This document shows positions 1 to 64,000 of a stretch of DNA of 64,000 nucleotides, one piece after another. Positions within the stretch are counted from its first letter, which is position 1; each line of letters opens with the position of its first letter. The DNA comes from Tanypteryx hageni (taxonomy: Eukaryota > Arthropoda > Insecta > Odonata > Petaluridae): positions 98,372,207 to 98,436,206 of the forward strand of contig CM054116.1 of the NCBI GenBank assembly GCA_028673005.1, read 5' to 3'. Both the position numbers and the translations under genes were made by a program. Under the pieces are notes generated by a model that was not told the DNA's origin, searched no databases, and was given only the letters and a program-made list of their open reading frames with translations.

Positions 1-4
1 GGCT

Positions 5-245
5 GTTGTTAACAATTGATGCTTAGTTACATCTTAGTAATGCTCCTTTTTCTTTTCTTAATTGTTGGAGCTTTATGGCTATATCCAATTTCAGTAGGCT
101 ATAGTTTTAGTTTATTTCTGTTCTTTGTAAAGTCTAAAATTTTCTTGCAGTTTCTTAAAATATTTATTATTATGTAACCTGTTTGGAATTTTTAGAAATA
201 TTGCAGATATGGAGAAAGTCATGTGGTGGCCACATCAGATTTTTC
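5..245 (+). repeat. Dispersed repeat, copy A
   Basis: About 240 bases that recur at 40385-40621 with only scattered substitutions by eye. Both copies contain the stretches AGGCTATAGTTTTAG and GTGGTGGCCACATCAG. No coding capacity is seen. The second copy continues for another 330 bases, so this one is probably truncated on its right. Family not recognised; it behaves like an interspersed transposon fragment. Confidence 0.8.
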
Positions 246-394
246 AGTAAAATAATGATCTCGAATCTTTTTCTGGTGAAGTCCTAAAACTAATAAATTA
301 TTTAGATTTGATTTTCATTAACATGAGACCACCGAATCTCTGGGCAACTTCCAATGCAAACACTCATCCAGCCCACTGAATCTCTCTCTTGACA

Positions 395-458
395 GCCAAT
401 GCGACCCTTCAAAGTATTCACAACTACGAATATGGCCTGCCACGCAGAAAAGGTTGCG
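395..458 (+). repeat. Short repeat shared with 36782-36840
   Basis: A 60-base block ending GCAGAAAAGGTTGC is found again, diverged, at 36782-36840. There it is followed by CGACCCCTG, an end typical of non-autonomous hAT elements. Here the end is lost, so this is a fragment. Confidence 0.6.
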
Positions 459-499
459 AAATACGAAAAAGGATTTGTAAAAGGAGGAATGAAAAAAAG

Positions 500-575
500 C
501 TACCCAAGAGGGAATCAAACTCGCACCCTCACATTTCGGACACACTCACTATATGCTCATCGCCAACTATTACTT
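500..575 (-). mobile_element. Possible tRNA-derived SINE head
   Basis: On the - strand a TGGCGATGAGC block (A-box-like, around 555-565) is followed about 45 bases later by GAGTTTGATTCCC (B-box-like, around 511-523), the spacing of an RNA polymerase III promoter. No complete tRNA fold, TSD or A tail could be assigned, so the call is tentative. Confidence 0.3.
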
Positions 576-599
576 GATCAATTTGGCGTGAATTAATAA

Positions 600-1596
600 A
601 TTTATACCAGTTAGCATGAAATTGCAATATTTAAACGCGATTTTCGAAAAAAAAACCATCGGCCATATATACCCAAAAGGGGGGTTTGCAGTGATCCTGG
701 AATCCAGAGCTAAACACCTACCAAGTTTCATAAAAATCCGTGATCCCACTACCATGTCCTCTCCTTGTAAGTGGCAGGGCTAATGCTTCCATTGACTTCC
801 CCTTGGATCTAATGTTACTGAAAATGGTATGGATACCATGGAGGAAGGAAAGAATAGATTATGTATGAAATACTTAACACAATTTCATTTCCTAAAACCA
901 GAATAATATTTTTAAAATAAAATAACTAAGCTTTAATTGAACAAAACTTTTCTGGTCATGGTTTATAAAGGGTATTTCAACTATTAAAACATACAGGAGA
1001 TACTAGATAACTTAACTGTTATAGATAACGAAAGATGTAATTAAAAATTAACATAAGATACAAAAAAATGAGGATGATGTCAGAAAATAAAAAAGTGGGG
1101 TATCAGGCGAGGCTTCGGAGGATTTTGAAGGCCTTTGTTTGGAAAACAAGTTCAGAAATGTTAAATCTTCCCCCTTTATGACAGTCTCATTCACCTAACA
1201 CAGCACCCTTAAGTCTAGTTTAACCTAGATCTCAGAATATTGATAAGAGCAGTGTGTTGTCCATTTTGTGGATGCATAGCAAAACCAACATGAGTGTTAA
1301 GTTTTGTCAACTGATCTCCCAAACAGTTTCTTTAAGAATGTGAAATAAGTAACCTCTCCTAATGTAAAACTCCCTGATAATGCCTCAGCTAACCAACTCT
1401 GATAGTGGAAACTTGTCTACATCCACCTCCTTAACCCATTCTTTCCTCCCAGTCTTAACCAATACCAATCTTGATAATTCCATCCCAAACCTTCTCCAAT
1501 CTTTAAACTCCTCATACTACCAAGTTACCTCCATATCAGCCCCACATTGGGTCAACACCTGTTAGTTGTATTCTCACCTCTACTGACTCGGACACT
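600..1596. other. Spacer, no gene seen
   Basis: No credible coding exon is visible. The part at 590-770 (with CCAAGTTTCATAAAAATCC) has the texture of a retroelement 3' end, but no coding sequence joins it. The rest is AT-rich and unassigned. Confidence 0.5.
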
Positions 1597-2151
1597 CAGG
1601 CCCGGTCCTACCTGGTGTTCATTTTGTTCTCAGAACAAAGGCGTCCACGACTGGGGACGGCCGAGCCACCCACTCTTTATTAAAATTTTCTACTAAATTA
1701 AGTTTGAGAATTTTAAAAAAATATCCACTGTATATTTAGGAAATGTTTGAAATGTGTGTAAGATATAAAAATTATTTTCCTAGTATTCATCATTTTGCTT
1801 TTTCTATTCATTGGTGACGTATTGTGTATTTTATTAAGAATGCAATAAATTGATAAATTTGATGGTTTAAATGGTAGTATTTATATTTAACTTTTAGTAA
1901 AGCAATTAATTAGATTCAAGAGGTATTTTTGTCAATAATACCCATTGGCTAATAAGGTAAACACATTTATTGTTTATACGATGTTCAATGCAATTCAATC
2001 TATCTTGCTATAGTTTGTATACTACTACTACTACTATCTACGATCACAACATTGTTGCAATTGTAGTTTTTAATCCAGGCAGTTAGTAACAGACATTATT
2101 ATTCTCAGTCATGCCAGTGATCGCTACAGAGCAACAACGTATCATTTGATT

Positions 2152-2160
2152 TATATAAAA
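2152..2160 (+). promoter_or_regulatory. TATA box of the hAT-1 transposase
   Basis: TATATAAAA lies 54 bases upstream of the transposase ATG at 2214, a plausible position for the element's own core promoter. It is inferred from motif and position only. Confidence 0.4.
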
Positions 2161-2213
2161 GTGCAAATAGTATTGAATAAGTGAACGTAATTTTTTAAAA
2201 ACAAAAATTCAAA

Positions 2214-3780
2214 ATGTCTGATCATAAAACTAAAAAATTATCAGGCAGTCAATATAGGAAAAGACGACTTTTAAGAGAAGAAAAGAATAAAGAACTTTCA
2301 GGATCATTAATGAAATTTGTGAAAATATCAGAAGGTAATCCTACACCTTGTAGTTCTACTGAAGCTGAAATTCAAGTGGAAAATGAAGCTGAACAAGACA
2401 CAGAAAGAGATACAGAAAATGCAGCTGAAATAGGAATTGAAAAGTACATAAATTTAACAGGTGATAATATGGGTGATAGCGACTATAGCGAGAGTGAAAG
2501 TGATGACAATGTAAGTTTAGTAAATCAAGAATCCTTAAATGTTGTATCTGATGAACATAGTATTCAAGGAGAAACAATATGTATTGCCTTTAGTGATCTT
2601 GCTAATTGGCCAAATATGTTATCAAACAAAATTATAGATTGTATCATAAAGGAATGTCCAACACATGTAAAATTACCTAGTTATCCAGTTAATGAATTTG
2701 GAAAATGTTTTTCAAATTCTTTTTACAAACGCCGCTTGCAAAACGGAGAAGAAATTTTTCGTGAGTGGCTTGTATATTCTATAAAATTTGATATTATTTT
2801 TTGTTTTTGCTGTAAAATATTCAGTAAAATTAAAATGCAGCTTAACAGTGAAAAAGGATTTTCTGACTGGCAACATTTGTCACATATATTAACCAAACAT
2901 GAAAAATCGACGGGCCATATTGAACGCTATAAAAAATGGGTTTTATTAGAAAAAAGGTTAGCTGAACATCAGACTTTAGATCGTGCTAACCAAAAAATAT
3001 TTGAAATGGAACAAAAACACTGGTATGGGGTCATACAAAGAATGATCGCTATAATACAATTTTTGAGTTATAATTGTCTATCTTTAAGAGAAATTGATGG
3101 AATGATATGATCCGAAGATCCTATGCAGACAGGCATAAGCTGTGAAAGATGGAAAGATTTTTTTTTTTCTCGTTTCAAAATTTGTTCTATCTTTAAGAGG
3201 TTCATCTATAATTTATTTGATAAAAATAACGGGAATTTTTTAAAAGCCATAGAAATGATGGCCAAATTTGATTCAGTTATGCAGGAGCGTATTCGACATG
3301 TACAGCAAGGTAAACAAGACTAACAAAATGCCTCATTATTTAGGGAAGCATTTCCAAAATGAAATAATTTCTTTGTTAGCTAATAAAGCTAAAGAAAATA
3401 TATTGGCCATGGTTAGGAAAGCCAAATATTTTTCAATTATTTTAGATACAACTACAGATTGTTCTCATATAGAACAAATGACAATGATAATTCGCACTAT
3501 AGTAGAAGATTTATTTAATATAATAATAAAAGAATAAGAAAACATGAATTTAAATATTGACAATTTATGAGGCCAGGGCTATGATAACGGATCCAACATG
3601 AAGGGTAAAAATATAAGTTTGCAAAAGAAAATATTAAATTTAAATCCTTGAGCAACATTTGTACTGTGTGCAGTGCACATACTAAATTTAGTCTTAAATG
3701 ATGCTGCTAAAGTAAATTTTGAGACAATAGAATATTTTAGTTTGATACATGAGCTATTTAATTTTTCTTCAGCATCCATA
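2214..3780 (+). pseudogene. hAT transposase (TTF zinc finger, DUF4371 type), broken
   Basis: The first reading frame (2214-3110) starts MSDHKTKKLSG. It has an acidic N-terminal region and then a TTF-type zinc finger region with FCFCCKIFS and the closing H-x4-H (about residues 200-240). This family feeds into a DUF4371/RNase H-like hAT catalytic core. After the TGA at 3108 the same frame continues to 3321. A frameshift then leads into MPHYLGKHFQNEII and the core motif LDTTTDCSHIEQM (catalytic Asp block) up to 3537. The next core block, GQGYDNGSNMKG, is read after another break at about 3560. The part after about 3660 is further scrambled and the C-terminal dimerisation domain is absent. The element is dead. 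Assignment to the hAT superfamily is firm; the clade is not. Confidence 0.85.
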
Positions 3781-4232
3781 TATAGACTGGATGTTTAAAA
3801 AACATGTAAAAACTTTGATTTTACAACCTATAAGTGACACTAGGTGGGAAAGTAGAATTTAGACAGTGAGACCTTTAAGAAATAATTTTATTGAAGTTTG
3901 TGATGCACTCACAGGATTGAAAAATGAGGGACATGAGTACTAAATATCAGGCTAAATGTTTAAAAAGCAAGATTGCTACATTTAAATTTATTTTATTGAC
4001 AGTAATTTGGTACGAAGTTATTGTAAGAGTAAATATAGTTAGTACAAAATATATCTTTAGATATAAATACATCAGTCAAAGCTCTCCAAAATTTGTTAGA
4101 GTTTTAAAAAGAATTACAGTATGATGAAAAGTTTGAAAATTTTTTTTGACTGCCACTGATTTGGCAACTAACACACACATATCAGTCCATTCAACTGATA
4201 ATGTTCAAAAACGCAAATTGAAAGAACATTTT

Positions 4233-4271
4233 GATTACGAGCACAAAGACTTTGTCTTTGTGCTTGTAATC
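4233..4271. repeat. 39-base hairpin at the piggyBac left border
   Basis: Two 18-base arms (4233-4250 and 4254-4271) are complementary except for one base and are separated by TTT. The left arm lies in hAT-1 sequence. The right arm runs into the first bases of the piggyBac element, where the expected TTAA reads GTAA. Confidence 0.8.
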
Positions 4272-4286
4272 AGGAGAGGGTGCACA

Positions 4287-4475
4287 GGGTGTCAGTGACA
4301 CCCCCTGTCTCTACTTTTGCACAATGTAAGTACATTAATGTCCCTACAATGTTGTGAGTCTTTATACCTTCAAATGAATCTCATGTATACATAGCTAACC
4401 TATCAGCACAATATTGTCTCAGTTGGCTTCGAGGTTAGAGCCAGTCAAAATGTTCTGGGGTGTCGTTTACACCCC
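4287..4475. repeat. Subterminal palindromes, left end of PB-1
   Basis: GGGTGTCAGTGACACCCC (4287-4304) and GGGGTGTCGTTTACACCCC (4457-4475) are two copies of one near-palindrome. A third copy, GGGGTGTCGCTGACACCCC, lies at 6947-6965 near the right end. They are likely transposase binding sites (inference). Confidence 0.7.
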
Positions 4476-4703
4476 GTGCGTGCTTCCACATTCCGCATAG
4501 GAATCAGTCACCTGTCTACGAGCGCTGTTCCATCTCCTTTTTGCGACTATTATGGTAAGCATAATCCCTTTTTACAGCCATGTAGATATATTTTTAGCCT
4601 TCGTAAATGGTTCATGGGTAAATATTGTTAAAATATTGCTGAAATAAAATAAACGCACATTTAAAAATTTTGTTATTTATAGGTTGACTGCCGTTTCTTT
4701 AAT

Positions 4704-6353
4704 TTGTATGATGATCGAGATGTTGAGAGAGTACATAGACTTCTCTCTGAAGGAGATGGACAAGAGAGTGAAATTGAATTTACTGATTCTGAAGGTAGTG
4801 AGTGTGATGTTATCCACGAGAGTGACTACAAGTTGGCATCAGAGCAAGAGGCAGAGGATCTTGAACATGAGTTTGATGACAGCATATCTGAATCAACAGA
4901 AGACAGTGACACTAGGACAAACTTTTATTTGGGGAAAGACAAAGTGAATGAGTGGAGGAAAACTAAGCCGGTTCAAAATGTGAGAACAAGATCTCACAAT
5001 ATTGTAACACATTTACCCGGGACTAAGGGACATGGCAAAACCACCAAATCTCATGAAAATTGCTTTTTCTTGTTTTTGGATGAATTTATATTGAGTAAAG
5101 TGACAACATATACCAATATTTACATTTAAAAAATTTCAGTTCTTTTTTCCCGAGATAGGGATACCAAGCCAACAAATGAAGATGAAATTAAAACTGTCAT
5201 TGGGCTTTTAATTCTTGCCAGTAGGTGCAAAGATCGGCACAGGAATTTAGACAAGCTTTGGGAACAAGACGGGCTAGGCATAGATATGTTTTATTCCACT
5301 ATGTCCTTGAAGTGTTTTAAATTTATTTTTAGATGGTTGCAATTTGACAACTACAACGACTGAAATGAAAGGAAAAATGTCGATAAATTGACGCACGTTT
5401 GGGAAATATTTGAGGCTTTTTTTGCAAATTTAAAAAAATATTACACCTTGGGAGAGTATGCAATGATTGACGAGCAACTAGTTGGGTTCAGGGGTAGGTG
5501 TCCATTACGCCAGTATATGCAAAACAAACCAGCTAAGTATGGAATCAAGATATTTTCAGATACAGGTGCCCAAACATGGTACACATACAATTTAGAGATT
5601 TATGCGGGAAAGCAGCCAGATGGCCCTTTTTGCAAATCAAATCGCCCAGAAGATGATGTCAAACCCTTAGAAGGCAGCGGTAGGAATATCACTTTTGACA
5701 ATTGGTTTATTAGCATACCACTGGCAAAGTATCTGATGGAAAAAAGAATTACGGTGGTTGGGACCATTTGCACTAATAAGAGGAAACTACCTCTTGATTT
5801 TGTGAAGACTAAAGTTAGATGCGTAGGAAGTAGCATTTTTGGATTTTTAGGAGATATTACTCTTACGTCATATGTTCCAAAAAAGAATAAAATTGTTTTA
5901 GTTTTTTCAACGATGCATCATGACGATACCATTGACCAAGAATCAAACAAACCAGCGAAGATTCACTTTTATAATCTTACAAAAGGAGCTGTAGATGTTG
6001 TGGATGAAAGTGTTAGAAACTATTCTGTATCTAGAAAAACTCAGCGTTGGTCTCTCAAAATTTTCTTTCATATGATAGATATTGCTGCGATAAACGCTAG
6101 AGTAGTGTACCTTACAAATAACAATGACCACACTGCTGATAAACCACAATTTTTGAAGCAATTAGGTATGTCTCTGGTGAAAGGAAATATTCTAAAAAGA
6201 TCTGCAGCAACCAATTTGCCAAGAACAGTATGTGAAAAAGCTTCCAAGTTCTTCCCACATAATGAATACCGTAGGCCTTTGAAAAGGAAACAGTCAACCT
6301 CATCCCACTACAAAGTCTGTCCTAGGCACAAGGACTGCAAAACCAAAAATTAA
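4704..6353 (+). pseudogene. piggyBac transposase, two in-frame stops
   Basis: The whole protein lies in one reading frame from the ATG at 4704 to the TAA ending at 6353, interrupted only by TAA at 5127-5129 and TGA at 5361-5363. The order is an acidic N-terminus rich in Glu, Ser and Asp (about the first 75 residues), the DDE_Tnp_1_7 core, and a short basic C-terminus. The catalytic aspartates of the family are present: MIDEQLVGFRGR (first D), NITFDNWF (second D) and KGAVDVVDES (third and fourth). The C-terminal Cys-rich finger is reduced to a short Cys/His remnant near 6310-6350. With only two nonsense changes and no frameshift, the copy is recently dead. An intron reading of the first stop was tested and fails, because the 46-base candidate would shift the frame. 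Confidence 0.9.
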
Positions 6354-7104
6354 TGCCATAAATGTGCAATTCCTATGAGCTTAGGTCACATGAAAACTGT
6401 GTGCAGTGGTTACCTTGGTGAATAATTGTAACTAGTCTGTTTAATTTTCTTTCCTTAGATTTAAGGACTTTGTTCATTTTTGTTTACTTTTCTAGGCAAA
6501 ATGTAACTCTTTTTTTAATCTTAACCAAGGATTATGTGTAGAAACATCCACGATTCCAATAAAATTTATTCAGAGGAAGAAATTTGACGATCAGTTTCGA
6601 TTTTTGGTTTCCACTTCCGAAACGTTGACCTTTTTCTATGAGGTAATGAAAGAAAAATAACAACTATTATCTGTGTTTTTTTATTTAAAATTTGATATGT
6701 AGCCTTAAACTACTAAAGGGTAAAATATAATGACGCATGGATCAAGAGTTCAAATTACATAGCTTAAATTTAATGGTAATGTCATTATGGCCGAAGAGAA
6801 GCAATCTGTTGGAAAATTAATGCCCAATATTAATATGACTGTTATAATTCAATAATAACTGCCTTTGCATACAAGGGATAACTCTAATAAACACTGGAAA
6901 AATAAATTATTGCCAAAAGTTTTGACCACTGAAAACAATTTAATTTGGGGTGTCGCTGACACCCCGCACGCCTTCTAATGTTACAAAAGATCGTGTGCCC
7001 TCTCCCGGGTTAAGGAAATATAATTTTTGATGAATTCTTAAATCATTATTTATTTCTTCATTATATTCCATTATATTATTTATTTGGTTTTTTGAACAAA
7101 TTGT

Positions 7105-7297
7105 AAATTTAAAGCATAGTTAATCTTTAAGTTATGAAATTCAGCCAACACTGTAAACAATTTATAAGTATTCCTTGGCGATGAAATTGCTTAGGCAATA
7201 AATTGTCAGTGATAAATTTTACTGCTCGGTTAATTGTTGATTTAAAATTAAAGCATAATTAATCTTTAAGTTATGAAATTCAGCCAAAACTATAAAC
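7105..7297. repeat. Direct repeat pair, 140 bp apart
   Basis: Copies at 7105-7158 and 7245-7297 share AATCTTTAAGTTATGAAATT and flanking sequence with a few changes. Their nature is unknown. They lie just right of PB-1. Confidence 0.75.
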
Positions 7298-7324
7298 TAT
7301 TTAAAGCAAACATTATTTGTGTGC

Positions 7325-7425
7325 AAAAAATACTAAAACATGTATTTCCATTGAAATCTCAAAGTAGATTTTTTCATGGAAGGATAAATTCTCTCTACTC
7401 CATCTGGAGAAAGTAAAAAGATAAA
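7325..7425 (+). repeat. 3' fragment of the dispersed repeat seen at 40860-40955
   Basis: The block with GAAATCTCAAAGT and GGAGAAAGTAAAAA is shared with 40865-40955. Only the 3' end of that repeat is present here. Confidence 0.6.
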
Positions 7426-7429
7426 AAAA

Positions 7430-8716
7430 AATTTGAAATGGTGTTCGCAATTCTCGATTTGTAAGTGAACAAATGGAAGTGCTCGAAATTTTATTCAGGA
7501 AATGTTTAAAAATTTATTTGTTGATATTTAAATACAAGAAGATCTAGAGAATTTATAATGCCTGTTCCTCTAACATTTTTCAAATAAGGGTCATGGAAAG
7601 CAAAATATAGATTTCCTAATGCTGTTTATTTACAATTGAGTCTACATTACATTCCCCTTCCATTCCTCCCTATCCCCTACACCACTTTTTTTCCTTCTTT
7701 TCCTGCACTCTAAATTAGTTTAAATTCCTAGTTGATAGATATGGATATTGCCTATATTTGATCATCCTTTCTTTCTCCCCCCACCTGCCTTCCCCCTCAC
7801 AATAATTTTTCCTTTTTTTTTCTCTTCATACTCTTAACTGTTGTTAAATTCCTAGTTGATAGATATCAATATTGCCTATATTTGATTCCTAGTTGATTGA
7901 TATAAATATTACCTATGTTTCATTATAATTTCTTACACATCTCCCCTTTCCTCCTCCCTCTATACACTTCTCCATTTCTTTATTATATCCTCCTCCTCTT
8001 CCCCCCTCCCTTACTCTTTGTTAATTTTTTTCTGTGTATCATTATTTTAAAAATTCTCATTCGGTTGTCATAAACAATTGGCATATTACTTGTAAATTTG
8101 AATTACTTCCATTTCATCTCTGGTCAAAAAATGAAAGTATGGTATTTATTAAAACTGCTATAGTTGGATTATTTTCCCTTACATTCTTCTGTTGATGTAG
8201 AGACTGCACATGCATTTTTAATACAGCCTTTGTTAACAACTTGATCCATAAAAGGTGATAAATTTCCCATGGCAGTGAATTTTCCTTGGCAATGAATTGC
8301 TGGAGGTAAATTTTCCGTGGCAATGAATTGCTGGCAGTGAATTTTCCTAGACCCATGTTCAATAAGCCTGAGCATATGAAGGAATATAATAAATATGTGC
8401 AGTTGTTATATATGTCATGTAGTATATAGGTTTTATCAAAAGAATAGGTAAATACTAGCAGGAAAGAGAAGAGTAACAGCAAGAACTCAGTAAAAGCCAT
8501 AAATCTTTTTAGTAGAAGTACCTCTGCTACAAAAAATCTTAAACATCTGTAGTGGAATGCACAAAATAATTATTCTGATTGACTCACAAATGGAGAATAA
8601 TCAAATGGCTCAGCCTATCTTCCCCTGTTGCCACTACAGGTATTTTTTCAGACCTTTACTACCAGTCTTGCTGGATTAAATTACCACCAATGACCATTAT
8701 CCCTTCAAAAACCTGA
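7430..8716. other. Spacer with low-complexity DNA and small tandem repeats
   Basis: 7640-8030 is pyrimidine-rich on the + strand and contains three loose copies of a CCTAGTTGATAGATAT unit (about 7728, 7850 and 7887). 8270-8350 holds two to three copies of a block of about 30 bases with GGCAATGAATTGCTGG. The 128-codon - strand reading frame over 8114-8500 is built largely from these repeats and is not accepted as a gene. Confidence 0.5.
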
Positions 8717-8984
8717 TTTTGTTTTTTTGTTTAGAATTTCTGGCTAATCAACCTCTTGGATTATTATAGCCATTACTCCTTCCACACCAAATACACACAC
8801 AAGGGGGGAGGGAAACCCAGTGCCGGCATTAACCTACTTTTTACGAAGAGCACTTGTGTGGTCTCCTCGAAGCACATAAGTAGGGGATGGTACGATTCCA
8901 GATTGAAAAATCCAACCTCCTCTGGATTCGAACTTGGGACCACTGCGTGGAAGGCCAACACTCTAACCATTCCACCACCGCCAT
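8717..8984 (-). mobile_element. tRNA-derived SINE with 15-bp target duplication
   Basis: The insertion is bounded by a perfect 15-bp direct repeat CCTTCAAAAACCTGA (8702-8716 and 8985-8999). Read on the - strand it starts GGCGGTGGTGGAATGG, an A-box-like head. It has a B box AAGTTCGAATCC at 8924-8935, then a tRNA-unrelated body, and ends in an A-rich tail (the T-rich + strand at 8717-8737). This is the textbook layout of a SINE mobilised by a LINE. It has no protein-coding function. The head resembles a tRNA gene, but the acceptor arm does not close, so it is not called a tRNA. Confidence 0.85.
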
Positions 8985-8999
8985 CCTTCAAAAACCTGA

Positions 9000-9836
9000 A
9001 ATTATCCCTGAAGGGGTAATTATCAACAGATTGATTGATTGATATGACCCTTTATTGAGAATCACTGTTCTAGAGTTAGGCATTTAAAGGAATGTTTAAC
9101 TATACTTTTGGTTGCATTTGCTGACAAAAAACTAGAGAATCCATTAGATATAGTTAAAAGTTAACATACAAAAAATTTGAAGAATTAACTTCCTGTGATA
9201 TGGAAATTAATTAAAAGAGTTTGGATGTACAATTTAAATGGAAGAATGAAAGAAGAAAACAGGACTCTTACTATTCCTGGCTAATGCTATGTGTCACCCA
9301 ATAGTTTCTTTCCACCAAGTACAAAATCAATGCTATAACAATTAGATAATGGTGTAATCATCATCATCATACATTTACTACCTTCATGTACGTTTTTGGC
9401 TCAATCAACCCATTCAAAGACTTTCTCTTCACCTTCCTATATCAACCCATTCTTTCAAGACATCCAATATCCTTTCTATCTAAATGATAAAATACAAAAT
9501 CTTAAAATGAATTATACAAAAAAAATGTTGTTGAAACAACTTGTCATAGATATGGACATGTAATCGAGCATCACTTTTGACGTTTAAAATTAATGTTGTG
9601 GATGCAATAATTCTTCTAACTTGTTGAATTTAGTTCTAGAAACATGCATACAGAAGCATTTCATAAACTGGCATTTTGATTTATAGATAGTGATTTTAAG
9701 GAAGTGTCTAGTGTTCTTACTGAAATAGAAATTTTGATCTAAGATTTGTATGAAATTGATGGGATAAACATAAGTGAAAAAGGCTTCATAAACATCGATA
9801 ATAGTGTATTTACAGAAGCTGCTGAAATTGGCTGGA
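9000..9836. other. Spacer, no gene seen
   Basis: AT-rich sequence without a recognisable exon, RNA gene or transposon end. A short ATC run lies near 9357-9370. Confidence 0.45.
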
Positions 9837-10185
9837 TAATAATAATAATCATTTATTCAGCCATTAGCCAGTACAAAACCAGAATAGGCATAGTCAGTGG
9901 TAGACACAATTAAAAAGACTGATTGTTACAAAAGAGACATATATGTATACATAACATAAAAATATATACATAACATGAGAAAGAAGGGTGACAATAACAC
10001 ACAAGGTACTTTGAAAAGAAATGTCTATATCGTCTTCAAAGTATTGATTTACTGAATAAAAGGCTTTTTCAGCAAACCATGAAAATATAATGGATTTGAA
10101 CTTATTCGCAGGTGTGGATCTGGCAACTGCGGGTGGTCTGTTGAAAAAACGCAGAGAAGAAGAATTGTAGCTGACCAGGGAAGTA
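9837..10185 (-). mobile_element. LINE, 3' part (left piece of a split element)
   Basis: On the - strand this is the C-terminal end of a LINE ORF2, the stop at 9894-9896, a short 3' UTR with AATAAA, and an (ATT)n tail at 9837-9851. The reading frame at the TA at 10184-10185 continues without a gap into the sequence beyond 17070: ...EIPFVRLG on the far side joins TSLVSYNSSSLRFFN on this side. The LINE was therefore whole before the pogo-like element landed in it. It is a non-LTR retrotransposon of Jockey/CR1-like type; the clade is not resolved. Confidence 0.85.
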
Positions 10186-10357
10186 GGGGAAGCGTGGGCA
10201 CAGTGAGAGACAAAAATTTAATTGTCAATTTTATTGTGATTAACAAATATTTTATTAAAATAACTCTATGATAGAAAACATTATCATATTAACTTTAATT
10301 ACAAAATGATATTGAACATTATCATAAAGAAAAACAATATTTGAAAAATACTTCAAA

Positions 10358-10395
10358 TGTCTCACTGTTCCCACAGTAGTGGGTACAGTGAGACA
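10358..10395. repeat. Palindromic copy of the pogo terminal motif, left side
   Basis: TGTCTCACTGTTCCCAC (10358-10374) faces its reverse complement GTGGGTACAGTGAGACA (10379-10395) across four bases. The motif is the inner half of the terminal repeat. A likely paired transposase site. Confidence 0.85.
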
Positions 10396-10407
10396 ATGCA
10401 TCATTTT

Positions 10408-12300
10408 CTAGTTAACATTATATGAATCAAGATTTATCTCAAAAGATAAGAATCTTTGCTGACGTTTTGTCTGTCCATGGCTTATGGGATGGGGAAGTAT
10501 CATTTTAACGTCAGATTTTAAAACCATAGATATATCTGGCACACTTGGAAATATTAATTTTCCTTGACATCTCAAACTCTTTCGTAGAAACGTCACTTCA
10601 CACTCAGATGAGTTTTTAAGGCAAGACAACACTTTTCCAATATAAAAAACTTTTTCTTTCCTTTTAAATTGAACTAACACATAGTTATCAGCAATGGGAT
10701 CATGAGAAAAATGAAGGTGACGAGTTGACTTGGGCTCGCATGTGTCTGTCTCTTCCTTGTCACTAAATAATTTTGTTCTAATTTTCTTGCCAACCTTCAA
10801 TGACAAACTAAGGGATGTTGTTGGGGTTTTCCTTTTTCTCATTTCCAAATGCATTTTCTCTGGAGTATCGGTTGCTATCATGGTTTTCCCCTTCCTCCTC
10901 CTGTTGTTTGAAATTCTCGGCTTTGCTTTTGGAAACCCTCTGATGTCTTCAGGGCTTAAATAGGTTTTCATAGAAGGAGATATTTTGAGCATAATTTCAG
11001 GTGTATCAGGATTTGTAGTTTTGTTAATTCCTGATTGGGAAGATCCTGTTACATCTACAGGTTGAGGTCTATCACTTATGGAGCTGGGTAAGAAGTCATC
11101 TTCTGTAAATATGTGCCTATCAAAAGGAAATATGCCTGTTTTCTTGAATGCAGCTGTTATGTTCAATGGTGTCATAGCTCTTGGATAGGCAATGCCAACA
11201 CAAAAAGCCACATTGTAAATAGAAAATGTTTCACCAGGATGTGACATCATCCATGAATCTACAGAAGCATTGTAATATGTTTGAAATGGTTTCAAAAGAC
11301 CTACGTCAAGTGGCTGAAGTTTATTTGTGCAGTGCGGTGGTAGGGTCAGCACAGTTATACCACTTTCTTTGCACAAGTCAATAGATTCAAGAGATAAATG
11401 GCTTTGGTAGTTGTCCATAATAAGTAAGGCAGGATTTTCCTTGGAACAATAAGTCTGTTTGATGAAATGTTGAAGGACTTGCACAAAACATTCAGAATTC
11501 ATCCATCCCCCTTTGGTTGATAAGCCCAAAGTTCCATTAGGTGCCCCTGTAATCATATGCTCTTTAAAATGCACCCTCGGAAAAACCATTGCAGGTGGAA
11601 CACTATTTCCAGCAGCACTAACAATGCAGCATGTTGTGACAAGAGTTCCACGTTCAGCACTGGTGACTTTGCTCACTTGTTTCATTCCCTTTTGTGCTAA
11701 AACTTTTTGAGAGTTTTGTATGGTTAAAGTTCCTGTTTCATCCAAGTTGTAAACACGCAGTCCATTGGAAAAATTTTTATGACGTTTCATTACGTCCTCC
11801 AGTTTATCAAAAAATAAAGTCACATTAAATTTGTTAAAACTTGAAGCTCGGGATAAACTACACCCTTCAGGAGTCCGTAATGACAATGATGGAAATCTTT
11901 TGCGAAATCCTTTCAACCAATCAACTGATGCTAGCTTTTCAACGTGCCACTGTTTAGGAATAGTGACACTATTTTTTGTTGCCAGTTCATAGGCTAGCTG
12001 GCGGCAATCTTTCAGTGACAATCCATAAAACATTTTCGAACATGTAACAAGATAATCCATGAGAGACTGCTCCAGTTCTGATGGAAAAATCTGCTTCACT
12101 CTGTAGTTTGGGCACATTCTAGCTGATGGGTTATTTTTGTACTTTTGAACCTATCGGCTCAAAGTCTGAAATGCTACACCTTTTTCTTTAGCAGCTGCCC
12201 TAATGCTTTTGTGATGCTTGATGACCAGCTCTGCTGCTTCCCTCATAGTGGCTTCAGGGAATCTCCCTACTTCCTTGTCTGATTTCTTCACTCTTGGCAT
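10408..12300 (-). pseudogene. pogo/Tigger-like transposase, one nonsense codon
   Basis: Read from the ATG at 12298-12300 (MPRVKKSDKEVGRF), the protein runs in a single frame to 10408. The only break is a TAG at 12151-12153, in the sequence TLSR(stop)VQKYKNN, where relatives of the family usually have Tyr. Domains in order are an HTH_psq DNA-binding fold (about residues 10-50), a CENPB-type HTH (about 75-130, with WLKGFRKRFP), and a DDE_1 catalytic core with aspartates in YNLDETG, LIMDNYQSH and KLQPLDVGLLKP. A long basic C-terminal tail of about 200 residues has no clear domain. Such enzymes cut and paste elements into TA sites, and the TA flanks agree. An upstream in-frame ATG at 12363 is less likely than MPRVKK. 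Apart from the one stop the gene is intact, so it is recently inactivated, or the stop is suppressed or a sequencing error. Confidence 0.9.
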
Positions 12301-12619
12301 CTTGGTTGTACTGGAAAAAGAAATTTTGGTTAACTTTAATAATTTTCTCGTCCCATTACTCAATGTATTTTATGTAGCCATTCTTAAGCCAGAACATGCA
12401 TGCATTTATTTACCACAGGCTTTATATTAAAATGAGCAAAAGAATCAAAGCGATCATTCAATTTCACTCAGAAAAAACACCATAAATAGATTAAATTTTC
12501 TGATATTAGCTTATCCCAGCTTAAGGAATAGAACTAATTTCATCTCGTTTGTTTGTTTAATAATGAAAATATATAACAGACCAACAAGAGAAAAGGGAAA
12601 TATGCAGCATGTGGGAAGG

Positions 12620-12651
12620 AGGGAACACTGAGACATGTCTCACTGTTCCCT
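12620..12651. repeat. Palindromic copy of the pogo terminal motif, right side
   Basis: AGGGAACACTGAGACA (12620-12635) directly abuts its near-perfect complement TGTCTCACTGTTCCCT (12636-12651). It is the counterpart of the palindrome at 10358-10395. Confidence 0.85.
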
Positions 12652-13776
12652 GTAGCACATGCTCCATAAACTCCGAGGCCCACACTTTAATATACCACCA
12701 TTCCACATGCAAAATAAGGGTTAGTAAACTAAATGATCATGCTTTCATGTGCTGGAAACGAAATTGCTGTATTAATGTTAATGTTCTAGAAAAAAATATT
12801 TACAGAGACAACAATTAAATTTGGAGACACCGATTTAACAAAAATAATTTTATAACTCACCTATAACAACTTCAGCCATTCAGTATGGAAATTTCCATTC
12901 TTCATTTATTTTCTCAAGCATCTGTCAGTGATGCCAACATTGGAATTTCCTAATTAACTTATAATAACCACTGTCTCACTCATGGGCGTCGGCAGGGGGG
13001 GGGGGGGGCAAGGGGGGCAGTTGCCCCCCCTGGATATATGAAAAACGTAAATATTTCATTAAAATTTACTTTTAAATGGTAATAAACTGGAAATCCAAAT
13101 AAATTAACACGTTAACTATGGATGGCGAGAATTTTTACCATTCAAATGTAACTTTATTGGAACAAATATCTTTTTTATTAACAAAATCTTAGGTTTCGTT
13201 TATCTATTACTAAATACAAAGGTTGCGTGCATGTTATAAAAGATTTTTTTAATAAGTAATATTTATTAAGAACTATGAATTATTGAAATCAAGTCCACTA
13301 GGTAGGGTCACCGAGAGGACATGGATGCTGGGGCAACATCCCCGGGGCGCAGGACTCTGTGAATACGGGGATCAAGAATGCCTGAAATTAGGAGCAGTCA
13401 AAAAAAAATCATATCTTAATAAACAGATGCACGCGAGATAGCCGAACAAAACGATAATATCTGTCATTCGGAACAGTGCACAGGGGCCTTTAAGTCTGTT
13501 TATAATATTTTCCAACGTCCAAACAGTGGCGGATTTCCCTTCCCCCTAGAGGCCAGAGGATGAGTGGATGTTCAGGACCGACGGTGCAAGTACATTTTTC
13601 TTTTAAAATACATGCATTTTAGCATAGGATTTCCAGTCTAATAAAATTTATCGAGAAAAATCTATGTTCAAGATATAGACCAAGAAATATTGGTTAATAA
13701 GCTAAAATTATCAATTTTTCATTAACTTTTATCATTCTACTAATTGAAGATTTTCTAAGTACAACAAAGTATAATA

Positions 13777-16471
13777 ATGACATATGTATTCCTTGGTTAC
13801 TCAATAAAACTGAAAGGTGCAGTTTGCAAATATTGCATATTATTTCCACAAGCTGTTCATCAAGGCACGCAAGGAGTTTTCATCAATAAGCCATTCACAA
13901 AATACAAAGATTTTCATCAGAGTGCTAAAAATCATCTTTCGAGTTCCTGGCACAAATATGCACAAATAGATACCAGTAATTTTTTAAAAATAAAGAACAA
14001 CCCAGAACAGAATATTGTTTGTCAAATTGACAGTTCATCAAGGCTAAAAGTTGAAGAAAATAGAAAGATGCTGTTTCCCATATTATCCACTCTCATATTT
14101 TGTGGCACACACAACATTGCACTTCGTGGAAAAACCAGCAATATTGGAAACATGCAAAGCCTTTACGAATTTCGAATCAAAGCAGGGGATGAAACACTCC
14201 GTAAACATTTAGAAAATTTTCCAGCTAATGCTCGATACACATCGGTGCAAATAGAACATGAGCTGATTGGACTCTTTGAAGAGAACATTATGCAGAAAAT
14301 CGTTGCAGAAGTCAATAAATCAGTCGGATTTTCTATATTAGCAGATGAAAGCACTGACATATCAGGTAAAGAACAATTGTCTCTTGGTGTGCGATTTGTA
14401 GACAGTAAGGACATGATACAAGAAGAATTTTTGGGGTTTGCAACCCTTACTAGTTTTGATGCTAAGTCTATTGCTGAAACTATCGTTATATATAGACGTT
14501 TCTTACTGAGGAGGAGGAGGATATAACATACATATAGGAAGATACTAATGTTTAGGCACTTCCAGATGTGCTGGAGATTTGAAATTTTTTTTCTTAGGTA
14601 AGATTTTATGCAAAACCGACTAGAAAAAACGAAAATCTTGAAAAAGTGCAACAATGCGGCCGTTAAAAATTTGCAGTTGTTTAAACAAATTTTCAAGGTT
14701 TAGGGATTTCCGAATGTGCTACTGCGCTGAAATTTATTTTATAGGTAGGATTTGTAAAAATACGAAATAGGTAGAAATTTCGATATTTTAATTTGTTTGG
14801 CAGTTAAAAATTCTTAAAGTTTAAACAAATAGATAATTGTTTAGGAACTAGGGGATGAGCTAGGAAGCTGAAAGTTTCAAGTTATTTACAGAGTACTGCA
14901 TTTGCACAAATAAACATATTAATCTCTCCATAAATATATTACAGCGGCTGTTAAAAATGTTTAAAATTTAAACAATTAGAAAAAAATTATTCCACTTCTA
15001 GAAGTTCTACAACCTTAAAATTTGCCAAAAACATGTAACATTAGTACCCCATAATGGGAAAAGTATAAAATTCTTAAAATTGCAAAGTTTGGAGATTGTT
15101 TTAGCCCATTATTTTTACATATGGGAAAAACAAAAATCGCTGCAGAGGTGAAATATTTCGAATTAAAAAAATTGATGTAATGATGAAATATCTGTATGAA
15201 AAATGAATGTTTTTTCAAGTTGAGAAGATATGCTTGCAGAATGCAAGCACCTTCTACTAGTAATGAATAAACTTACACAATATGGGCTGCGCCTTGAAAA
15301 CTTTATTGGACAAGGGTATGATGGGTGTGCAACAATGGCTGGTAAGGAGCGAGGAGTGCAGAGCATTATTAAAGAAATATGTCCTAAAGCCATTTTCGTG
15401 CATTGTTCTGCACACAGACTAAATCTAGTTGTACATGATTTAAATGCAGTGCCAGAAATAAGGAACACCATTGGCTCAGTCAAAGCCATTATAAACTATG
15501 TTCGTGGCAGTCCTAAAAGAAGATCTTTGATTCCGTCTATACCAATGCTATGCGAAACTCGTTGGAGTACTAAGTACAAAAGTATTAGGGTTTTCACGTC
15601 TAACTTTTTGAAAATGCATGAAAAATTAACCCAAATAGCTGAAACAGAGTTTGTTAAAGCATCCCAAGAGGCGCATCAACTAGTCAATGTCACAAACACA
15701 ACAAGTTTTTTGCTCGGTGCCATTATTATTTCAACTTATTCATCAATACTAGAACCAGTAACGCAAGCTCTTCATGCCATTCAGTTGGATATTTTGAAAG
15801 TTCATGAGCATATACTAAAGCTTTTAATAGTGCTCCGAAATCACAGACAAAATGTTGATAGTCATTTTAACAACATTTTTTTGGAAGTTAAGGATCTAGC
15901 CCAATAACTGAACATTAATCTAATGCTACCAAGAACATGTGCACGCCAGACCTATCAATCCAATTTCAAAGATTTGCCTGTGGAGGATTATTATCATCAT
16001 TCTGTTTTTATTTCATATTTAGACTCGATTATCTCATTGCTTGAATGCCGATTTTCTCCAGAAAATGAGAAGCATTTCAATCTTTTTCTACTCTGTCCAA
16101 AACAAATGAGTCAATTGGGACGACAGGAGTATAAAAACAGAATTTTGAATCTAAACATAATTTATGAAATCGATAATTTGGAAAATGAAGCGATGACATG
16201 GTATGATATCTGGTCAAGTAAGGCGGATTTTGAGTTGGAGAATGGCATAATGGATTTGATTGATCACACAGACCTTTACCCGATTATTAGGAAAGCAGTT
16301 TTAATTGTATTAACTTTGCCTGTTTCTACTTGTAGGATAGGACGAAGTTTTAGTACAATGAAGAGAGTAAAGACTTGGTTAAGGTCAACTACGGGTGATG
16401 ATCGTTTGTCTGGACTATGCATGTTAAGCATACATAGGAAATATGTAAATGAAGACAAAAAAAGTTTATAG
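13777..16471 (+). pseudogene. hAT transposase (DUF4371 plus hAT dimerisation), broken
   Basis: The frame 13777-14526 begins inside a TTF-type zinc finger (CKYCILFP) and continues through DUF4371 to ILADESTDISGKEQL (catalytic Asp block) and AKSIAETIV. A segment of about 750 bases made of diverged 145-bp repeats then breaks the gene. The frame resumes at about 15230 with YGLRLENFIGQGYDGCATM (second catalytic block) and HCSAHRLNLVV, and runs to 16471 with one in-frame TAA at 15905-15907. The C-terminal dimerisation region has LPVSTCRIGRSFSTMKRVK and SGLCMLSIHR. The N-terminus before 13777 is missing. The broken segment could be read as an intron, but its repeat structure suggests insertion or expansion. 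Confidence 0.88.
14551..14990. repeat. Diverged tandem repeat, period about 145 bp
   Basis: Units begin with GTTTAGG-like sequence at about 14551, 14697 and 14837. Each contains a (G/A)TTAAAAAT...TTTAAAC block (14661, 14802, 14949). About three units are visible with strong divergence, and a fourth is suspected up to about 15100. Confidence 0.65.
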
Positions 16472-17069
16472 ACCAAGTAGTAGAAAAGTTTGGTGCTGCC
16501 ACAAGGTGTTTGCAATTTTTGTTTAAAAATTAATTTCTTTGATTTTGAGAACGACTATTCTGTTTTTGTTAATAGTTTTTGTAAATAAATGAATTTGTAT
16601 GAATTTTATTAGTTGTTTTCTCACTATGTATTTTAACCTGAAAAATGTTCTGCCAATGCAAATGTACACATTCATGGTTGTTCGTTAAAGGTGGGTATTT
16701 TAAATATATTATAAAAATGCAATATTTATATTCGACGTTAATCGTTCCTTGAAAATTAGGCAAATCAAAGATTAATACATATTTTTTATTTGCATCAAAG
16801 CAAAGCCTGTCGGAGTACATTTTGCCATGCTGCAAGGGAAAAGCAATCATCATACACAAAGTGAAAAACTCAAGACAAACGTACCTTAAGCTAATTTCAA
16901 TAGAATATGGGTCTTTGGTGTAGATTTGTCGTCACCTGGAGGCTGATTAAGCAAAATTTTCACGGGTTTGAAAAAATCGTGTCTGCCCCTGTGTGTTAGG
17001 CATTTTTGTGTCCCCCCCCTGCAAGATTTTCTGTGGACGCCCATGGTCTCACTGTTCCCACTCTTCCCC

Positions 17070-18035
17070 TACCTAACCTGACAAAAGGGATTTCAATTTT
17101 ATTGCATGACCTTGTGTCATGTGAATGAATTTGCACTCTGGTGGAAGATTCTAGATTTTCTTTTACATGTAGTAAGTTTGCATTGATATAGCAGCTGTAC
17201 AAGGATAGAATTTTATGGTTAATAAACAGTGGTTTGCAGTGTTCCTTAGAGGGAACACCAGAAATTATTCTTAATGCTTTTTTGTAGCATAAATACTGAT
17301 TGTGCTTGATGCGTAGCCCCAAAGACGAATTCCATATGTGATTTGGGAATGAAAAAATGTGAAGTATACTGACCTAACGTATTGATCAGATATATGTGGC
17401 TTGTTCTCTCAACATGTAGGTACAGGATATGATAAAGTCTATTGCAGATCATGATTATGTGGTCATTTCATGACAGTTGAGAGTCCAGGAGTTTGACAGA
17501 GTTCATTGTGCCATAATTATGAGGTAGATCATACAAGGAGAAAACAGTACTCTGAGTTTTATTCACATTCAGCAAAAGTCCATTAGCAGAGAACCAACTC
17601 TTCGCAGATTCCAAAGTGAGAGCTGAGTTAGCTACTAAAGTACCAATATTTTTACCATGGTCAATAAAGGTAGTGTCATCAGCAAACAAGCGAGTATTAG
17701 CACTAGCACTGTGATCAAGATCATTTATAGCAACTAGGAACAGTACAGGACCAAGAACCGAGGCTTGTGGTATCCTGGAAGGAATTTCCAGGTACTCCAA
17801 ATCACAAAATTTTGGATAGTTGGAAAAATTGATATTGAGCAATAGCTGCTGGGACCATTACGGCTGCCCTTTTTAAAAATTGGCAATATTTTTGAGTTTA
17901 AAGGAATCCGGGAAAATACCAGTTTGTAAAGAATCATTCAAGAGCACTCTAAGGGTTTCATCAATTAAATCAATTATTTGTTTAAGAAGGTTATTAGATA
18001 TATGCAGAAAGTTCTTTATACAATGCACAATTTTT
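17070..18035 (-). mobile_element. LINE, 5' part of the split element (reverse transcriptase remnant)
   Basis: On the - strand this piece carries reverse transcriptase fragments: SRIPQASVLGPVLFLVAIND, then FADDTTFIDHG (the catalytic (Y/F)ADD block), SWFSANGLLLNVNKTQSTVF, and the post-RT region KKALRIISGVPSKEHCKPLF leading to TRSCNKIEIPFVRLG at 17071. Frameshifts and stops are frequent, and a block between the palm motifs is deleted. It is the same element as 9837-10185. The upstream boundary near 18035 is approximate. Confidence 0.85.
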
Positions 18036-19232
18036 TAAACCACAAATGGAGTAACAGGGCACCATGAGAAGAGTGGAACATAAAATTCGTACTTGGAGAG
18101 ACCATCAGAAACTGTGATTCGTTTTAGGTATAAGTTGATAAATTGGGTAGAAGCACAGAGTGACGATGTTGTTCTCAGGTGGGGATTTTCTGTTTGAAGT
18201 GTCATAGAGACACACATGAAGAGACGTAAGGTAGAAAGCATTTTAGTTAAGACCGTAATCCAGCAACAGAAAGAATCCAAGACAAGTTGCCTTCTCTCCA
18301 TGTGTGTCTCTCTGACACCTCCAGCAGCTCCCCAAACGATGTATGCTTCCTACACACCTAGTGGCCAGCACACGTGTTTATATTTACGGATGAGAGGAAC
18401 TAGCGCGGGTTTACCGAGGACTGAAGACAATTATCCAAAATATTTTTCCTAGATACTACGGATGTGCATTTCCATTAATCATCCTCTAAAGGTGTTTGCC
18501 TAACATACCTTTTTCGTTTAACACTCCATAAGAAATGTCTATTTCATGGGTGAGCTTTTGTCTTATTTCTTCTAAGACCAACATTAGGACGGGTCAAGCC
18601 GGGAGGCCACCCGGTGCGCGTGGAAGCAGCAGCCTCACCGGTCTCTTTTACAATTGTTCCCTGGCTCGGTGCATCTCATGTGTCTCCATTTAGTCGAGGG
18701 CAAGCCCTTTACATGCTACTATCATTCTCATAAATGGAAAGTTGTACATTCAAAGATAAGATGAATATCAACCTGAGTCTCAAAGCCGGTTCCGGAATGA
18801 ATGAATATTTGCAGCAGCAGTCAAATTCTCTCAACTTTTTTGTATTCTCACCAGAGTAGGCTGTTTAAAATTACCAATTAATACACGTCTAAAACTTAAT
18901 CAACATTTTTCTTCCCGCTGTATTGCTTTGGATATATACGATATAAATCTTAACATCGCCGACACTCAGCCGGCGTGTCTGCTAACATACGCTTAATGTC
19001 AAAAGAAGTATGTACCGTCTCTTAACTTTCTATGGGTAGTAAAACATTATTTTAAAGTAATTTGGTAAGTTTATTAATTAAAAATATATGATAATTATTT
19101 TTATGATATTATTCCACTATCACAGTCGCGATATTAGCATAGTAGTTGCGTATATCATCTGAAGTTTTTTTATCTCGATATCGTATTTGAGCGACATATA
19201 TGATATTTGTATCGATACCATCTAAACCGACC
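18036..19232. other. Intergenic region upstream of RRP7A
   Basis: No confident exon. 18560-18720 is richer in G and C than its surroundings. The 88-codon - strand frame over 18035-18301 resembles no family I recognise. The last 150 bases are rich in CGATA sequences and probably belong to the RRP7A promoter. Confidence 0.4.
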
Positions 19233-19240
19233 TATCGATA
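19233..19240 (+). promoter_or_regulatory. DRE-like promoter motif of RRP7A
   Basis: A perfect TATCGATA lies 50 bases before the ATG. A related ATCGATA is at 19211-19217, and further CGATA words are nearby. In insects the DREF factor binds TATCGATA in promoters of growth and housekeeping genes, which suits a ribosome biogenesis gene. Function is inferred. Confidence 0.55.
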
Positions 19241-19282
19241 TCGTGTTGCGTATTTATAAAGTGAACTGGTAAATACATCGGC

Positions 19283-22200
19283 ATGGTGCCTGACATGGAG
19301 AAGCATGGATTTAAAGGTATGCCTTCCTATTCAAATAGAATTATCTAGTATAAAGTTGATAACACTAAAAATGAATTTTTCTAGTTGTGCCTCTGAAATT
19401 CGATGCAAAGAGTACTGGTCAGCACACGCTTTTCCTAAAGGAACATTCTGTTAGAGAAAAGACAGAAATTAAACCACCTCACAGGACTTTATTTATATTA
19501 AATGTTCCTCCTTATTGTACAGAGGTAAGTTTGGGACTTTAGTGAAATGTTGCCTTGTATTAGGGTTGCCAGATTTCCAGACATGAAAAGCAGGACATTA
19601 CCTTATTTCTAGGTATGGAAAGCGGGACATTGTGATTCGAGGAGAACAACATTTTTATTATTTTGTTAATTGAGCTAAAAGCAATTCTCATACTAAATTT
19701 TAGTTATTCCACTAACAATAATTGTGATTTTTATAAAGTATGTGATTATATAATGTATATTGTAATTGGGTGCAATAGTACCCGTATTATTTTCTTAAAT
19801 AAATAAATATGGGTATGATATTTATCCATTAAACGTTTTCATTGATAAACGTGTGTCACAGTTTACAAACTAGGTTTGCCTAACAAAATATGAAAAAGAA
19901 TTTAGCACATGAATTTTTTATTATGAACATATACTCTTGATGGACTTGCATTATAAACGCATATAATTTAAAATAAGGAAAATAGAAACATCAATAAAGA
20001 AATCATCACAAAAATAGAACTTAAGTCTATTGGTGCATAGTATTATGCTGTTGCTGCAACTAGTGGCCGCAACTGATACTAAATTAAAAAACAAAATATG
20101 TTACTTCATAAGAATAATAAGGTGACAAAACGCAAGGTAAAATTTAAATAAACCTGCGGGACATTTTTTTCGTAAGGCGGGACGCGGGATTTTATAATAA
20201 AATGCGGGACGTCTGGCAATCCTACCTTGTATAGATTTACATATTCTAGTAGTCCTATTGTGGTGCTGTAAATGTTAAATTAAACATTTCAGGAAAGCTT
20301 CAAACGACTTTTTTCCGAGAAATGTGATTGTGCAGTTGAAGCTGTATATGTCCACAAAAAACCTACATCATCTGAGCCACTATTAGAAAAATCAAAATTC
20401 TTCAAAAATCCTTTAGTTAAGGTAAATATTTTTTCTAGGTATCGCTAACATGGACATTAAATTTTTCTAGTTTTACATATGTCATCATCAGATAAATTCT
20501 AAGACCTCTCACGTAAATCATAGACAACAGGACTTTTGGTAATCGATTTTTTAAAACCTTTTAACAATTTTAGGGATTCAAAGTGGCATATGTTGTGTTT
20601 AAATCTGCTGTTGGACTTAAGTCAGCTCTATCACTTTCAAGTGCAGACCCACTTATCTTGTCTACAGCTGAAAATCCTGTTCTCACTGGATGTCAAAGTA
20701 AGTTTTGTTAAGTAATATCATGGCAACATTTTATTTTTCATGGTATTTTTATTAAGTTACAGAAAGGTTCTTATTAGCATAAACGGCTTAGGTTTGATAT
20801 AAGACACCCAAGGGTTAATGAAGCCTGGAGTTTAAGGGGGCGGCAGCCCCCTTTGTAATAGTAAGAAAAGTACAAATTAAACAAGTTAAGTGGTTGGGGT
20901 TGGATTCGATTTATCTCCTCCCTGTGTTGGATTAAGTGGTTGGGAGTTGGACTTGTTCTATTTCCTCCCCCGGGTTGGGGTAAGTGTTTGGGGGTTGGAT
21001 TCGTTCCATTTTCCTCCCTCGGGTTGAGTTAAGTAGTTGGGGGTTGTGATAGTCCATTTTTGTAACACAGGTAGTGCTGCGGTCAAGGGTGTCTTATATC
21101 AAACCTATTCTGCATAAACAAAACATATTGTTTACCTTTTTATTTTGATGCTTTAAACTATGTCGGCATGGCAGTTGCCATTTTATTCTGAATCTATCCT
21201 TATTTTTAATACTCAAGTTTTAATTCAAAGCAAAAATTATCTATTCGTACATATAAGTTTGCATTTGAAAATATTCTCTATGAATAAATGCAAATAAAGA
21301 AAAACAAAATTTCAATTTTAATATTTACATTACTGTCATCTGATTTCCAATCATGGATAAAAATTGAACTCTGGTGTTATTGTCAAAGAAAGAGAGCTTT
21401 CTTTTGTAAAACAACAGCTTCAATGATTAAAACATCACAGTACATAGTCAGAGTCAATTTGCCAGAGGTAGTTCACCTGCTAAGCTGAAGAACTTGGTTT
21501 TGTACAATTGAATGAATAACAAAACTTAAATTTTTTCAACAAGTCCAATCTGGTAGGCAGCAGATGTCTGCCTACTAAAAGTAATCAATCATTTTTTATC
21601 ATTTAGAGTGGGCTGAAGAGTATAATCAAAGGATACCAAATGACAGGGAATTACAGGCAGAAATTGATGATTTCATGGCAGAGTATGATGCCAAACAGGA
21701 GGAGAACAAGTTGAAAGAGAAAGAGGGAGAAGCAGATGAAGAAGGATGGGTCACTGTCACCAAACGGTACTTTTGTGTTTAATTGCTTCTAACTTATTGC
21801 GTATAAATTTCCATGAAATTTCAATGGTGATTTTGGAAATTATAAATGCACCAAACCCATTCAATTGATTGTGTTCAAGTTTTCCATAAATTTGTCAACA
21901 ATTGTGTTTTATTCATTCCCTTAGACCAGGGGTTGGCAACCTTTTTCACAAGAAGCGCCACTTTTTAAAATTATGTACAACATAAGAAGAGCATAAACAG
22001 TTATTGGCGGATCCATGGGGGATGATCGTCTTCCCCTTAACCCTTTGTTTTACTTTTTGTGATAATCTCTGTAAAACAAATGTTTCTTCTAATAATACGT
22101 CCATACTTTTTATTTTTCTGCAATTTCTATTAAAATAATTTACTAAGCCAATTTCATTCAGGGTGGTTTAAAGATTTTTAACAGGGAAAGTTGCTGTTCA

Positions 22201-24583
22201 CAGCCGCAGGTTGCTGACCCCTGCTCTAGGCCTTATCCTTATACAGTAAAACCTCGTTATTTCGATCCCGGATAATTCGAAATAGCATGTGATTCGAAGC
22301 TAACAGCAGTTCCCGGCCAACATCATAGGATTTTGTGTACTTTTTAGTATGGATTATTTGATATATGTCTACAATGAAATTCGAAGTCGTGACCTGGTCT
22401 GGTGGCTCGCAAACATTTCATTTAATTTGAAACCTTGACCCATATTGTGTGTTTAAGTGGAAAGTTCATGCACACACATAACAAAGGCATTGCATTTTTG
22501 TTCTCCATTTCTCGCAAATGAAATATACATTCCCCCCAAACAGGTAACTTCTTTTTACTTATTTAATAGTCAATGTGAAATAAAATCATAGATGACACAA
22601 GAGGAATCATCATCATTCTTGCCTCACTAGACCTTTATTCCATGTTCTCTGATTACTTCGCGTATACTGCTTTATCATAGATCTCTACCTCTTCTCCGTA
22701 TGTTTTTTGGACAAAAACTTTAAATAAGGATAAACAAAGATGCTAGAAGCATGAACGACAGGAGAAATGAGGTTTCGTATTTGCCCACACAAGAAAAAAG
22801 CCAAAAAGTATAAATTTTTACCTTAGTAATTTGAGCACGATCTTCAATGTTATTTTCACTATCACTCTCTGAACTGACACTTTCTTCCAAATCACTTTCA
22901 AGTAAGATTTCTGTCTACTTTTCATCACCAAGTATTACTTGCATTTTTCTGTTGGTTGATGCCATGATAAGTTTGACTCTTTTAATATCTTAGAAATTAA
23001 ACAAAAGTAACAACGGAAAAATAATGAACAATAGCTGTCTCTGTACAGCGCAAAATGTTTCCCTCAAAGCGGCAAGAGAATAGTTTTTGTGCAATCCAAG
23101 CACTTCCCATGGGCTCTGATCACGCTTTCGGTCAAGAGGTAGCATTGTAAATATCTTTGAATAGGCTTGTTTGTGCACTGATGTCAGATAAGTGTTTCTC
23201 TCTCTCACTATATTGTTCTCAAGAAATGCTGAACCATGCACTAACCCAGATCCAAAGACCTTTCCCTTTCCATATAGCTCGCAAGTGTTGATGCTTAAGA
23301 AAAAATATTCATCTCAAGAGTGAAAGACATCACAAAGCAGATAAACAGTGCCTGCATCCCCTTCCACCACACTGTAGCTTTTGTGCAGAGGTTCGGTTAG
23401 TCTCAGCATTGAAAAGGAGTTTTTAGAACCCACAATTCGCACAACTATGCAAAACTCAATCACAAAATTTGACGTATATAGGCAAAAGAAAACAGTAAAA
23501 ATTGCAGAATTAAGCACAATACGAAGGTCCAAGGTTACTGTTTTGAAATATATCAAGGTTTTTCAGATTTAAGAAAATTTATTGCTTCAAAAAATAGAGA
23601 AATAAGCGATCTCTGCAGCATACCCAGTACGACCGCATATGAAGTTTTCGTCCTGCATACTAGGTACACAGGATGATGCTGAGGGGTTAAAGAGCGTTTC
23701 TTACAAAGATCGTCCATAAAATACGTCATGCTTATGTTTGCCTTTTTAGTTTTCCCTTCCCTTAAACTCGGGGCGCTACACTTGACCCCTACCCCTCTCT
23801 CCTGCCTGTATGACGCAATTCATGGGTTAAAATCCCCTTTTGGCTGAGTACACATGGTTGAAAGTCATTTCTTCCAAAACGTGGCGTGAAAGAATAACTT
23901 CAAATAAACACTGGGAAAATTGGGATGTTCACTCGATCCTATTTTTCTCACGCAGCAGTGTTCGTAAATCATGAATTAAGTGGTCACTTCAGCTCTTTTC
24001 ATGAATTCACCATGTGTATGAACTTGTTAGGTCAATATGTTTTGTAACAGAACAAATAAGACTATATTGCGATTTTACTGTCCAAGTAGCGGATCGCAAG
24101 AAATTTTGATTTTTTTAAGTTTATTTATTTCGAACCCGGATAATTCGAAGTTGTATTTTTGTGGTCCCTTGAACTTCGAAATAACGAGGTTTTATTGTAT
24201 TTTTATTTAAGCTTTTGGTAAAATTTTAGAACAAATCGATAAAAATTAATTGTAGAAAAATTGTATTTATGAAAATTTATCTTGTTTTAGTGGCAGGAAA
24301 CCAGGGTTTGCACGCAAAGAAAGTGTACACAGGAAAGTGATGGGCAGAGAAAGGCAGAAGCGTTCACGGAAAGAGTTGCTTAATTTTTATACTTTCCAAA
24401 TACGAGAGTCTAAGATGAAGCGTAAGTTGCCATCATTTACTGAAATTTCTTCATTGTTATTTTTTCAATGTAACCTGGTTAACATTTTATTTTTCAGATG
24501 TGGCTGAGCTAAGGCAGAAATTTGAGGAAGATAAGAAGAGAATTGCAATGCTAAAACAAACAAGGCGTTTTAAGCCTTTTTGA
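19283..24583 (+). CDS. RRP7A: Ribosomal RNA-processing protein 7 homolog A
   Basis: Seven exons join in frame to 267 codons: 19283-19316, 19385-19524, 20293-20421, 20574-20697, 21607-21766, 24291-24421 and 24498-24583. All junctions are GT-AG. RRP7 acts in the nucleolus in early 40S subunit assembly and 18S rRNA maturation. The N-terminal half is an RRM-like fold (RTLFILNVPPYCTE at the start, GFKVAYVVFKSAVGLKSAL at the end). The middle is an acidic linker ending DEEGWVTVTKRGRKPG, and the C-terminal RRP7 domain is basic, with RKELLNFYTFQIRESKMK and the terminal RRFKPF typical of the family. Length is close to the usual 270-280 residues. The ATG at 19283 gives MVPDMEKHG; an in-frame ATG at 19295 is an alternative. 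Introns 2, 4 and 5 hold transposons; the exons are undamaged. Confidence 0.93.
19561..20224. mobile_element. Non-autonomous hAT element in RRP7A intron 2
   Basis: A perfect 8-bp duplication CCTTGTAT (19553-19560, 20225-20232) flanks the ends TAGGGTTGCCAGA and, inverted, TAGGATTGCCAGA. At least five copies of GC(G/A)GGAC lie just inside the ends (about 19590, 19621, 20155, 20177, 20204). It has no coding sequence. Confidence 0.92.
20791..21105. mobile_element. MITE with internal minisatellite in RRP7A intron 4
   Basis: The terminal repeats are GGTTTGATATAAGACAC and its exact complement, flanked by TA (20789-20790, 21106-21107). Inside, four tandem units of 46-49 bases start with TTAAGTGGTTGGG-like sequence at 20886, 20932, 20980 and 21029. 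A second member, inverted, is at 36095-36304 in the Tudor gene. Confidence 0.88.
21927..22223. mobile_element. hAT-type MITE in RRP7A intron 5
   Basis: The ends CAGGGGTTGGCAACCT and GGTTGCTGACCCCTG are inverted repeats typical of short hAT elements. The candidate 8-bp flanks CCTTAGAC and CTCTAGGC agree at only five positions, so the copy is old. Confidence 0.75.
22244..24197. mobile_element. Tigger-like element in RRP7A intron 5
   Basis: Terminal repeats CAGTAAAACCTCGTTATTTC (left) and the near-complement ending GTTTTATTG (right) are flanked by TA (22242-22243, 24198-24199). Subterminal copies of CCGGATAATTCGAA are at both ends (about 22268 and 24137). There is no pogo-type transposase. The interior holds a fragment from a different element (22800-23683). 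Confidence 0.8.
22800..23683 (-). pseudogene. Fragment with an acidic N-terminal exon and a TTAA-type end
   Basis: On the - strand MASTNRKMQVILGDEK is followed by a stop and then a Glu/Ser/Asp-rich stretch (LLESDLEESVSSESDSENN). This resembles the acidic start of piggyBac transposases. The right border is CTGAGGGG followed by TTAA at 23684-23687, which matches the CCCCTCA end of the MITE at 25304. No catalytic region remains. The family assignment is an inference. Confidence 0.4.
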
Positions 24584-24599
24584 TATGTATTTTTATTTG

Positions 24600-25299
24600 T
24601 AATATAAAGAATATATTTGTATTATTGTCAATATTGATTGTCTCCTTCAGCAACATTTATTTTATTCACAGGTAAACCCCATTGTACTTTGTTTATATAT
24701 TTTGTAGGAGTTTCATAATTTAAGTTCTAAGGTGGATATATTGGGCTTTATGAAAAAATTGTCCCCTTTATGGATGACTGTTCTCAGTTGAATATATAAA
24801 AACTTTTCAACTTATCTTCATCTATATATAATTACTCAATGTCTGTCCATCCCCCTTTTATCTCTTGAACAGTTTGTTCTAGAGAAATGCTGTAAATGCC
24901 ATTTTGTTTCTGCCAACTAGGAGACCCCGGGAAAACTATTTTCATTTACAGGAGTATCCCAGGTTCGACTCAAGGAGAGAAGGTGCAAGATTTTTTTTCT
25001 TCATCAAAATATTTTATTATGGACCAATTTTCTCCTTTTTTGCTTTATTCGATGGGTAAAACTATAAAATATCTTATTCTTACAATGTTTAGATGTTACA
25101 AGGAAGAATTTGTTAGAAATATGCATTTATTTTCAAAATTTTATGACTTCTTCGTACTTTCTGAGTGTTGCAAGGCAATGCGCATTGTTGCCTCAGATTC
25201 AATTAAAGTCGATTAAGTTTTCAAATAGATGAAATAATTAAGTTATTTGCTTGGCGCTTTTTATGAAGCTTCGAAATTATTGTTGTAGCAACATCTAAC
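24600..25299. other. Region downstream of RRP7A, no gene seen
   Basis: Holds the RRP7A 3' UTR (an AATATA-type signal near 24600) and AT-rich DNA. A GGTTCGACTC word at about 24962-24971 resembles a B box, but no tRNA fold or SINE boundary supports it. Confidence 0.4.
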
Positions 25300-25303
25300 T
25301 TAA

Positions 25304-27009
25304 CCCCTCAATGTCGAGTGATGTACTGAGTATAACGGGGGCAAACTTCATATGCCTCGACCGACACACTCCGTACATATGATGAATTTTCTTAAATCTA
25401 AATAACCTTTATATATTTCAAAAGAGGAACCTTTGGCTTATCTATTTATTTCCATTCTCCAATTTTTATCTTTCTTATAACATTTAATATCAATTAAATT
25501 TTGTGATTGGTTTTTTACGTAGCTATGTGAATTGGGGAATCGCATCTTCTAAAAAGCCCCTATCCATTGCTGAGACAAACCATATCTTGACACAAATGCT
25601 ACTGCAAAATGAAAGGAGATTTTGACTCTGCTTATCTGCCCACAGACTTCTTCTCGTGGGTTTTTTCTTATGCATCAGTGCTTGAGAGCTATAAGATGAG
25701 GAGAGCCATGTACTTGGTTTAGAATTTCTTGATAGCAATATAGTATGAGAGAGAAAGAAACGTCTGCACATGTCCTAGGTCTGTTTACAAATAAGCTGCT
25801 TTTCAATGTCGCCTGCTGCTATTTCCTGAGCGAGAGTGCTTTCGGAGTGAACGCATGGGTCCATATTCAGGTCACGAGAAATATTCTCATCTCATGTCAC
25901 AAAGAAGTTAGACTGAAGGAAATCTTCACAGTGTGCAGAGGCAATTTAATTTGTGTTTTATAGTGTTAATTTTTAGGAATTAATATTCATGGTAATGTCA
26001 CTCATTTCCCCATAGATTTATCTCTGGGACATATTTATGGTCTTTCACGTCTCAGCCGATTTTGGGAGCATTATATTGAGAGGAAAAAAACAAGATTTCT
26101 CATTCACAAATAACCAAAGAATAAACATCAGCCGAGGTCTTTATGCAGCAAGGTTTGAGAGGAAGGCCATTCAAAAAAATTTAGCTTCCAATATCCCAAG
26201 TAAAGAAATACTGAGTTCGCAGTTGGAAGTGAGGAGGTAAAGTGAGGTCTCTCCTGAGTGTGATTGAACTGATTGCAAGCAAAGTAAATGCTAGTAAAAA
26301 TTCATTATAGACGATTCATTGAAGTAATGATATTTTCTTGTAGTAAATTTCATGGTTAATTAGATAAAGCAAATGCCTTAAAAGTTTTAAAAATTTAATT
26401 TTTTTATTATGCGTACATTCCGATACATACAACATCATATCTCCACTTCTACTTAACCAAATATCACAATTTTCACCATCTAACTTCTGTAATGATGAAC
26501 AATGACTACTGTATAACTCAGAACTTGTAAGGTATATGAAATTTCTTTTAACAATATACGAAACAAAATTTAATATATAAATAAAATATTTAATCAAGAC
26601 ATGAAAAAGTTGGCCTGTGAGAAACTTTTTCCTTATTTGGCTTAGACAGGTGCAACCAGTGAATGAAATGTTTATAGAAGTTGAAATTTTTCCTTGAAAA
26701 AGATTGCATATGAATAACATTAATAGTTGATGCAATACTGAAAGATATATGAAAGCAGAGGTGCGTGCTTGACTGGCTGGTGATCAGATTGATCTCTCTT
26801 CTCTCCAGCAAAGAGTGTGCTTGATGCAAGATAGTGTAAAAGGTATTGTTTATAAATCTCATGTTCTACTAAAATCCTAAAATTTCAGATGAATCCAATA
26901 AAAATTAAAAAGTTGTAATATTTTCAATTTTCAGGAATCGAAATAATTTTTTTTTATTCCTCCAACCTCAGAAATGGGATTTAATTAAATGTCCTACACA
27001 CTTGAGGAG
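25304..27009. mobile_element. Non-autonomous TTAA element (piggyBac type), 1.7 kb
   Basis: Flanked by TTAA on both sides (25300-25303, 27010-27013), with short inverted ends CCCCTCAA and, on the right, TTGAGGAG. No transposase is present. Parts of its interior (about 25730-25790) resemble 23150-23240 in inverted orientation, which links it to the fragment at 22800-23683. Confidence 0.7.
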
Positions 27010-27013
27010 TTAA

Positions 27014-28217
27014 CAGATTGCAATGTTAATAATTGTAGATAATTATTATTCAGTAAACTGTGTGGACTGGGCATTTTTAACAATCGACCAAAAGATTAAA
27101 AAGCTTGATTTCAATACTGGAATATTACCTTTTTCATAAGGGAGAAGCAATTAAAATCTATTTAAATAATGAGCATAGAAATCTGGTCATGCTCAACTAC
27201 TAGGAACTATTTATGACTGACTGCAAAGTCCTGACTTCGTATTTTCATTTCAAGATATTTAAAAATCCAATGAAGAAGTAGATGTCAAAAATTTGATTAT
27301 TATTTGGAGAAATTGTTATGGAATTTGAATTTAGTACATCTACATACGATCACCGAAATACGGCATATGGCAAAATTCATGCAATATGATATAATAATAT
27401 CATGTTATATTAATTTTGTGTGTTCGGTGTTTGACATTAGTAAAATTCTAGTTTAATAATGAAATAAAATGATTAATAGAGAAAAGTATAGATAAATGTA
27501 TAAATTTATTAATATAAATGTAACTATAAAACAAAAATGGTAGGACTAAGATGGTTAAGAAGACAAAAAATAAAACTAATGATTTGCATTATATCTGAAA
27601 ATTTCCATTTACTAGATTTTATCGATTTTTTTATTGTATAAATATACCCGTTCATGGAAATTGTACTTTATTTGGTTTTTGGTCATAAAAGATCTTGATT
27701 AATTTTCTAATTATTGAATAGAACTTAAACAATCATCGTGTTTAATTTTATTTATTGAATTTTATCAAAGTTATTAAAAACTATCCTCAAACTCCTGCTT
27801 CTACCAAAACACTTGACTTTCCCCACCTTTTAATAATACATACCAGAACATATATCAAATCTTATTTAGCAATCCACCCTTAAAGATATTTTGTATGTAT
27901 GGATATTTTCGACCTACCTCTCGAACTTTTATAACTTTCTGAGTATTAGCAAACCATCGCAGAACTATAGGATGCACAAATAAGTGCGAAACCAAACGTA
28001 AGCCTACATACACACACACTTACTTGGAAAGTTGTTGATAAGAATAATTTTCATTAGTAAAACTAGTCTACATCATCTTCTATAAGATTATAATTAACAA
28101 ATAAAGAATCGTGCAAATACAAAAACACTGGCGCTTGGCTTACGACAAAATGATCGCCCTGCAATTCCGCCTATCCTCGTTCTTCTAAATAAAGGAATTC
28201 TTTCGTATTCAAAAGTC
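27014..28217. other. Spacer, no gene seen
   Basis: Very AT-rich, no usable exon, no recognised transposon end. Confidence 0.5.
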
Positions 28218-28219
28218 TA

Positions 28220-29118
28220 CAGGTATCCTCCGATTTATGCGAGAGTTGCGTTCCTGGAAATCGTCGCGTAAAGCAAAAATGCGCAAATCGAAAATTATTT
28301 TCCTATTGAAAATAATGTAATAGGCGTTGTTTGCGTTACTGAGCAGATATCTTCCACTTATAAACGTCTTTAAATTTGATTTAATGAGCGTTTTAACCCC
28401 CCCAAAGCGTTTTCGACGTGATATGGCGTTTTGTGCAGCGTCCACTTTTACAATTCCTAAATTTTTGTATTCGTTAAGTTCCTGCCATGTGTCACAGAGT
28501 TATCGAAGCTCCTTCGGTCAGTGAACTTCCTATACAAATATATTCTTTTTACACAACTATGAATATTTTTGCACAAAAAAGTGGGTTCAAGTGCGTTATT
28601 TGCGCAAAGAGGAAAATAACAAAAGAGATTCTACTGCCGTAGGAACTACCGGGGAACACTGCTCTATCGTACGATGCAATGAATGGTGTCAATGCAGGGA
28701 CGATAAAGGTAAATAGTAGACGGGCAAGAATCTATGAAATATCTAATAAATATTAAACTATTATAAGAGTAGATACTGTGCGCATAACGAATAGCATAAA
28801 TGCAAATACGCGACGTGTATATTGATAAATGGTCGTAAGAATAAAATCGCGTTAAACCGAATACGCGAGGCGTACCTAAATCGGAAAATGGTCGTAGGAA
28901 TAAAATCGCGTTAAACCGAATACGCGAGGCGTACCTAAATCGGAAAATGGTCGTAGGAATAAAATCGCGTCAAACCGAATACGCGAGGCGTAACTAAATC
29001 GGAAAATGGTCGTAGGAATAAAATCGCGTCAAACCGAATACGCGACGCGTAAATCGGAAAAATGATGGTAAAAACAAAAACGCGTATATGCGAAAACACG
29101 TAAATCGGGGTATACCTA
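28220..29118. mobile_element. MITE containing a 59-bp minisatellite
   Basis: The left end CAGGTATCCTCCGATTTATG and the right end (inverted TAGGTATACCCCGATTTACG) form imperfect terminal repeats. TA precedes the left end. The interior is CpG-rich compared with its surroundings and contains the tandem array at 28829-29064. Confidence 0.7.
28829..29064. repeat. 59-bp tandem repeat, four units
   Basis: ATGGTCGTA starts units at 28829, 28888, 28947 and 29006, an exact 59-base period. Units differ at a handful of bases. Each unit ends ACCTAAATCGGAAA, which echoes the CGATTTA of the element's own ends in inverted orientation. Confidence 0.95.
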
Positions 29119-29626
29119 TCGATAAATTTATGTGGACTCGATACAAGGATCAAATACAGGAGTACATTACAGTAAACTCACTCTTCAAAAATGAGTGAAC
29201 ATTCAATAGGGTTAATAGTTAAACTTGTTAAGATGTTATAATTATGACAGATTTAGCTGCGTATTCAAGCTATCTTTCATAGCTACTGACCTACAATTTT
29301 ATCAAAAACTCAAAACAATTTAGGACTTATGAACGGAAAGCAATAAAAGAATTTTCGAGTAGAAACTGAAACACGTTATATGAAATACCTCCTCGATTAA
29401 ATAAAGAAAATAAACACGACGTATGTGCAGTTTTCCTCTGCATGAACGATGATCTCCTCAGCTTCAAAAAGAAATTTTTTCGCTGAACGAAGTATACTAT
29501 CTTCCTATCTTGAAGTATCACACTCTTCTGTTCACAAACCGTTGAGGAAAAGCGATCATTCTCCAACGAAAGCTCAAGAGATTTATGAGCTTTGTACTAT
29601 TTCGAAATGAATATGAACGTTAACGT

Positions 29627-29828
29627 AAAAAATTGAACACAGTAAACGTGAGGAGGAACGAAAAACACTTCCACCAACTTACCCAACCCGTTGGGGCCGA
29701 GTGAAATAAATGTTACACGCTTAAACGAAAAATTGAACACAGTAAACGTGAGGAGGAACGAAATAGATCCACCAAATTAGCCAACCGTTGGGGCCGAGTA
29801 AAATAAATGTTACATGCTTAAACGAAAA
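29627..29828. repeat. 100-bp tandem duplication
   Basis: AATTGAACACAGTAAACGTG at 29631 and again at 29731 begins two adjacent copies of a 100-base unit, each with CGTTGGGGCCGAGT. Function unknown. Confidence 0.9.
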
Positions 29829-29870
29829 AGTGCCGAATAAGGAAGGTACTTATCCTTAGAGTTGCCACCT

Positions 29871-29942
29871 CTCCAGGTTTGATCCGGAGTCTCCGGGTTT
29901 TGACACCTTGTCCCCGGGTTTAGTTATTATTTCTCCGGGTTT
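29871..29942 (+). repeat. Phased subterminal motif of hAT-3
   Basis: CTCCAGGTTT (29871), CTCCGGGTTT (29891), CCCCGGGTTT (29912) and CTCCGGGTTT (29933) are spaced 20, 21 and 21 bases apart, close to two turns of DNA. Probable transposase binding sites. Confidence 0.8.
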
Positions 29943-30502
29943 GTGAGTTTTATTACATATTTTAAAATTATTCAAATTTTTTATATTAGAAACTTTGATC
30001 GGCACTTTTTAAAAATATGAATCAGTTAAATTTTCATATATTATCATATCCTGTGAGACTGAGCCAAACTAGGGAATCCCCTGAGTAAAACTGTCAGTAT
30101 GAATTGGCTACAACCATGTTTATGGTTTTTATTTAACTGATAGCGTCCGAGTCAAGAATAGAGGCTAGTGTTAGAACTCTTAGATTCAATGAATTTTGTG
30201 ATTGCCATTATTGTGAAGAATTATAAGAATATGTGAGTACTATAAAATGTAACACTATATGCACTATTGTAGTTTTATGGGTAATGATCAATACATTGCT
30301 TTACTTGGCTAAATTGAACAAAGATTTCGTTAAAATAACATCTAAATTGTTGCTCAATTACTTTTTACTATCAAATGCTCATCACACAGTATTAAAATTA
30401 CAAAATTTGTAATAAATTTTTAATTATAAATTCAATAATTAATTTTGAAGAAAAGATTTATTTTTATTTAATTTATTTATTATAATTTTGGGTTATTTTT
30501 AG

Positions 30503-32469
30503 AAAAAAATAATTCGGATAAATATGAAGCGCAGCCAGAAACTTCAGGTTTACCATCAGAAGTTCTGAATAAAAAAAGGAAAACATACCATAATTACGAG
30601 TGTACATTTAAAGATGATTGGAGTAAAAGAAGCGAGTATTGCAAGCTGCTTAAAAAGGTTGACAAAGTTACTGCAATATGTACCATATGCAACGTTAGAT
30701 TTACTGTAAAACATGACGGTGAAAAGGCAGTTAAGATGCATCTCAATAGTAAAAAACATGAAGCAATGTCAAAAATTCTCACTAAGAATCACATATTAAC
30801 TACATTTAGTCCTAAAAATAATACGTCTGAAGAACTGAAGATTTATATTATAGAAATAACACAAGTTTATCATGGTGTAAATCACCACCATAGCTATTTT
30901 AGCATTGATTGTGGCATGAAGGTTAATTCAAAATTATATTCCGATTCCATTATCGGGAAGAAAGTTCATTGCGGAAGAACTAAAGCCGAAGCAATTGTAG
31001 AAAATGTCCTTGCACCAAAATCTATAGAAAAAACACTTAATGAACTGGGAACAAGCACTAATACTGTTATTCCTTTTTCTCTAGCATTTGATGCTTCGAA
31101 CAAAGGACATCGTAAACTGTTTCCAGTTGCTGTCAAATATTTTGATATTAACAAAGGTGTTCAGAACAAAATTATAGATTTTTATGAGGATAGCGATGAA
31201 TCATCTGCAGCAATTATCAAACAGTTGACTGCTTGTCTTAAGAAACATGGACTTGATATCGCAAATGTAAGTTCGTACACAGCAGACAACGTGTCAGTGA
31301 GCTACGGAAAACATAACTCGGTTTTCCAAAAACTATCTATGTACTATGAATTAGTCAATTATGAAAAGTAACTGTAATTGCCACATCATTCACAATGCCG
31401 CCAGAAATACCTGTAAAGCATTATCATTTGATGTTGAAAATTTAATTTTAAAAATATTTGCGGAATTTTCTAACAGTGCAAAAAAATCAGAAATACTGAA
31501 ACAATGTTTCGAATTCTTAGAAATGGAATATGAGAACATACTACGACATGTTGTAACAAGGTGGTTATTGTTGTACAGAGCTCTTGAGCGGATTTTAAGT
31601 TCTTGGCCGGCAGTAAAAATGTACTTTATGCAGCAAGGAGAGGAAGAAACCAATAAGGCAATTTGGGCATTTGTACAAGATCAACAGGATGAATTACAAG
31701 ATGATATCAAGCCACAATTATCTTTTCCTGAGTGCTATCTGTATTTTGTACATTATTTCATGTACATTATGACACAAAGTGTTCTGCTACTAGAAAGTAT
31801 ACATGAAATAATGTGTACCTTGAAAGACAAGCTTGAAAACAGACTAACTGATCAATTCTTTGGAAGTAAAGTGAACTCAAGTTTAAGTTATCTTAATGTC
31901 TATGATAAACAAAAATTTGTTCAAGAAGCAACACAAGTCTACTCTAGAGCTATTAACTATCTTAAGAAGTGGTATAATTTTGAAAGCAATTCTTTTCAAC
32001 ATTTTTCTGTTATTAATTTAAAAAATGAAAAACTTGAATGCCAAGATTTTTTAAATATGCCGTAAATTCTGCCCAAGTTCAACTGGATGAGGATAAATTG
32101 TATGATGAGATACATTTGCTTAATAACATACTTCCGCAAGTACAAGCATTTGATTTGTCGATTGACAAAAAATGGGTGAAAATATTATCAAATCGAGATG
32201 CATTTACAGAATTAAGAAAGCTTGTGGCAAAAATTCTCTCAATCCCAGTAAGTAATGACTTTGTTGAGAGAATTTTCTCCATAATGGGCAATGCATGGAG
32301 CGATAAGAGAAACAGAATACGAGTGGAGTTAGTGAAGGCAGAACTACTTAACAAACTCAATTTTAGTATGAATTGCCAAGAATTTTACGACATTGTCACT
32401 AAACCTGAGCAGGTCGAACTACTTAAATGTACAATTAGTAATAAAAAATATTCTTGGAAGAAGCTGTGA
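30503..32469 (+). pseudogene. hAT transposase with two frameshifts
   Basis: The open frame starts after an acceptor-like TTATTTTTAG at 30502 and carries an N-terminal zinc finger of the BED/U1 kind: ICTICNVRF then KMHLNSKKHE (C-x2-C ... H-x5-H). The catalytic part includes PFSLAFDASNKGHRKLFPV (first Asp block) and YTADNVSVSYG (second Asp block). A frameshift near 31365 leads to NCNCHIIHNAARNTCKAL and VVTRWLLLYRALE. A second, near 32058, leads to the C-terminal dimerisation domain IPVSNDFVERIFSIMGNAW with KRNRIRVELVKAEL. Without the two frameshifts it would be near full length, so the copy is not old. A short upstream exon may exist but was not identified. Confidence 0.88.
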
Positions 32470-32830
32470 CTGTGATAAATATTAATAATAAAATTAATAT
32501 TACTGTAACCAATTATAGAAATATATTGATTTTTGTTATTAATATTTATTTATATGATTAATATTTCTGTCAAGTACTATTAAAAAAGATATTTTGATAT
32601 TATGTACTGTGATTTGATGTGTATAGTTTAACATTTTTTGTATTATACAAAATAAAAATAACTATATTATATATTTTATTTTTAGTCTGCCCTCATAATA
32701 TCTCCGGGTCAGAAGAACACGGGAAATTAAAAAGTACATAATATATTTTTAAATTTCCCATGTTCGAAAATATAACATTTTAATTCAGATTTAAAAATCC
32801 CACGTTTTTGACTTAAAAATATCAGACATT

Positions 32831-33757
32831 GGGTCGAGTGAATAAAAAATAAGCAAATGCTTATGCTTAAGATTTCCCTCACTTTTTGAGCAAATGCTTA
32901 ATTTGGGGTGAATAAAAAAAATAGCATTTGCTTTTGCTAGAAAGAATAAGCATTTGCTTATTTTTAGGAATTTTCTTAAGCATTTGCTTAAAATTGTGTG
33001 AATAAAACCGAGCTTTTGCTTAATGCTTTAAGCATATGCTTAAACTTTTTTAAGTGAGGTAAAGGGCTTGCTAAAATATTTCCAAGTACTCTATTTTCAT
33101 GATAATTGATCCTAAATATAAATATGGTAATTTATGGTGACACGAAAGGTTAAAAAATACGAGAAAAGTTTCAACGTTATAAAAATTTATATCGTTTCTC
33201 TGAAGAAAATGTTAAGTACCTATATTTCAAATCTGTTACTCGGAGAATATCAAGAGAGACGTGGCGGGGTACTGTCTTCCAAACAGAAGATAGAAATATT
33301 TTTAAGGTACTTAAGTGATGTAAGATAGAAATATTTGTGGCGTCCAAAATCACTATAAAGGCAAATGACTGGATAAAATTACTATAACTAATTGAATAAA
33401 AATACACCCATGATTTGTGATATTATCGAATTCAGTTATAAAAGAAATAGTTTTAAAAAATTATTAATTAACTTTTTAAAAAATATTACCCAATATATTT
33501 ATGTTTTTAGTTTGAAATTCAACTATGTAAAACTTTAAATGTAAACAAAACCAAGTGAAGGAAGAGTTGCAAAGAGCTTTCTTCCGTAAAATTTAAGCAT
33601 TTGCTTAAAACTGAGTAGCAAATGCTTATAAGCAAAAGCAAACTTTTATTCACTCAATATGAAGCAAATGCTTTTAGCATTTGCTTATGCTTTTAGCAAA
33701 TGCTTATGCTTTTGCTTAATGCTTTAAGCATTTGCTTACTTTTTATTCACTCGACCC
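32831..33757. mobile_element. Foldback-like MITE with AAGCA/TGCTT arrays
   Basis: Ends GGGTCGAGTGAATAAAAA and exact complement, flanked by ATT on both sides (32828-32830, 33758-33760). Inward of each end are many copies of AAGCAAATGCTT or AAGCATTTGCTT, plus repeats of GTGAATAAAA, mirrored on the other side. The central 33060-33590 is plain AT-rich DNA with no gene. Confidence 0.85.
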
Positions 33758-33760
33758 ATT

Positions 33761-34496
33761 GTTCTATTTCACTAAAATTAAAACACCACCACATTTATGA
33801 GTATCTCTGCAATAGTCAAATACCTTACATTATATGAAAATTCACTGAGCTTGACAATGTTTTTCACAAAACTCGCAGAACCACCATGTGTATATGAAAA
33901 GGAAATCAACAAATTATTGCCGCGACACCATTATACCATTTCAAATGCTAGCAATAAACAACAATAGAAGATCAAATATCGCATCGGGGATGTTGGCTGT
34001 TGAACTTGTAAGTGCTCTAAATTTAATTTCTTGGAAGTCTATATTGACTGTTGAATGCCAAAAACGAGGACACCCCGAAAAATTAGGATGTCTAGTATCC
34101 CTGTTACCACTTATCTATCGCTGTAAAGCCATGCGTTTTTTGCTTTGCGGTTGTTGGTATACATGATCCTTATCGCCGATACTTCCTTTCGGGAGATTTC
34201 GATATTGTGCCATCGGACGTCTGTCGCGCAATATGTGAACATTTTTGTTCAGTGAAGATTTGCGATATTCAATTATAATATTGTCAAACATGATCTTAAA
34301 TCAGCTATTTATTTAAAGTGTTCCCCGAATTTGTAAAGCATCGTATTTCCACTGGGTTTGTGATTTCTTTTCACAGATCAATTCGTCAAATCACAAAAGC
34401 TTATCCGATGTTTTTCAGTAATGACAGTTTGACTCAAATTATTTTGTGGAGTTAAGAAATTTATGTTGATGTGTTTGGCTGGACATATACAGAAAA
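33761..34496. other. Upstream region of the Tudor gene
   Basis: No TATA box, DRE or upstream exon could be assigned with confidence. The promoter of the Tudor gene is presumed to lie here. Confidence 0.35.
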
Positions 34497-37400
34497 ATGA
34501 ATGTTTCGAAAGATAATTCGGCCGAGAACGTCCAGTTTTCTCTGTTACCTTACGACTTTTTCAAAGAAAATTCTGAATATGACATGACTTACACTGGTGG
34601 TGCATATCCATGGGACTTTTGGCTTTCCGAAGTGGAACGCCTGAGAAGTTTTGAATGTTGGCAAACTAGGATAACGTGAGTAGCATGTATATTTTTGCCT
34701 ATATGGAATTATTTATAATTTGCTTGTCAGGTTTACGCAGCGAATTAATACATATAAGGTATGCTTGAGGCTCCGGACCAACACTTTAAGAATTGTTTTT
34801 TATGATAGCTAAATGTTTATGAAATTTTTATTTTACTGAAGCTGTACTTGCTCGGACTTAAAGTTATAATTACAGAATTCCTTTATTGACATTTAGTTTT
34901 AAACTTTATACTTTAAGATACTTGATTATGCAGACCTTGATTATAGTATTGTAAATCATGTATGAAATTTGATAAAACTTAGTTACGTATTTTTGAGTTG
35001 AGAGTAACCTCAGCTTACTTATCAATCTCAATTTTGGCTTAAATGGATGAGGTGGGAGTATTATTCTGCCTCTCTCCCTCGATTTTTGTTACACATTATT
35101 TTCATAAGATTATCTTCCATTAGAGATAAAATTCGTTCAAATGAATTGAAGAAAATGGAGACGGCGAAATCAGGTGATTTGGCCGTAATTTTGTTGCCCT
35201 CAGGCTTGGCTGCGAGAGTTAAGGTTTTAACTGAGGCGTCGAAAGATTAGTGAGTATTCATTTTAATTTGTGTATTTACTTCTTAAATTTTTTTCTTTAA
35301 TTAATATGCTCACTTTGTACTGATCTAGCAGTTTTGGGGCTTACAATATCTCTGTATTAGATGTTGACTCAGGAAAAATGATGACCTTATATGTGGAGAA
35401 TTTATATTTTCTGGATGAAGAGCTTTTGGAAAAGAAACCTTTTTCAGTCAACTGTTGCTTAAACATTGTAAGTTTGCATTTTACAATTTTCTAATTTATC
35501 AAATTTCATAAGCAGAATAAACCTGGTTGAAGTTAATATTTGAATTCCCATGTCAGTGGCATGTACAAGGTCACATTTTTAACTTCAAATAATTTTCACT
35601 GTCCCTTATCTTGTACAATCTCATTTTTCATAAATGCAAATACATGATTTGTGAGATAAAAAATACTTATAGATGCTTTACAGTTTGCATTGTTAAAATT
35701 TAATAGATGTAAGAAAACTGGAGAGATGCTTTCGGTGCTGATATTGTAATCCATAATTTGAGTTCTTGATACTTGAAGTAATTGTCAAGCTTATTAGTTA
35801 CTAACTATCCATATCATGTTTGTAGATGTTATTTTGATATTTTTGCTCCATTTTCCAATGGAAAATGCACTTTATATTTTTCCTAAAACATATTCCTGTT
35901 TTACCTAAAGTTTTATTTTATTTTGTTTAATTTAATTTTGTTTCCTTTCATTTTTTCTTATTCATTGGCTTAAGCAACAATATTTTTATATAAAAACTTT
36001 GTTGTCATTATTGTTGTTATTGGCAATATTTCATAGTAAATGGATTAAAAATGTTCATTTCCACCTGTTTTATTATGAATCTTTAGACCGAACAGGTTTG
36101 ATATAAGACATTTGCAACTGCAGCACCACCTGTGTCAGAAAAATTAAATACTGTGGTGCACACTTGTTTATATGTTGCCCCAACCCTTTGTTCTTTGTTT
36201 AATTTGTACTATTCTTTCTATTATAAAGGGGACTGCCGCCCCCTTAAACTCCTGCCTTCTTTAACCCTTGGATATGGGGTAGCATGGGTATCTTATATCA
36301 AATCTAAGCCTTCATCATGCGGGGACATGTGAAAAGCATTGTTTATGCTACAAAGCAAAATTCTTTGGCAGAATATAAAAATTGAATTCAAAAAGCTATT
36401 ACAATCGTCATCCAGGAGCATCCTGAGAATGTGCTCCAATTACTGCATTCAAGATGTTGGATATGTAAAAAGTTTAAAGAGATTCGATTTTTACATTCTG
36501 CCAAAGAATTTTGCTCCAGAAAAGAATACTGTAAACAATATGGGATGAGAAATCTCCTTAATATAAGGACACAAGTACATCAGTGGAGACTGTGAATCGA
36601 ATACACCTTATAAGGATGCAAGTAGAACTCAACTTACTGGATAGTTTGTTGATATGAGTATCACATCTTAAATGAGTATCAAGGTAGATACAGAGAAATT
36701 TTGTGCAGTTAACTTGAGGGATTGGTTTACAATTCACATAAGCTAATAGGTCTTTACATGGTTTGTTTTGTTTGACTCCCAATGCGGCCCTCCGAAGCAT
36801 TCACAACTGAAAATGTGGCCCGCCATGCAGAAAAGGTTGCCGACCCCTGGTCTAGAGCAGCAAGTATAGTATTGATTATTTCATAGGAGGCAGTTGTCAT
36901 TGACTTGTTTTGCCAGAAGCCATTTTGGCAGGAAGCTAAAAGTTTGAAAGATTCGAGATAAGAAATTAAGTGTTTGTAAAACACTTTCTCAAAAATTTTA
37001 GCCAACTGATTTTGCATTGAAATAGGTCAATAAGAGTTTATATCTTGAGCACTTCCTTTTTTTTCTTATATAATGGGACGACTTTAAACTTTTTAAATAT
37101 TGAAGGAAAAACCCCTAACTGCAGAGAATCATGTATAAGAAACAAGAGGTGCTTTGAGTGATTTGAAACAGTGAGAAATAAGAAATTTGGGTATTTCATC
37201 AATACCAGGACTAAATTTTGCACCTAAATTATGTATGATATGTTTAAGTTCAGTTTCAAGGCAAGGTGTGAGATATAAAGACTTAGAAAAGTTTGGAATA
37301 TTTAGATAATATGCTGGATCTAAAGGTTGTGGACATGAGTGTAGATGAGTAAAATGATCATTAAAAGTAGAAGCTAATAGAGATAAGTCAGAAATAATGG

Positions 37401-40400
37401 TACCTTAATTTTAAGTGAGGAGTTGTTTGGACTGTGAAGTTTAGAGTTTTTAATAATTTTCCAGATTTCTTGAGATTTATTTTTGGAGTTAAGTAGTCGT
37501 TGTTTATTATATGACCTTTTTGTGGTATTAAGTAGATGACGGTAATGCCTTTTTAAGGAATTGTAATCAGCTTTTAGTACATTGTTAACACTAGATTTAC
37601 AAAAGATGGCTAAATCCTTGAGGTATGAAGAGAGCAATCGAATTTTGTTAGTGACCCAGGTTTTGTTCTGCTACTTTTAATGACTTTCTTTTTTACAACT
37701 GGAAAAGCAATATTAAAAAAATAAAGAAATTTGTTATAAAAAAGGCTGAATCTGTTGTCAAAGTCACCTGCAGAGTATACATCAAGCCATTTTTCAGCTT
37801 CAAGTAAAGATGAGAAATGAAGAATTTTGGACTCAGAGAAGGATCTGTAATGATATGTAAGTACTGGGGGGACAGACTGAATATAAAAAGAGGATAAGAT
37901 GGGGAAGTGGTCTGAGATGTCTGACTTAATTACTGTAGTAATTATCTGATTGGAATCAAAATTAGAAATTATATTATCAAAAAGTAATTTAATATGTGAA
38001 AAACAGTTGATTGAAGTGATAACTATGGAATGACAGTTGATTGAGGCATCCCTGTATATATGACTAAAATTTGAGTGAAAATTGTTTCAATTAAGCCGCA
38101 ATGGAGTTTGCATTAAAAAAAAATACTTTTCTTGAAGCTTGTACCTAATTGAAGTTTTGTTTTGCTCAGGATCATAGCGTCAACAATGACAAATTCCTAC
38201 AAAATGTGAATAAAGGGCCTCTCAAAGTTGTGTTCAAGAGAGTAACTTTATCAACTCCTCCTAAATACATAGTGGATATATACATAAAAGGAAAACAATG
38301 CCATATTAATCTAGCAGATATTCTAAATACAAACTCCACAAAACAAGAGAAAAGTGTTTCTATGGATAGGAGAAATGAAGACAAAGGTATGTAAATTTTT
38401 ATAACTTTGTAGTTTTATTTGAGTAAATATATGAGTACATTTTATCGCCATTTATATAGGTTTCTTATGTTGTTATAATTGCATCAATTTAAATCAATAC
38501 CCTTTTTGCTTAAGTTTCTTATCTTATGAGATTGAACCAGTGGTGTCATAATACTGCTACAAGTAGTTTTCAGTGTAACTTTAAACTATACTCCTAGAGT
38601 GTAGCTATTGTATAGTGTGTTCATCTTCTCTATCAAGTTTTGTTAACTCCTTACGTAGGGTAACCATATTGACATGTAACACATAGTTGTCTGAATGATG
38701 AGAGGAGCCTTGGAAAAAATTGTATTCTTATGTGAGGAAAGTGAATCGAGTTGTGCTTCCTTTTGTACATATACTAGATATCTCTGCCACTTAGAATGCT
38801 TCTTTTCAACACTGTGTTAGTGATATTCTTACTGAATTTTGTTTTCATGTGATCTAATTTGCTCTCCATAAAATATTTAGTAGTCCTGTTTCAATTTTTT
38901 CTCTTCATCTTTTTATTCTACAGCAGTAGCTTTCAGGTATCAGAACTGCAAACTGGGAAATGAGAGTAAAATCTCTGATGAAACAGAAGTTATCACTGAC
39001 GTTCAAGTATGTCATGTTGATTCGTTATCAAAATTTTACATTTGGGAATCTCTGGAATCAATAAAGGAGCTTAAAAGGCAAGTGTAATTGCATATATGTA
39101 TTCCATAATTTGTCTCTTTTTCATCCTTCTCAGGTGCTTGTTTCTTCCTTATTTCAATAGCTTTACTATTTGATTTTAAAATGCTTTATTTTTTACACAC
39201 CGATTGCTGCATGTCATATTTTTCAGCATATAAGGTGCTCTAAAATTTTGAAAACATTTCTTTGTCTTTTCCTCCTATTCATGGAATCCTAAAAAGTTTT
39301 AACTTCCTATTATTACTATCATCATATTATTTCCATATATGCTGCAAAAAATCCAGTCGAAAGCAGAGATATTTTGTTTAAATCCTAGCAGTACTTTTAA
39401 AATAAACTTATTATGGGCTTGAAGGTACGTTGGTTGCAAAAGGTCTAAATCACAGTGTTTTTTATTATTAATTTTCCTTAATTTTTTAATGGTGATGATG
39501 CTATACTTTTAGCTATTCACTTAATAGTAAGAAAATATTTGTTTCATTTTTCAAATTAAAGTAAGCTATGAAATCAATCTGAAGCAGAGAATGTCACAAT
39601 ATTAACCCATCTGTATTATTAACCATATCTGAGACGGCTTTAGTAAAAGTGTCCAGCATATAACTAGCTGTCTAGCACAGCACCCCGATTTAGCACACCA
39701 TCTATATAGCGCCACCCCTGTATACTGCCCATTAATCGTTGTGAACAGAATTTCCTCTTTATAAATACATAGAGCATGGATGGCCAATGTTTTTTTAAGA
39801 CGGGCCAACAAAATGGCGCAATTTTTTTGGTGGGCCACTATCCTTAACATCCGGTTTAAATTGTTAGCTAAAGATAATTTCAATTATGCCAAAAATAAAC
39901 AGGAATGTTAAAAACAATAAAAAACTTAAACATTTATTTAAGTGACATTTGAAATATTTATTAAAAAAGAAAAATATTGATATAAATATCTTAATGTGAT
40001 TTTCAAATTTGCTTTTCAATTAACAATTTCTCAACATTAGGATTGTTTTTCAAAGTCAGTAAAAGAAACAGACTGCTCACATGAGTGTCTGTTAAGATAG
40101 ATCTGTATTTGTTTTTAACCAGTCTTCTGGGGATTTAATTTTGCCTAGACGCACAGCTGGTGGGAACTTTTTCTTTGATTGAGGAGGTTTTTAAATTCAT
40201 GACTATAATTAAGGGTTTTACTAGATATTTATTAATATATTGAAATAAATAATAATTACCGATGAATTGCATGTCAAAATTATAAACATTATGGAAAAAT
40301 AATTTTTCTTTATAAATTACCAAAAATATCTGGATGAAATATTCTAGTCATGCTGCCACCACCACGCCACCTACCGACGACTATTGTTAACATTTAATGC

Positions 40401-42379
40401 TTAGTTACTTCTTAGTAACGCTCCTTTTTCTTTCCTTAATTGTTGGAGCTTTGTGGCTATGTCCAATTTCAGTAGGCTATAGTTTTAGTTTATTTCTGTT
40501 CTTTGTAAAGTCTAAAATTTTCTCGCAGTTTCTTCAAATATTTATTATTATGTAACCTAATTGGAATTTTTAAAAATATTACAGATATGGAGAAAGCCAT
40601 GTGGTGGCCACATCAGATTTTTACATTTATCAAATATTAAAGCAAATATTTCAAAATAACGGAAAAGTGACAAGAGTAAACACCCACTTCCGGTTTACCG
40701 ATTTTTACCAAAAACTAATCAGTTTTTCTGACTTTTATAAAAATGTTAAATATAAAATTTCACGTTGACCTGATTAATAGTTTTTGAGTTAGAGCACCCA
40801 CAAAAAAGCTATCACACACACACAGACATCGAGAAAATGGTCAACACGTGTTCAGGGGACCTCAAAATGTGTATTTCCGTTGAAATCTCAAAGTCGATTT
40901 TTTTCATGAATACAATACTTTCCCCTATACTATGTATATGGAGAAAGTAAAAATGGTATATGGCTGGGTTTAGTGATTTCTGAAAATGTAATTAAAATTT
41001 TTATAAAAAGATATTGAGAAAAGAGTCATCTGTATCACAAATGAAAGAATGTAATTAGTCTTCAGGAGAACCCAATTCAGGAATTTCAGATTTAAGAATT
41101 GAGGTTGAGATCATAAAAAGGATGAGGCTGATTTATTTAAATGATCAAGTGCTGGTTAGGTGAAGATTAAATAGTGTAAACATTTTATTTCAGTCTAATG
41201 ATTGAACTGAAGTCATTCTACAAGTCAACGGCTGTGAAAGTGCCAGATGTTTTCATTGAATCTTTGTCAAGTGGATATACCTGTGCAGTCTTTGATGCTG
41301 AGGAGTCAATTTGGTACAGAGCTAAAGTACTGCGTCATTCCAAAGTGTGTATATTTGTATAAGTTTTGGTGCTATCTTGCTCTTCATGGTAGTCAAATAA
41401 CTATACTTGTAAATATACTAGCAATGCTTTTTCTTATAGACCTCCGACTTCAAAGGGTTGATTCAGAGTCATTATGAAGTCCTTTTAGTGGATTTTGGAA
41501 ACAGAATTGAAGTTCCTGTTTCATTGATGAAGCCCCTCAATCCAAAGTTTTTCGAATATCCAGTTTTTGCTAAACGCTGCCATCTTTTTGGTGTAAGTTA
41601 TTATTCTTTTGTTTTACTATACCATATTTACTTGAACATATGTAACCAATGGGCTTATGCTTGTAGTGTTCTTTTTAACTTTTTGGGAATATCTCAGTTT
41701 ATTATTTTCCTTACTTTTGACTTGAAATTGGGTTGTATTTGTACTTATTCATAGTCTCTAATTTTTAGTAATAATCTTTATTTTTGATCCAGCTTAAACC
41801 AACGCCTGATTTAGCATCTCCTGATGGTCTTGACTTTAGTAAAGATGTGATTGAAATTTTTGATATGTTCTTGGATTCCGGGAAACTGACACTAATTGAA
41901 GCATCAACTAGACCAGATGACCCTCCGTAAGCTGAGATTTTTGTTTTTAAACATTCAGTTTCAGATAATCATTCAATATTTTATGAATTAATGTTATTCA
42001 GTATTAGTAGAGTAAAGAATTGTCTAAATAATTCAGTTGAAATTTACATATTAAGAATTGTATTATATTTTGTAATAATATTTAAAAATCAAATTGTTCA
42101 AATTAGCAAATGATGGAGAGCGGGGATGCCAATGTTATCAGGCATTAGTGCATTGAAAATTAAGGTTTTTTGTCAACTTTCAAAGAAATTTTATTGTATA
42201 CCAATGCTGGGAAACATTCTACTCTGATTGCAACTAGTCTTTTTTGCATATGTGCTTATGTTTATAGGTACCACATTAAAAGCCCATTATAGTGCTGCTT
42301 GTTATTACATCTAATCCCATCTAATGCAGGGTAAACCATGTCCCCCGAAATTATATATAAGTTTCTAGAAAATATTATG

Positions 42380-42419
<40 letters not shown>

Positions 42420-45400
42420 GCATACATATGTAGTAACTCATGTATGGAAAGGAGTGTGTTATTACATATTTATTAATATTGTTAATAAAAGATGTATTCA
42501 TTGTTCAACAGCCAGGCAGTGCAATTCTTCTTTTTACCACGGTTAAGCCCATAACACGTATGTAAACATATTCTCTGAAACCTCCGTTATAACAGGCTTT
42601 CACTGTAATAACATTCCTAACCCACTCCCTTCAAAAGTATCTTGTATAGCATTTTTATGATTAACCGCTTCCCTGACGATTTTTTTTACAATATAGGATC
42701 TAAAAAAAGTCATATTTTTTATTGCCATTTCGAAAAAATCGTAATGATACAATTACAATTACTTGAACTTGATTCATATTTAAAAGTTGCATTTCTTTGG
42801 TGCAAACTACAAAATTAAGAAAAACTTATGTATAAAACGTATTTATATACAACATAAAACATTTCTATGCAATAAAAAATACATATATATGGTGTAAATT
42901 ATATATACACTTACGTAATAAGCATGAAACAATAAAATAATAAACAATAAAAAATAACTAATAATAGGTAAAAAAGTACTAAATATTAAGCATAACTAAT
43001 TCACATATGTAACAAATAAACTGAATACAAAATATACAACATTCATATATTTGAATGTGAATGATAAATTCTAAAATACGGCACCACGCATAACGGAACA
43101 TTATGCGTCGCACAGTAGAAATGGCTCTCTTTCCTTATCCGCTTTCCCCGGGCGTCTCGCTTTCGTCCACACAATGCACACTGATTCGTGGGATTCTTCT
43201 TTTCAGTAGTAGTAACAAGGTAACAGAATATAACAACAAAAACAAGAGAAAAATAAAAATGCTACGGAGCACAAACGGAAGGAAAACTGCTAGACATATT
43301 CACTCGAAAGCTGTACGAATAACTGACCCGAAACTCCTTCCAAGACTTTCGGGATTCTACCGTGTGTTGTTCTAGTGACGCGGTAGAATCCCGAAAGTCT
43401 TGGAAGGAGTACGAAAACACCGCGGAAGCCTTCGTATTAATTTGAACCGAAACTGTCTTCAAAAGGCCGAACCTAAAGGGTGCATACTTATCTCGAGGGG
43501 CATCACCAAGTAGGGGAGGCAAAGGACCTTCCAGGAACTGAGGAACGAAAGAGTGGGTGGGCAAAATTCTCTCAGGGCAAATGACCTAGCAATGGAAAGA
43601 AAGGGTGGGTGGGGAAAACCCTCTCAGAGCGAATGACCTAGCAATGGAAAGTGTCCTTGGTAGGGTAAAGAACATCTGGAGTAGCAATTGAAGCAACTGG
43701 GTTGTAAAGAGAAATTTCGGCATCAGCGGTGCAAATGACCGCGTGAGTTCAGTACTCCGATATTTCGAAGAACCTGCTTCGAGAAACCCTCCGAGAAATC
43801 TAATGTCTCTCTGAGTGACCTCTAACGGTCAGAACGTAAACTACTATGAAGGATCGAAAAAACTTGGTTGCGTTTCTAAAGGAAAGGAAAAAATACAGCA
43901 GCCCGAGTATACTCGGGCTTGTCAGAATTTGACCCTCGCCTCGATCCGAGTATACTCGGGGTAATCAGGGAAGCGGTTAAGTCACCCTAAAATTTCTGTA
44001 AACTTAAAGTGACCAGATTTCAGATCAGCCAATGTGGAACAAAATCAATTTCAGGTTAATCAGTGCTGGACAAAACCCTTGCAGATTAGTTATTGCAGGA
44101 TTAAAAAAAACTTTTTAAAGGAAAATTTACTAGTCCATTTACAAAGAGTATATAATTTTTCAGGAAATAATAGTCACTACCATGGGTGTCCTGCTGGGAG
44201 CAAGGGGGTAGGCAAGCTCGCACTCTTTCCAGAGGGGGGAGGGGCATGGGGATAGGCAAGCCCCCAGAGTTGGGTTTGGCAGGCTTAATATTTTAGTAGT
44301 TTGTTTCAAGCATATTGCAGGGAGTACCTACCTGCTTGCCTAACCTCAGAAAAATGACCACGTCAATCCCCTGACCTAACCAGACGTCAATGGCCCTTGG
44401 CACAGGCCTGATCCAGAGGGGGGCAACTGCCCTCCCCCCACTCCAGCGGACACCCATGAATTTACACTTTGTTCCATTTCTCGCATACTACCACACCAGA
44501 AGAGAAAGAAACGAAGAATGAAACAAATCAAAACGTATGAATTACTTAGTGGAATTTGAGCATGGAATTTCACATTCTGATGCACTCACTCGACTAGCAC
44601 TCTACATGCCTCATGACTTGTGGCTATTTCCTGGCATTGTAACCAAAAATCTATATTCCATGGTTTAAGCATTTATCAAACAAAGTAACCAATCCACATT
44701 GTACATTAGCTACATTAATAGATGTGCTTATCATTGGTCATATAGAAAGTTCTGAAATTAAAATTCCAATAGGATTAAGAATGCAATGCATGTACATGGG
44801 ACATTTTCCGGGACACCTTACCATGCTGGACAGGAAGTCAGAATCCATGATTGTCCCATTCAGTCTGGGATGTCTGGTCACTTTAGTCATATCATATAGT
44901 TTACTGGTAGAAAGTTTGAATAATCGAGACATTTATTATCAGTATATCCAAAAGCAGAACAGTTTTGCATCCCCTAAAGTTTTTGGGGGACAGCGGGACT
45001 GCCCCACCGAAATCGGGACATCTGGTCACTTTATGTAAACCTCGTCAATGATTTGTGTCTCTTGTTTGGGTTTTTGAGCCAGTTACTTTGTCTAGCCTCA
45101 TTGAACTATACATATACAGTTATTTTCTCTTTCTCTCTCTTACCAGTTTTTGACCTTTCAAATAGCACATAATTTATTTTTAATGTATTAATCATCAATT
45201 GATGACCATGTTTGGTCCAAGTGAAAATACCATTGTAGAAAAGGAATTAAAGACAAGGAATTTAATGATGCTTGAAAGTTTACCAGGCTGGAATGAATTG
45301 TGTGAAATAATTCCAGCAGTGGTAGCATGGGAGAGGATTAAATTGAAGCTGCTTCTTGTGGTGCTAGGTGTTTTTTTAAACATCAAAAGAATGTGCATTT

Positions 45401-48400
45401 CAGGCTAACAGAACAATATCTTTGTATTTGTACAATGTCTGAGATGCTATGATAGTGCCTGTGTTGCATGCACAATTTATTAACATTGTTTTTGTATCCT
45501 CTCATACTCCTGTGTGAGAACCCTTGTCTGAGTTTATTACTGCACCTGCATTAGATGTTTATTCTTTATTAACTGCATGTTTAACCATTGCTAGGTAAAT
45601 CAAACTTACTGTTACGTGCACATATGTACCGATTTAATGTGTACTAATTTGAAAATTTTTATTGATGTTAATATTACCATTCTGTCAAGCTGCACATCAT
45701 GGTACAGTAAAACTCCTCAAAGGCGGAAAACTGTGAATGCAGGAAAAAAATTCCCCTGAACTGATTTATCATGTATCCTAAATTCCCATGTCTAACGCAT
45801 GTGTTATACAAGGTTTTTTGTAAAATTTTCGGAATTTCTTAGTGCACGTTATGTATAAGGAATGCCTCTTTTTAAGAAAAAATAAGGTACGAGATAATCT
45901 TAAAGTGAACAGACTATTCCATCTTGTACTCACTACATTTCTGCCATCTATCGAATTTCATTTACAAATGAATCAGTTAAACTTTCAATTGACGAATCTT
46001 CACTTTCATCTGATGAAGAGTCCCCATCAACACTTTGAGAATGAATTCCGGCAGTAGAAAGAAGGCATGTTGTTAACGATCTATACAAAGAAAAACTTGT
46101 TTTGACTATGAAAGAAATAAAACAGGAAAACAAATCAGTAGAATGATTTTTGTCATCAACCAGCAGAGCAGAGTCTATAGCCGTTGAAGTAGGTACCTTA
46201 AGTATATTTTTGGAGGAAACTTGCAAAATATAGTAGTGTGAATAAGCAAAATTTTGAACGATTCACTATTCAATTAATGTTGTGCATTATCCATGGGTGC
46301 GCATTATTCATGGGAATTTAGGGTTTTTTGAACTCACTAAGGTGGAAACTTGTGAGACATGGTTGGAAAATCAATTATGATTTTAATTAGGACATTTCAA
46401 TACATTTTAAACTTGTAAAAGTCAGAAGTAGAAAATGCATTGAGGTTGTCACTTGGTGTTATCTATATTACCATTAATAAGATTAAACACAAGTGGGTAA
46501 CATGAGTAAAATTTTTCAATATGTAATATTAATTTTGTGGATCTATATACAGTTAATGAAATGTCTACCCATGTTACGAGTGTCTAATTCTATCCCTGAT
46601 GGAAAGAGTAGTTCTCAAATTTAACTGCATAAATATTCATATAAGAATTTGACTTTTATATTCCTTTTATAATATATCTTTTCCTTTTACATTTAGAAAT
46701 TACAAGAATGACAGTTATTTTGCTGATTGTGATTGCTTTCTATGGCTGTGCATTTTAAACTAACTTCTTTGCTGCTCATGTACCTACAATGTGTTGGCCA
46801 AGTTATCTTTATTCATTTATTAATCTGGAAACAAAATACCTATGCTTATTTTTCTTATAGATTTCAGAAAATAACACAATATGTTCAACAAAATAATGCT
46901 CATATGTTTCCATTGCAATAAAAAATATAAGAAACTTACCATGAATGATTTTCTTAAGCATTAAACCATTTAATATGAGAATTTACTGATTTGAAGTAAT
47001 ATGTATTTTTTTAAATTTTGTATACAATTTGTATTTGACTCTTTACATATATATAAGGGGTTATTTGTTACAGACTATAAAATATTTACTGGTATGATTA
47101 ATAATAAACATGCATTATGTAAGCAAGTACATACATTAAAATAAAGAAATGTCTGATCTTAGGCGTATGTTAATAAATACCATGGCAACCAAAAAATATT
47201 TCACTTTAATCTAAATTATTTCCATAAAAAGGTAACTTGTGAATAGCAGAAAACCTGTGAAAGGCTGAAAGGCAGAAAAAATTATTGGTCCCTTGGGTTT
47301 CCGCCTTGGAGGAGTTTTACTGTCTAAGTAAATGATTTCTCTATTTTTTCAGAAATTTACAAAATTTGTAATTCACTTTAATTCCAAGTTAAATACAAAT
47401 GAAAATTTTCTTGTGAAGCTATTTTTTATGTCCAAGTCTTTTATAAGTATTTGGCAATACAAAATAAGCCTTAATTACATTAAGAATTCAGCTGAACCAA
47501 TACATGTTTATTGAATGGGAGCTTATGCAAAAATCAAAGGCAAATATTGTTTTATTCTGATTGATAAATAATTTTGACACTGACTTTCTTTCAGTGATTC
47601 TATACCTATTATTTTGGAGAGGCAATACAAAGGAAAAGATTATGTGATCAATTTGGAACTTCTTGCACAGAAGCTAGTCATTTCACCTGTGTTTGATCTT
47701 GATGTTTGCAATAAGATTCTGGAAAATTTTGATAATAAAAAAACTCAACAGTTCAGTATGTGCATTAAGCCTCCAAATGGTAAGAATTATTTTATTATTT
47801 CAAAACCTTTCTATATTTTAATTGTAGCTTTTTTGGATGAACATTGTTGCACAAGTTGTTGAGTTTTGGGAGTACTATAACATGAGGCAGTATGAACAGT
47901 TTTACAAAATTACTTTAATATATTTTAGTATTAAGGTGTAAACTGAATGTATGAATTGAGGAAAAGTTGTTTGATTTATGCAAGTTACAAAAACCCTTGC
48001 AGTGTTTAATGTATGAAGGCTTTCTTGGGCATATTTATTTGTATAAAGTATTGCATTCTGTTATATTTTAAGTATGTAAGTTGTGTCTGGTTATCAGTGG
48101 TGGTTTGATATACTATCTTCTTCATTTCTCCTCTGCTAAATATTTTGTTTGATTTTTTCATTTTCAGTTAAAGTACAATTGAATTTTTACTTCCTTTATT
48201 ACAGGAGATGAATGTATGTCAGTATCTACTGAACCATCTCAGCAGTATCAAGCTGGTAAGTACTTAAAATCCCACTTTAATTTATGAATAAGTTTTGAAA
48301 AATTATATGCTCTTTTTAAGAATACTAATCTTCAACTTTTAGAGATGAAAATTCTTGAAAACTAATACCTGGCGATCTACAAATGTATTGTAAAAATAAT

Positions 48401-51400
48401 ATTTGTTGAAGAGTCACAATCAGATAATATGGCAGCATGTCATAAAGTTATGGCAATTGCATTTGAGTTCTCATATTAATAACATTAAATGCATCACAAT
48501 TCTTCTAAGTAATACTTTTTCTAATTTCAAATTTATATTGATGGATCGGTGTTAAATTGTTTATTAAGATCTTTGTAAATTTTTAGGCTTATTCTTACTA
48601 CATACATTGAAATTATCTCATAGAGAGAAAAAAACTTTTCTTATAGCTATACATATGTTCAAGTGCCAAAATCGCAATTTAATTCTGAACTTCTTAAAAA
48701 TAAAAGTAATATATACTGTTTATTCAGAGATATGATGCAATATTTTCCTGGAAAAAGGTTTCCTAAAATTATGTGACATCTCAAGGTACCCAGATTGAAA
48801 TCCTATGTAAGAGCTGCTTAGGTATAACGACTATTGCTACAAGCTACATTAAAATATCGGAGTGGAATTTGTACTATTCTCTGAGGAAAGGAATGGAGAT
48901 TCTAATTTTTATTGTAGAATTTTGCTTATCAATTATATTTCTTCGAACTTTGCATAAACAATTGCATTTTTGTAGTTTTTATCACTCATTATGAATGTGT
49001 TGCCATCGCAGCGATTGTTGTCGGATTCGGTATAGTCAAGTACGTACATGCGTTAATTTTGCCACACAAATATGTGTGATCAATTTAGTTTTTCGTTCGA
49101 ATGTATTTGTAATATTTTATAATTTTAAATTATTAAAATTGGAGAACAAAGATCAACATGTCCATGGTGATTTTAAAGCTAGTATTAAAGGCAACATAAG
49201 TACATATTAAAATAAATGATTAAATGGAAAGTAGGCATCATAAGTTGTTTAGATCATCTTGTTAATAATGTAAAAATGTACAATTCAAGACTAGTTATTA
49301 TAGTTCAGTATTTTTAATTTAAATTTCTGATAATTGTAAAATTAAAATTTTTAATATATTGTATTTATTATCTACAATATTTTTCTGTATAATATGCACT
49401 CCTAAAAATAAGATCATTTCTAGTTTTAAAATTTTTTCTTGTAAAAAGATGTTTGAATAAGGACACAAGATTAATCAGTGGTTAAAGAACATCAAAAAGT
49501 AAGTTAATTATTGGCTGGAAAGCATCTATTAGTTTAATAACTTTTGATAATATACCATAATTACTCACATATAAGCTGCACATTTTTTTCAAATTTTTGT
49601 CTCCAGAATGAGGATGTGGAAAGAAGGAAAACAATCCGAAATTCCAAAAATGTGAGATAGTCATTAAAATTCACCAGGAATTTGCTAAATGTCTGGGTGA
49701 TTCAATGCACAAGATGTAATGCATAAAAACATTACATAATCGTAGAAACTTTTCTTGGGTACACAACCGGGTCAAAGTTTGATCTAGGATCAACGTTTCG
49801 ACGTCTGACTCTGCCATCTTCATCAGGATGTCTTAAAACGTGTTTTGTCCGCTATATATACTAATTCTTAGACCGTAACGGTCTGATACGTCCGCCCACC
49901 AATCAGGTTCCGTCTTTCTCCCACCAATCAGGTTCCGTCTTTCCGCCCACCAATCGCATTGCGTCTTCCTTCCCCGATTTTTTGGAGGATCGGTTCCCAG
50001 GTTCTGCTGAGCGAGTAGCCCAAGTCCCTGTTGATTTTATTGTCCCCAAGACGGATCTCAATGGTTTCTTTGACCAACCGGTCCCAGAAACCTTTGGTAT
50101 GTTGTAATCTTTTTGTTTTTTCCCAAAAGATCTTGTGGTCGTGGCTGAGGCTATGCTCTGCCACCGCGGATTTCTCGGGCTGTCCCAACCTTATGCACCT
50201 CATGTGCTCTTTTAACCGGGTTTTGATGGTGAAGCCAGTTTCCCCGATGTATGAGGCGCCGCACTCGCATGGTATACTGTAGACCCTCGGAGCCTTTAAT
50301 CCGAGATAGTCCTTAGCTCGGGCTAGTTGGTCTCTAAGTTTCCCTGGTGGTTTGTGCACTGTCTTGATACCATGCTTTCTCAGTATCCTTGAGATCTTGC
50401 CGGAGAAAGACGGAACCTGATTGGCGGGCGGGCGTATCAGACCATTACGGCCTAAGAATTAGTATATATAGCGGACAAAACACGTTTTAAGATATCCTGA
50501 TGAAGATGGCAGAGTCATCCGTCGAAACGTTGATCCTAGATCAAACTTTGACCCGGTTGTGTGCCCGAGAAAAGTTTCTACAAGCAATCCACTGGGAAAG
50601 CACCAGATCCTATTACATAATCATCCCAAAAAATTAAAAGGGAATGATATTATTATTATTGATGGCATAGTTATAAACGTCTGAATTTGGAGGTGATCAC
50701 TATGGTAACGTCAGGGACCTGCGGGAAAAATGCTGTATTTTTGCAGATATCAAGGCATCGTCACAGTTTAGTCTCATATTCTGATAATTCTTTCATGAGA
50801 AACATTTCGGTAGTGTTTCTTTCGGTTCAAAAGTCATTGCAATTTTTCGTCAATTACCACTTTTTGGGTAAATAGCTATGCATTCTGAGAATTTTGGTAA
50901 TGTTATCCTTTGTATCCTGGGAAATGAATATATTGCTGATCGGATACAAATGATTCACCAAAACACCTTATTGTCTTATATATTATTTAGAGGGTAGGTT
51001 TGTATGTGCGGTTCCCTTTTTCGTGAAAACGGAAGAAAGAATCCCTTTAAATGGGGCATGGTTGAAAAGCACAGATTCCCGTGAGGGTGCTGTGGGTGTT
51101 CATTTTTTTCTCAAGTTCGTTGGTTCGATTCCAGATACGTTTCACTTTTCCATTTGATTAACATGTAATCGGCTGGAATCTGATGTGTAGATCTTTAGTC
51201 TTTTACATTTTTAAATGTCTCGGAATTGAGATATCATCACAGAAATTGGACTTTTATGCTGAAAAGAAAAAAGATTCTTATCGTTTATTCATTTCTCTAA
51301 TTTGAATTTGTTGAAATTTTAAGTTTGCAGTAGTATTTTTCCCGATTTTTCACATTTCAAAAGGAAGTTACCAAGGTTACTGGCATTGTTGTCCTCAGTG

Positions 51401-54400
51401 TTTTCAGTGCATTTGCACTTAGCTTACACTCAAATACATGCATGAAGAACAATGATTGATTGAAAATTAACGTGAAAGATTAACCTTTTGAAATTTGGCT
51501 TAGACTTCAAGACTTGAGATATAAGGCAGTGTTTTTCAACTGGGGGTTTGTGCATGATTTCTCAGGGGTCCGCTAGTTGAGTAGGACAAGATGTTGTTTG
51601 TTCCTGTGCATAGGTCTGGTTACTATTTCTGAGTGAAAAAAACAAGACATTGAATGAAAAATGTATGATTATTTCATGGAGAGGGGAGAAATTGTGGGAC
51701 TTTGTAGGGGTCCTCAACTCTAAAAAGGTTGGGAAACACTGATATAAGGAACTGTTAAAACTTTTGCTCTATAAGTTGGGTGATTGATATCACAAAAGTT
51801 TAGTATCATAATTAAAGATAAATAAAGATATTAACTATATAGAAGTGGTTATAAAAATTCATTTGTATATAATCACTTATTCATAAATTAATCGAAAAAC
51901 TCCATGCAGTAATTGGGCTGGTCTCAGATAGTTATAAATAATAACAATAAGAATTCTACAGAATGAATGCAAGTGTTTAAAGTTGTATGTACTGCATAGA
52001 ATACCTCTTTTGGTAGTGAAAATGGTTTCGCAAGAATCTGTGTATCTAAATTTTAACTGAAATTGCTTATCTGCATTTAAAACTTCATTGTATAAGAAGC
52101 AGCATGATTTTAGGGCAGTTTTACAACAAAAATACACTGGAACAATTCGGTATCTTCATTATTATTATTTTTTTATTCATTAAATCATTTTTATGTGTTA
52201 GTCTGCTTATACATTTTATATTTTTTACATAAAGCAATTTATTTTATTTTAGTCACATAAATAAAAATTACCTGCAAAGTTTTATGCAATTATTATTATA
52301 TTTTATGTAAAAAAATTGAATTATCATTCTGTAAACTTTAAAAGTCAAATACTTAGGTGATGATGATAAGGTAACCTATGTACAAAGCTTTGGGGGGGTG
52401 GCAATTTTTATCTCGCCTTAGTGCAGCCAAATGTATATGGATATATTGTATATATGGATTTCCACTGTGTTTGAATATTGGTTTTTTAATCTACATCTTA
52501 TGCTCTTCTCATCTGCTTTTTTCTGCTATCCTGTATGGACAAAATCTCAAAAATATCTCGCAATTCAGTTTTCTGATCTTAGATATTTTCTGTGAAATTT
52601 CAACTTGGTTTTTTCATTCCGTTTTTCTCTTTAAGTGTTGTGCTTTGCATTTCAGAGGGGATATTTGAGGATTGGAATCCAATGAAGGAAGATTATAACC
52701 AATCTAGTATTACTTACAATAATGTCATAACTGACGATGCCAGTGCCTTAATTGGTTATCAAGCCAAGGACGAAGAAAGGATCTGTAAGTTCTTTGCCCA
52801 ATCTGGTCACTGCTATAAGGGAGCTGCTTGCAGGAAAGAACATAAATATTTAAGGCCAGGTAATGGGATCTCCACGAATAAAAATATTCTGGTTTTTTGG
52901 GCACTTGTTGCTTTTCGTCCTTTATTTTCACATTTTAATTGGTTAATTTTTACTTTTACAGATGGTTGGACAACTGACTGCCAATTAGTGTATGGAAATA
53001 CATTCTCATACTTGTCTTTACCCATATCGGGTTCCTTTGTAAAATTGCACGTAATGATTGTGACGGATATCTGCAAATTTTATGCTGTATTAGAGGATTC
53101 TTGGTGTTACAAAGAAACTTCATGTGAATGTAAGCAAGAATTATTGAAATATATTCTGTAATTTTTTAGTTTCTTTACTTATTCTTGACTTGATGTTACA
53201 GTAGAGAATTTCAATTAAATTTTTATGCATTACAGATCTTCCAAATGAAAAGTGGGAAAATGAGACTTTAGACAATTTAATTGATTTAATTAACTCAAAG
53301 GAAAATGTTGCCAAGTTGCAAAGATTAGACATGCCACCAGGTGTGGGTGAGATTGTATTGTGTAAAATGCCATCAGTAAATTTATACTATAGGGCTCAAG
53401 TGCTGGATACAAACTTGGAAGAAAATGAATTTCTAGTAAGTGCTTTTGTCTTTGATGTAGAAGCTTGTTTAAAATTAACAAAGTTGTGAAATATTTATTT
53501 TGCATTTGTTAAAACTTTGGTGACTGGCCATTTATATCCTTCCTGACCCCTGGGGATTGGGTCTTTTAGAGAATCACTTCTTGTTATCACACTAATGCAT
53601 TTAAAATATCATAACTTGTTTAATTTTCAATATTTTTGAATGAAATTTGCAAGTTTTATTTATCAATGATGCTCTGATATAGTTATGCTTAGTGATTGAT
53701 GCATGTCTCCTTTTGTAGCAGATTCATGCAGCTAATCAAATATATCCAATGTCCTTCCTAATTTTTTTTTGTTGTACATTCCTTTTGGATATATCTTGTT
53801 TCCTATGTCTACAAACTTCTATACTTTTTCATGTCACCATAAAGCCCTTCTAGATCATCTTTAGCTTAGGTTCGCATATTTTTTTTAATCTTCCTCGTCA
53901 TCAAGTACAATCTTTGCTTTCCTCTTCGTCTGGTTATAGTTTATATTTTCTATCCACTAGCTCCAAAATTTTTACTTTAAATCAATGCCCCTAAATCAAG
54001 GTCATGTAACTGCTGTACTTCATCCCTGTTGTGAAGATTTTTTTTAAATTTCAAATTAGAGTACCTAATTGCCTGTCAAATATGACGGGTATGTGTGAGT
54101 TTATAAATTCCACTACATTTCATTTGAGCTGCATACTCCTGCCACATTCTTCCATCCCAGAAAATGCATAAATAAAACCCAGTTTTGAACTATGTACTGC
54201 ACAGGGACGTAACTAGCCTCCCAACTCGGGGGGGCCAGCATGAGCTGTAGGGAGGCCAGCATGTCTCAGAATAAAAAAATACAATAAAATAAAAATTTTA
54301 ATACAAAAACAAATGTTTTAACTAATATTTTCTGCACTAGTCACACAAATGAAAGTTATTTTTCATTAAGAACGTAAACAAAATACTTTATTAATTCATA

Positions 54401-57400
54401 TTTTTAAGTATAGCATTAAGCAGGGAGATCAAGGGCTTAAAAAGGGGGGCTAGGGTCCTCCCAGGCCCTCACCTAGTTACATCTCTGTTGTTGTACTACT
54501 TCTTACCTAAATAGGTTATCATCAAACTTGTTGTTCTTCAATATAAATACTAAACAATTAAAGAAACAGTTTCCTAGCTTTGCCATTTGCACTAAACTAA
54601 ATAATCTGTTCTCACACATTTTAATGCTGTTTTGGAAATGCCTACAGATTTGGCACTATTCAATACATTTTCACATTCATAACACTATAATGTACGTATA
54701 TTATACAATGACTTTACTAACAAACAAAGCCTTTTTTAAATGTGTTCATTTTTTTCATTCAATTCATTATGATGGTTAAAATCTAATTATTGATATAAAT
54801 GCTTTTTCTTTCTAAATTGAAGTCTGTTATTTACTGTTGGAAAATATAAAAGTACATTCATTAGTGTAAGTTAAAAAGTGTATTGCTGGATTTTTATTAT
54901 AAGGCACAAAATATCTGCAGCAACTTTAACTCATAGAGAAAATTTGACAAAGTTTAAACCATCATTGTGGAGCAATCGCAAGTAATTTTCAACTAAAGAT
55001 AATTTTTCTGTTGTAAAAACATATTTAACCACTCATCTGGGTATGCCGTATATAGTATATGTCATGCTGTTTTCTCGGCTGTTTGCTATGGGTATGCCGT
55101 AATATTCTGCCGCGCAGCTTCTCCTGCAACTAGCTGCATCCTTTTAGTTTACTGTCTCGGCAGTAAATGGGCCTCACTTCTTTATTTGGAAAAGATACGC
55201 TTCTCGTATCTAGACTCTGACATTGCTTTGCGGGTTGCATTTCCGTTACCGTAATTTTAAAATTAACAACATTTATATGCTATTTATAATATTTTTATTT
55301 TTTAATCGCTTAGTAATTGTGTAAATTTTTAATTTCTTTATACCATATTTTAGGAATTTGTGTTCATTAAATGTTATTAACAAATTAAATTTTTATTGTA
55401 ATAAGAAATATATATTAACATTTGAATTCATGTATTGTGGTAAAAATAGTTTAAGACAATATTTTTAAGAATAAACAACTCAAATGCTGAATAATTTATG
55501 TATTTTTTAATTGATTTACATTTTGATTCACCTCAATAGCAATTTAAATGCCCACCTCTGGTTTTGAAAAATTAAATACCCAGATGAGTGGTTAAACAAA
55601 CATGTTAAATTAGAAATTATTAAAAGCAAAATTAATTTAATAAAAAAAGATAAATAAGGAGATGTTCAAAAGATGGAGATCTCTGTCATTGGTCATCAAA
55701 GTTTTAAGAGGCGAGAGCGAAATACAAAGTGCTTCTTTAATTATATAATGACCTCGGTCCTAAGTAAAAATATCTCCTCCACAGCTCCGAAAGTGATTCA
55801 AATGTTAAATCAATGATACATTGTCTAGGGCATAAAGCTAAACCATGCTTCATTTCTATATAGTTTTTATGAAGGTTTTTATTTTTCCTTCAAGGTGATC
55901 TTTGTGGACATAGGTATGACAGACTGGACAGATGTGAAAAATTTACGTCAAATTGAAAAGAATTACCTACACTTACCATTCCAGGTATTTCCATTTTGTG
56001 TCTCTTATGCTATGAATTTGATTGCATTGAAGTTAAATGATAGCTTAACTGCTTAATAAAACTTTTTAACTATTAATTTTAGTAGAATATATGAATATGA
56101 TTAAGGATTAATTGCCCAAAATAAATGTGACCATTCTTATTCATCTATTAAATTTGTTTTACTTTTTCTGCTCACACTGAATAACAAATATTTTTATTCA
56201 TGCACTATATTATCATTTATGTGAATTTTTCTCTTCTGCTGTGTTTTTTGCACTTTTGTTGTACAATTAAAGAGTTTTTACATCTGTTGTTAAGAACTTA
56301 AATTTTGGGACTTTTTGGTTTCTTGGGAATTGCCACGTTAACCCATTAGGGACGGAATTAAATGTCAGAAAATAGCCTATTTGTTACCTTTTTGGTAAAA
56401 TAAAGGTAAAGTACTCCTTTAGCCAAACAATTAGAGGGTTACAACACCCAATGCATTTCGCCCACAAGATGGGCATCGTCAGGGGTAAAAACCTGTTTCA
56501 ACAGTGACTGGGAGCCAACTGCCAGTCACTGTTGAAACAGGTTTTTACCCCTGACGATGCCCACCTTTTGGGCGAAATGCATTGGGTGTTGTAACCCTCT
56601 AATTGTTTGGCTAAAGGAGTACTTTACCTTTATTAATCTTAGCCAAAGTTATTGAGCTACTATCAATTATTTTTTTGGTAAAAGTCCGATAGAAAAAGAA
56701 TGTCAATTCTAATCTGCTTGAAACTTTCACTGGGCCATACTAAGTGTCTATATTAACTATTAAAGTACTTACCGAGGCTTTTTATTCCTTAATTATTGGA
56801 TATTCAGATGGAATTCTCTGAAGCAAGTGTCAATGCACAGCCCTTTTTCACAAACAGAACATACAAAAATTGTCCTCTTTCTAATTCCTTTTCCCCGGCA
56901 TACCACACATTCTTTATGCAAAAGTTTATTCTTCTCATTTCTTGTCACTTGATCAGGATAGTGGCACTCTCCAAAATTATGTGAAGGAGGAACTGTAGCT
57001 CTATGCCCACGTGCCTTTCTGCTACTGTAGCCTCCAATGAGGTCTCCGATTATATTCAAATAGAATTTTTTAAGGGGAAAAGTTGGCTTATTGGTAGCTT
57101 GTTTGTAGTAGATATAAGAATTTACTACCGTCCTATTTATTAAATCAAACATCAGTCTATGCCACCACTTTTTTGAAGGAATGTGCAAACTGTAGTAGCT
57201 ACATAATTGATCGTTTCGATCTAATCCTCCCATGAATTGATTGTATAACCTCACAACCTCAGGACAGCACACTTCCACCTTCGACCCATCCTTCTTCCTT
57301 TTCGCACACTGCATTGGGTATGTGGGTGAATCGTAACCCGATGACAAAAAGACCTTTTGTCACGCCAGCCTAAGGAAGCGAGTGGGGCGGAGGAGAGCCA

Positions 57401-60336
57401 CTCACAGTCCCCTTGGATACTTTGCTACCAATTCTTTGGGATAATCGACATGGTTGGTCTTTGAGGTCCCTATGGCTCTCAAACCTTTTTTGGAGAGTTC
57501 CATAAATAGATCTGGTGACGTAAAAAATCTATCGCAAATAAGGGTGCAGCCTGACCCAAAGAGAGGCTCTGCAAGTTGCATCATGACATTTCCACCCAAA
57601 CCAAAATTATTCTTTTTAATTGTCCCTTTCCCTGTATATAATTCTAAATGAAAAACAAATCCCGATGTTCCATCTGCTCTTCCCCACCACTTGAATCCCC
57701 TTTTGATGGGTTTCATCGGCATATATTTTTTCATTACAGAGCGACCAGTAAATTTCACCATCGCTTCATCTATTGTCTGAAACTCAGAAAAGTTATAATA
57801 TTTTTTATAATTGCAATTCAAACTATCCAGAATAGGTCTAATTTTGTAGAGTTTATCAAAATCTTAGCTATCTTGTAGAGGCTGCCATGAATTATCATTT
57901 ACATAAAAATTCTGCAAAATTGACAAAAATCGATCCCTTGCCATGATTTCTGATGCACCTGGTACATTCAGTGCACTATTTGTGGACAAATAGTCTTTCA
58001 GGCTTGGAAGATCATGAAATCCCATCGTAAAAAATACACCTAACCAAGCTTTCAACTCATCTAATGTAAGATCTTCCCAAATATTTCCACCTCTGCCTGC
58101 AGTTGACATTTTTTGCGAAGCATACAAATTAGTCTGCTTGACGCAATGGTCAGAGTAAAAAAGGGCTAAGTTTAAAAACACGTTAAATGGTAACGCTTAA
58201 GGAAAACGTGTGCAACTTCACAGGACGAAACTTAAAACTGTCTGTAAGCTGCTAGCAAAAAAGGAACTACAGATAACTAACATGCACCACACAAGAGGGC
58301 AGAAGAGGACGGTACCCTAACACCACCGTGGTGGTGTTCCGTCTCTAATCGGTTAAAATGTGCAAATCAAAATTGTTATCATAGTCAAAGGCATTGTTTA
58401 CATGTTGGGCATTTCTCTTAGAGATACATATGAAAATTGGAAATATTTGTTACGTACAGCCAGATTTCTATTATTGATATTGTATTATTAAGATGGTTAA
58501 ATATTCTTTTAGAAAAAATCTGGCTGTCTTATTGAGTTATCAATCTGAGATTTAAAAAATAAAGGGTGTTCATTTTATCCCGGCTCTCACCATGGCTGGC
58601 TGCTAGGGGGGGGGGGGGCAATGGGGCAGTTGCCCCCCTCTGGATCAGGCCTGTATCAAGGGAAAAACAGGCACAGCACACTCTGATAGTGAGATGTTTC
58701 ACTCAAAGTAGCCCATAAGAGTGGGGCCTGCGATAAAATAAACACTGTGTACCATTTGGTTTATTATGTTTGGAATGGTATTTTTATCATGTTAAAGTAT
58801 AGCCTGATAAGGGTATTAGTGGGGGAGAGTGCATTAGTTATAACCAAAGTTATCTGAAATGAATAAAGGTGAACGTTAGTTATTAAAAATGTAAATTTAT
58901 TAGCCGTATAACAGAATTTACACTTGAAGAATTATACAGAAACTTTAATTAATGCTGATGTTCAGCTTTCACTTTCAATTCCTTTACAAATTTGAAGTAC
59001 ATGGAGAGTGAATCAGTAATAATCACAGGTTTATTATTTTATAATTAAAATTAGTGATATTTGAGAATCATTGCTTTGTTAATTTGCTGTAAACCAACAT
59101 TTGCTTTAAATGTTTTTTTTTCTTCTTTAGTATTTACTTTTTTGTTTATACTTCTTTTTTTATTAATTATAGGCTATAGATTGTGAATTGGCTTACTATG
59201 GTGCCCCTGGCAACATAGATGGAGTAAGAAAAATGGAAATCATGAGAAAATTGTCAAGCTTGATTTCATTAAAATCACTGGAAGCTCATGTTGTAAGGAG
59301 GCAAGTATAAACTATAATAAATGGTATGGGTTTTCCATTATGGATGCCACTAAAATTTACAGTTCTATTATGTTTTAAAGAAAGTTTTATAAATTTCTAA
59401 TAAATAAAATTATGCACATTTTTATTAAGAGCAGTCTTAATGAAATTGATAATCTGAAGCGTAACTTGGTGGGACGATTCCATAATTATAAATCAGGGAA
59501 ACATAAGAACACTGTATTGATCCACATATAAAAAGTTTAATTTAGACTGGTTTCGTTACAAGGTAACATCCTCAGGTGACCATAAAACAGAGACCATTCA
59601 AATACTATATCCTAATTCCTGTCAAACGGCAGGAACTTAAAAATTAGGATCAAAGAACATAAAAGTCGAAATTAAAATATTTTTTATAAGTGGATCAATA
59701 CATTGTTCTTCAATTTCCCTGATTTATAATTAAAGAGCAGTCTTGATTTTTATTGGGAATTACCTTACTATGAGTGCAATGGGTTATTTCTATCAAATGA
59801 ATTACAGTGCTAACAATTTTACTGAAAGACTAATAAATGTAAAAATACAAAAATATTTCTAAATATTGAAATCATTGAAAGAGCAGAAAAAATTACATGA
59901 CTAGATTCCTTGGGCTGTACAGCCAATAATTTCCTTAAAAAATTGTAGAAATTTGCATTATAATTTTATTGAAAATTTTATCACAATGTTTCCATACCCA
60001 TGAGCTCCCAGGTACAGAACTTGGGTACATCTGCTCAACCTGCTTTCCATCACCTAACCTCATTCCGAACCTAACCCCAGTTATCCTTTCAATCTTGCTT
60101 TAATCATTTGTAATTTCTTTTTTCGTGTTCTCTGCTTTCTAATATTCTCGCAGATATACCTTTCAAAAATCCATTCAAATGTTACTGAGCTTCACTTTGA
60201 ATATTTATTTATTTGTTTTTCAGCTTTACATCAATAAATAAAATGGTTGTTGAAATTTTTGACAAGTCTGGTGTAAGTGTTGGTGAGATGTTGAAAGCAG
60301 ATGGATATTTAATTGAATTACCTGATATATATGATA
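34497..60336 (+). CDS. Tudor-domain and C3H1 zinc finger protein, piRNA-pathway type (3' end open)
   Basis: Sixteen exons join without a stop to 796 codons: 34497-34675, 35124-35249, 35332-35467, 38170-38386, 38924-39077, 41194-41344, 41440-41592, 41793-41926, 47595-47779, 48205-48255, 52656-52859, 52962-53129, 53236-53435, 55895-55984, 59173-59300 and 60224-60336. Introns 5 and 15 need GC donors. Domains: a first degenerate Tudor region (about residues 31-147); an extended Tudor (about 240-478) with WYRAKVL and VLLVDFGNRIEVP; a CX8CX5CX3H finger (Cys539, Cys548, Cys554, His558) after EDWNPMKEDY; and a third extended Tudor (about 590-796) with YYRAQVLD and FVDIGMTDW. Tudor proteins of this kind bind dimethyl-arginine tails of PIWI proteins in nuage. 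Only the middle domain keeps the DFGN core. No DEAD helicase is seen, which argues against a full TDRD12/Yb. The family is sure, the exact orthologue is not. The final exon could be at 61167 or 62987. Confidence 0.85.
36095..36304. mobile_element. MITE, second copy of the 20791-21105 family
   Basis: Ends GGTTTGATATAAGACA and TATCTTATATCAAAT. The interior matches the RRP7A copy in inverted orientation (GGGACTGCCGCCCCCTTAAA), but the minisatellite units are absent. Lies in Tudor-gene intron 3. Confidence 0.85.
36355..36514. mobile_element. Short MITE with inverted ends
   Basis: GCAAAATTCTTTGGCAGAAT at 36355 is matched by the complement ending CCAAAGAATTTTGC at 36514, with about 30 bases pairing. 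No coding sequence. No target duplication recognised. Confidence 0.75.
36558..38085 (-). mobile_element. LINE remnant in Tudor-gene intron 3
   Basis: Read on the - strand from about 38080: the end of an APE-type endonuclease (IKSDISDHFPIL), the linker (YNSLKRHYRHLLNTTKRSYN, NKSQEIWKIIKNSKLH), RT fragments (HDSLQLGVFPSIFK, LASCQNGFWQNKSMTTASYE) and, after a deletion, the post-catalytic CTKFLCIYLDTHLRCDTHI. There are many frameshifts and the catalytic FADD block is deleted. It appears to be the same broad type as the LINE at 9837-18035. Confidence 0.85.
36782..36856. mobile_element. hAT-type MITE end inside the LINE
   Basis: The block with GCAGAAAAGGTTGCCGACCC and CCTG is one end of a hAT MITE; it is followed by GTCTAGAG. 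It sits where the LINE lacks its central RT, so the loss and the insertion may be connected. The other end is missing. Confidence 0.55.
39600..40384. other. Part of Tudor-gene intron 5, unassigned
   Basis: 39620-39860 has a transposon-like texture (GATGGCCAATG ... GGCGCAATTTTTTTGGTGG), but no paired ends were found. The rest is AT-rich without a gene. Confidence 0.35.
40385..40955 (+). repeat. Dispersed repeat, copy B (long form)
   Basis: The first 240 bases repeat 5-245 and the last 95 repeat 7325-7425. Between them are TTTCACGTTGACCTGATTAA and a short CA run, all non-coding. It is the longest copy here and could be an entire non-autonomous element. Confidence 0.75.
42379..42424. repeat. 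(TA)n(CA)n microsatellite
   Basis: About ten TA units followed by about ten CA units in Tudor-gene intron 8. Confidence 0.95.
42665..43976. mobile_element. piggyBac-type MITE with palindromes (TTAA flanks)
   Basis: TTAA at 42661-42664 and 43977-43980 flank the inverted ends CCGCTTCCCTGA and TCAGGGAAGCGG. The interior holds a perfect 30-bp inverted repeat (43333-43362 with 43381-43410), a 52-bp tandem duplication (43547-43598, 43599-43650), and two perfect palindromes sharing CCGAGTATACTCGG near the right end (43900-43919, 43946-43959). No transposase. The right half is markedly richer in GC than the intron around it. Confidence 0.9.
44005..45033. mobile_element. Non-autonomous hAT element
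   Basis: The ends TAAAGTGACCAGATTTC and (inverted) TAAAGTGACCAGATGTC are flanked by TGTAAACT (43997-44004) and TGTAAACC (45034-45041), seven of eight identical. It starts 25 bases after the TTAA of the preceding element and contains a second hAT MITE. Confidence 0.85.
44181..44458. mobile_element. Short relative of hAT-2 nested in a hAT MITE
   Basis: Ends CATGGGTGTCCTGCTGG and CCAGCGGACACCCATG, with the internal GGGGGGCAACTGCCC signature also seen at the left end of hAT-2 (12981) and at 58610. No coding. The flanking 8-mers do not match. Confidence 0.7.
45705..47322. mobile_element. Tigger-like non-autonomous element in Tudor-gene intron 8
   Basis: Ends CAGTAAAACTCCTCAAAGGC and, inverted, CAGTAAAACTCCTCCAAGGC. 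TA precedes the left end; the right TA is not preserved. A Ser/Asp/Glu-rich - strand remnant lies at 45948-46226. There is no catalytic domain. Confidence 0.8.
47780..49730. other. Tudor-gene introns 9 and 10 (first part), no other gene
   Basis: Apart from exon 10 at 48205-48255 this is AT-rich intron. Short open frames are not supported by codon content or homology. Confidence 0.5.
49782..49842 (-). ncRNA. Hammerhead ribozyme, sense copy in PLE-1
   Basis: On the - strand: CUGAUGA (49826-49820), one extra A, a stem II closed by GAUG and CGUC, GAAA (49799-49796), the palindrome ACGU serving as stem III, and U as the cleavage residue. Flanking strands can pair as stem I in short segments. A stem III of 2-3 bp implies activity as a dimer, as known for Penelope hammerheads. 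Confidence 0.7.
49928..50401 (-). pseudogene. Penelope GIY-YIG endonuclease domain, N-truncated
   Basis: The open frame begins inside the arm boundary with SGKISRILRKHGIKTVHKPP and continues KLRDQLARAKDYLGLKAPRV, YSIPCECGASYIGETGFTIK, TRLKEHMRCIRLG, and EHSLSHDHKIFW to a stop at 49928. The Y..I..C.C....YIGET.. core, the Arg/Lys-rich KTRLKEH helix and the following HxxxxxH are those of the endonuclease fused to reverse transcriptase in Penelope-like elements. The RT itself is not in the window, so this copy could not move alone. Confidence 0.9.
50484..50546 (+). ncRNA. Hammerhead ribozyme, inverted-arm copy in PLE-1
   Basis: CUGAUGA at 50497-50503, extra A at 50504, stem II GAUG (50505-50508) with CGUC (50520-50523), GAAA at 50524-50527, palindromic ACGU at 50527-50530 and U at 50531. 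Stem I can form from AUC/GAU, GAU/AUC and GUUU/AAAC segments across small internal loops (50484-50496 with 50532-50546). It lies antisense to the element's own ORF. Confidence 0.7.
50650..51518. other. Part of Tudor-gene intron 10, unassigned
   Basis: No exon seen. GGTTCGATTCC at 51122-51132 is a good B-box word, but no paired A box or SINE boundary supports an RNA gene. Confidence 0.4.
51527..51741. mobile_element. hAT-type MITE, 215 bp
   Basis: A perfect 8-bp duplication ATATAAGG (51519-51526, 51742-51749) flanks CAGTGTTTTTCAACTGGGGG and GGTTGGGAAACACTG. Non-coding. Confidence 0.93.
54202..54487. mobile_element. hAT-type MITE in Tudor-gene intron 13
   Basis: Ends CAGGGACGTAACTAG and, inverted, CAGAGATGTAACTAG; a G-rich interior next to each end. 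The flanking duplication could not be fixed. Confidence 0.65.
55029..55591. mobile_element. piggyBac-type MITE (TTAA flanks), 563 bp
   Basis: TTAA at 55025-55028 and 55592-55595; inverted ends CCACTCATCTGGGTAT and ATACCCAGATGAGTGG are perfectly complementary over 16 bases. GGGTATGCCGTA is repeated at about 55040 and 55090. No coding sequence. Confidence 0.92.
56437..56493 (-). ncRNA. Hammerhead ribozyme, left arm of PLE-2
   Basis: Mirror of the right-arm ribozyme: CUGACGA (56482-56476, - strand), extra U, stem II from GCCC and GGGC, GAAA, palindromic AUGCAU and U. The two arm differences fall in the stem II loop region and leave the core unchanged. Confidence 0.75.
56540..56596 (+). ncRNA. 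Hammerhead ribozyme, right arm of PLE-2
   Basis: Stem I is formed by GGUU (56540-56543) with AACC (56593-56596) and ACCC (56547-56550) with GGGU (56584-56587). The core is CUGACGA (56551-56557) and one extra U. Stem II is GCCC (56559-56562) with GGGC (56570-56573). It is followed by GAAA (56574-56577), the self-complementary AUGCAU (56577-56582) as stem III, and U56583 before the predicted cut. All conserved core positions of the hammerhead are met. Confidence 0.8.
56793..58181 (-). pseudogene. piggyBac transposase (PB-2), N-truncated and frameshifted
   Basis: Three open stretches lie in one frame. 58181-57864 carries DLTLDELKAWLGVFFTMGFH. After a TAA, 57821-57402 carries QTIDEAMVKFTGR (first catalytic D) and LICDRFFTSPDLF (second D). 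After a segment readable only in a neighbouring frame (57401-57348), 57347-56793 carries FMGGLDRNDQLCSYY (last D pair), WWHRLMFDLIN and the C-terminal Cys-rich finger CVVCRGKG..CSVCEKGLC. The acidic N-terminal region is absent; only 170 bases separate the first stretch from the element end. The catalytic residues survive but the gene is dead. Confidence 0.9.
58591..58700. mobile_element. Fragment related to the hAT-2 terminus
   Basis: CATGGCTGGCTGCTAGG, a long G run and GGCAGTTGCCCCCCTCTGG match the terminal signature of hAT-2 and of 44181-44458. The other end was not found. Confidence 0.6.
59439..59732 (+). mobile_element. Short Penelope-like element with one hammerhead (PLE-3)
   Basis: A perfect 12-bp duplication AAGAGCAGTCTT (59427-59438, 59733-59744) flanks a 45-base tail (59439-59483), a left arm (about 59484-59534) and its diverged complement (about 59680-59732), both with TTATAAATCAGGGAAA and GTATTGATCCAC. 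There is no coding sequence. The tail is on the left, so the element is inverted relative to PLE-1 and PLE-2. It lies in Tudor-gene intron 15. Confidence 0.85.
59545..59575 (-). ncRNA. Hammerhead-like core in PLE-3
   Basis: On the - strand: CUGAGGA (59575-59569), one extra U, a perfect stem II GUUAC-CUU-GUAAC (59567-59555), GAAA, then ACCAGU and C, giving the classic GUC cleavage triplet. Stem I pairing is weak, so this copy may be inactive. Confidence 0.55.
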
Positions 60337-63300
60337 GTGAGTATGACTTTATTCCGGGATAAAAACAAACAACAGAATGTCCTATTTTCAGTCACTGAAG
60401 TAAATTGTTTTGCTTTTTAAATTTTAACGAGTTATTCATTTTCCATTTTTACTTGTTTTTTATGTTATGTTAATTAAAAGTCGAATTTCCAAATTATTCA
60501 ACTAATAAATATGCTAAAAACAGCTTTGATTTTATTGTGACAAGGTGATGAAATTGTGATTGCATTGGTGTGTTATATAGTGTGTGCGCAATTTAGCTTA
60601 TCTTATCACTGAACAATTTGTGTAAAAGCCTGGTCCATGGCTAGAGAAATCTATGACATTCATTGAAAAGTCGTTCATTGAAAAGACATTCAAGGTCCAA
60701 ATCGGTGGCAGTAATGATAAATGTTACCCTTAGGCAAGCGCCAGGTAAGGTGGCTGCCTCTCAAACTCACCTCATCCTGTGATTTAGTGAAAGCCATTGT
60801 GCCTATGTTAAAAATTGTTCATAGTTACCATCTTAATTTAAGAAAATGGAATTGTGATTTTCAGTTGATTTAATGTTTTTGATTTCATGTCAGTGCTGTT
60901 TTGTAAAAATGATATTGTCTTGACTAATTCTAATAGATGTTGAAAACCAGTATTTAGTTAAATATATTTTTACACTTTAAAAAAATAAATATTAGACTTT
61001 TTACTGTACAATTTTACCTTTTCCAACAAAAGATCGATAAAATTCCTTTTTAGTGCCATGCATATTTTGGTGGGTTTGTCCAGAAGTGCCACAGATATTT
61101 TTTACAAATTTGTATCACTTTATATAAAAAAATCATATACACCTTATTTCTTTCTGATTTTTTCAGTAATCGCAGAAAATGCTACATGTATTATGTATTT
61201 CTTTAAATTTAAATGTAGAGTAATATTTTGACTGAACATTTTTAAAAGTTATTGTTAAAGTAAAAAAGTATGTTGAATTAAATTCTTCTCTCTTTAACAC
61301 AATATAAAAGCAATATTTTCAGGAAAAACATAGCAAAAAACTTCAGCACAATATCAAATAATGAATAAAGTGGAGGATTGATGGAAATGCAATGATCATA
61401 AGATCTTAAGCAGAGAGGCATTAGCTGTAAAGTGAAGGATATTTGTACATAACTGTAATTTTCAAATTAAATGGAAAACATTCAAACAGGAATATCTCAT
61501 ACATGTCTATTATGTTCAATGTTAGCACTCATGTAATGACAGGAAAAACTCCATGCAATCCTTTTCCGCATTTTACACACAGTATGAGATCTTCGCAGAG
61601 TACCACCATCTTTACTGCTACAAACTACTTTCTTTTTGCCTGGGCAGTTTTCTTTTACCTTACCCTGATGTTGCCACACATATATCACTCTTACCAGAAG
61701 ATGGGTATAAATTATTTTCGGATAACCACTCAAATTCAAAAGAATATAATTTTGAGGTGAACTGCAGTCAAGCAATTTTTTTGCTGGGTTTGCTTTATAA
61801 ATAATGTACACATTTAGCGCCAAGTGAGCAAATACTCTGAACGCCATTTTCCAGTATTTAAAGTATCGTCATTCATCTAAATAGGAATATTACATCATAT
61901 CTGATAAATCTGTGACACCCATGTATTTGTTGTAAAGTTCAATGATTATTGGCCTTTCAATTTCCTTTGACATACCAAACTCAATGTGCATGACTGAATG
62001 AGTGTGGAAAAATCTGTTAATATTCCAACACGGTTTTATATTGTGTCATAAATAGTAGAGATATTACCAGACACCCAAAGTATCTCAACATGTATCAATT
62101 TTTGTGCTGGCTCTCCTTCCCATCATCCTAATACATACATTGTATATGGCACACGATAAGAGATGGATAGTCTGCAACAATCTACATTGTGAAAGTGATA
62201 GAGAGAATTGATAGTGTTGAGCTGCTTGGTAGGAAGGATCACTTGCCTATGAATCAGTCAAACAAGTGTTTTTATTTACGCGTGTTTGTTTTCCATCACA
62301 CTGCTTAGCCATGAATTATAGACGTGGTTTTGTCTATGGCTGTGGTGCACAATCTGCAGACCATGGGCAAGATGTGGTCAATGAAGGGTTTTTGTGCAAC
62401 CCGGAAAGCTATGAAGAAAAGGTGATCCAAAATATTTAACCTAGAAATTCATACATATTTATGAAAATTTTTATAATAAAAGTCGAGAAGCAAATTATGA
62501 TATACCATTGTGTGGCACTAAAAGGGTTAAGGGTTTAGAGAAATGGGAGTAATACATCAGGGTTCCATTATAACAAGGTCCTCAGAATTCATGTCACTTG
62601 ACCATGTTATAACAATACCCTTGCAAAAGCACTTAAGAAAATAGCTTTATTAATGAATAACTCATCTCATCTGGTGTAAACAAAAGTAATTTGACAAAAA
62701 AATTAAAATTAAATTGAATTTTTTTTAGTTGAGCCACAAACTTTGAACAACAAAATTGTTTGCATGGTAAAATTTGAGATTCCCAACACACTGCTTCAAT
62801 GTATTTTTTAAAGTACATATATGTTTCCATGTATGCAAGATTAGTATGATTCTAGTGAGCCATTAACATATGTAGTGCCATCCAGTTTGGAGTAGTCGAG
62901 TCATCGATTCATTAATACTTTGTGCAAACCAAATGAACTGTAGAACATAAGTCAAAACCTTACTTTGTCTTCTTTATCATTTACAGGTTTTATTTCTAGT
63001 TAACCTTTTTTCTATGTAAAAAGTAATAGGTTGTTAGTGAAGTAGCTGAGACATCTTAATATTCAGCATCATTATATATATTTCTCATCTATGTGCTTCA
63101 CTTGGAACAATGGTTTTATATGGTAATTAATGTAGTTAGTGTATGTAGTTTTAGTGTATGTATTCTCATTTTTTCTGCAAATTTTAATTCTTATTTACTG
63201 CAAATATGTTGAGTAAATCGTATTCCATGATGGTTGGGCCTAGTAGTGCTGCCAATTTGGTTTTTCCTGCTCGATCTAGTGGGTTTTGCAGTGGTTTAGC

Positions 63301-64000
63301 AGGAAAAATTATCATTTGGTGAGTGATGGAAAAAATAGTGGGACAGGTTCAACATTTAGACATTTCAAGAATTAATTTTTGCAAAGCACATAGCAGGCAG
63401 AAAATCAATAGCTGCAGGTTGGATGATCCTAAAGATCTCTAAGAGGTAGTCACCCTAAGAAGCTTTTAGTCCTCATGCAGTCCAAAGTTTTTTTCTTCAT
63501 AGAACAGTATGTGTAAGAACTACTCAGAATGTTTTGGAGCTGCATTTCAAACAGAGATTATTGAATGATATTTCTGATTCACCTTATAGCCTGATAATTG
63601 ACTAATCCACTGATATAAGTGTAAATAAGTATTTGGGTATCATAATTGTTTATCACAGTAAATTAGAATTCAGTCATCATTCCTTCACTTGGCATATCTT
63701 GAAAATGTTACTGCATGGACTCCTTTCTTGGGTGCCTGAAGCAATTCTGATTGAATCCAAATAATTTGGAGTTGATTGCTACAGATATATATCATGGTTG
63801 TAGGCAATGCAGGTGTCTATGCTTAGTTGAAAGAAAAATTTCCGAATTTAATTCACATTCATTGCGTATGCCATTTTTGCAGTTTGCTGTATCATATCCC
63901 AGTAAGGAAACATAACCGAAAGTCTTGGCTTTCTATTGATCTTGTCTTAAAACAATGGCAAAAATTGAAAACCTATTTTAACATAATTGTGCAAAAAAAA
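60337..64000 (+). other. 3' region of the Tudor gene; two candidate last exons
   Basis: After exon 16 (one base of a codon left over) two acceptors give short in-frame ends. TTTTTTCAG at 61166 leads to 21 complete codons and TGA at 61229-61231. TTTACAG at 62986 leads to FISS and TAA at 63001-63003. The first has the stronger pyrimidine tract, but neither peptide is recognisable, and the real last exon could lie beyond the window. The rest is AT-rich with no other gene or complete transposon seen. Confidence 0.4.

Follow-up and report, generated by a model that had tools for sequence, protein, structure and literature searches.

Palindromic Penelope-like insertions in Tanypteryx hageni probably arise from two internal primings on transposon RNA

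Three insertions in one gene of Tanypteryx hageni (PLE-1, PLE-2, and PLE-3) are products of three families of Penelope-like elements, each probably made by two internal primings whose cDNAs were joined head to head; two of the three are mere folded-back remnants. The copying of Penelope-like elements into DNA is poorly understood, and the relatives of these insertions in the genome record how it took place. A sequence-only reading of the window, i.e., the whole stretch of 64,000 nucleotides that we analyzed, had described three Penelope-like insertions, each with a target duplication, inverted arms, a tail on one side only, and a hammerhead core. All of these features are present (Table 1), and the repeats, arms, and tails support the end structure that the three insertions were said to share.

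The exact 11-bp repeat ATTACATAATC flanks PLE-1, whose arms span 180 nt (95% identity); the tailless end of this copy (L049) lies at arm position 180. PLE-2 is flanked by a 12-bp repeat, and its arms (116 nt, 97%) are separated by a 4-nt gap. The flanks of PLE-3 form an exact 12-bp repeat, or 14 of 15 positions if extended, and its arms span 52 nt (90%). With the boundaries kept fixed, 200,000 random placements produced an exact flanking repeat at a frequency of at most 2e-5 for every repeat length between 11 and 15 nt. Other elements are found in the same window. Between PLE-2 and PLE-3, a broken piggyBac-type transposase occupies the minus strand at 56793-57863 (Pfam DDE_Tnp_1_7 plus a zinc finger), and a second piggyBac-type frame of 329 codons lies at 5364-6353 (DDE_Tnp_1_7, E = 5e-44). 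An open frame of 580 codons at 10408-12150 has a Pfam DDE_1 transposase match, and an inverted repeat apparent by eye at 55028-55596 (ACCACTCATCTGGGTATGCCG ... ACCCAGATGAGTGGT) is perhaps a MITE-like element.

Table 1. Features of the three insertions, by position in the window
Feature	Positions	Strand	Evidence or remark
PLE-1 target duplication, left copy	49731..49741	.	exact 11-bp repeat
PLE-1 left half: one putative cDNA, tailless pseudo-LTR arm, then ORF 3' end	49742..50401	-	arm 49742-49921
Hammerhead core, PLE-1 left arm, stem I to stem I	49789..49829	-	descriptor match at 49826; predicted cut after 49792
C-terminal GIY-YIG endonuclease fragment of Penelope ORF	49928..50401	-	homologs, alignment
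PLE-1 right half: second putative cDNA, arm plus tail	50402..50611	+	arm 50402-50581, tail 50582-50611
PLE-1 pseudo-LTR TATA box	50463..50470	+	TATA at arm position 62
Hammerhead core, PLE-1 right arm	50494..50534	+	descriptor; predicted cut after 50531
PLE-1 ORF start: AUG within hammerhead stem II, arm end, tail, single open frame	50506..50611	+	
PLE-1 target duplication, right copy	50612..50622	.	exact 11-bp repeat
PLE-2 target duplication, left copy	56389..56400	.	flanking repeat
PLE-2 left half: tailless putative cDNA, proximal start to RNA 5' end region	56401..56520	-	inner border approximate
Hammerhead core, PLE-2 left arm	56445..56487	-	descriptor
PLE-2 right half: putative cDNA from distal start, arm plus tail	56521..56671	+	tail about 56635-56671
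Hammerhead core, PLE-2 right arm	56546..56588	+	descriptor; predicted cut after 56583
PLE-2 target duplication, right copy	56672..56683	.	flanking repeat
PLE-3 target duplication, left copy	59427..59438	.	right copy 59733-59744
PLE-3 tail-bearing half plus hinge region	59439..59663	-	tail 59439-59482, arm from 59483
Hammerhead core, PLE-3, single	59542..59578	-	descriptor; predicted cut after 59545
PLE-3 opposite arm, tailless	59664..59732	+	

To characterize the hammerhead cores, we used a descriptor consisting of CTGANGA, zero or one extra base, a stem II of at least 4 bp, and GAAA. It matched five times on the two strands of the window: twice in PLE-1, twice in PLE-2, and once in PLE-3. Each match carries one extra base, whereas in 60 random sequences of matching composition the means were 0.28 matches overall and 0.15 matches with one extra base. 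The extra-base motifs that had been read in all three elements stand, but PLE-3 holds a single match rather than a pair, and stem I of its core, read from the sequence, is unpaired at the predicted place. In PLE-2 and PLE-3, the extra base is the U of an AUG that we take to be formed by A9, the extra U, and G10.1 in hammerhead numbering; the PLE-1 cores have an A there, ahead of the AUG. From AUG to predicted cut, the five cores span 26, 26, 27, 27, and 25 nt. We also applied the descriptor, with zero to two extra bases allowed, to 16 further loci, seven of which form one family and one of which (L079) is of the PLE-1 type. As a predicted ribozyme motif, it matched 12 of them, representing about four families, always with one extra base and in 10 of the 12 as CUGAAG-AUG.

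Library models gave a different picture. Rfam called no hammerhead in the window at gathering threshold, and none up to E = 10 in both element-bearing stretches, a search run without a Penelope hammerhead as positive control. The scores are thus at background, an outcome that the sequence-only reading had itself named as counting against it. Penelope hammerheads are reportedly the subject of Cervera 2014 and Lunse 2017. The region of helix III in our cores is 2 to 3 bp long and self-complementary in PLE-1 and PLE-2, and failure of the Rfam models would be expected if the cores represent a minimal Penelope-type variant without helix III, the form that a review ascribes to Penelope hammerheads (PMC7761336). 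Single-strand folding of the cores yielded neither unusual stability nor a hammerhead fold. Stem II is paired in 395 of 399 cells across the arms of 40 PLE-2-type copies. Selection on the PLE-2 hammerhead was considered and dropped, as variation at core sites (0.032, or 0.011 without CpG sites) compared with that elsewhere (0.029) gave no evidence of it. The PLE-2 hairpin at 56466-56567 scored below gathering with the Rfam families mir-5985 and mir-4524 (E of about 1e-8 to 1e-9), probably an artifact of its length.

The sequence-only reading held that only PLE-1 keeps coding sequence. This is correct for the endonuclease: a search with the PLE-1 fragment gave 106 homologs (E <= 1e-3), several of them matching GIY-YIG in Pfam, and the fragment itself is not called by Pfam. 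However, the arm end and tail of PLE-1 are coding as well. In a full-length copy of the PLE-1 type (L079, together with L061), 845 codons are open, and the arm end and tail correspond to codons near the start of the ORF; in the window, AUG, arm end, and tail lie in one open frame. The tail of the PLE-1 family is the start of the ORF. Elsewhere, at G000:C1:231217962-231222803, two 828-codon frames begin head to head at one place, which suggests that both cDNAs copied the whole ORF there. The viral contigs that we searched contained no relative. One contig in a Pseudogulbenkiania metagenome-assembled genome (L001) holds Penelope-type sequence with broken frames and no descriptor match; it is probably eukaryotic contamination of the bacterial assembly.

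All three insertions have relatives in the genome. Querying the 1.68-Gb assembly with the whole PLE-2 palindrome, tail included, we scored 40 of 1,646 first-look candidates. On the left side, the match began no more than 3 nt from the end of the element in 39 of the 40 copies; on the tail side, it stopped no more than 3 nt from the end in 33 and 9 to 18 nt earlier in the others. An exact flanking repeat of 11 to 15 nt was present in 31 copies when a few bases of slack were allowed at the borders. Other copies with the same outer boundaries thus exist, as the sequence-only reading required, and a one-off truncation confined to this locus is ruled out by the many genomic copies of PLE-2. For PLE-3, positions 1 to about 171 recur: 39 other loci were scored, and most match to position 163-171. 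With 83 to 90% identity over the tail-side half (40 copies scored of 459 candidates), PLE-3 is the product of an older family; no coding source for it was found among these copies.

The two arms of a PLE-2-type copy resemble each other more than they resemble the arms of other copies. Divergence was 2.2% within copies and 5.2% between copies, a difference matched by none of 5,000 reshufflings. Six variant sites were concordant within copies in 36 to 39 of 39 to 40 cases, and only the last two sites, at which the left arms end, distinguished the two sides. Meanwhile, the hinge between the arms varied: 36 copies could be parsed (4 of 40 could not), and they contained 34 distinct hinge cores. Because arms share variants within a copy while hinges vary among copies, the PLE-2-type palindrome was probably made anew at each insertion rather than passed on as a unit, and replication of the palindrome as a unit is rejected by the hinge and arm tests. 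Some hinges recur. L010 has the hinge of the window copy and is its nearest relative in the 40-copy set, so hinge inheritance is conceivable for this pair. L021 has the hinge of L030, to which L044 is close; L021 is not the nearest relative of either, and a short TTGAAAC common to both sides could account for the joint. The shared variants themselves could also be explained by gene conversion between arms or by self-priming. Arm concordance in the PLE-1 type (0.0157 against 0.0156) gave no signal either way.

A second PLE-2-type sample, drawn with the 88 nt past the ribozyme cut (40 scored of 1,076 candidates), added 37 new copies, and 10 of these read through upstream past the arm. We aligned the ten upstream stretches, one of which was partly different, and translated four; the resulting frame contains YIG..TRFKEH and resembles the PLE-1 endonuclease (E = 4e-8 in a single comparison). 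Pfam found no GIY-YIG domain in the 108-residue endonuclease piece, only one sub-threshold match to another family. Upstream extension of one copy (L210, which overlaps L102 and its arm) revealed a reverse transcriptase frame (RVT_1, E = 1e-14) followed by a GIY-YIG frame whose match (E = 5e-4) is just below the curated Pfam cutoff; on the other side lies the translation of the inverted arm. The extensions L208 and L209 contain a GIY-YIG frame, with no reverse transcriptase frame recognized, and L208 additionally holds a second, inverted endonuclease copy. By these sequence relationships, the PLE-2 arm is the pseudo-LTR of a coding Penelope family, and PLE-2 a scrap of it. An endonuclease of GIY-YIG type is thereby found for PLE-1 and PLE-2, and for PLE-3 it is assumed.

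These results bear on the satellite class that the sequence-only reading had proposed, in which short ribozyme-bearing RNAs would be mobilized in trans by a Penelope enzyme and spread as palindromic units. Such a class would fit the numerous short copies with constant outer ends and their own target repeats. It would also fit the frame that follows the hammerhead AUG, which, unlike that of PLE-1, is closed by TGA in 36 of 40 PLE-2-type copies; this frame being closed, we did not use a reading-frame test of PLE-2 as support. Yet the PLE-2 arm is part of a family with reverse transcriptase and endonuclease (L102/L210), more than a quarter of the second sample (10/37) reads past it, and hinges mostly differ between copies. 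Since PLE-2 derives from a coding family, a satellite is not needed, and we regard one as quite unlikely.

If the insertions were instead made by internal priming, their outer ends should show where copying began. We collected PLE-1-type copies by their endonuclease rather than their tail (151 matches; 150 of 8,833 candidates scored) and examined 31 loci (L049-L079). Both ends were in view in 11, including the window copy; L079 was left out of this count, as its arm on the tail side continues into the ORF. In all 11, one end fell at arm position 177-185 (73 to 81 nt past the AUG) and the other at 205-218 (101 to 114 nt), with exact flanking repeats of 7 to 16 nt. If ends were independent and equally likely, one proximal and one distal end in 11 of 11 copies would have a chance of about 1 in 2,000. 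Among the 37 PLE-2-type copies, which were selected by their tail, the opposite arm was found in 17, of which 16 had a repeat, and in 20 there was none in the stretch. The end pattern agreed in all 16 copies with repeat and opposite arm, with the proximal end at arm position 116-123, about 72 to 79 nt past the AUG. Two of these 16, L123 and L124, lie 124 kb apart with one target repeat in common and are probably one insertion duplicated along with its surroundings. In a third family (L084 type), also tail selected, 20 of 37 copies were paired and 18 of these had a repeat; all 18 proximal ends were 76 to 83 nt past the AUG. Of the two paired copies without a repeat, L183 forms the central part of a larger head-to-head insertion. 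Nine copies of this type had no opposite arm in the stretch (L171, L173, L178, L182, L184, L188, L193, L203, and L204), and only L173 among them has a flanking repeat at the expected place. Given these nine and the 20 of the PLE-2 type, not every insertion need be double; some may be single.

In three families, then, one outer end lies about 72 to 83 nt after the hammerhead AUG and the other about 101 to 115 nt after it; the ends of PLE-3 in the window are 87 and 131 nt past the AUG. The tail of L079/L061 consists of ORF codons, and we thus read the tail as the part of the ORF that separates the two starts. An unlikely alternative is that a single cDNA reaches the 5' end of the RNA, turns, and copies its own strand into the inverted arm. 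Fold-back of this kind would explain why PLE-2-family arms share variants, and self-priming has been proposed for rotifers from palindromes at inverted junctions with an antisense template (PMC3846280). It does not account for a second arm that repeatedly ends at the proximal start, about 72 to 83 nt past the AUG, without running through the tail, and the Anolis enzyme is described as using two adjacent starts with the tail between them (PMC11167929).

The inner ends should reveal where copying stopped. With a query of the 80 nt past the cut, we scored 40 of 569 PLE-1-type candidates and retrieved 39 stretches, three of which overlap earlier loci. Of 57 halves ending in the pseudo-LTR, 15 ended at arm position 92-95, 9 at 97-98, and 8, from 6 copies, at 131, exactly the first base past the predicted cut. 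Against a uniform expectation, these piles have values of 4e-12, 3e-8, and 2e-9, although halves of one copy are not independent and the intervals 92-95 and 97-98 were chosen after looking. The counts come from an ungapped walk and include misplaced ends, and alignment disagrees in some copies (e.g., L138, L146, L162, L168, and L170). Before sampling the L084 family, we fixed the prediction that inner ends would lie at one upstream point and at the cut. Its upstream part held: in 37 copies chosen at 100% identity over 78 nt, 22 of 49 halves ended at 99-102, which is 29 to 32 nt after the first T of TATATAAA at position 70. As to the cut, just one of the 20 paired copies agreed (L199); both its halves end exactly there, with one filler base. 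In the PLE-2 type, 10 of 27 short tail halves ended within 4 nt of one another, and one of 37 tail halves (L114) ended at the cut. The inner end of the PLE-3 opposite arm is 3 to 4 nt away from its predicted cut.

In both the PLE-1 and the L084 type, inner ends thus gather some 30 nt downstream of a TATA box; no TATA box was established for PLE-2. From this spacing we infer that the piles mark transcription starts, and the TATA box together with the inner ends of related copies would place the start of the PLE-1 RNA at about 50494. PLE-1-type and L084-type mini-copies that reach only as far as the inferred start are without the TATA box, a further point against a satellite. By their outer ends, mini-copies also lack the ORF stretch beyond about +115 (+131 for PLE-3). 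With TATA box and ORF stretch missing, and with the Anolis enzyme requiring the first 172 nt (PMC11167929), mini-copies are probably dead on arrival. The piles also speak to a third alternative, in which palindromes are inserted whole, deletions at the hairpin center then diversify them, and gene conversion keeps their arms alike. Perfect hairpins are unstable, and the hinges do vary. Nevertheless, the inner ends of three families accumulate at fixed points, and the piles persist in the L084-type sample, where 100% identity over 78 nt leaves little time for repair. We therefore consider insertion of whole palindromes very improbable.

The ends at the cut raise the question of which RNA served as template. 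At the PLE-1 joint, GAT or GATC is often shared and a GATC palindrome begins there, so microhomology may add to the pile at the cut. Cut-site ends are common in one family only, and microhomology could mimic them there. Ribozyme-cut RNA as a general template rule was rejected, since just L199 among the paired L084-type copies and L114 among the PLE-2-type halves fit it. Because L084-type and PLE-2-type inner ends are rarely at the cut, most templates look like uncut RNA, with cut templates occasional.

Together, the ends point to the following sequence of events under the reading that we prefer, two internal primings with head-to-head joining. The element's enzyme would cut both target strands with a stagger of mostly 11 to 14 bp, which would become the target duplication. 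Each target 3' end would prime reverse transcription inside the transposon RNA, near the start of the ORF rather than at the RNA end, one at the proximal start (about 72 to 83 nt past the AUG) and the other at the distal start (about 101 to 115 nt). Both cDNAs would be extended in the direction of the 5' end of the RNA and then joined head to head, often via a few matching bases. A start in the first pseudo-LTR of the RNA would soon reach the transcription start and leave a palindromic mini-insertion such as PLE-2, whereas a start in the downstream pseudo-LTR of a tandem RNA would copy the ORF. The copies, their boundaries and duplications, the PLE-1-family tail at the ORF start, the inner ends at fixed points, and, in the PLE-2 family, the variety of hinges and the variants common to both arms are direct observations; the two primings, the template 5' ends, and the order of events would follow from them. 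Mini-insertions look like a frequent result of priming inside the RNA. By tying tail and inverted arms to one mechanism, this reading makes testable predictions for purified enzyme. As described for Anolis, the start site does not differ between the two target strands (PMC11167929), so one tail per copy is not predicted.

More tentatively, one tail and same-variant arms might result if a complex of two enzymes read one RNA twice, once from the distal and once from the proximal start. In this possible extension, the hammerhead would remove a leader with cap and AUG, turning messenger into template, and some insertions would come from cut RNA. Inner ends at the predicted cut in PLE-1-type copies, L199, and L114 favor cut templates. 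Against them, ribozyme mutants in Anolis insert equally well, cleavage by the ribozyme was seen there only when protein was present, and the RNA reads described included none that ended at the cut (PMC11167929).

The closest comparison is with Poseidon of Anolis, in which the ORF begins at hammerhead stem II and the AUG-to-cut distance is 26 nt (25 to 27 nt in our cores). As described, its enzyme starts 111 to 118 nt into the ORF, with the tail between two starts, and cuts and extends both strands; the outer-end distances found here match these starts. Unprocessed RNA is its main substrate, in agreement with the mostly uncut templates here (PMC11167929). Unlike the Anolis case, the window has no full-length or tandem copy, and many sampled copies are palindromic mini-insertions. 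The Penelopes of Adineta vaga likewise have inverted pseudo-LTR pairs and head-to-head junctions, with target duplications of 8 to 10 bp and an optional 31-bp tail that continues the ORF (PMC3846280). They are reported at very low copy number (PMC3846280), whereas each of our queries returned 459 to 1,646 first-look candidates, about 40 of which were scored; with so many copies, outer and inner ends can be counted. Animal retrozymes are also small and non-coding, with a type I hammerhead and a possible dependence on Penelope, and are described as having head-to-tail repeats, circular RNA, and a canonical hammerhead (PMC7229834). In contrast, the elements here are head to head (arms are inverted in the window and in 40 PLE-2-type copies, which were chosen by whole palindrome), their hammerheads are minimal, with 2 to 3 bp in place of a canonical helix III, and PLE-2 comes from a coding family.

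Several components have thus been published: 5'-truncated Penelope-like insertions with possible inverted pseudo-LTRs and short extensions (PMC8969392), sequences captured between solo pseudo-LTRs with target duplications (PMC3846280), and a tail of ORF sequence between starts, in Anolis and Adineta (PMC11167929; PMC3846280). Judged by titles and the beginnings of abstracts, the open-access papers searched included none on palindromic Penelope mini-copies with these end rules; other papers may well describe them. Pseudo-LTRs with a one-sided tail and target duplication occur in the window and in the PLE-1, PLE-2, and L084 types, and the ORF encodes a GIY-YIG endonuclease in the PLE-1 and PLE-2 families. 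The elements thus belong to a known kind, and what deserves to be followed is the set of end rules, for which one genome with many copies per family provides a readable record of where copying starts, where it stops, and that the halves of a copy form a pair.
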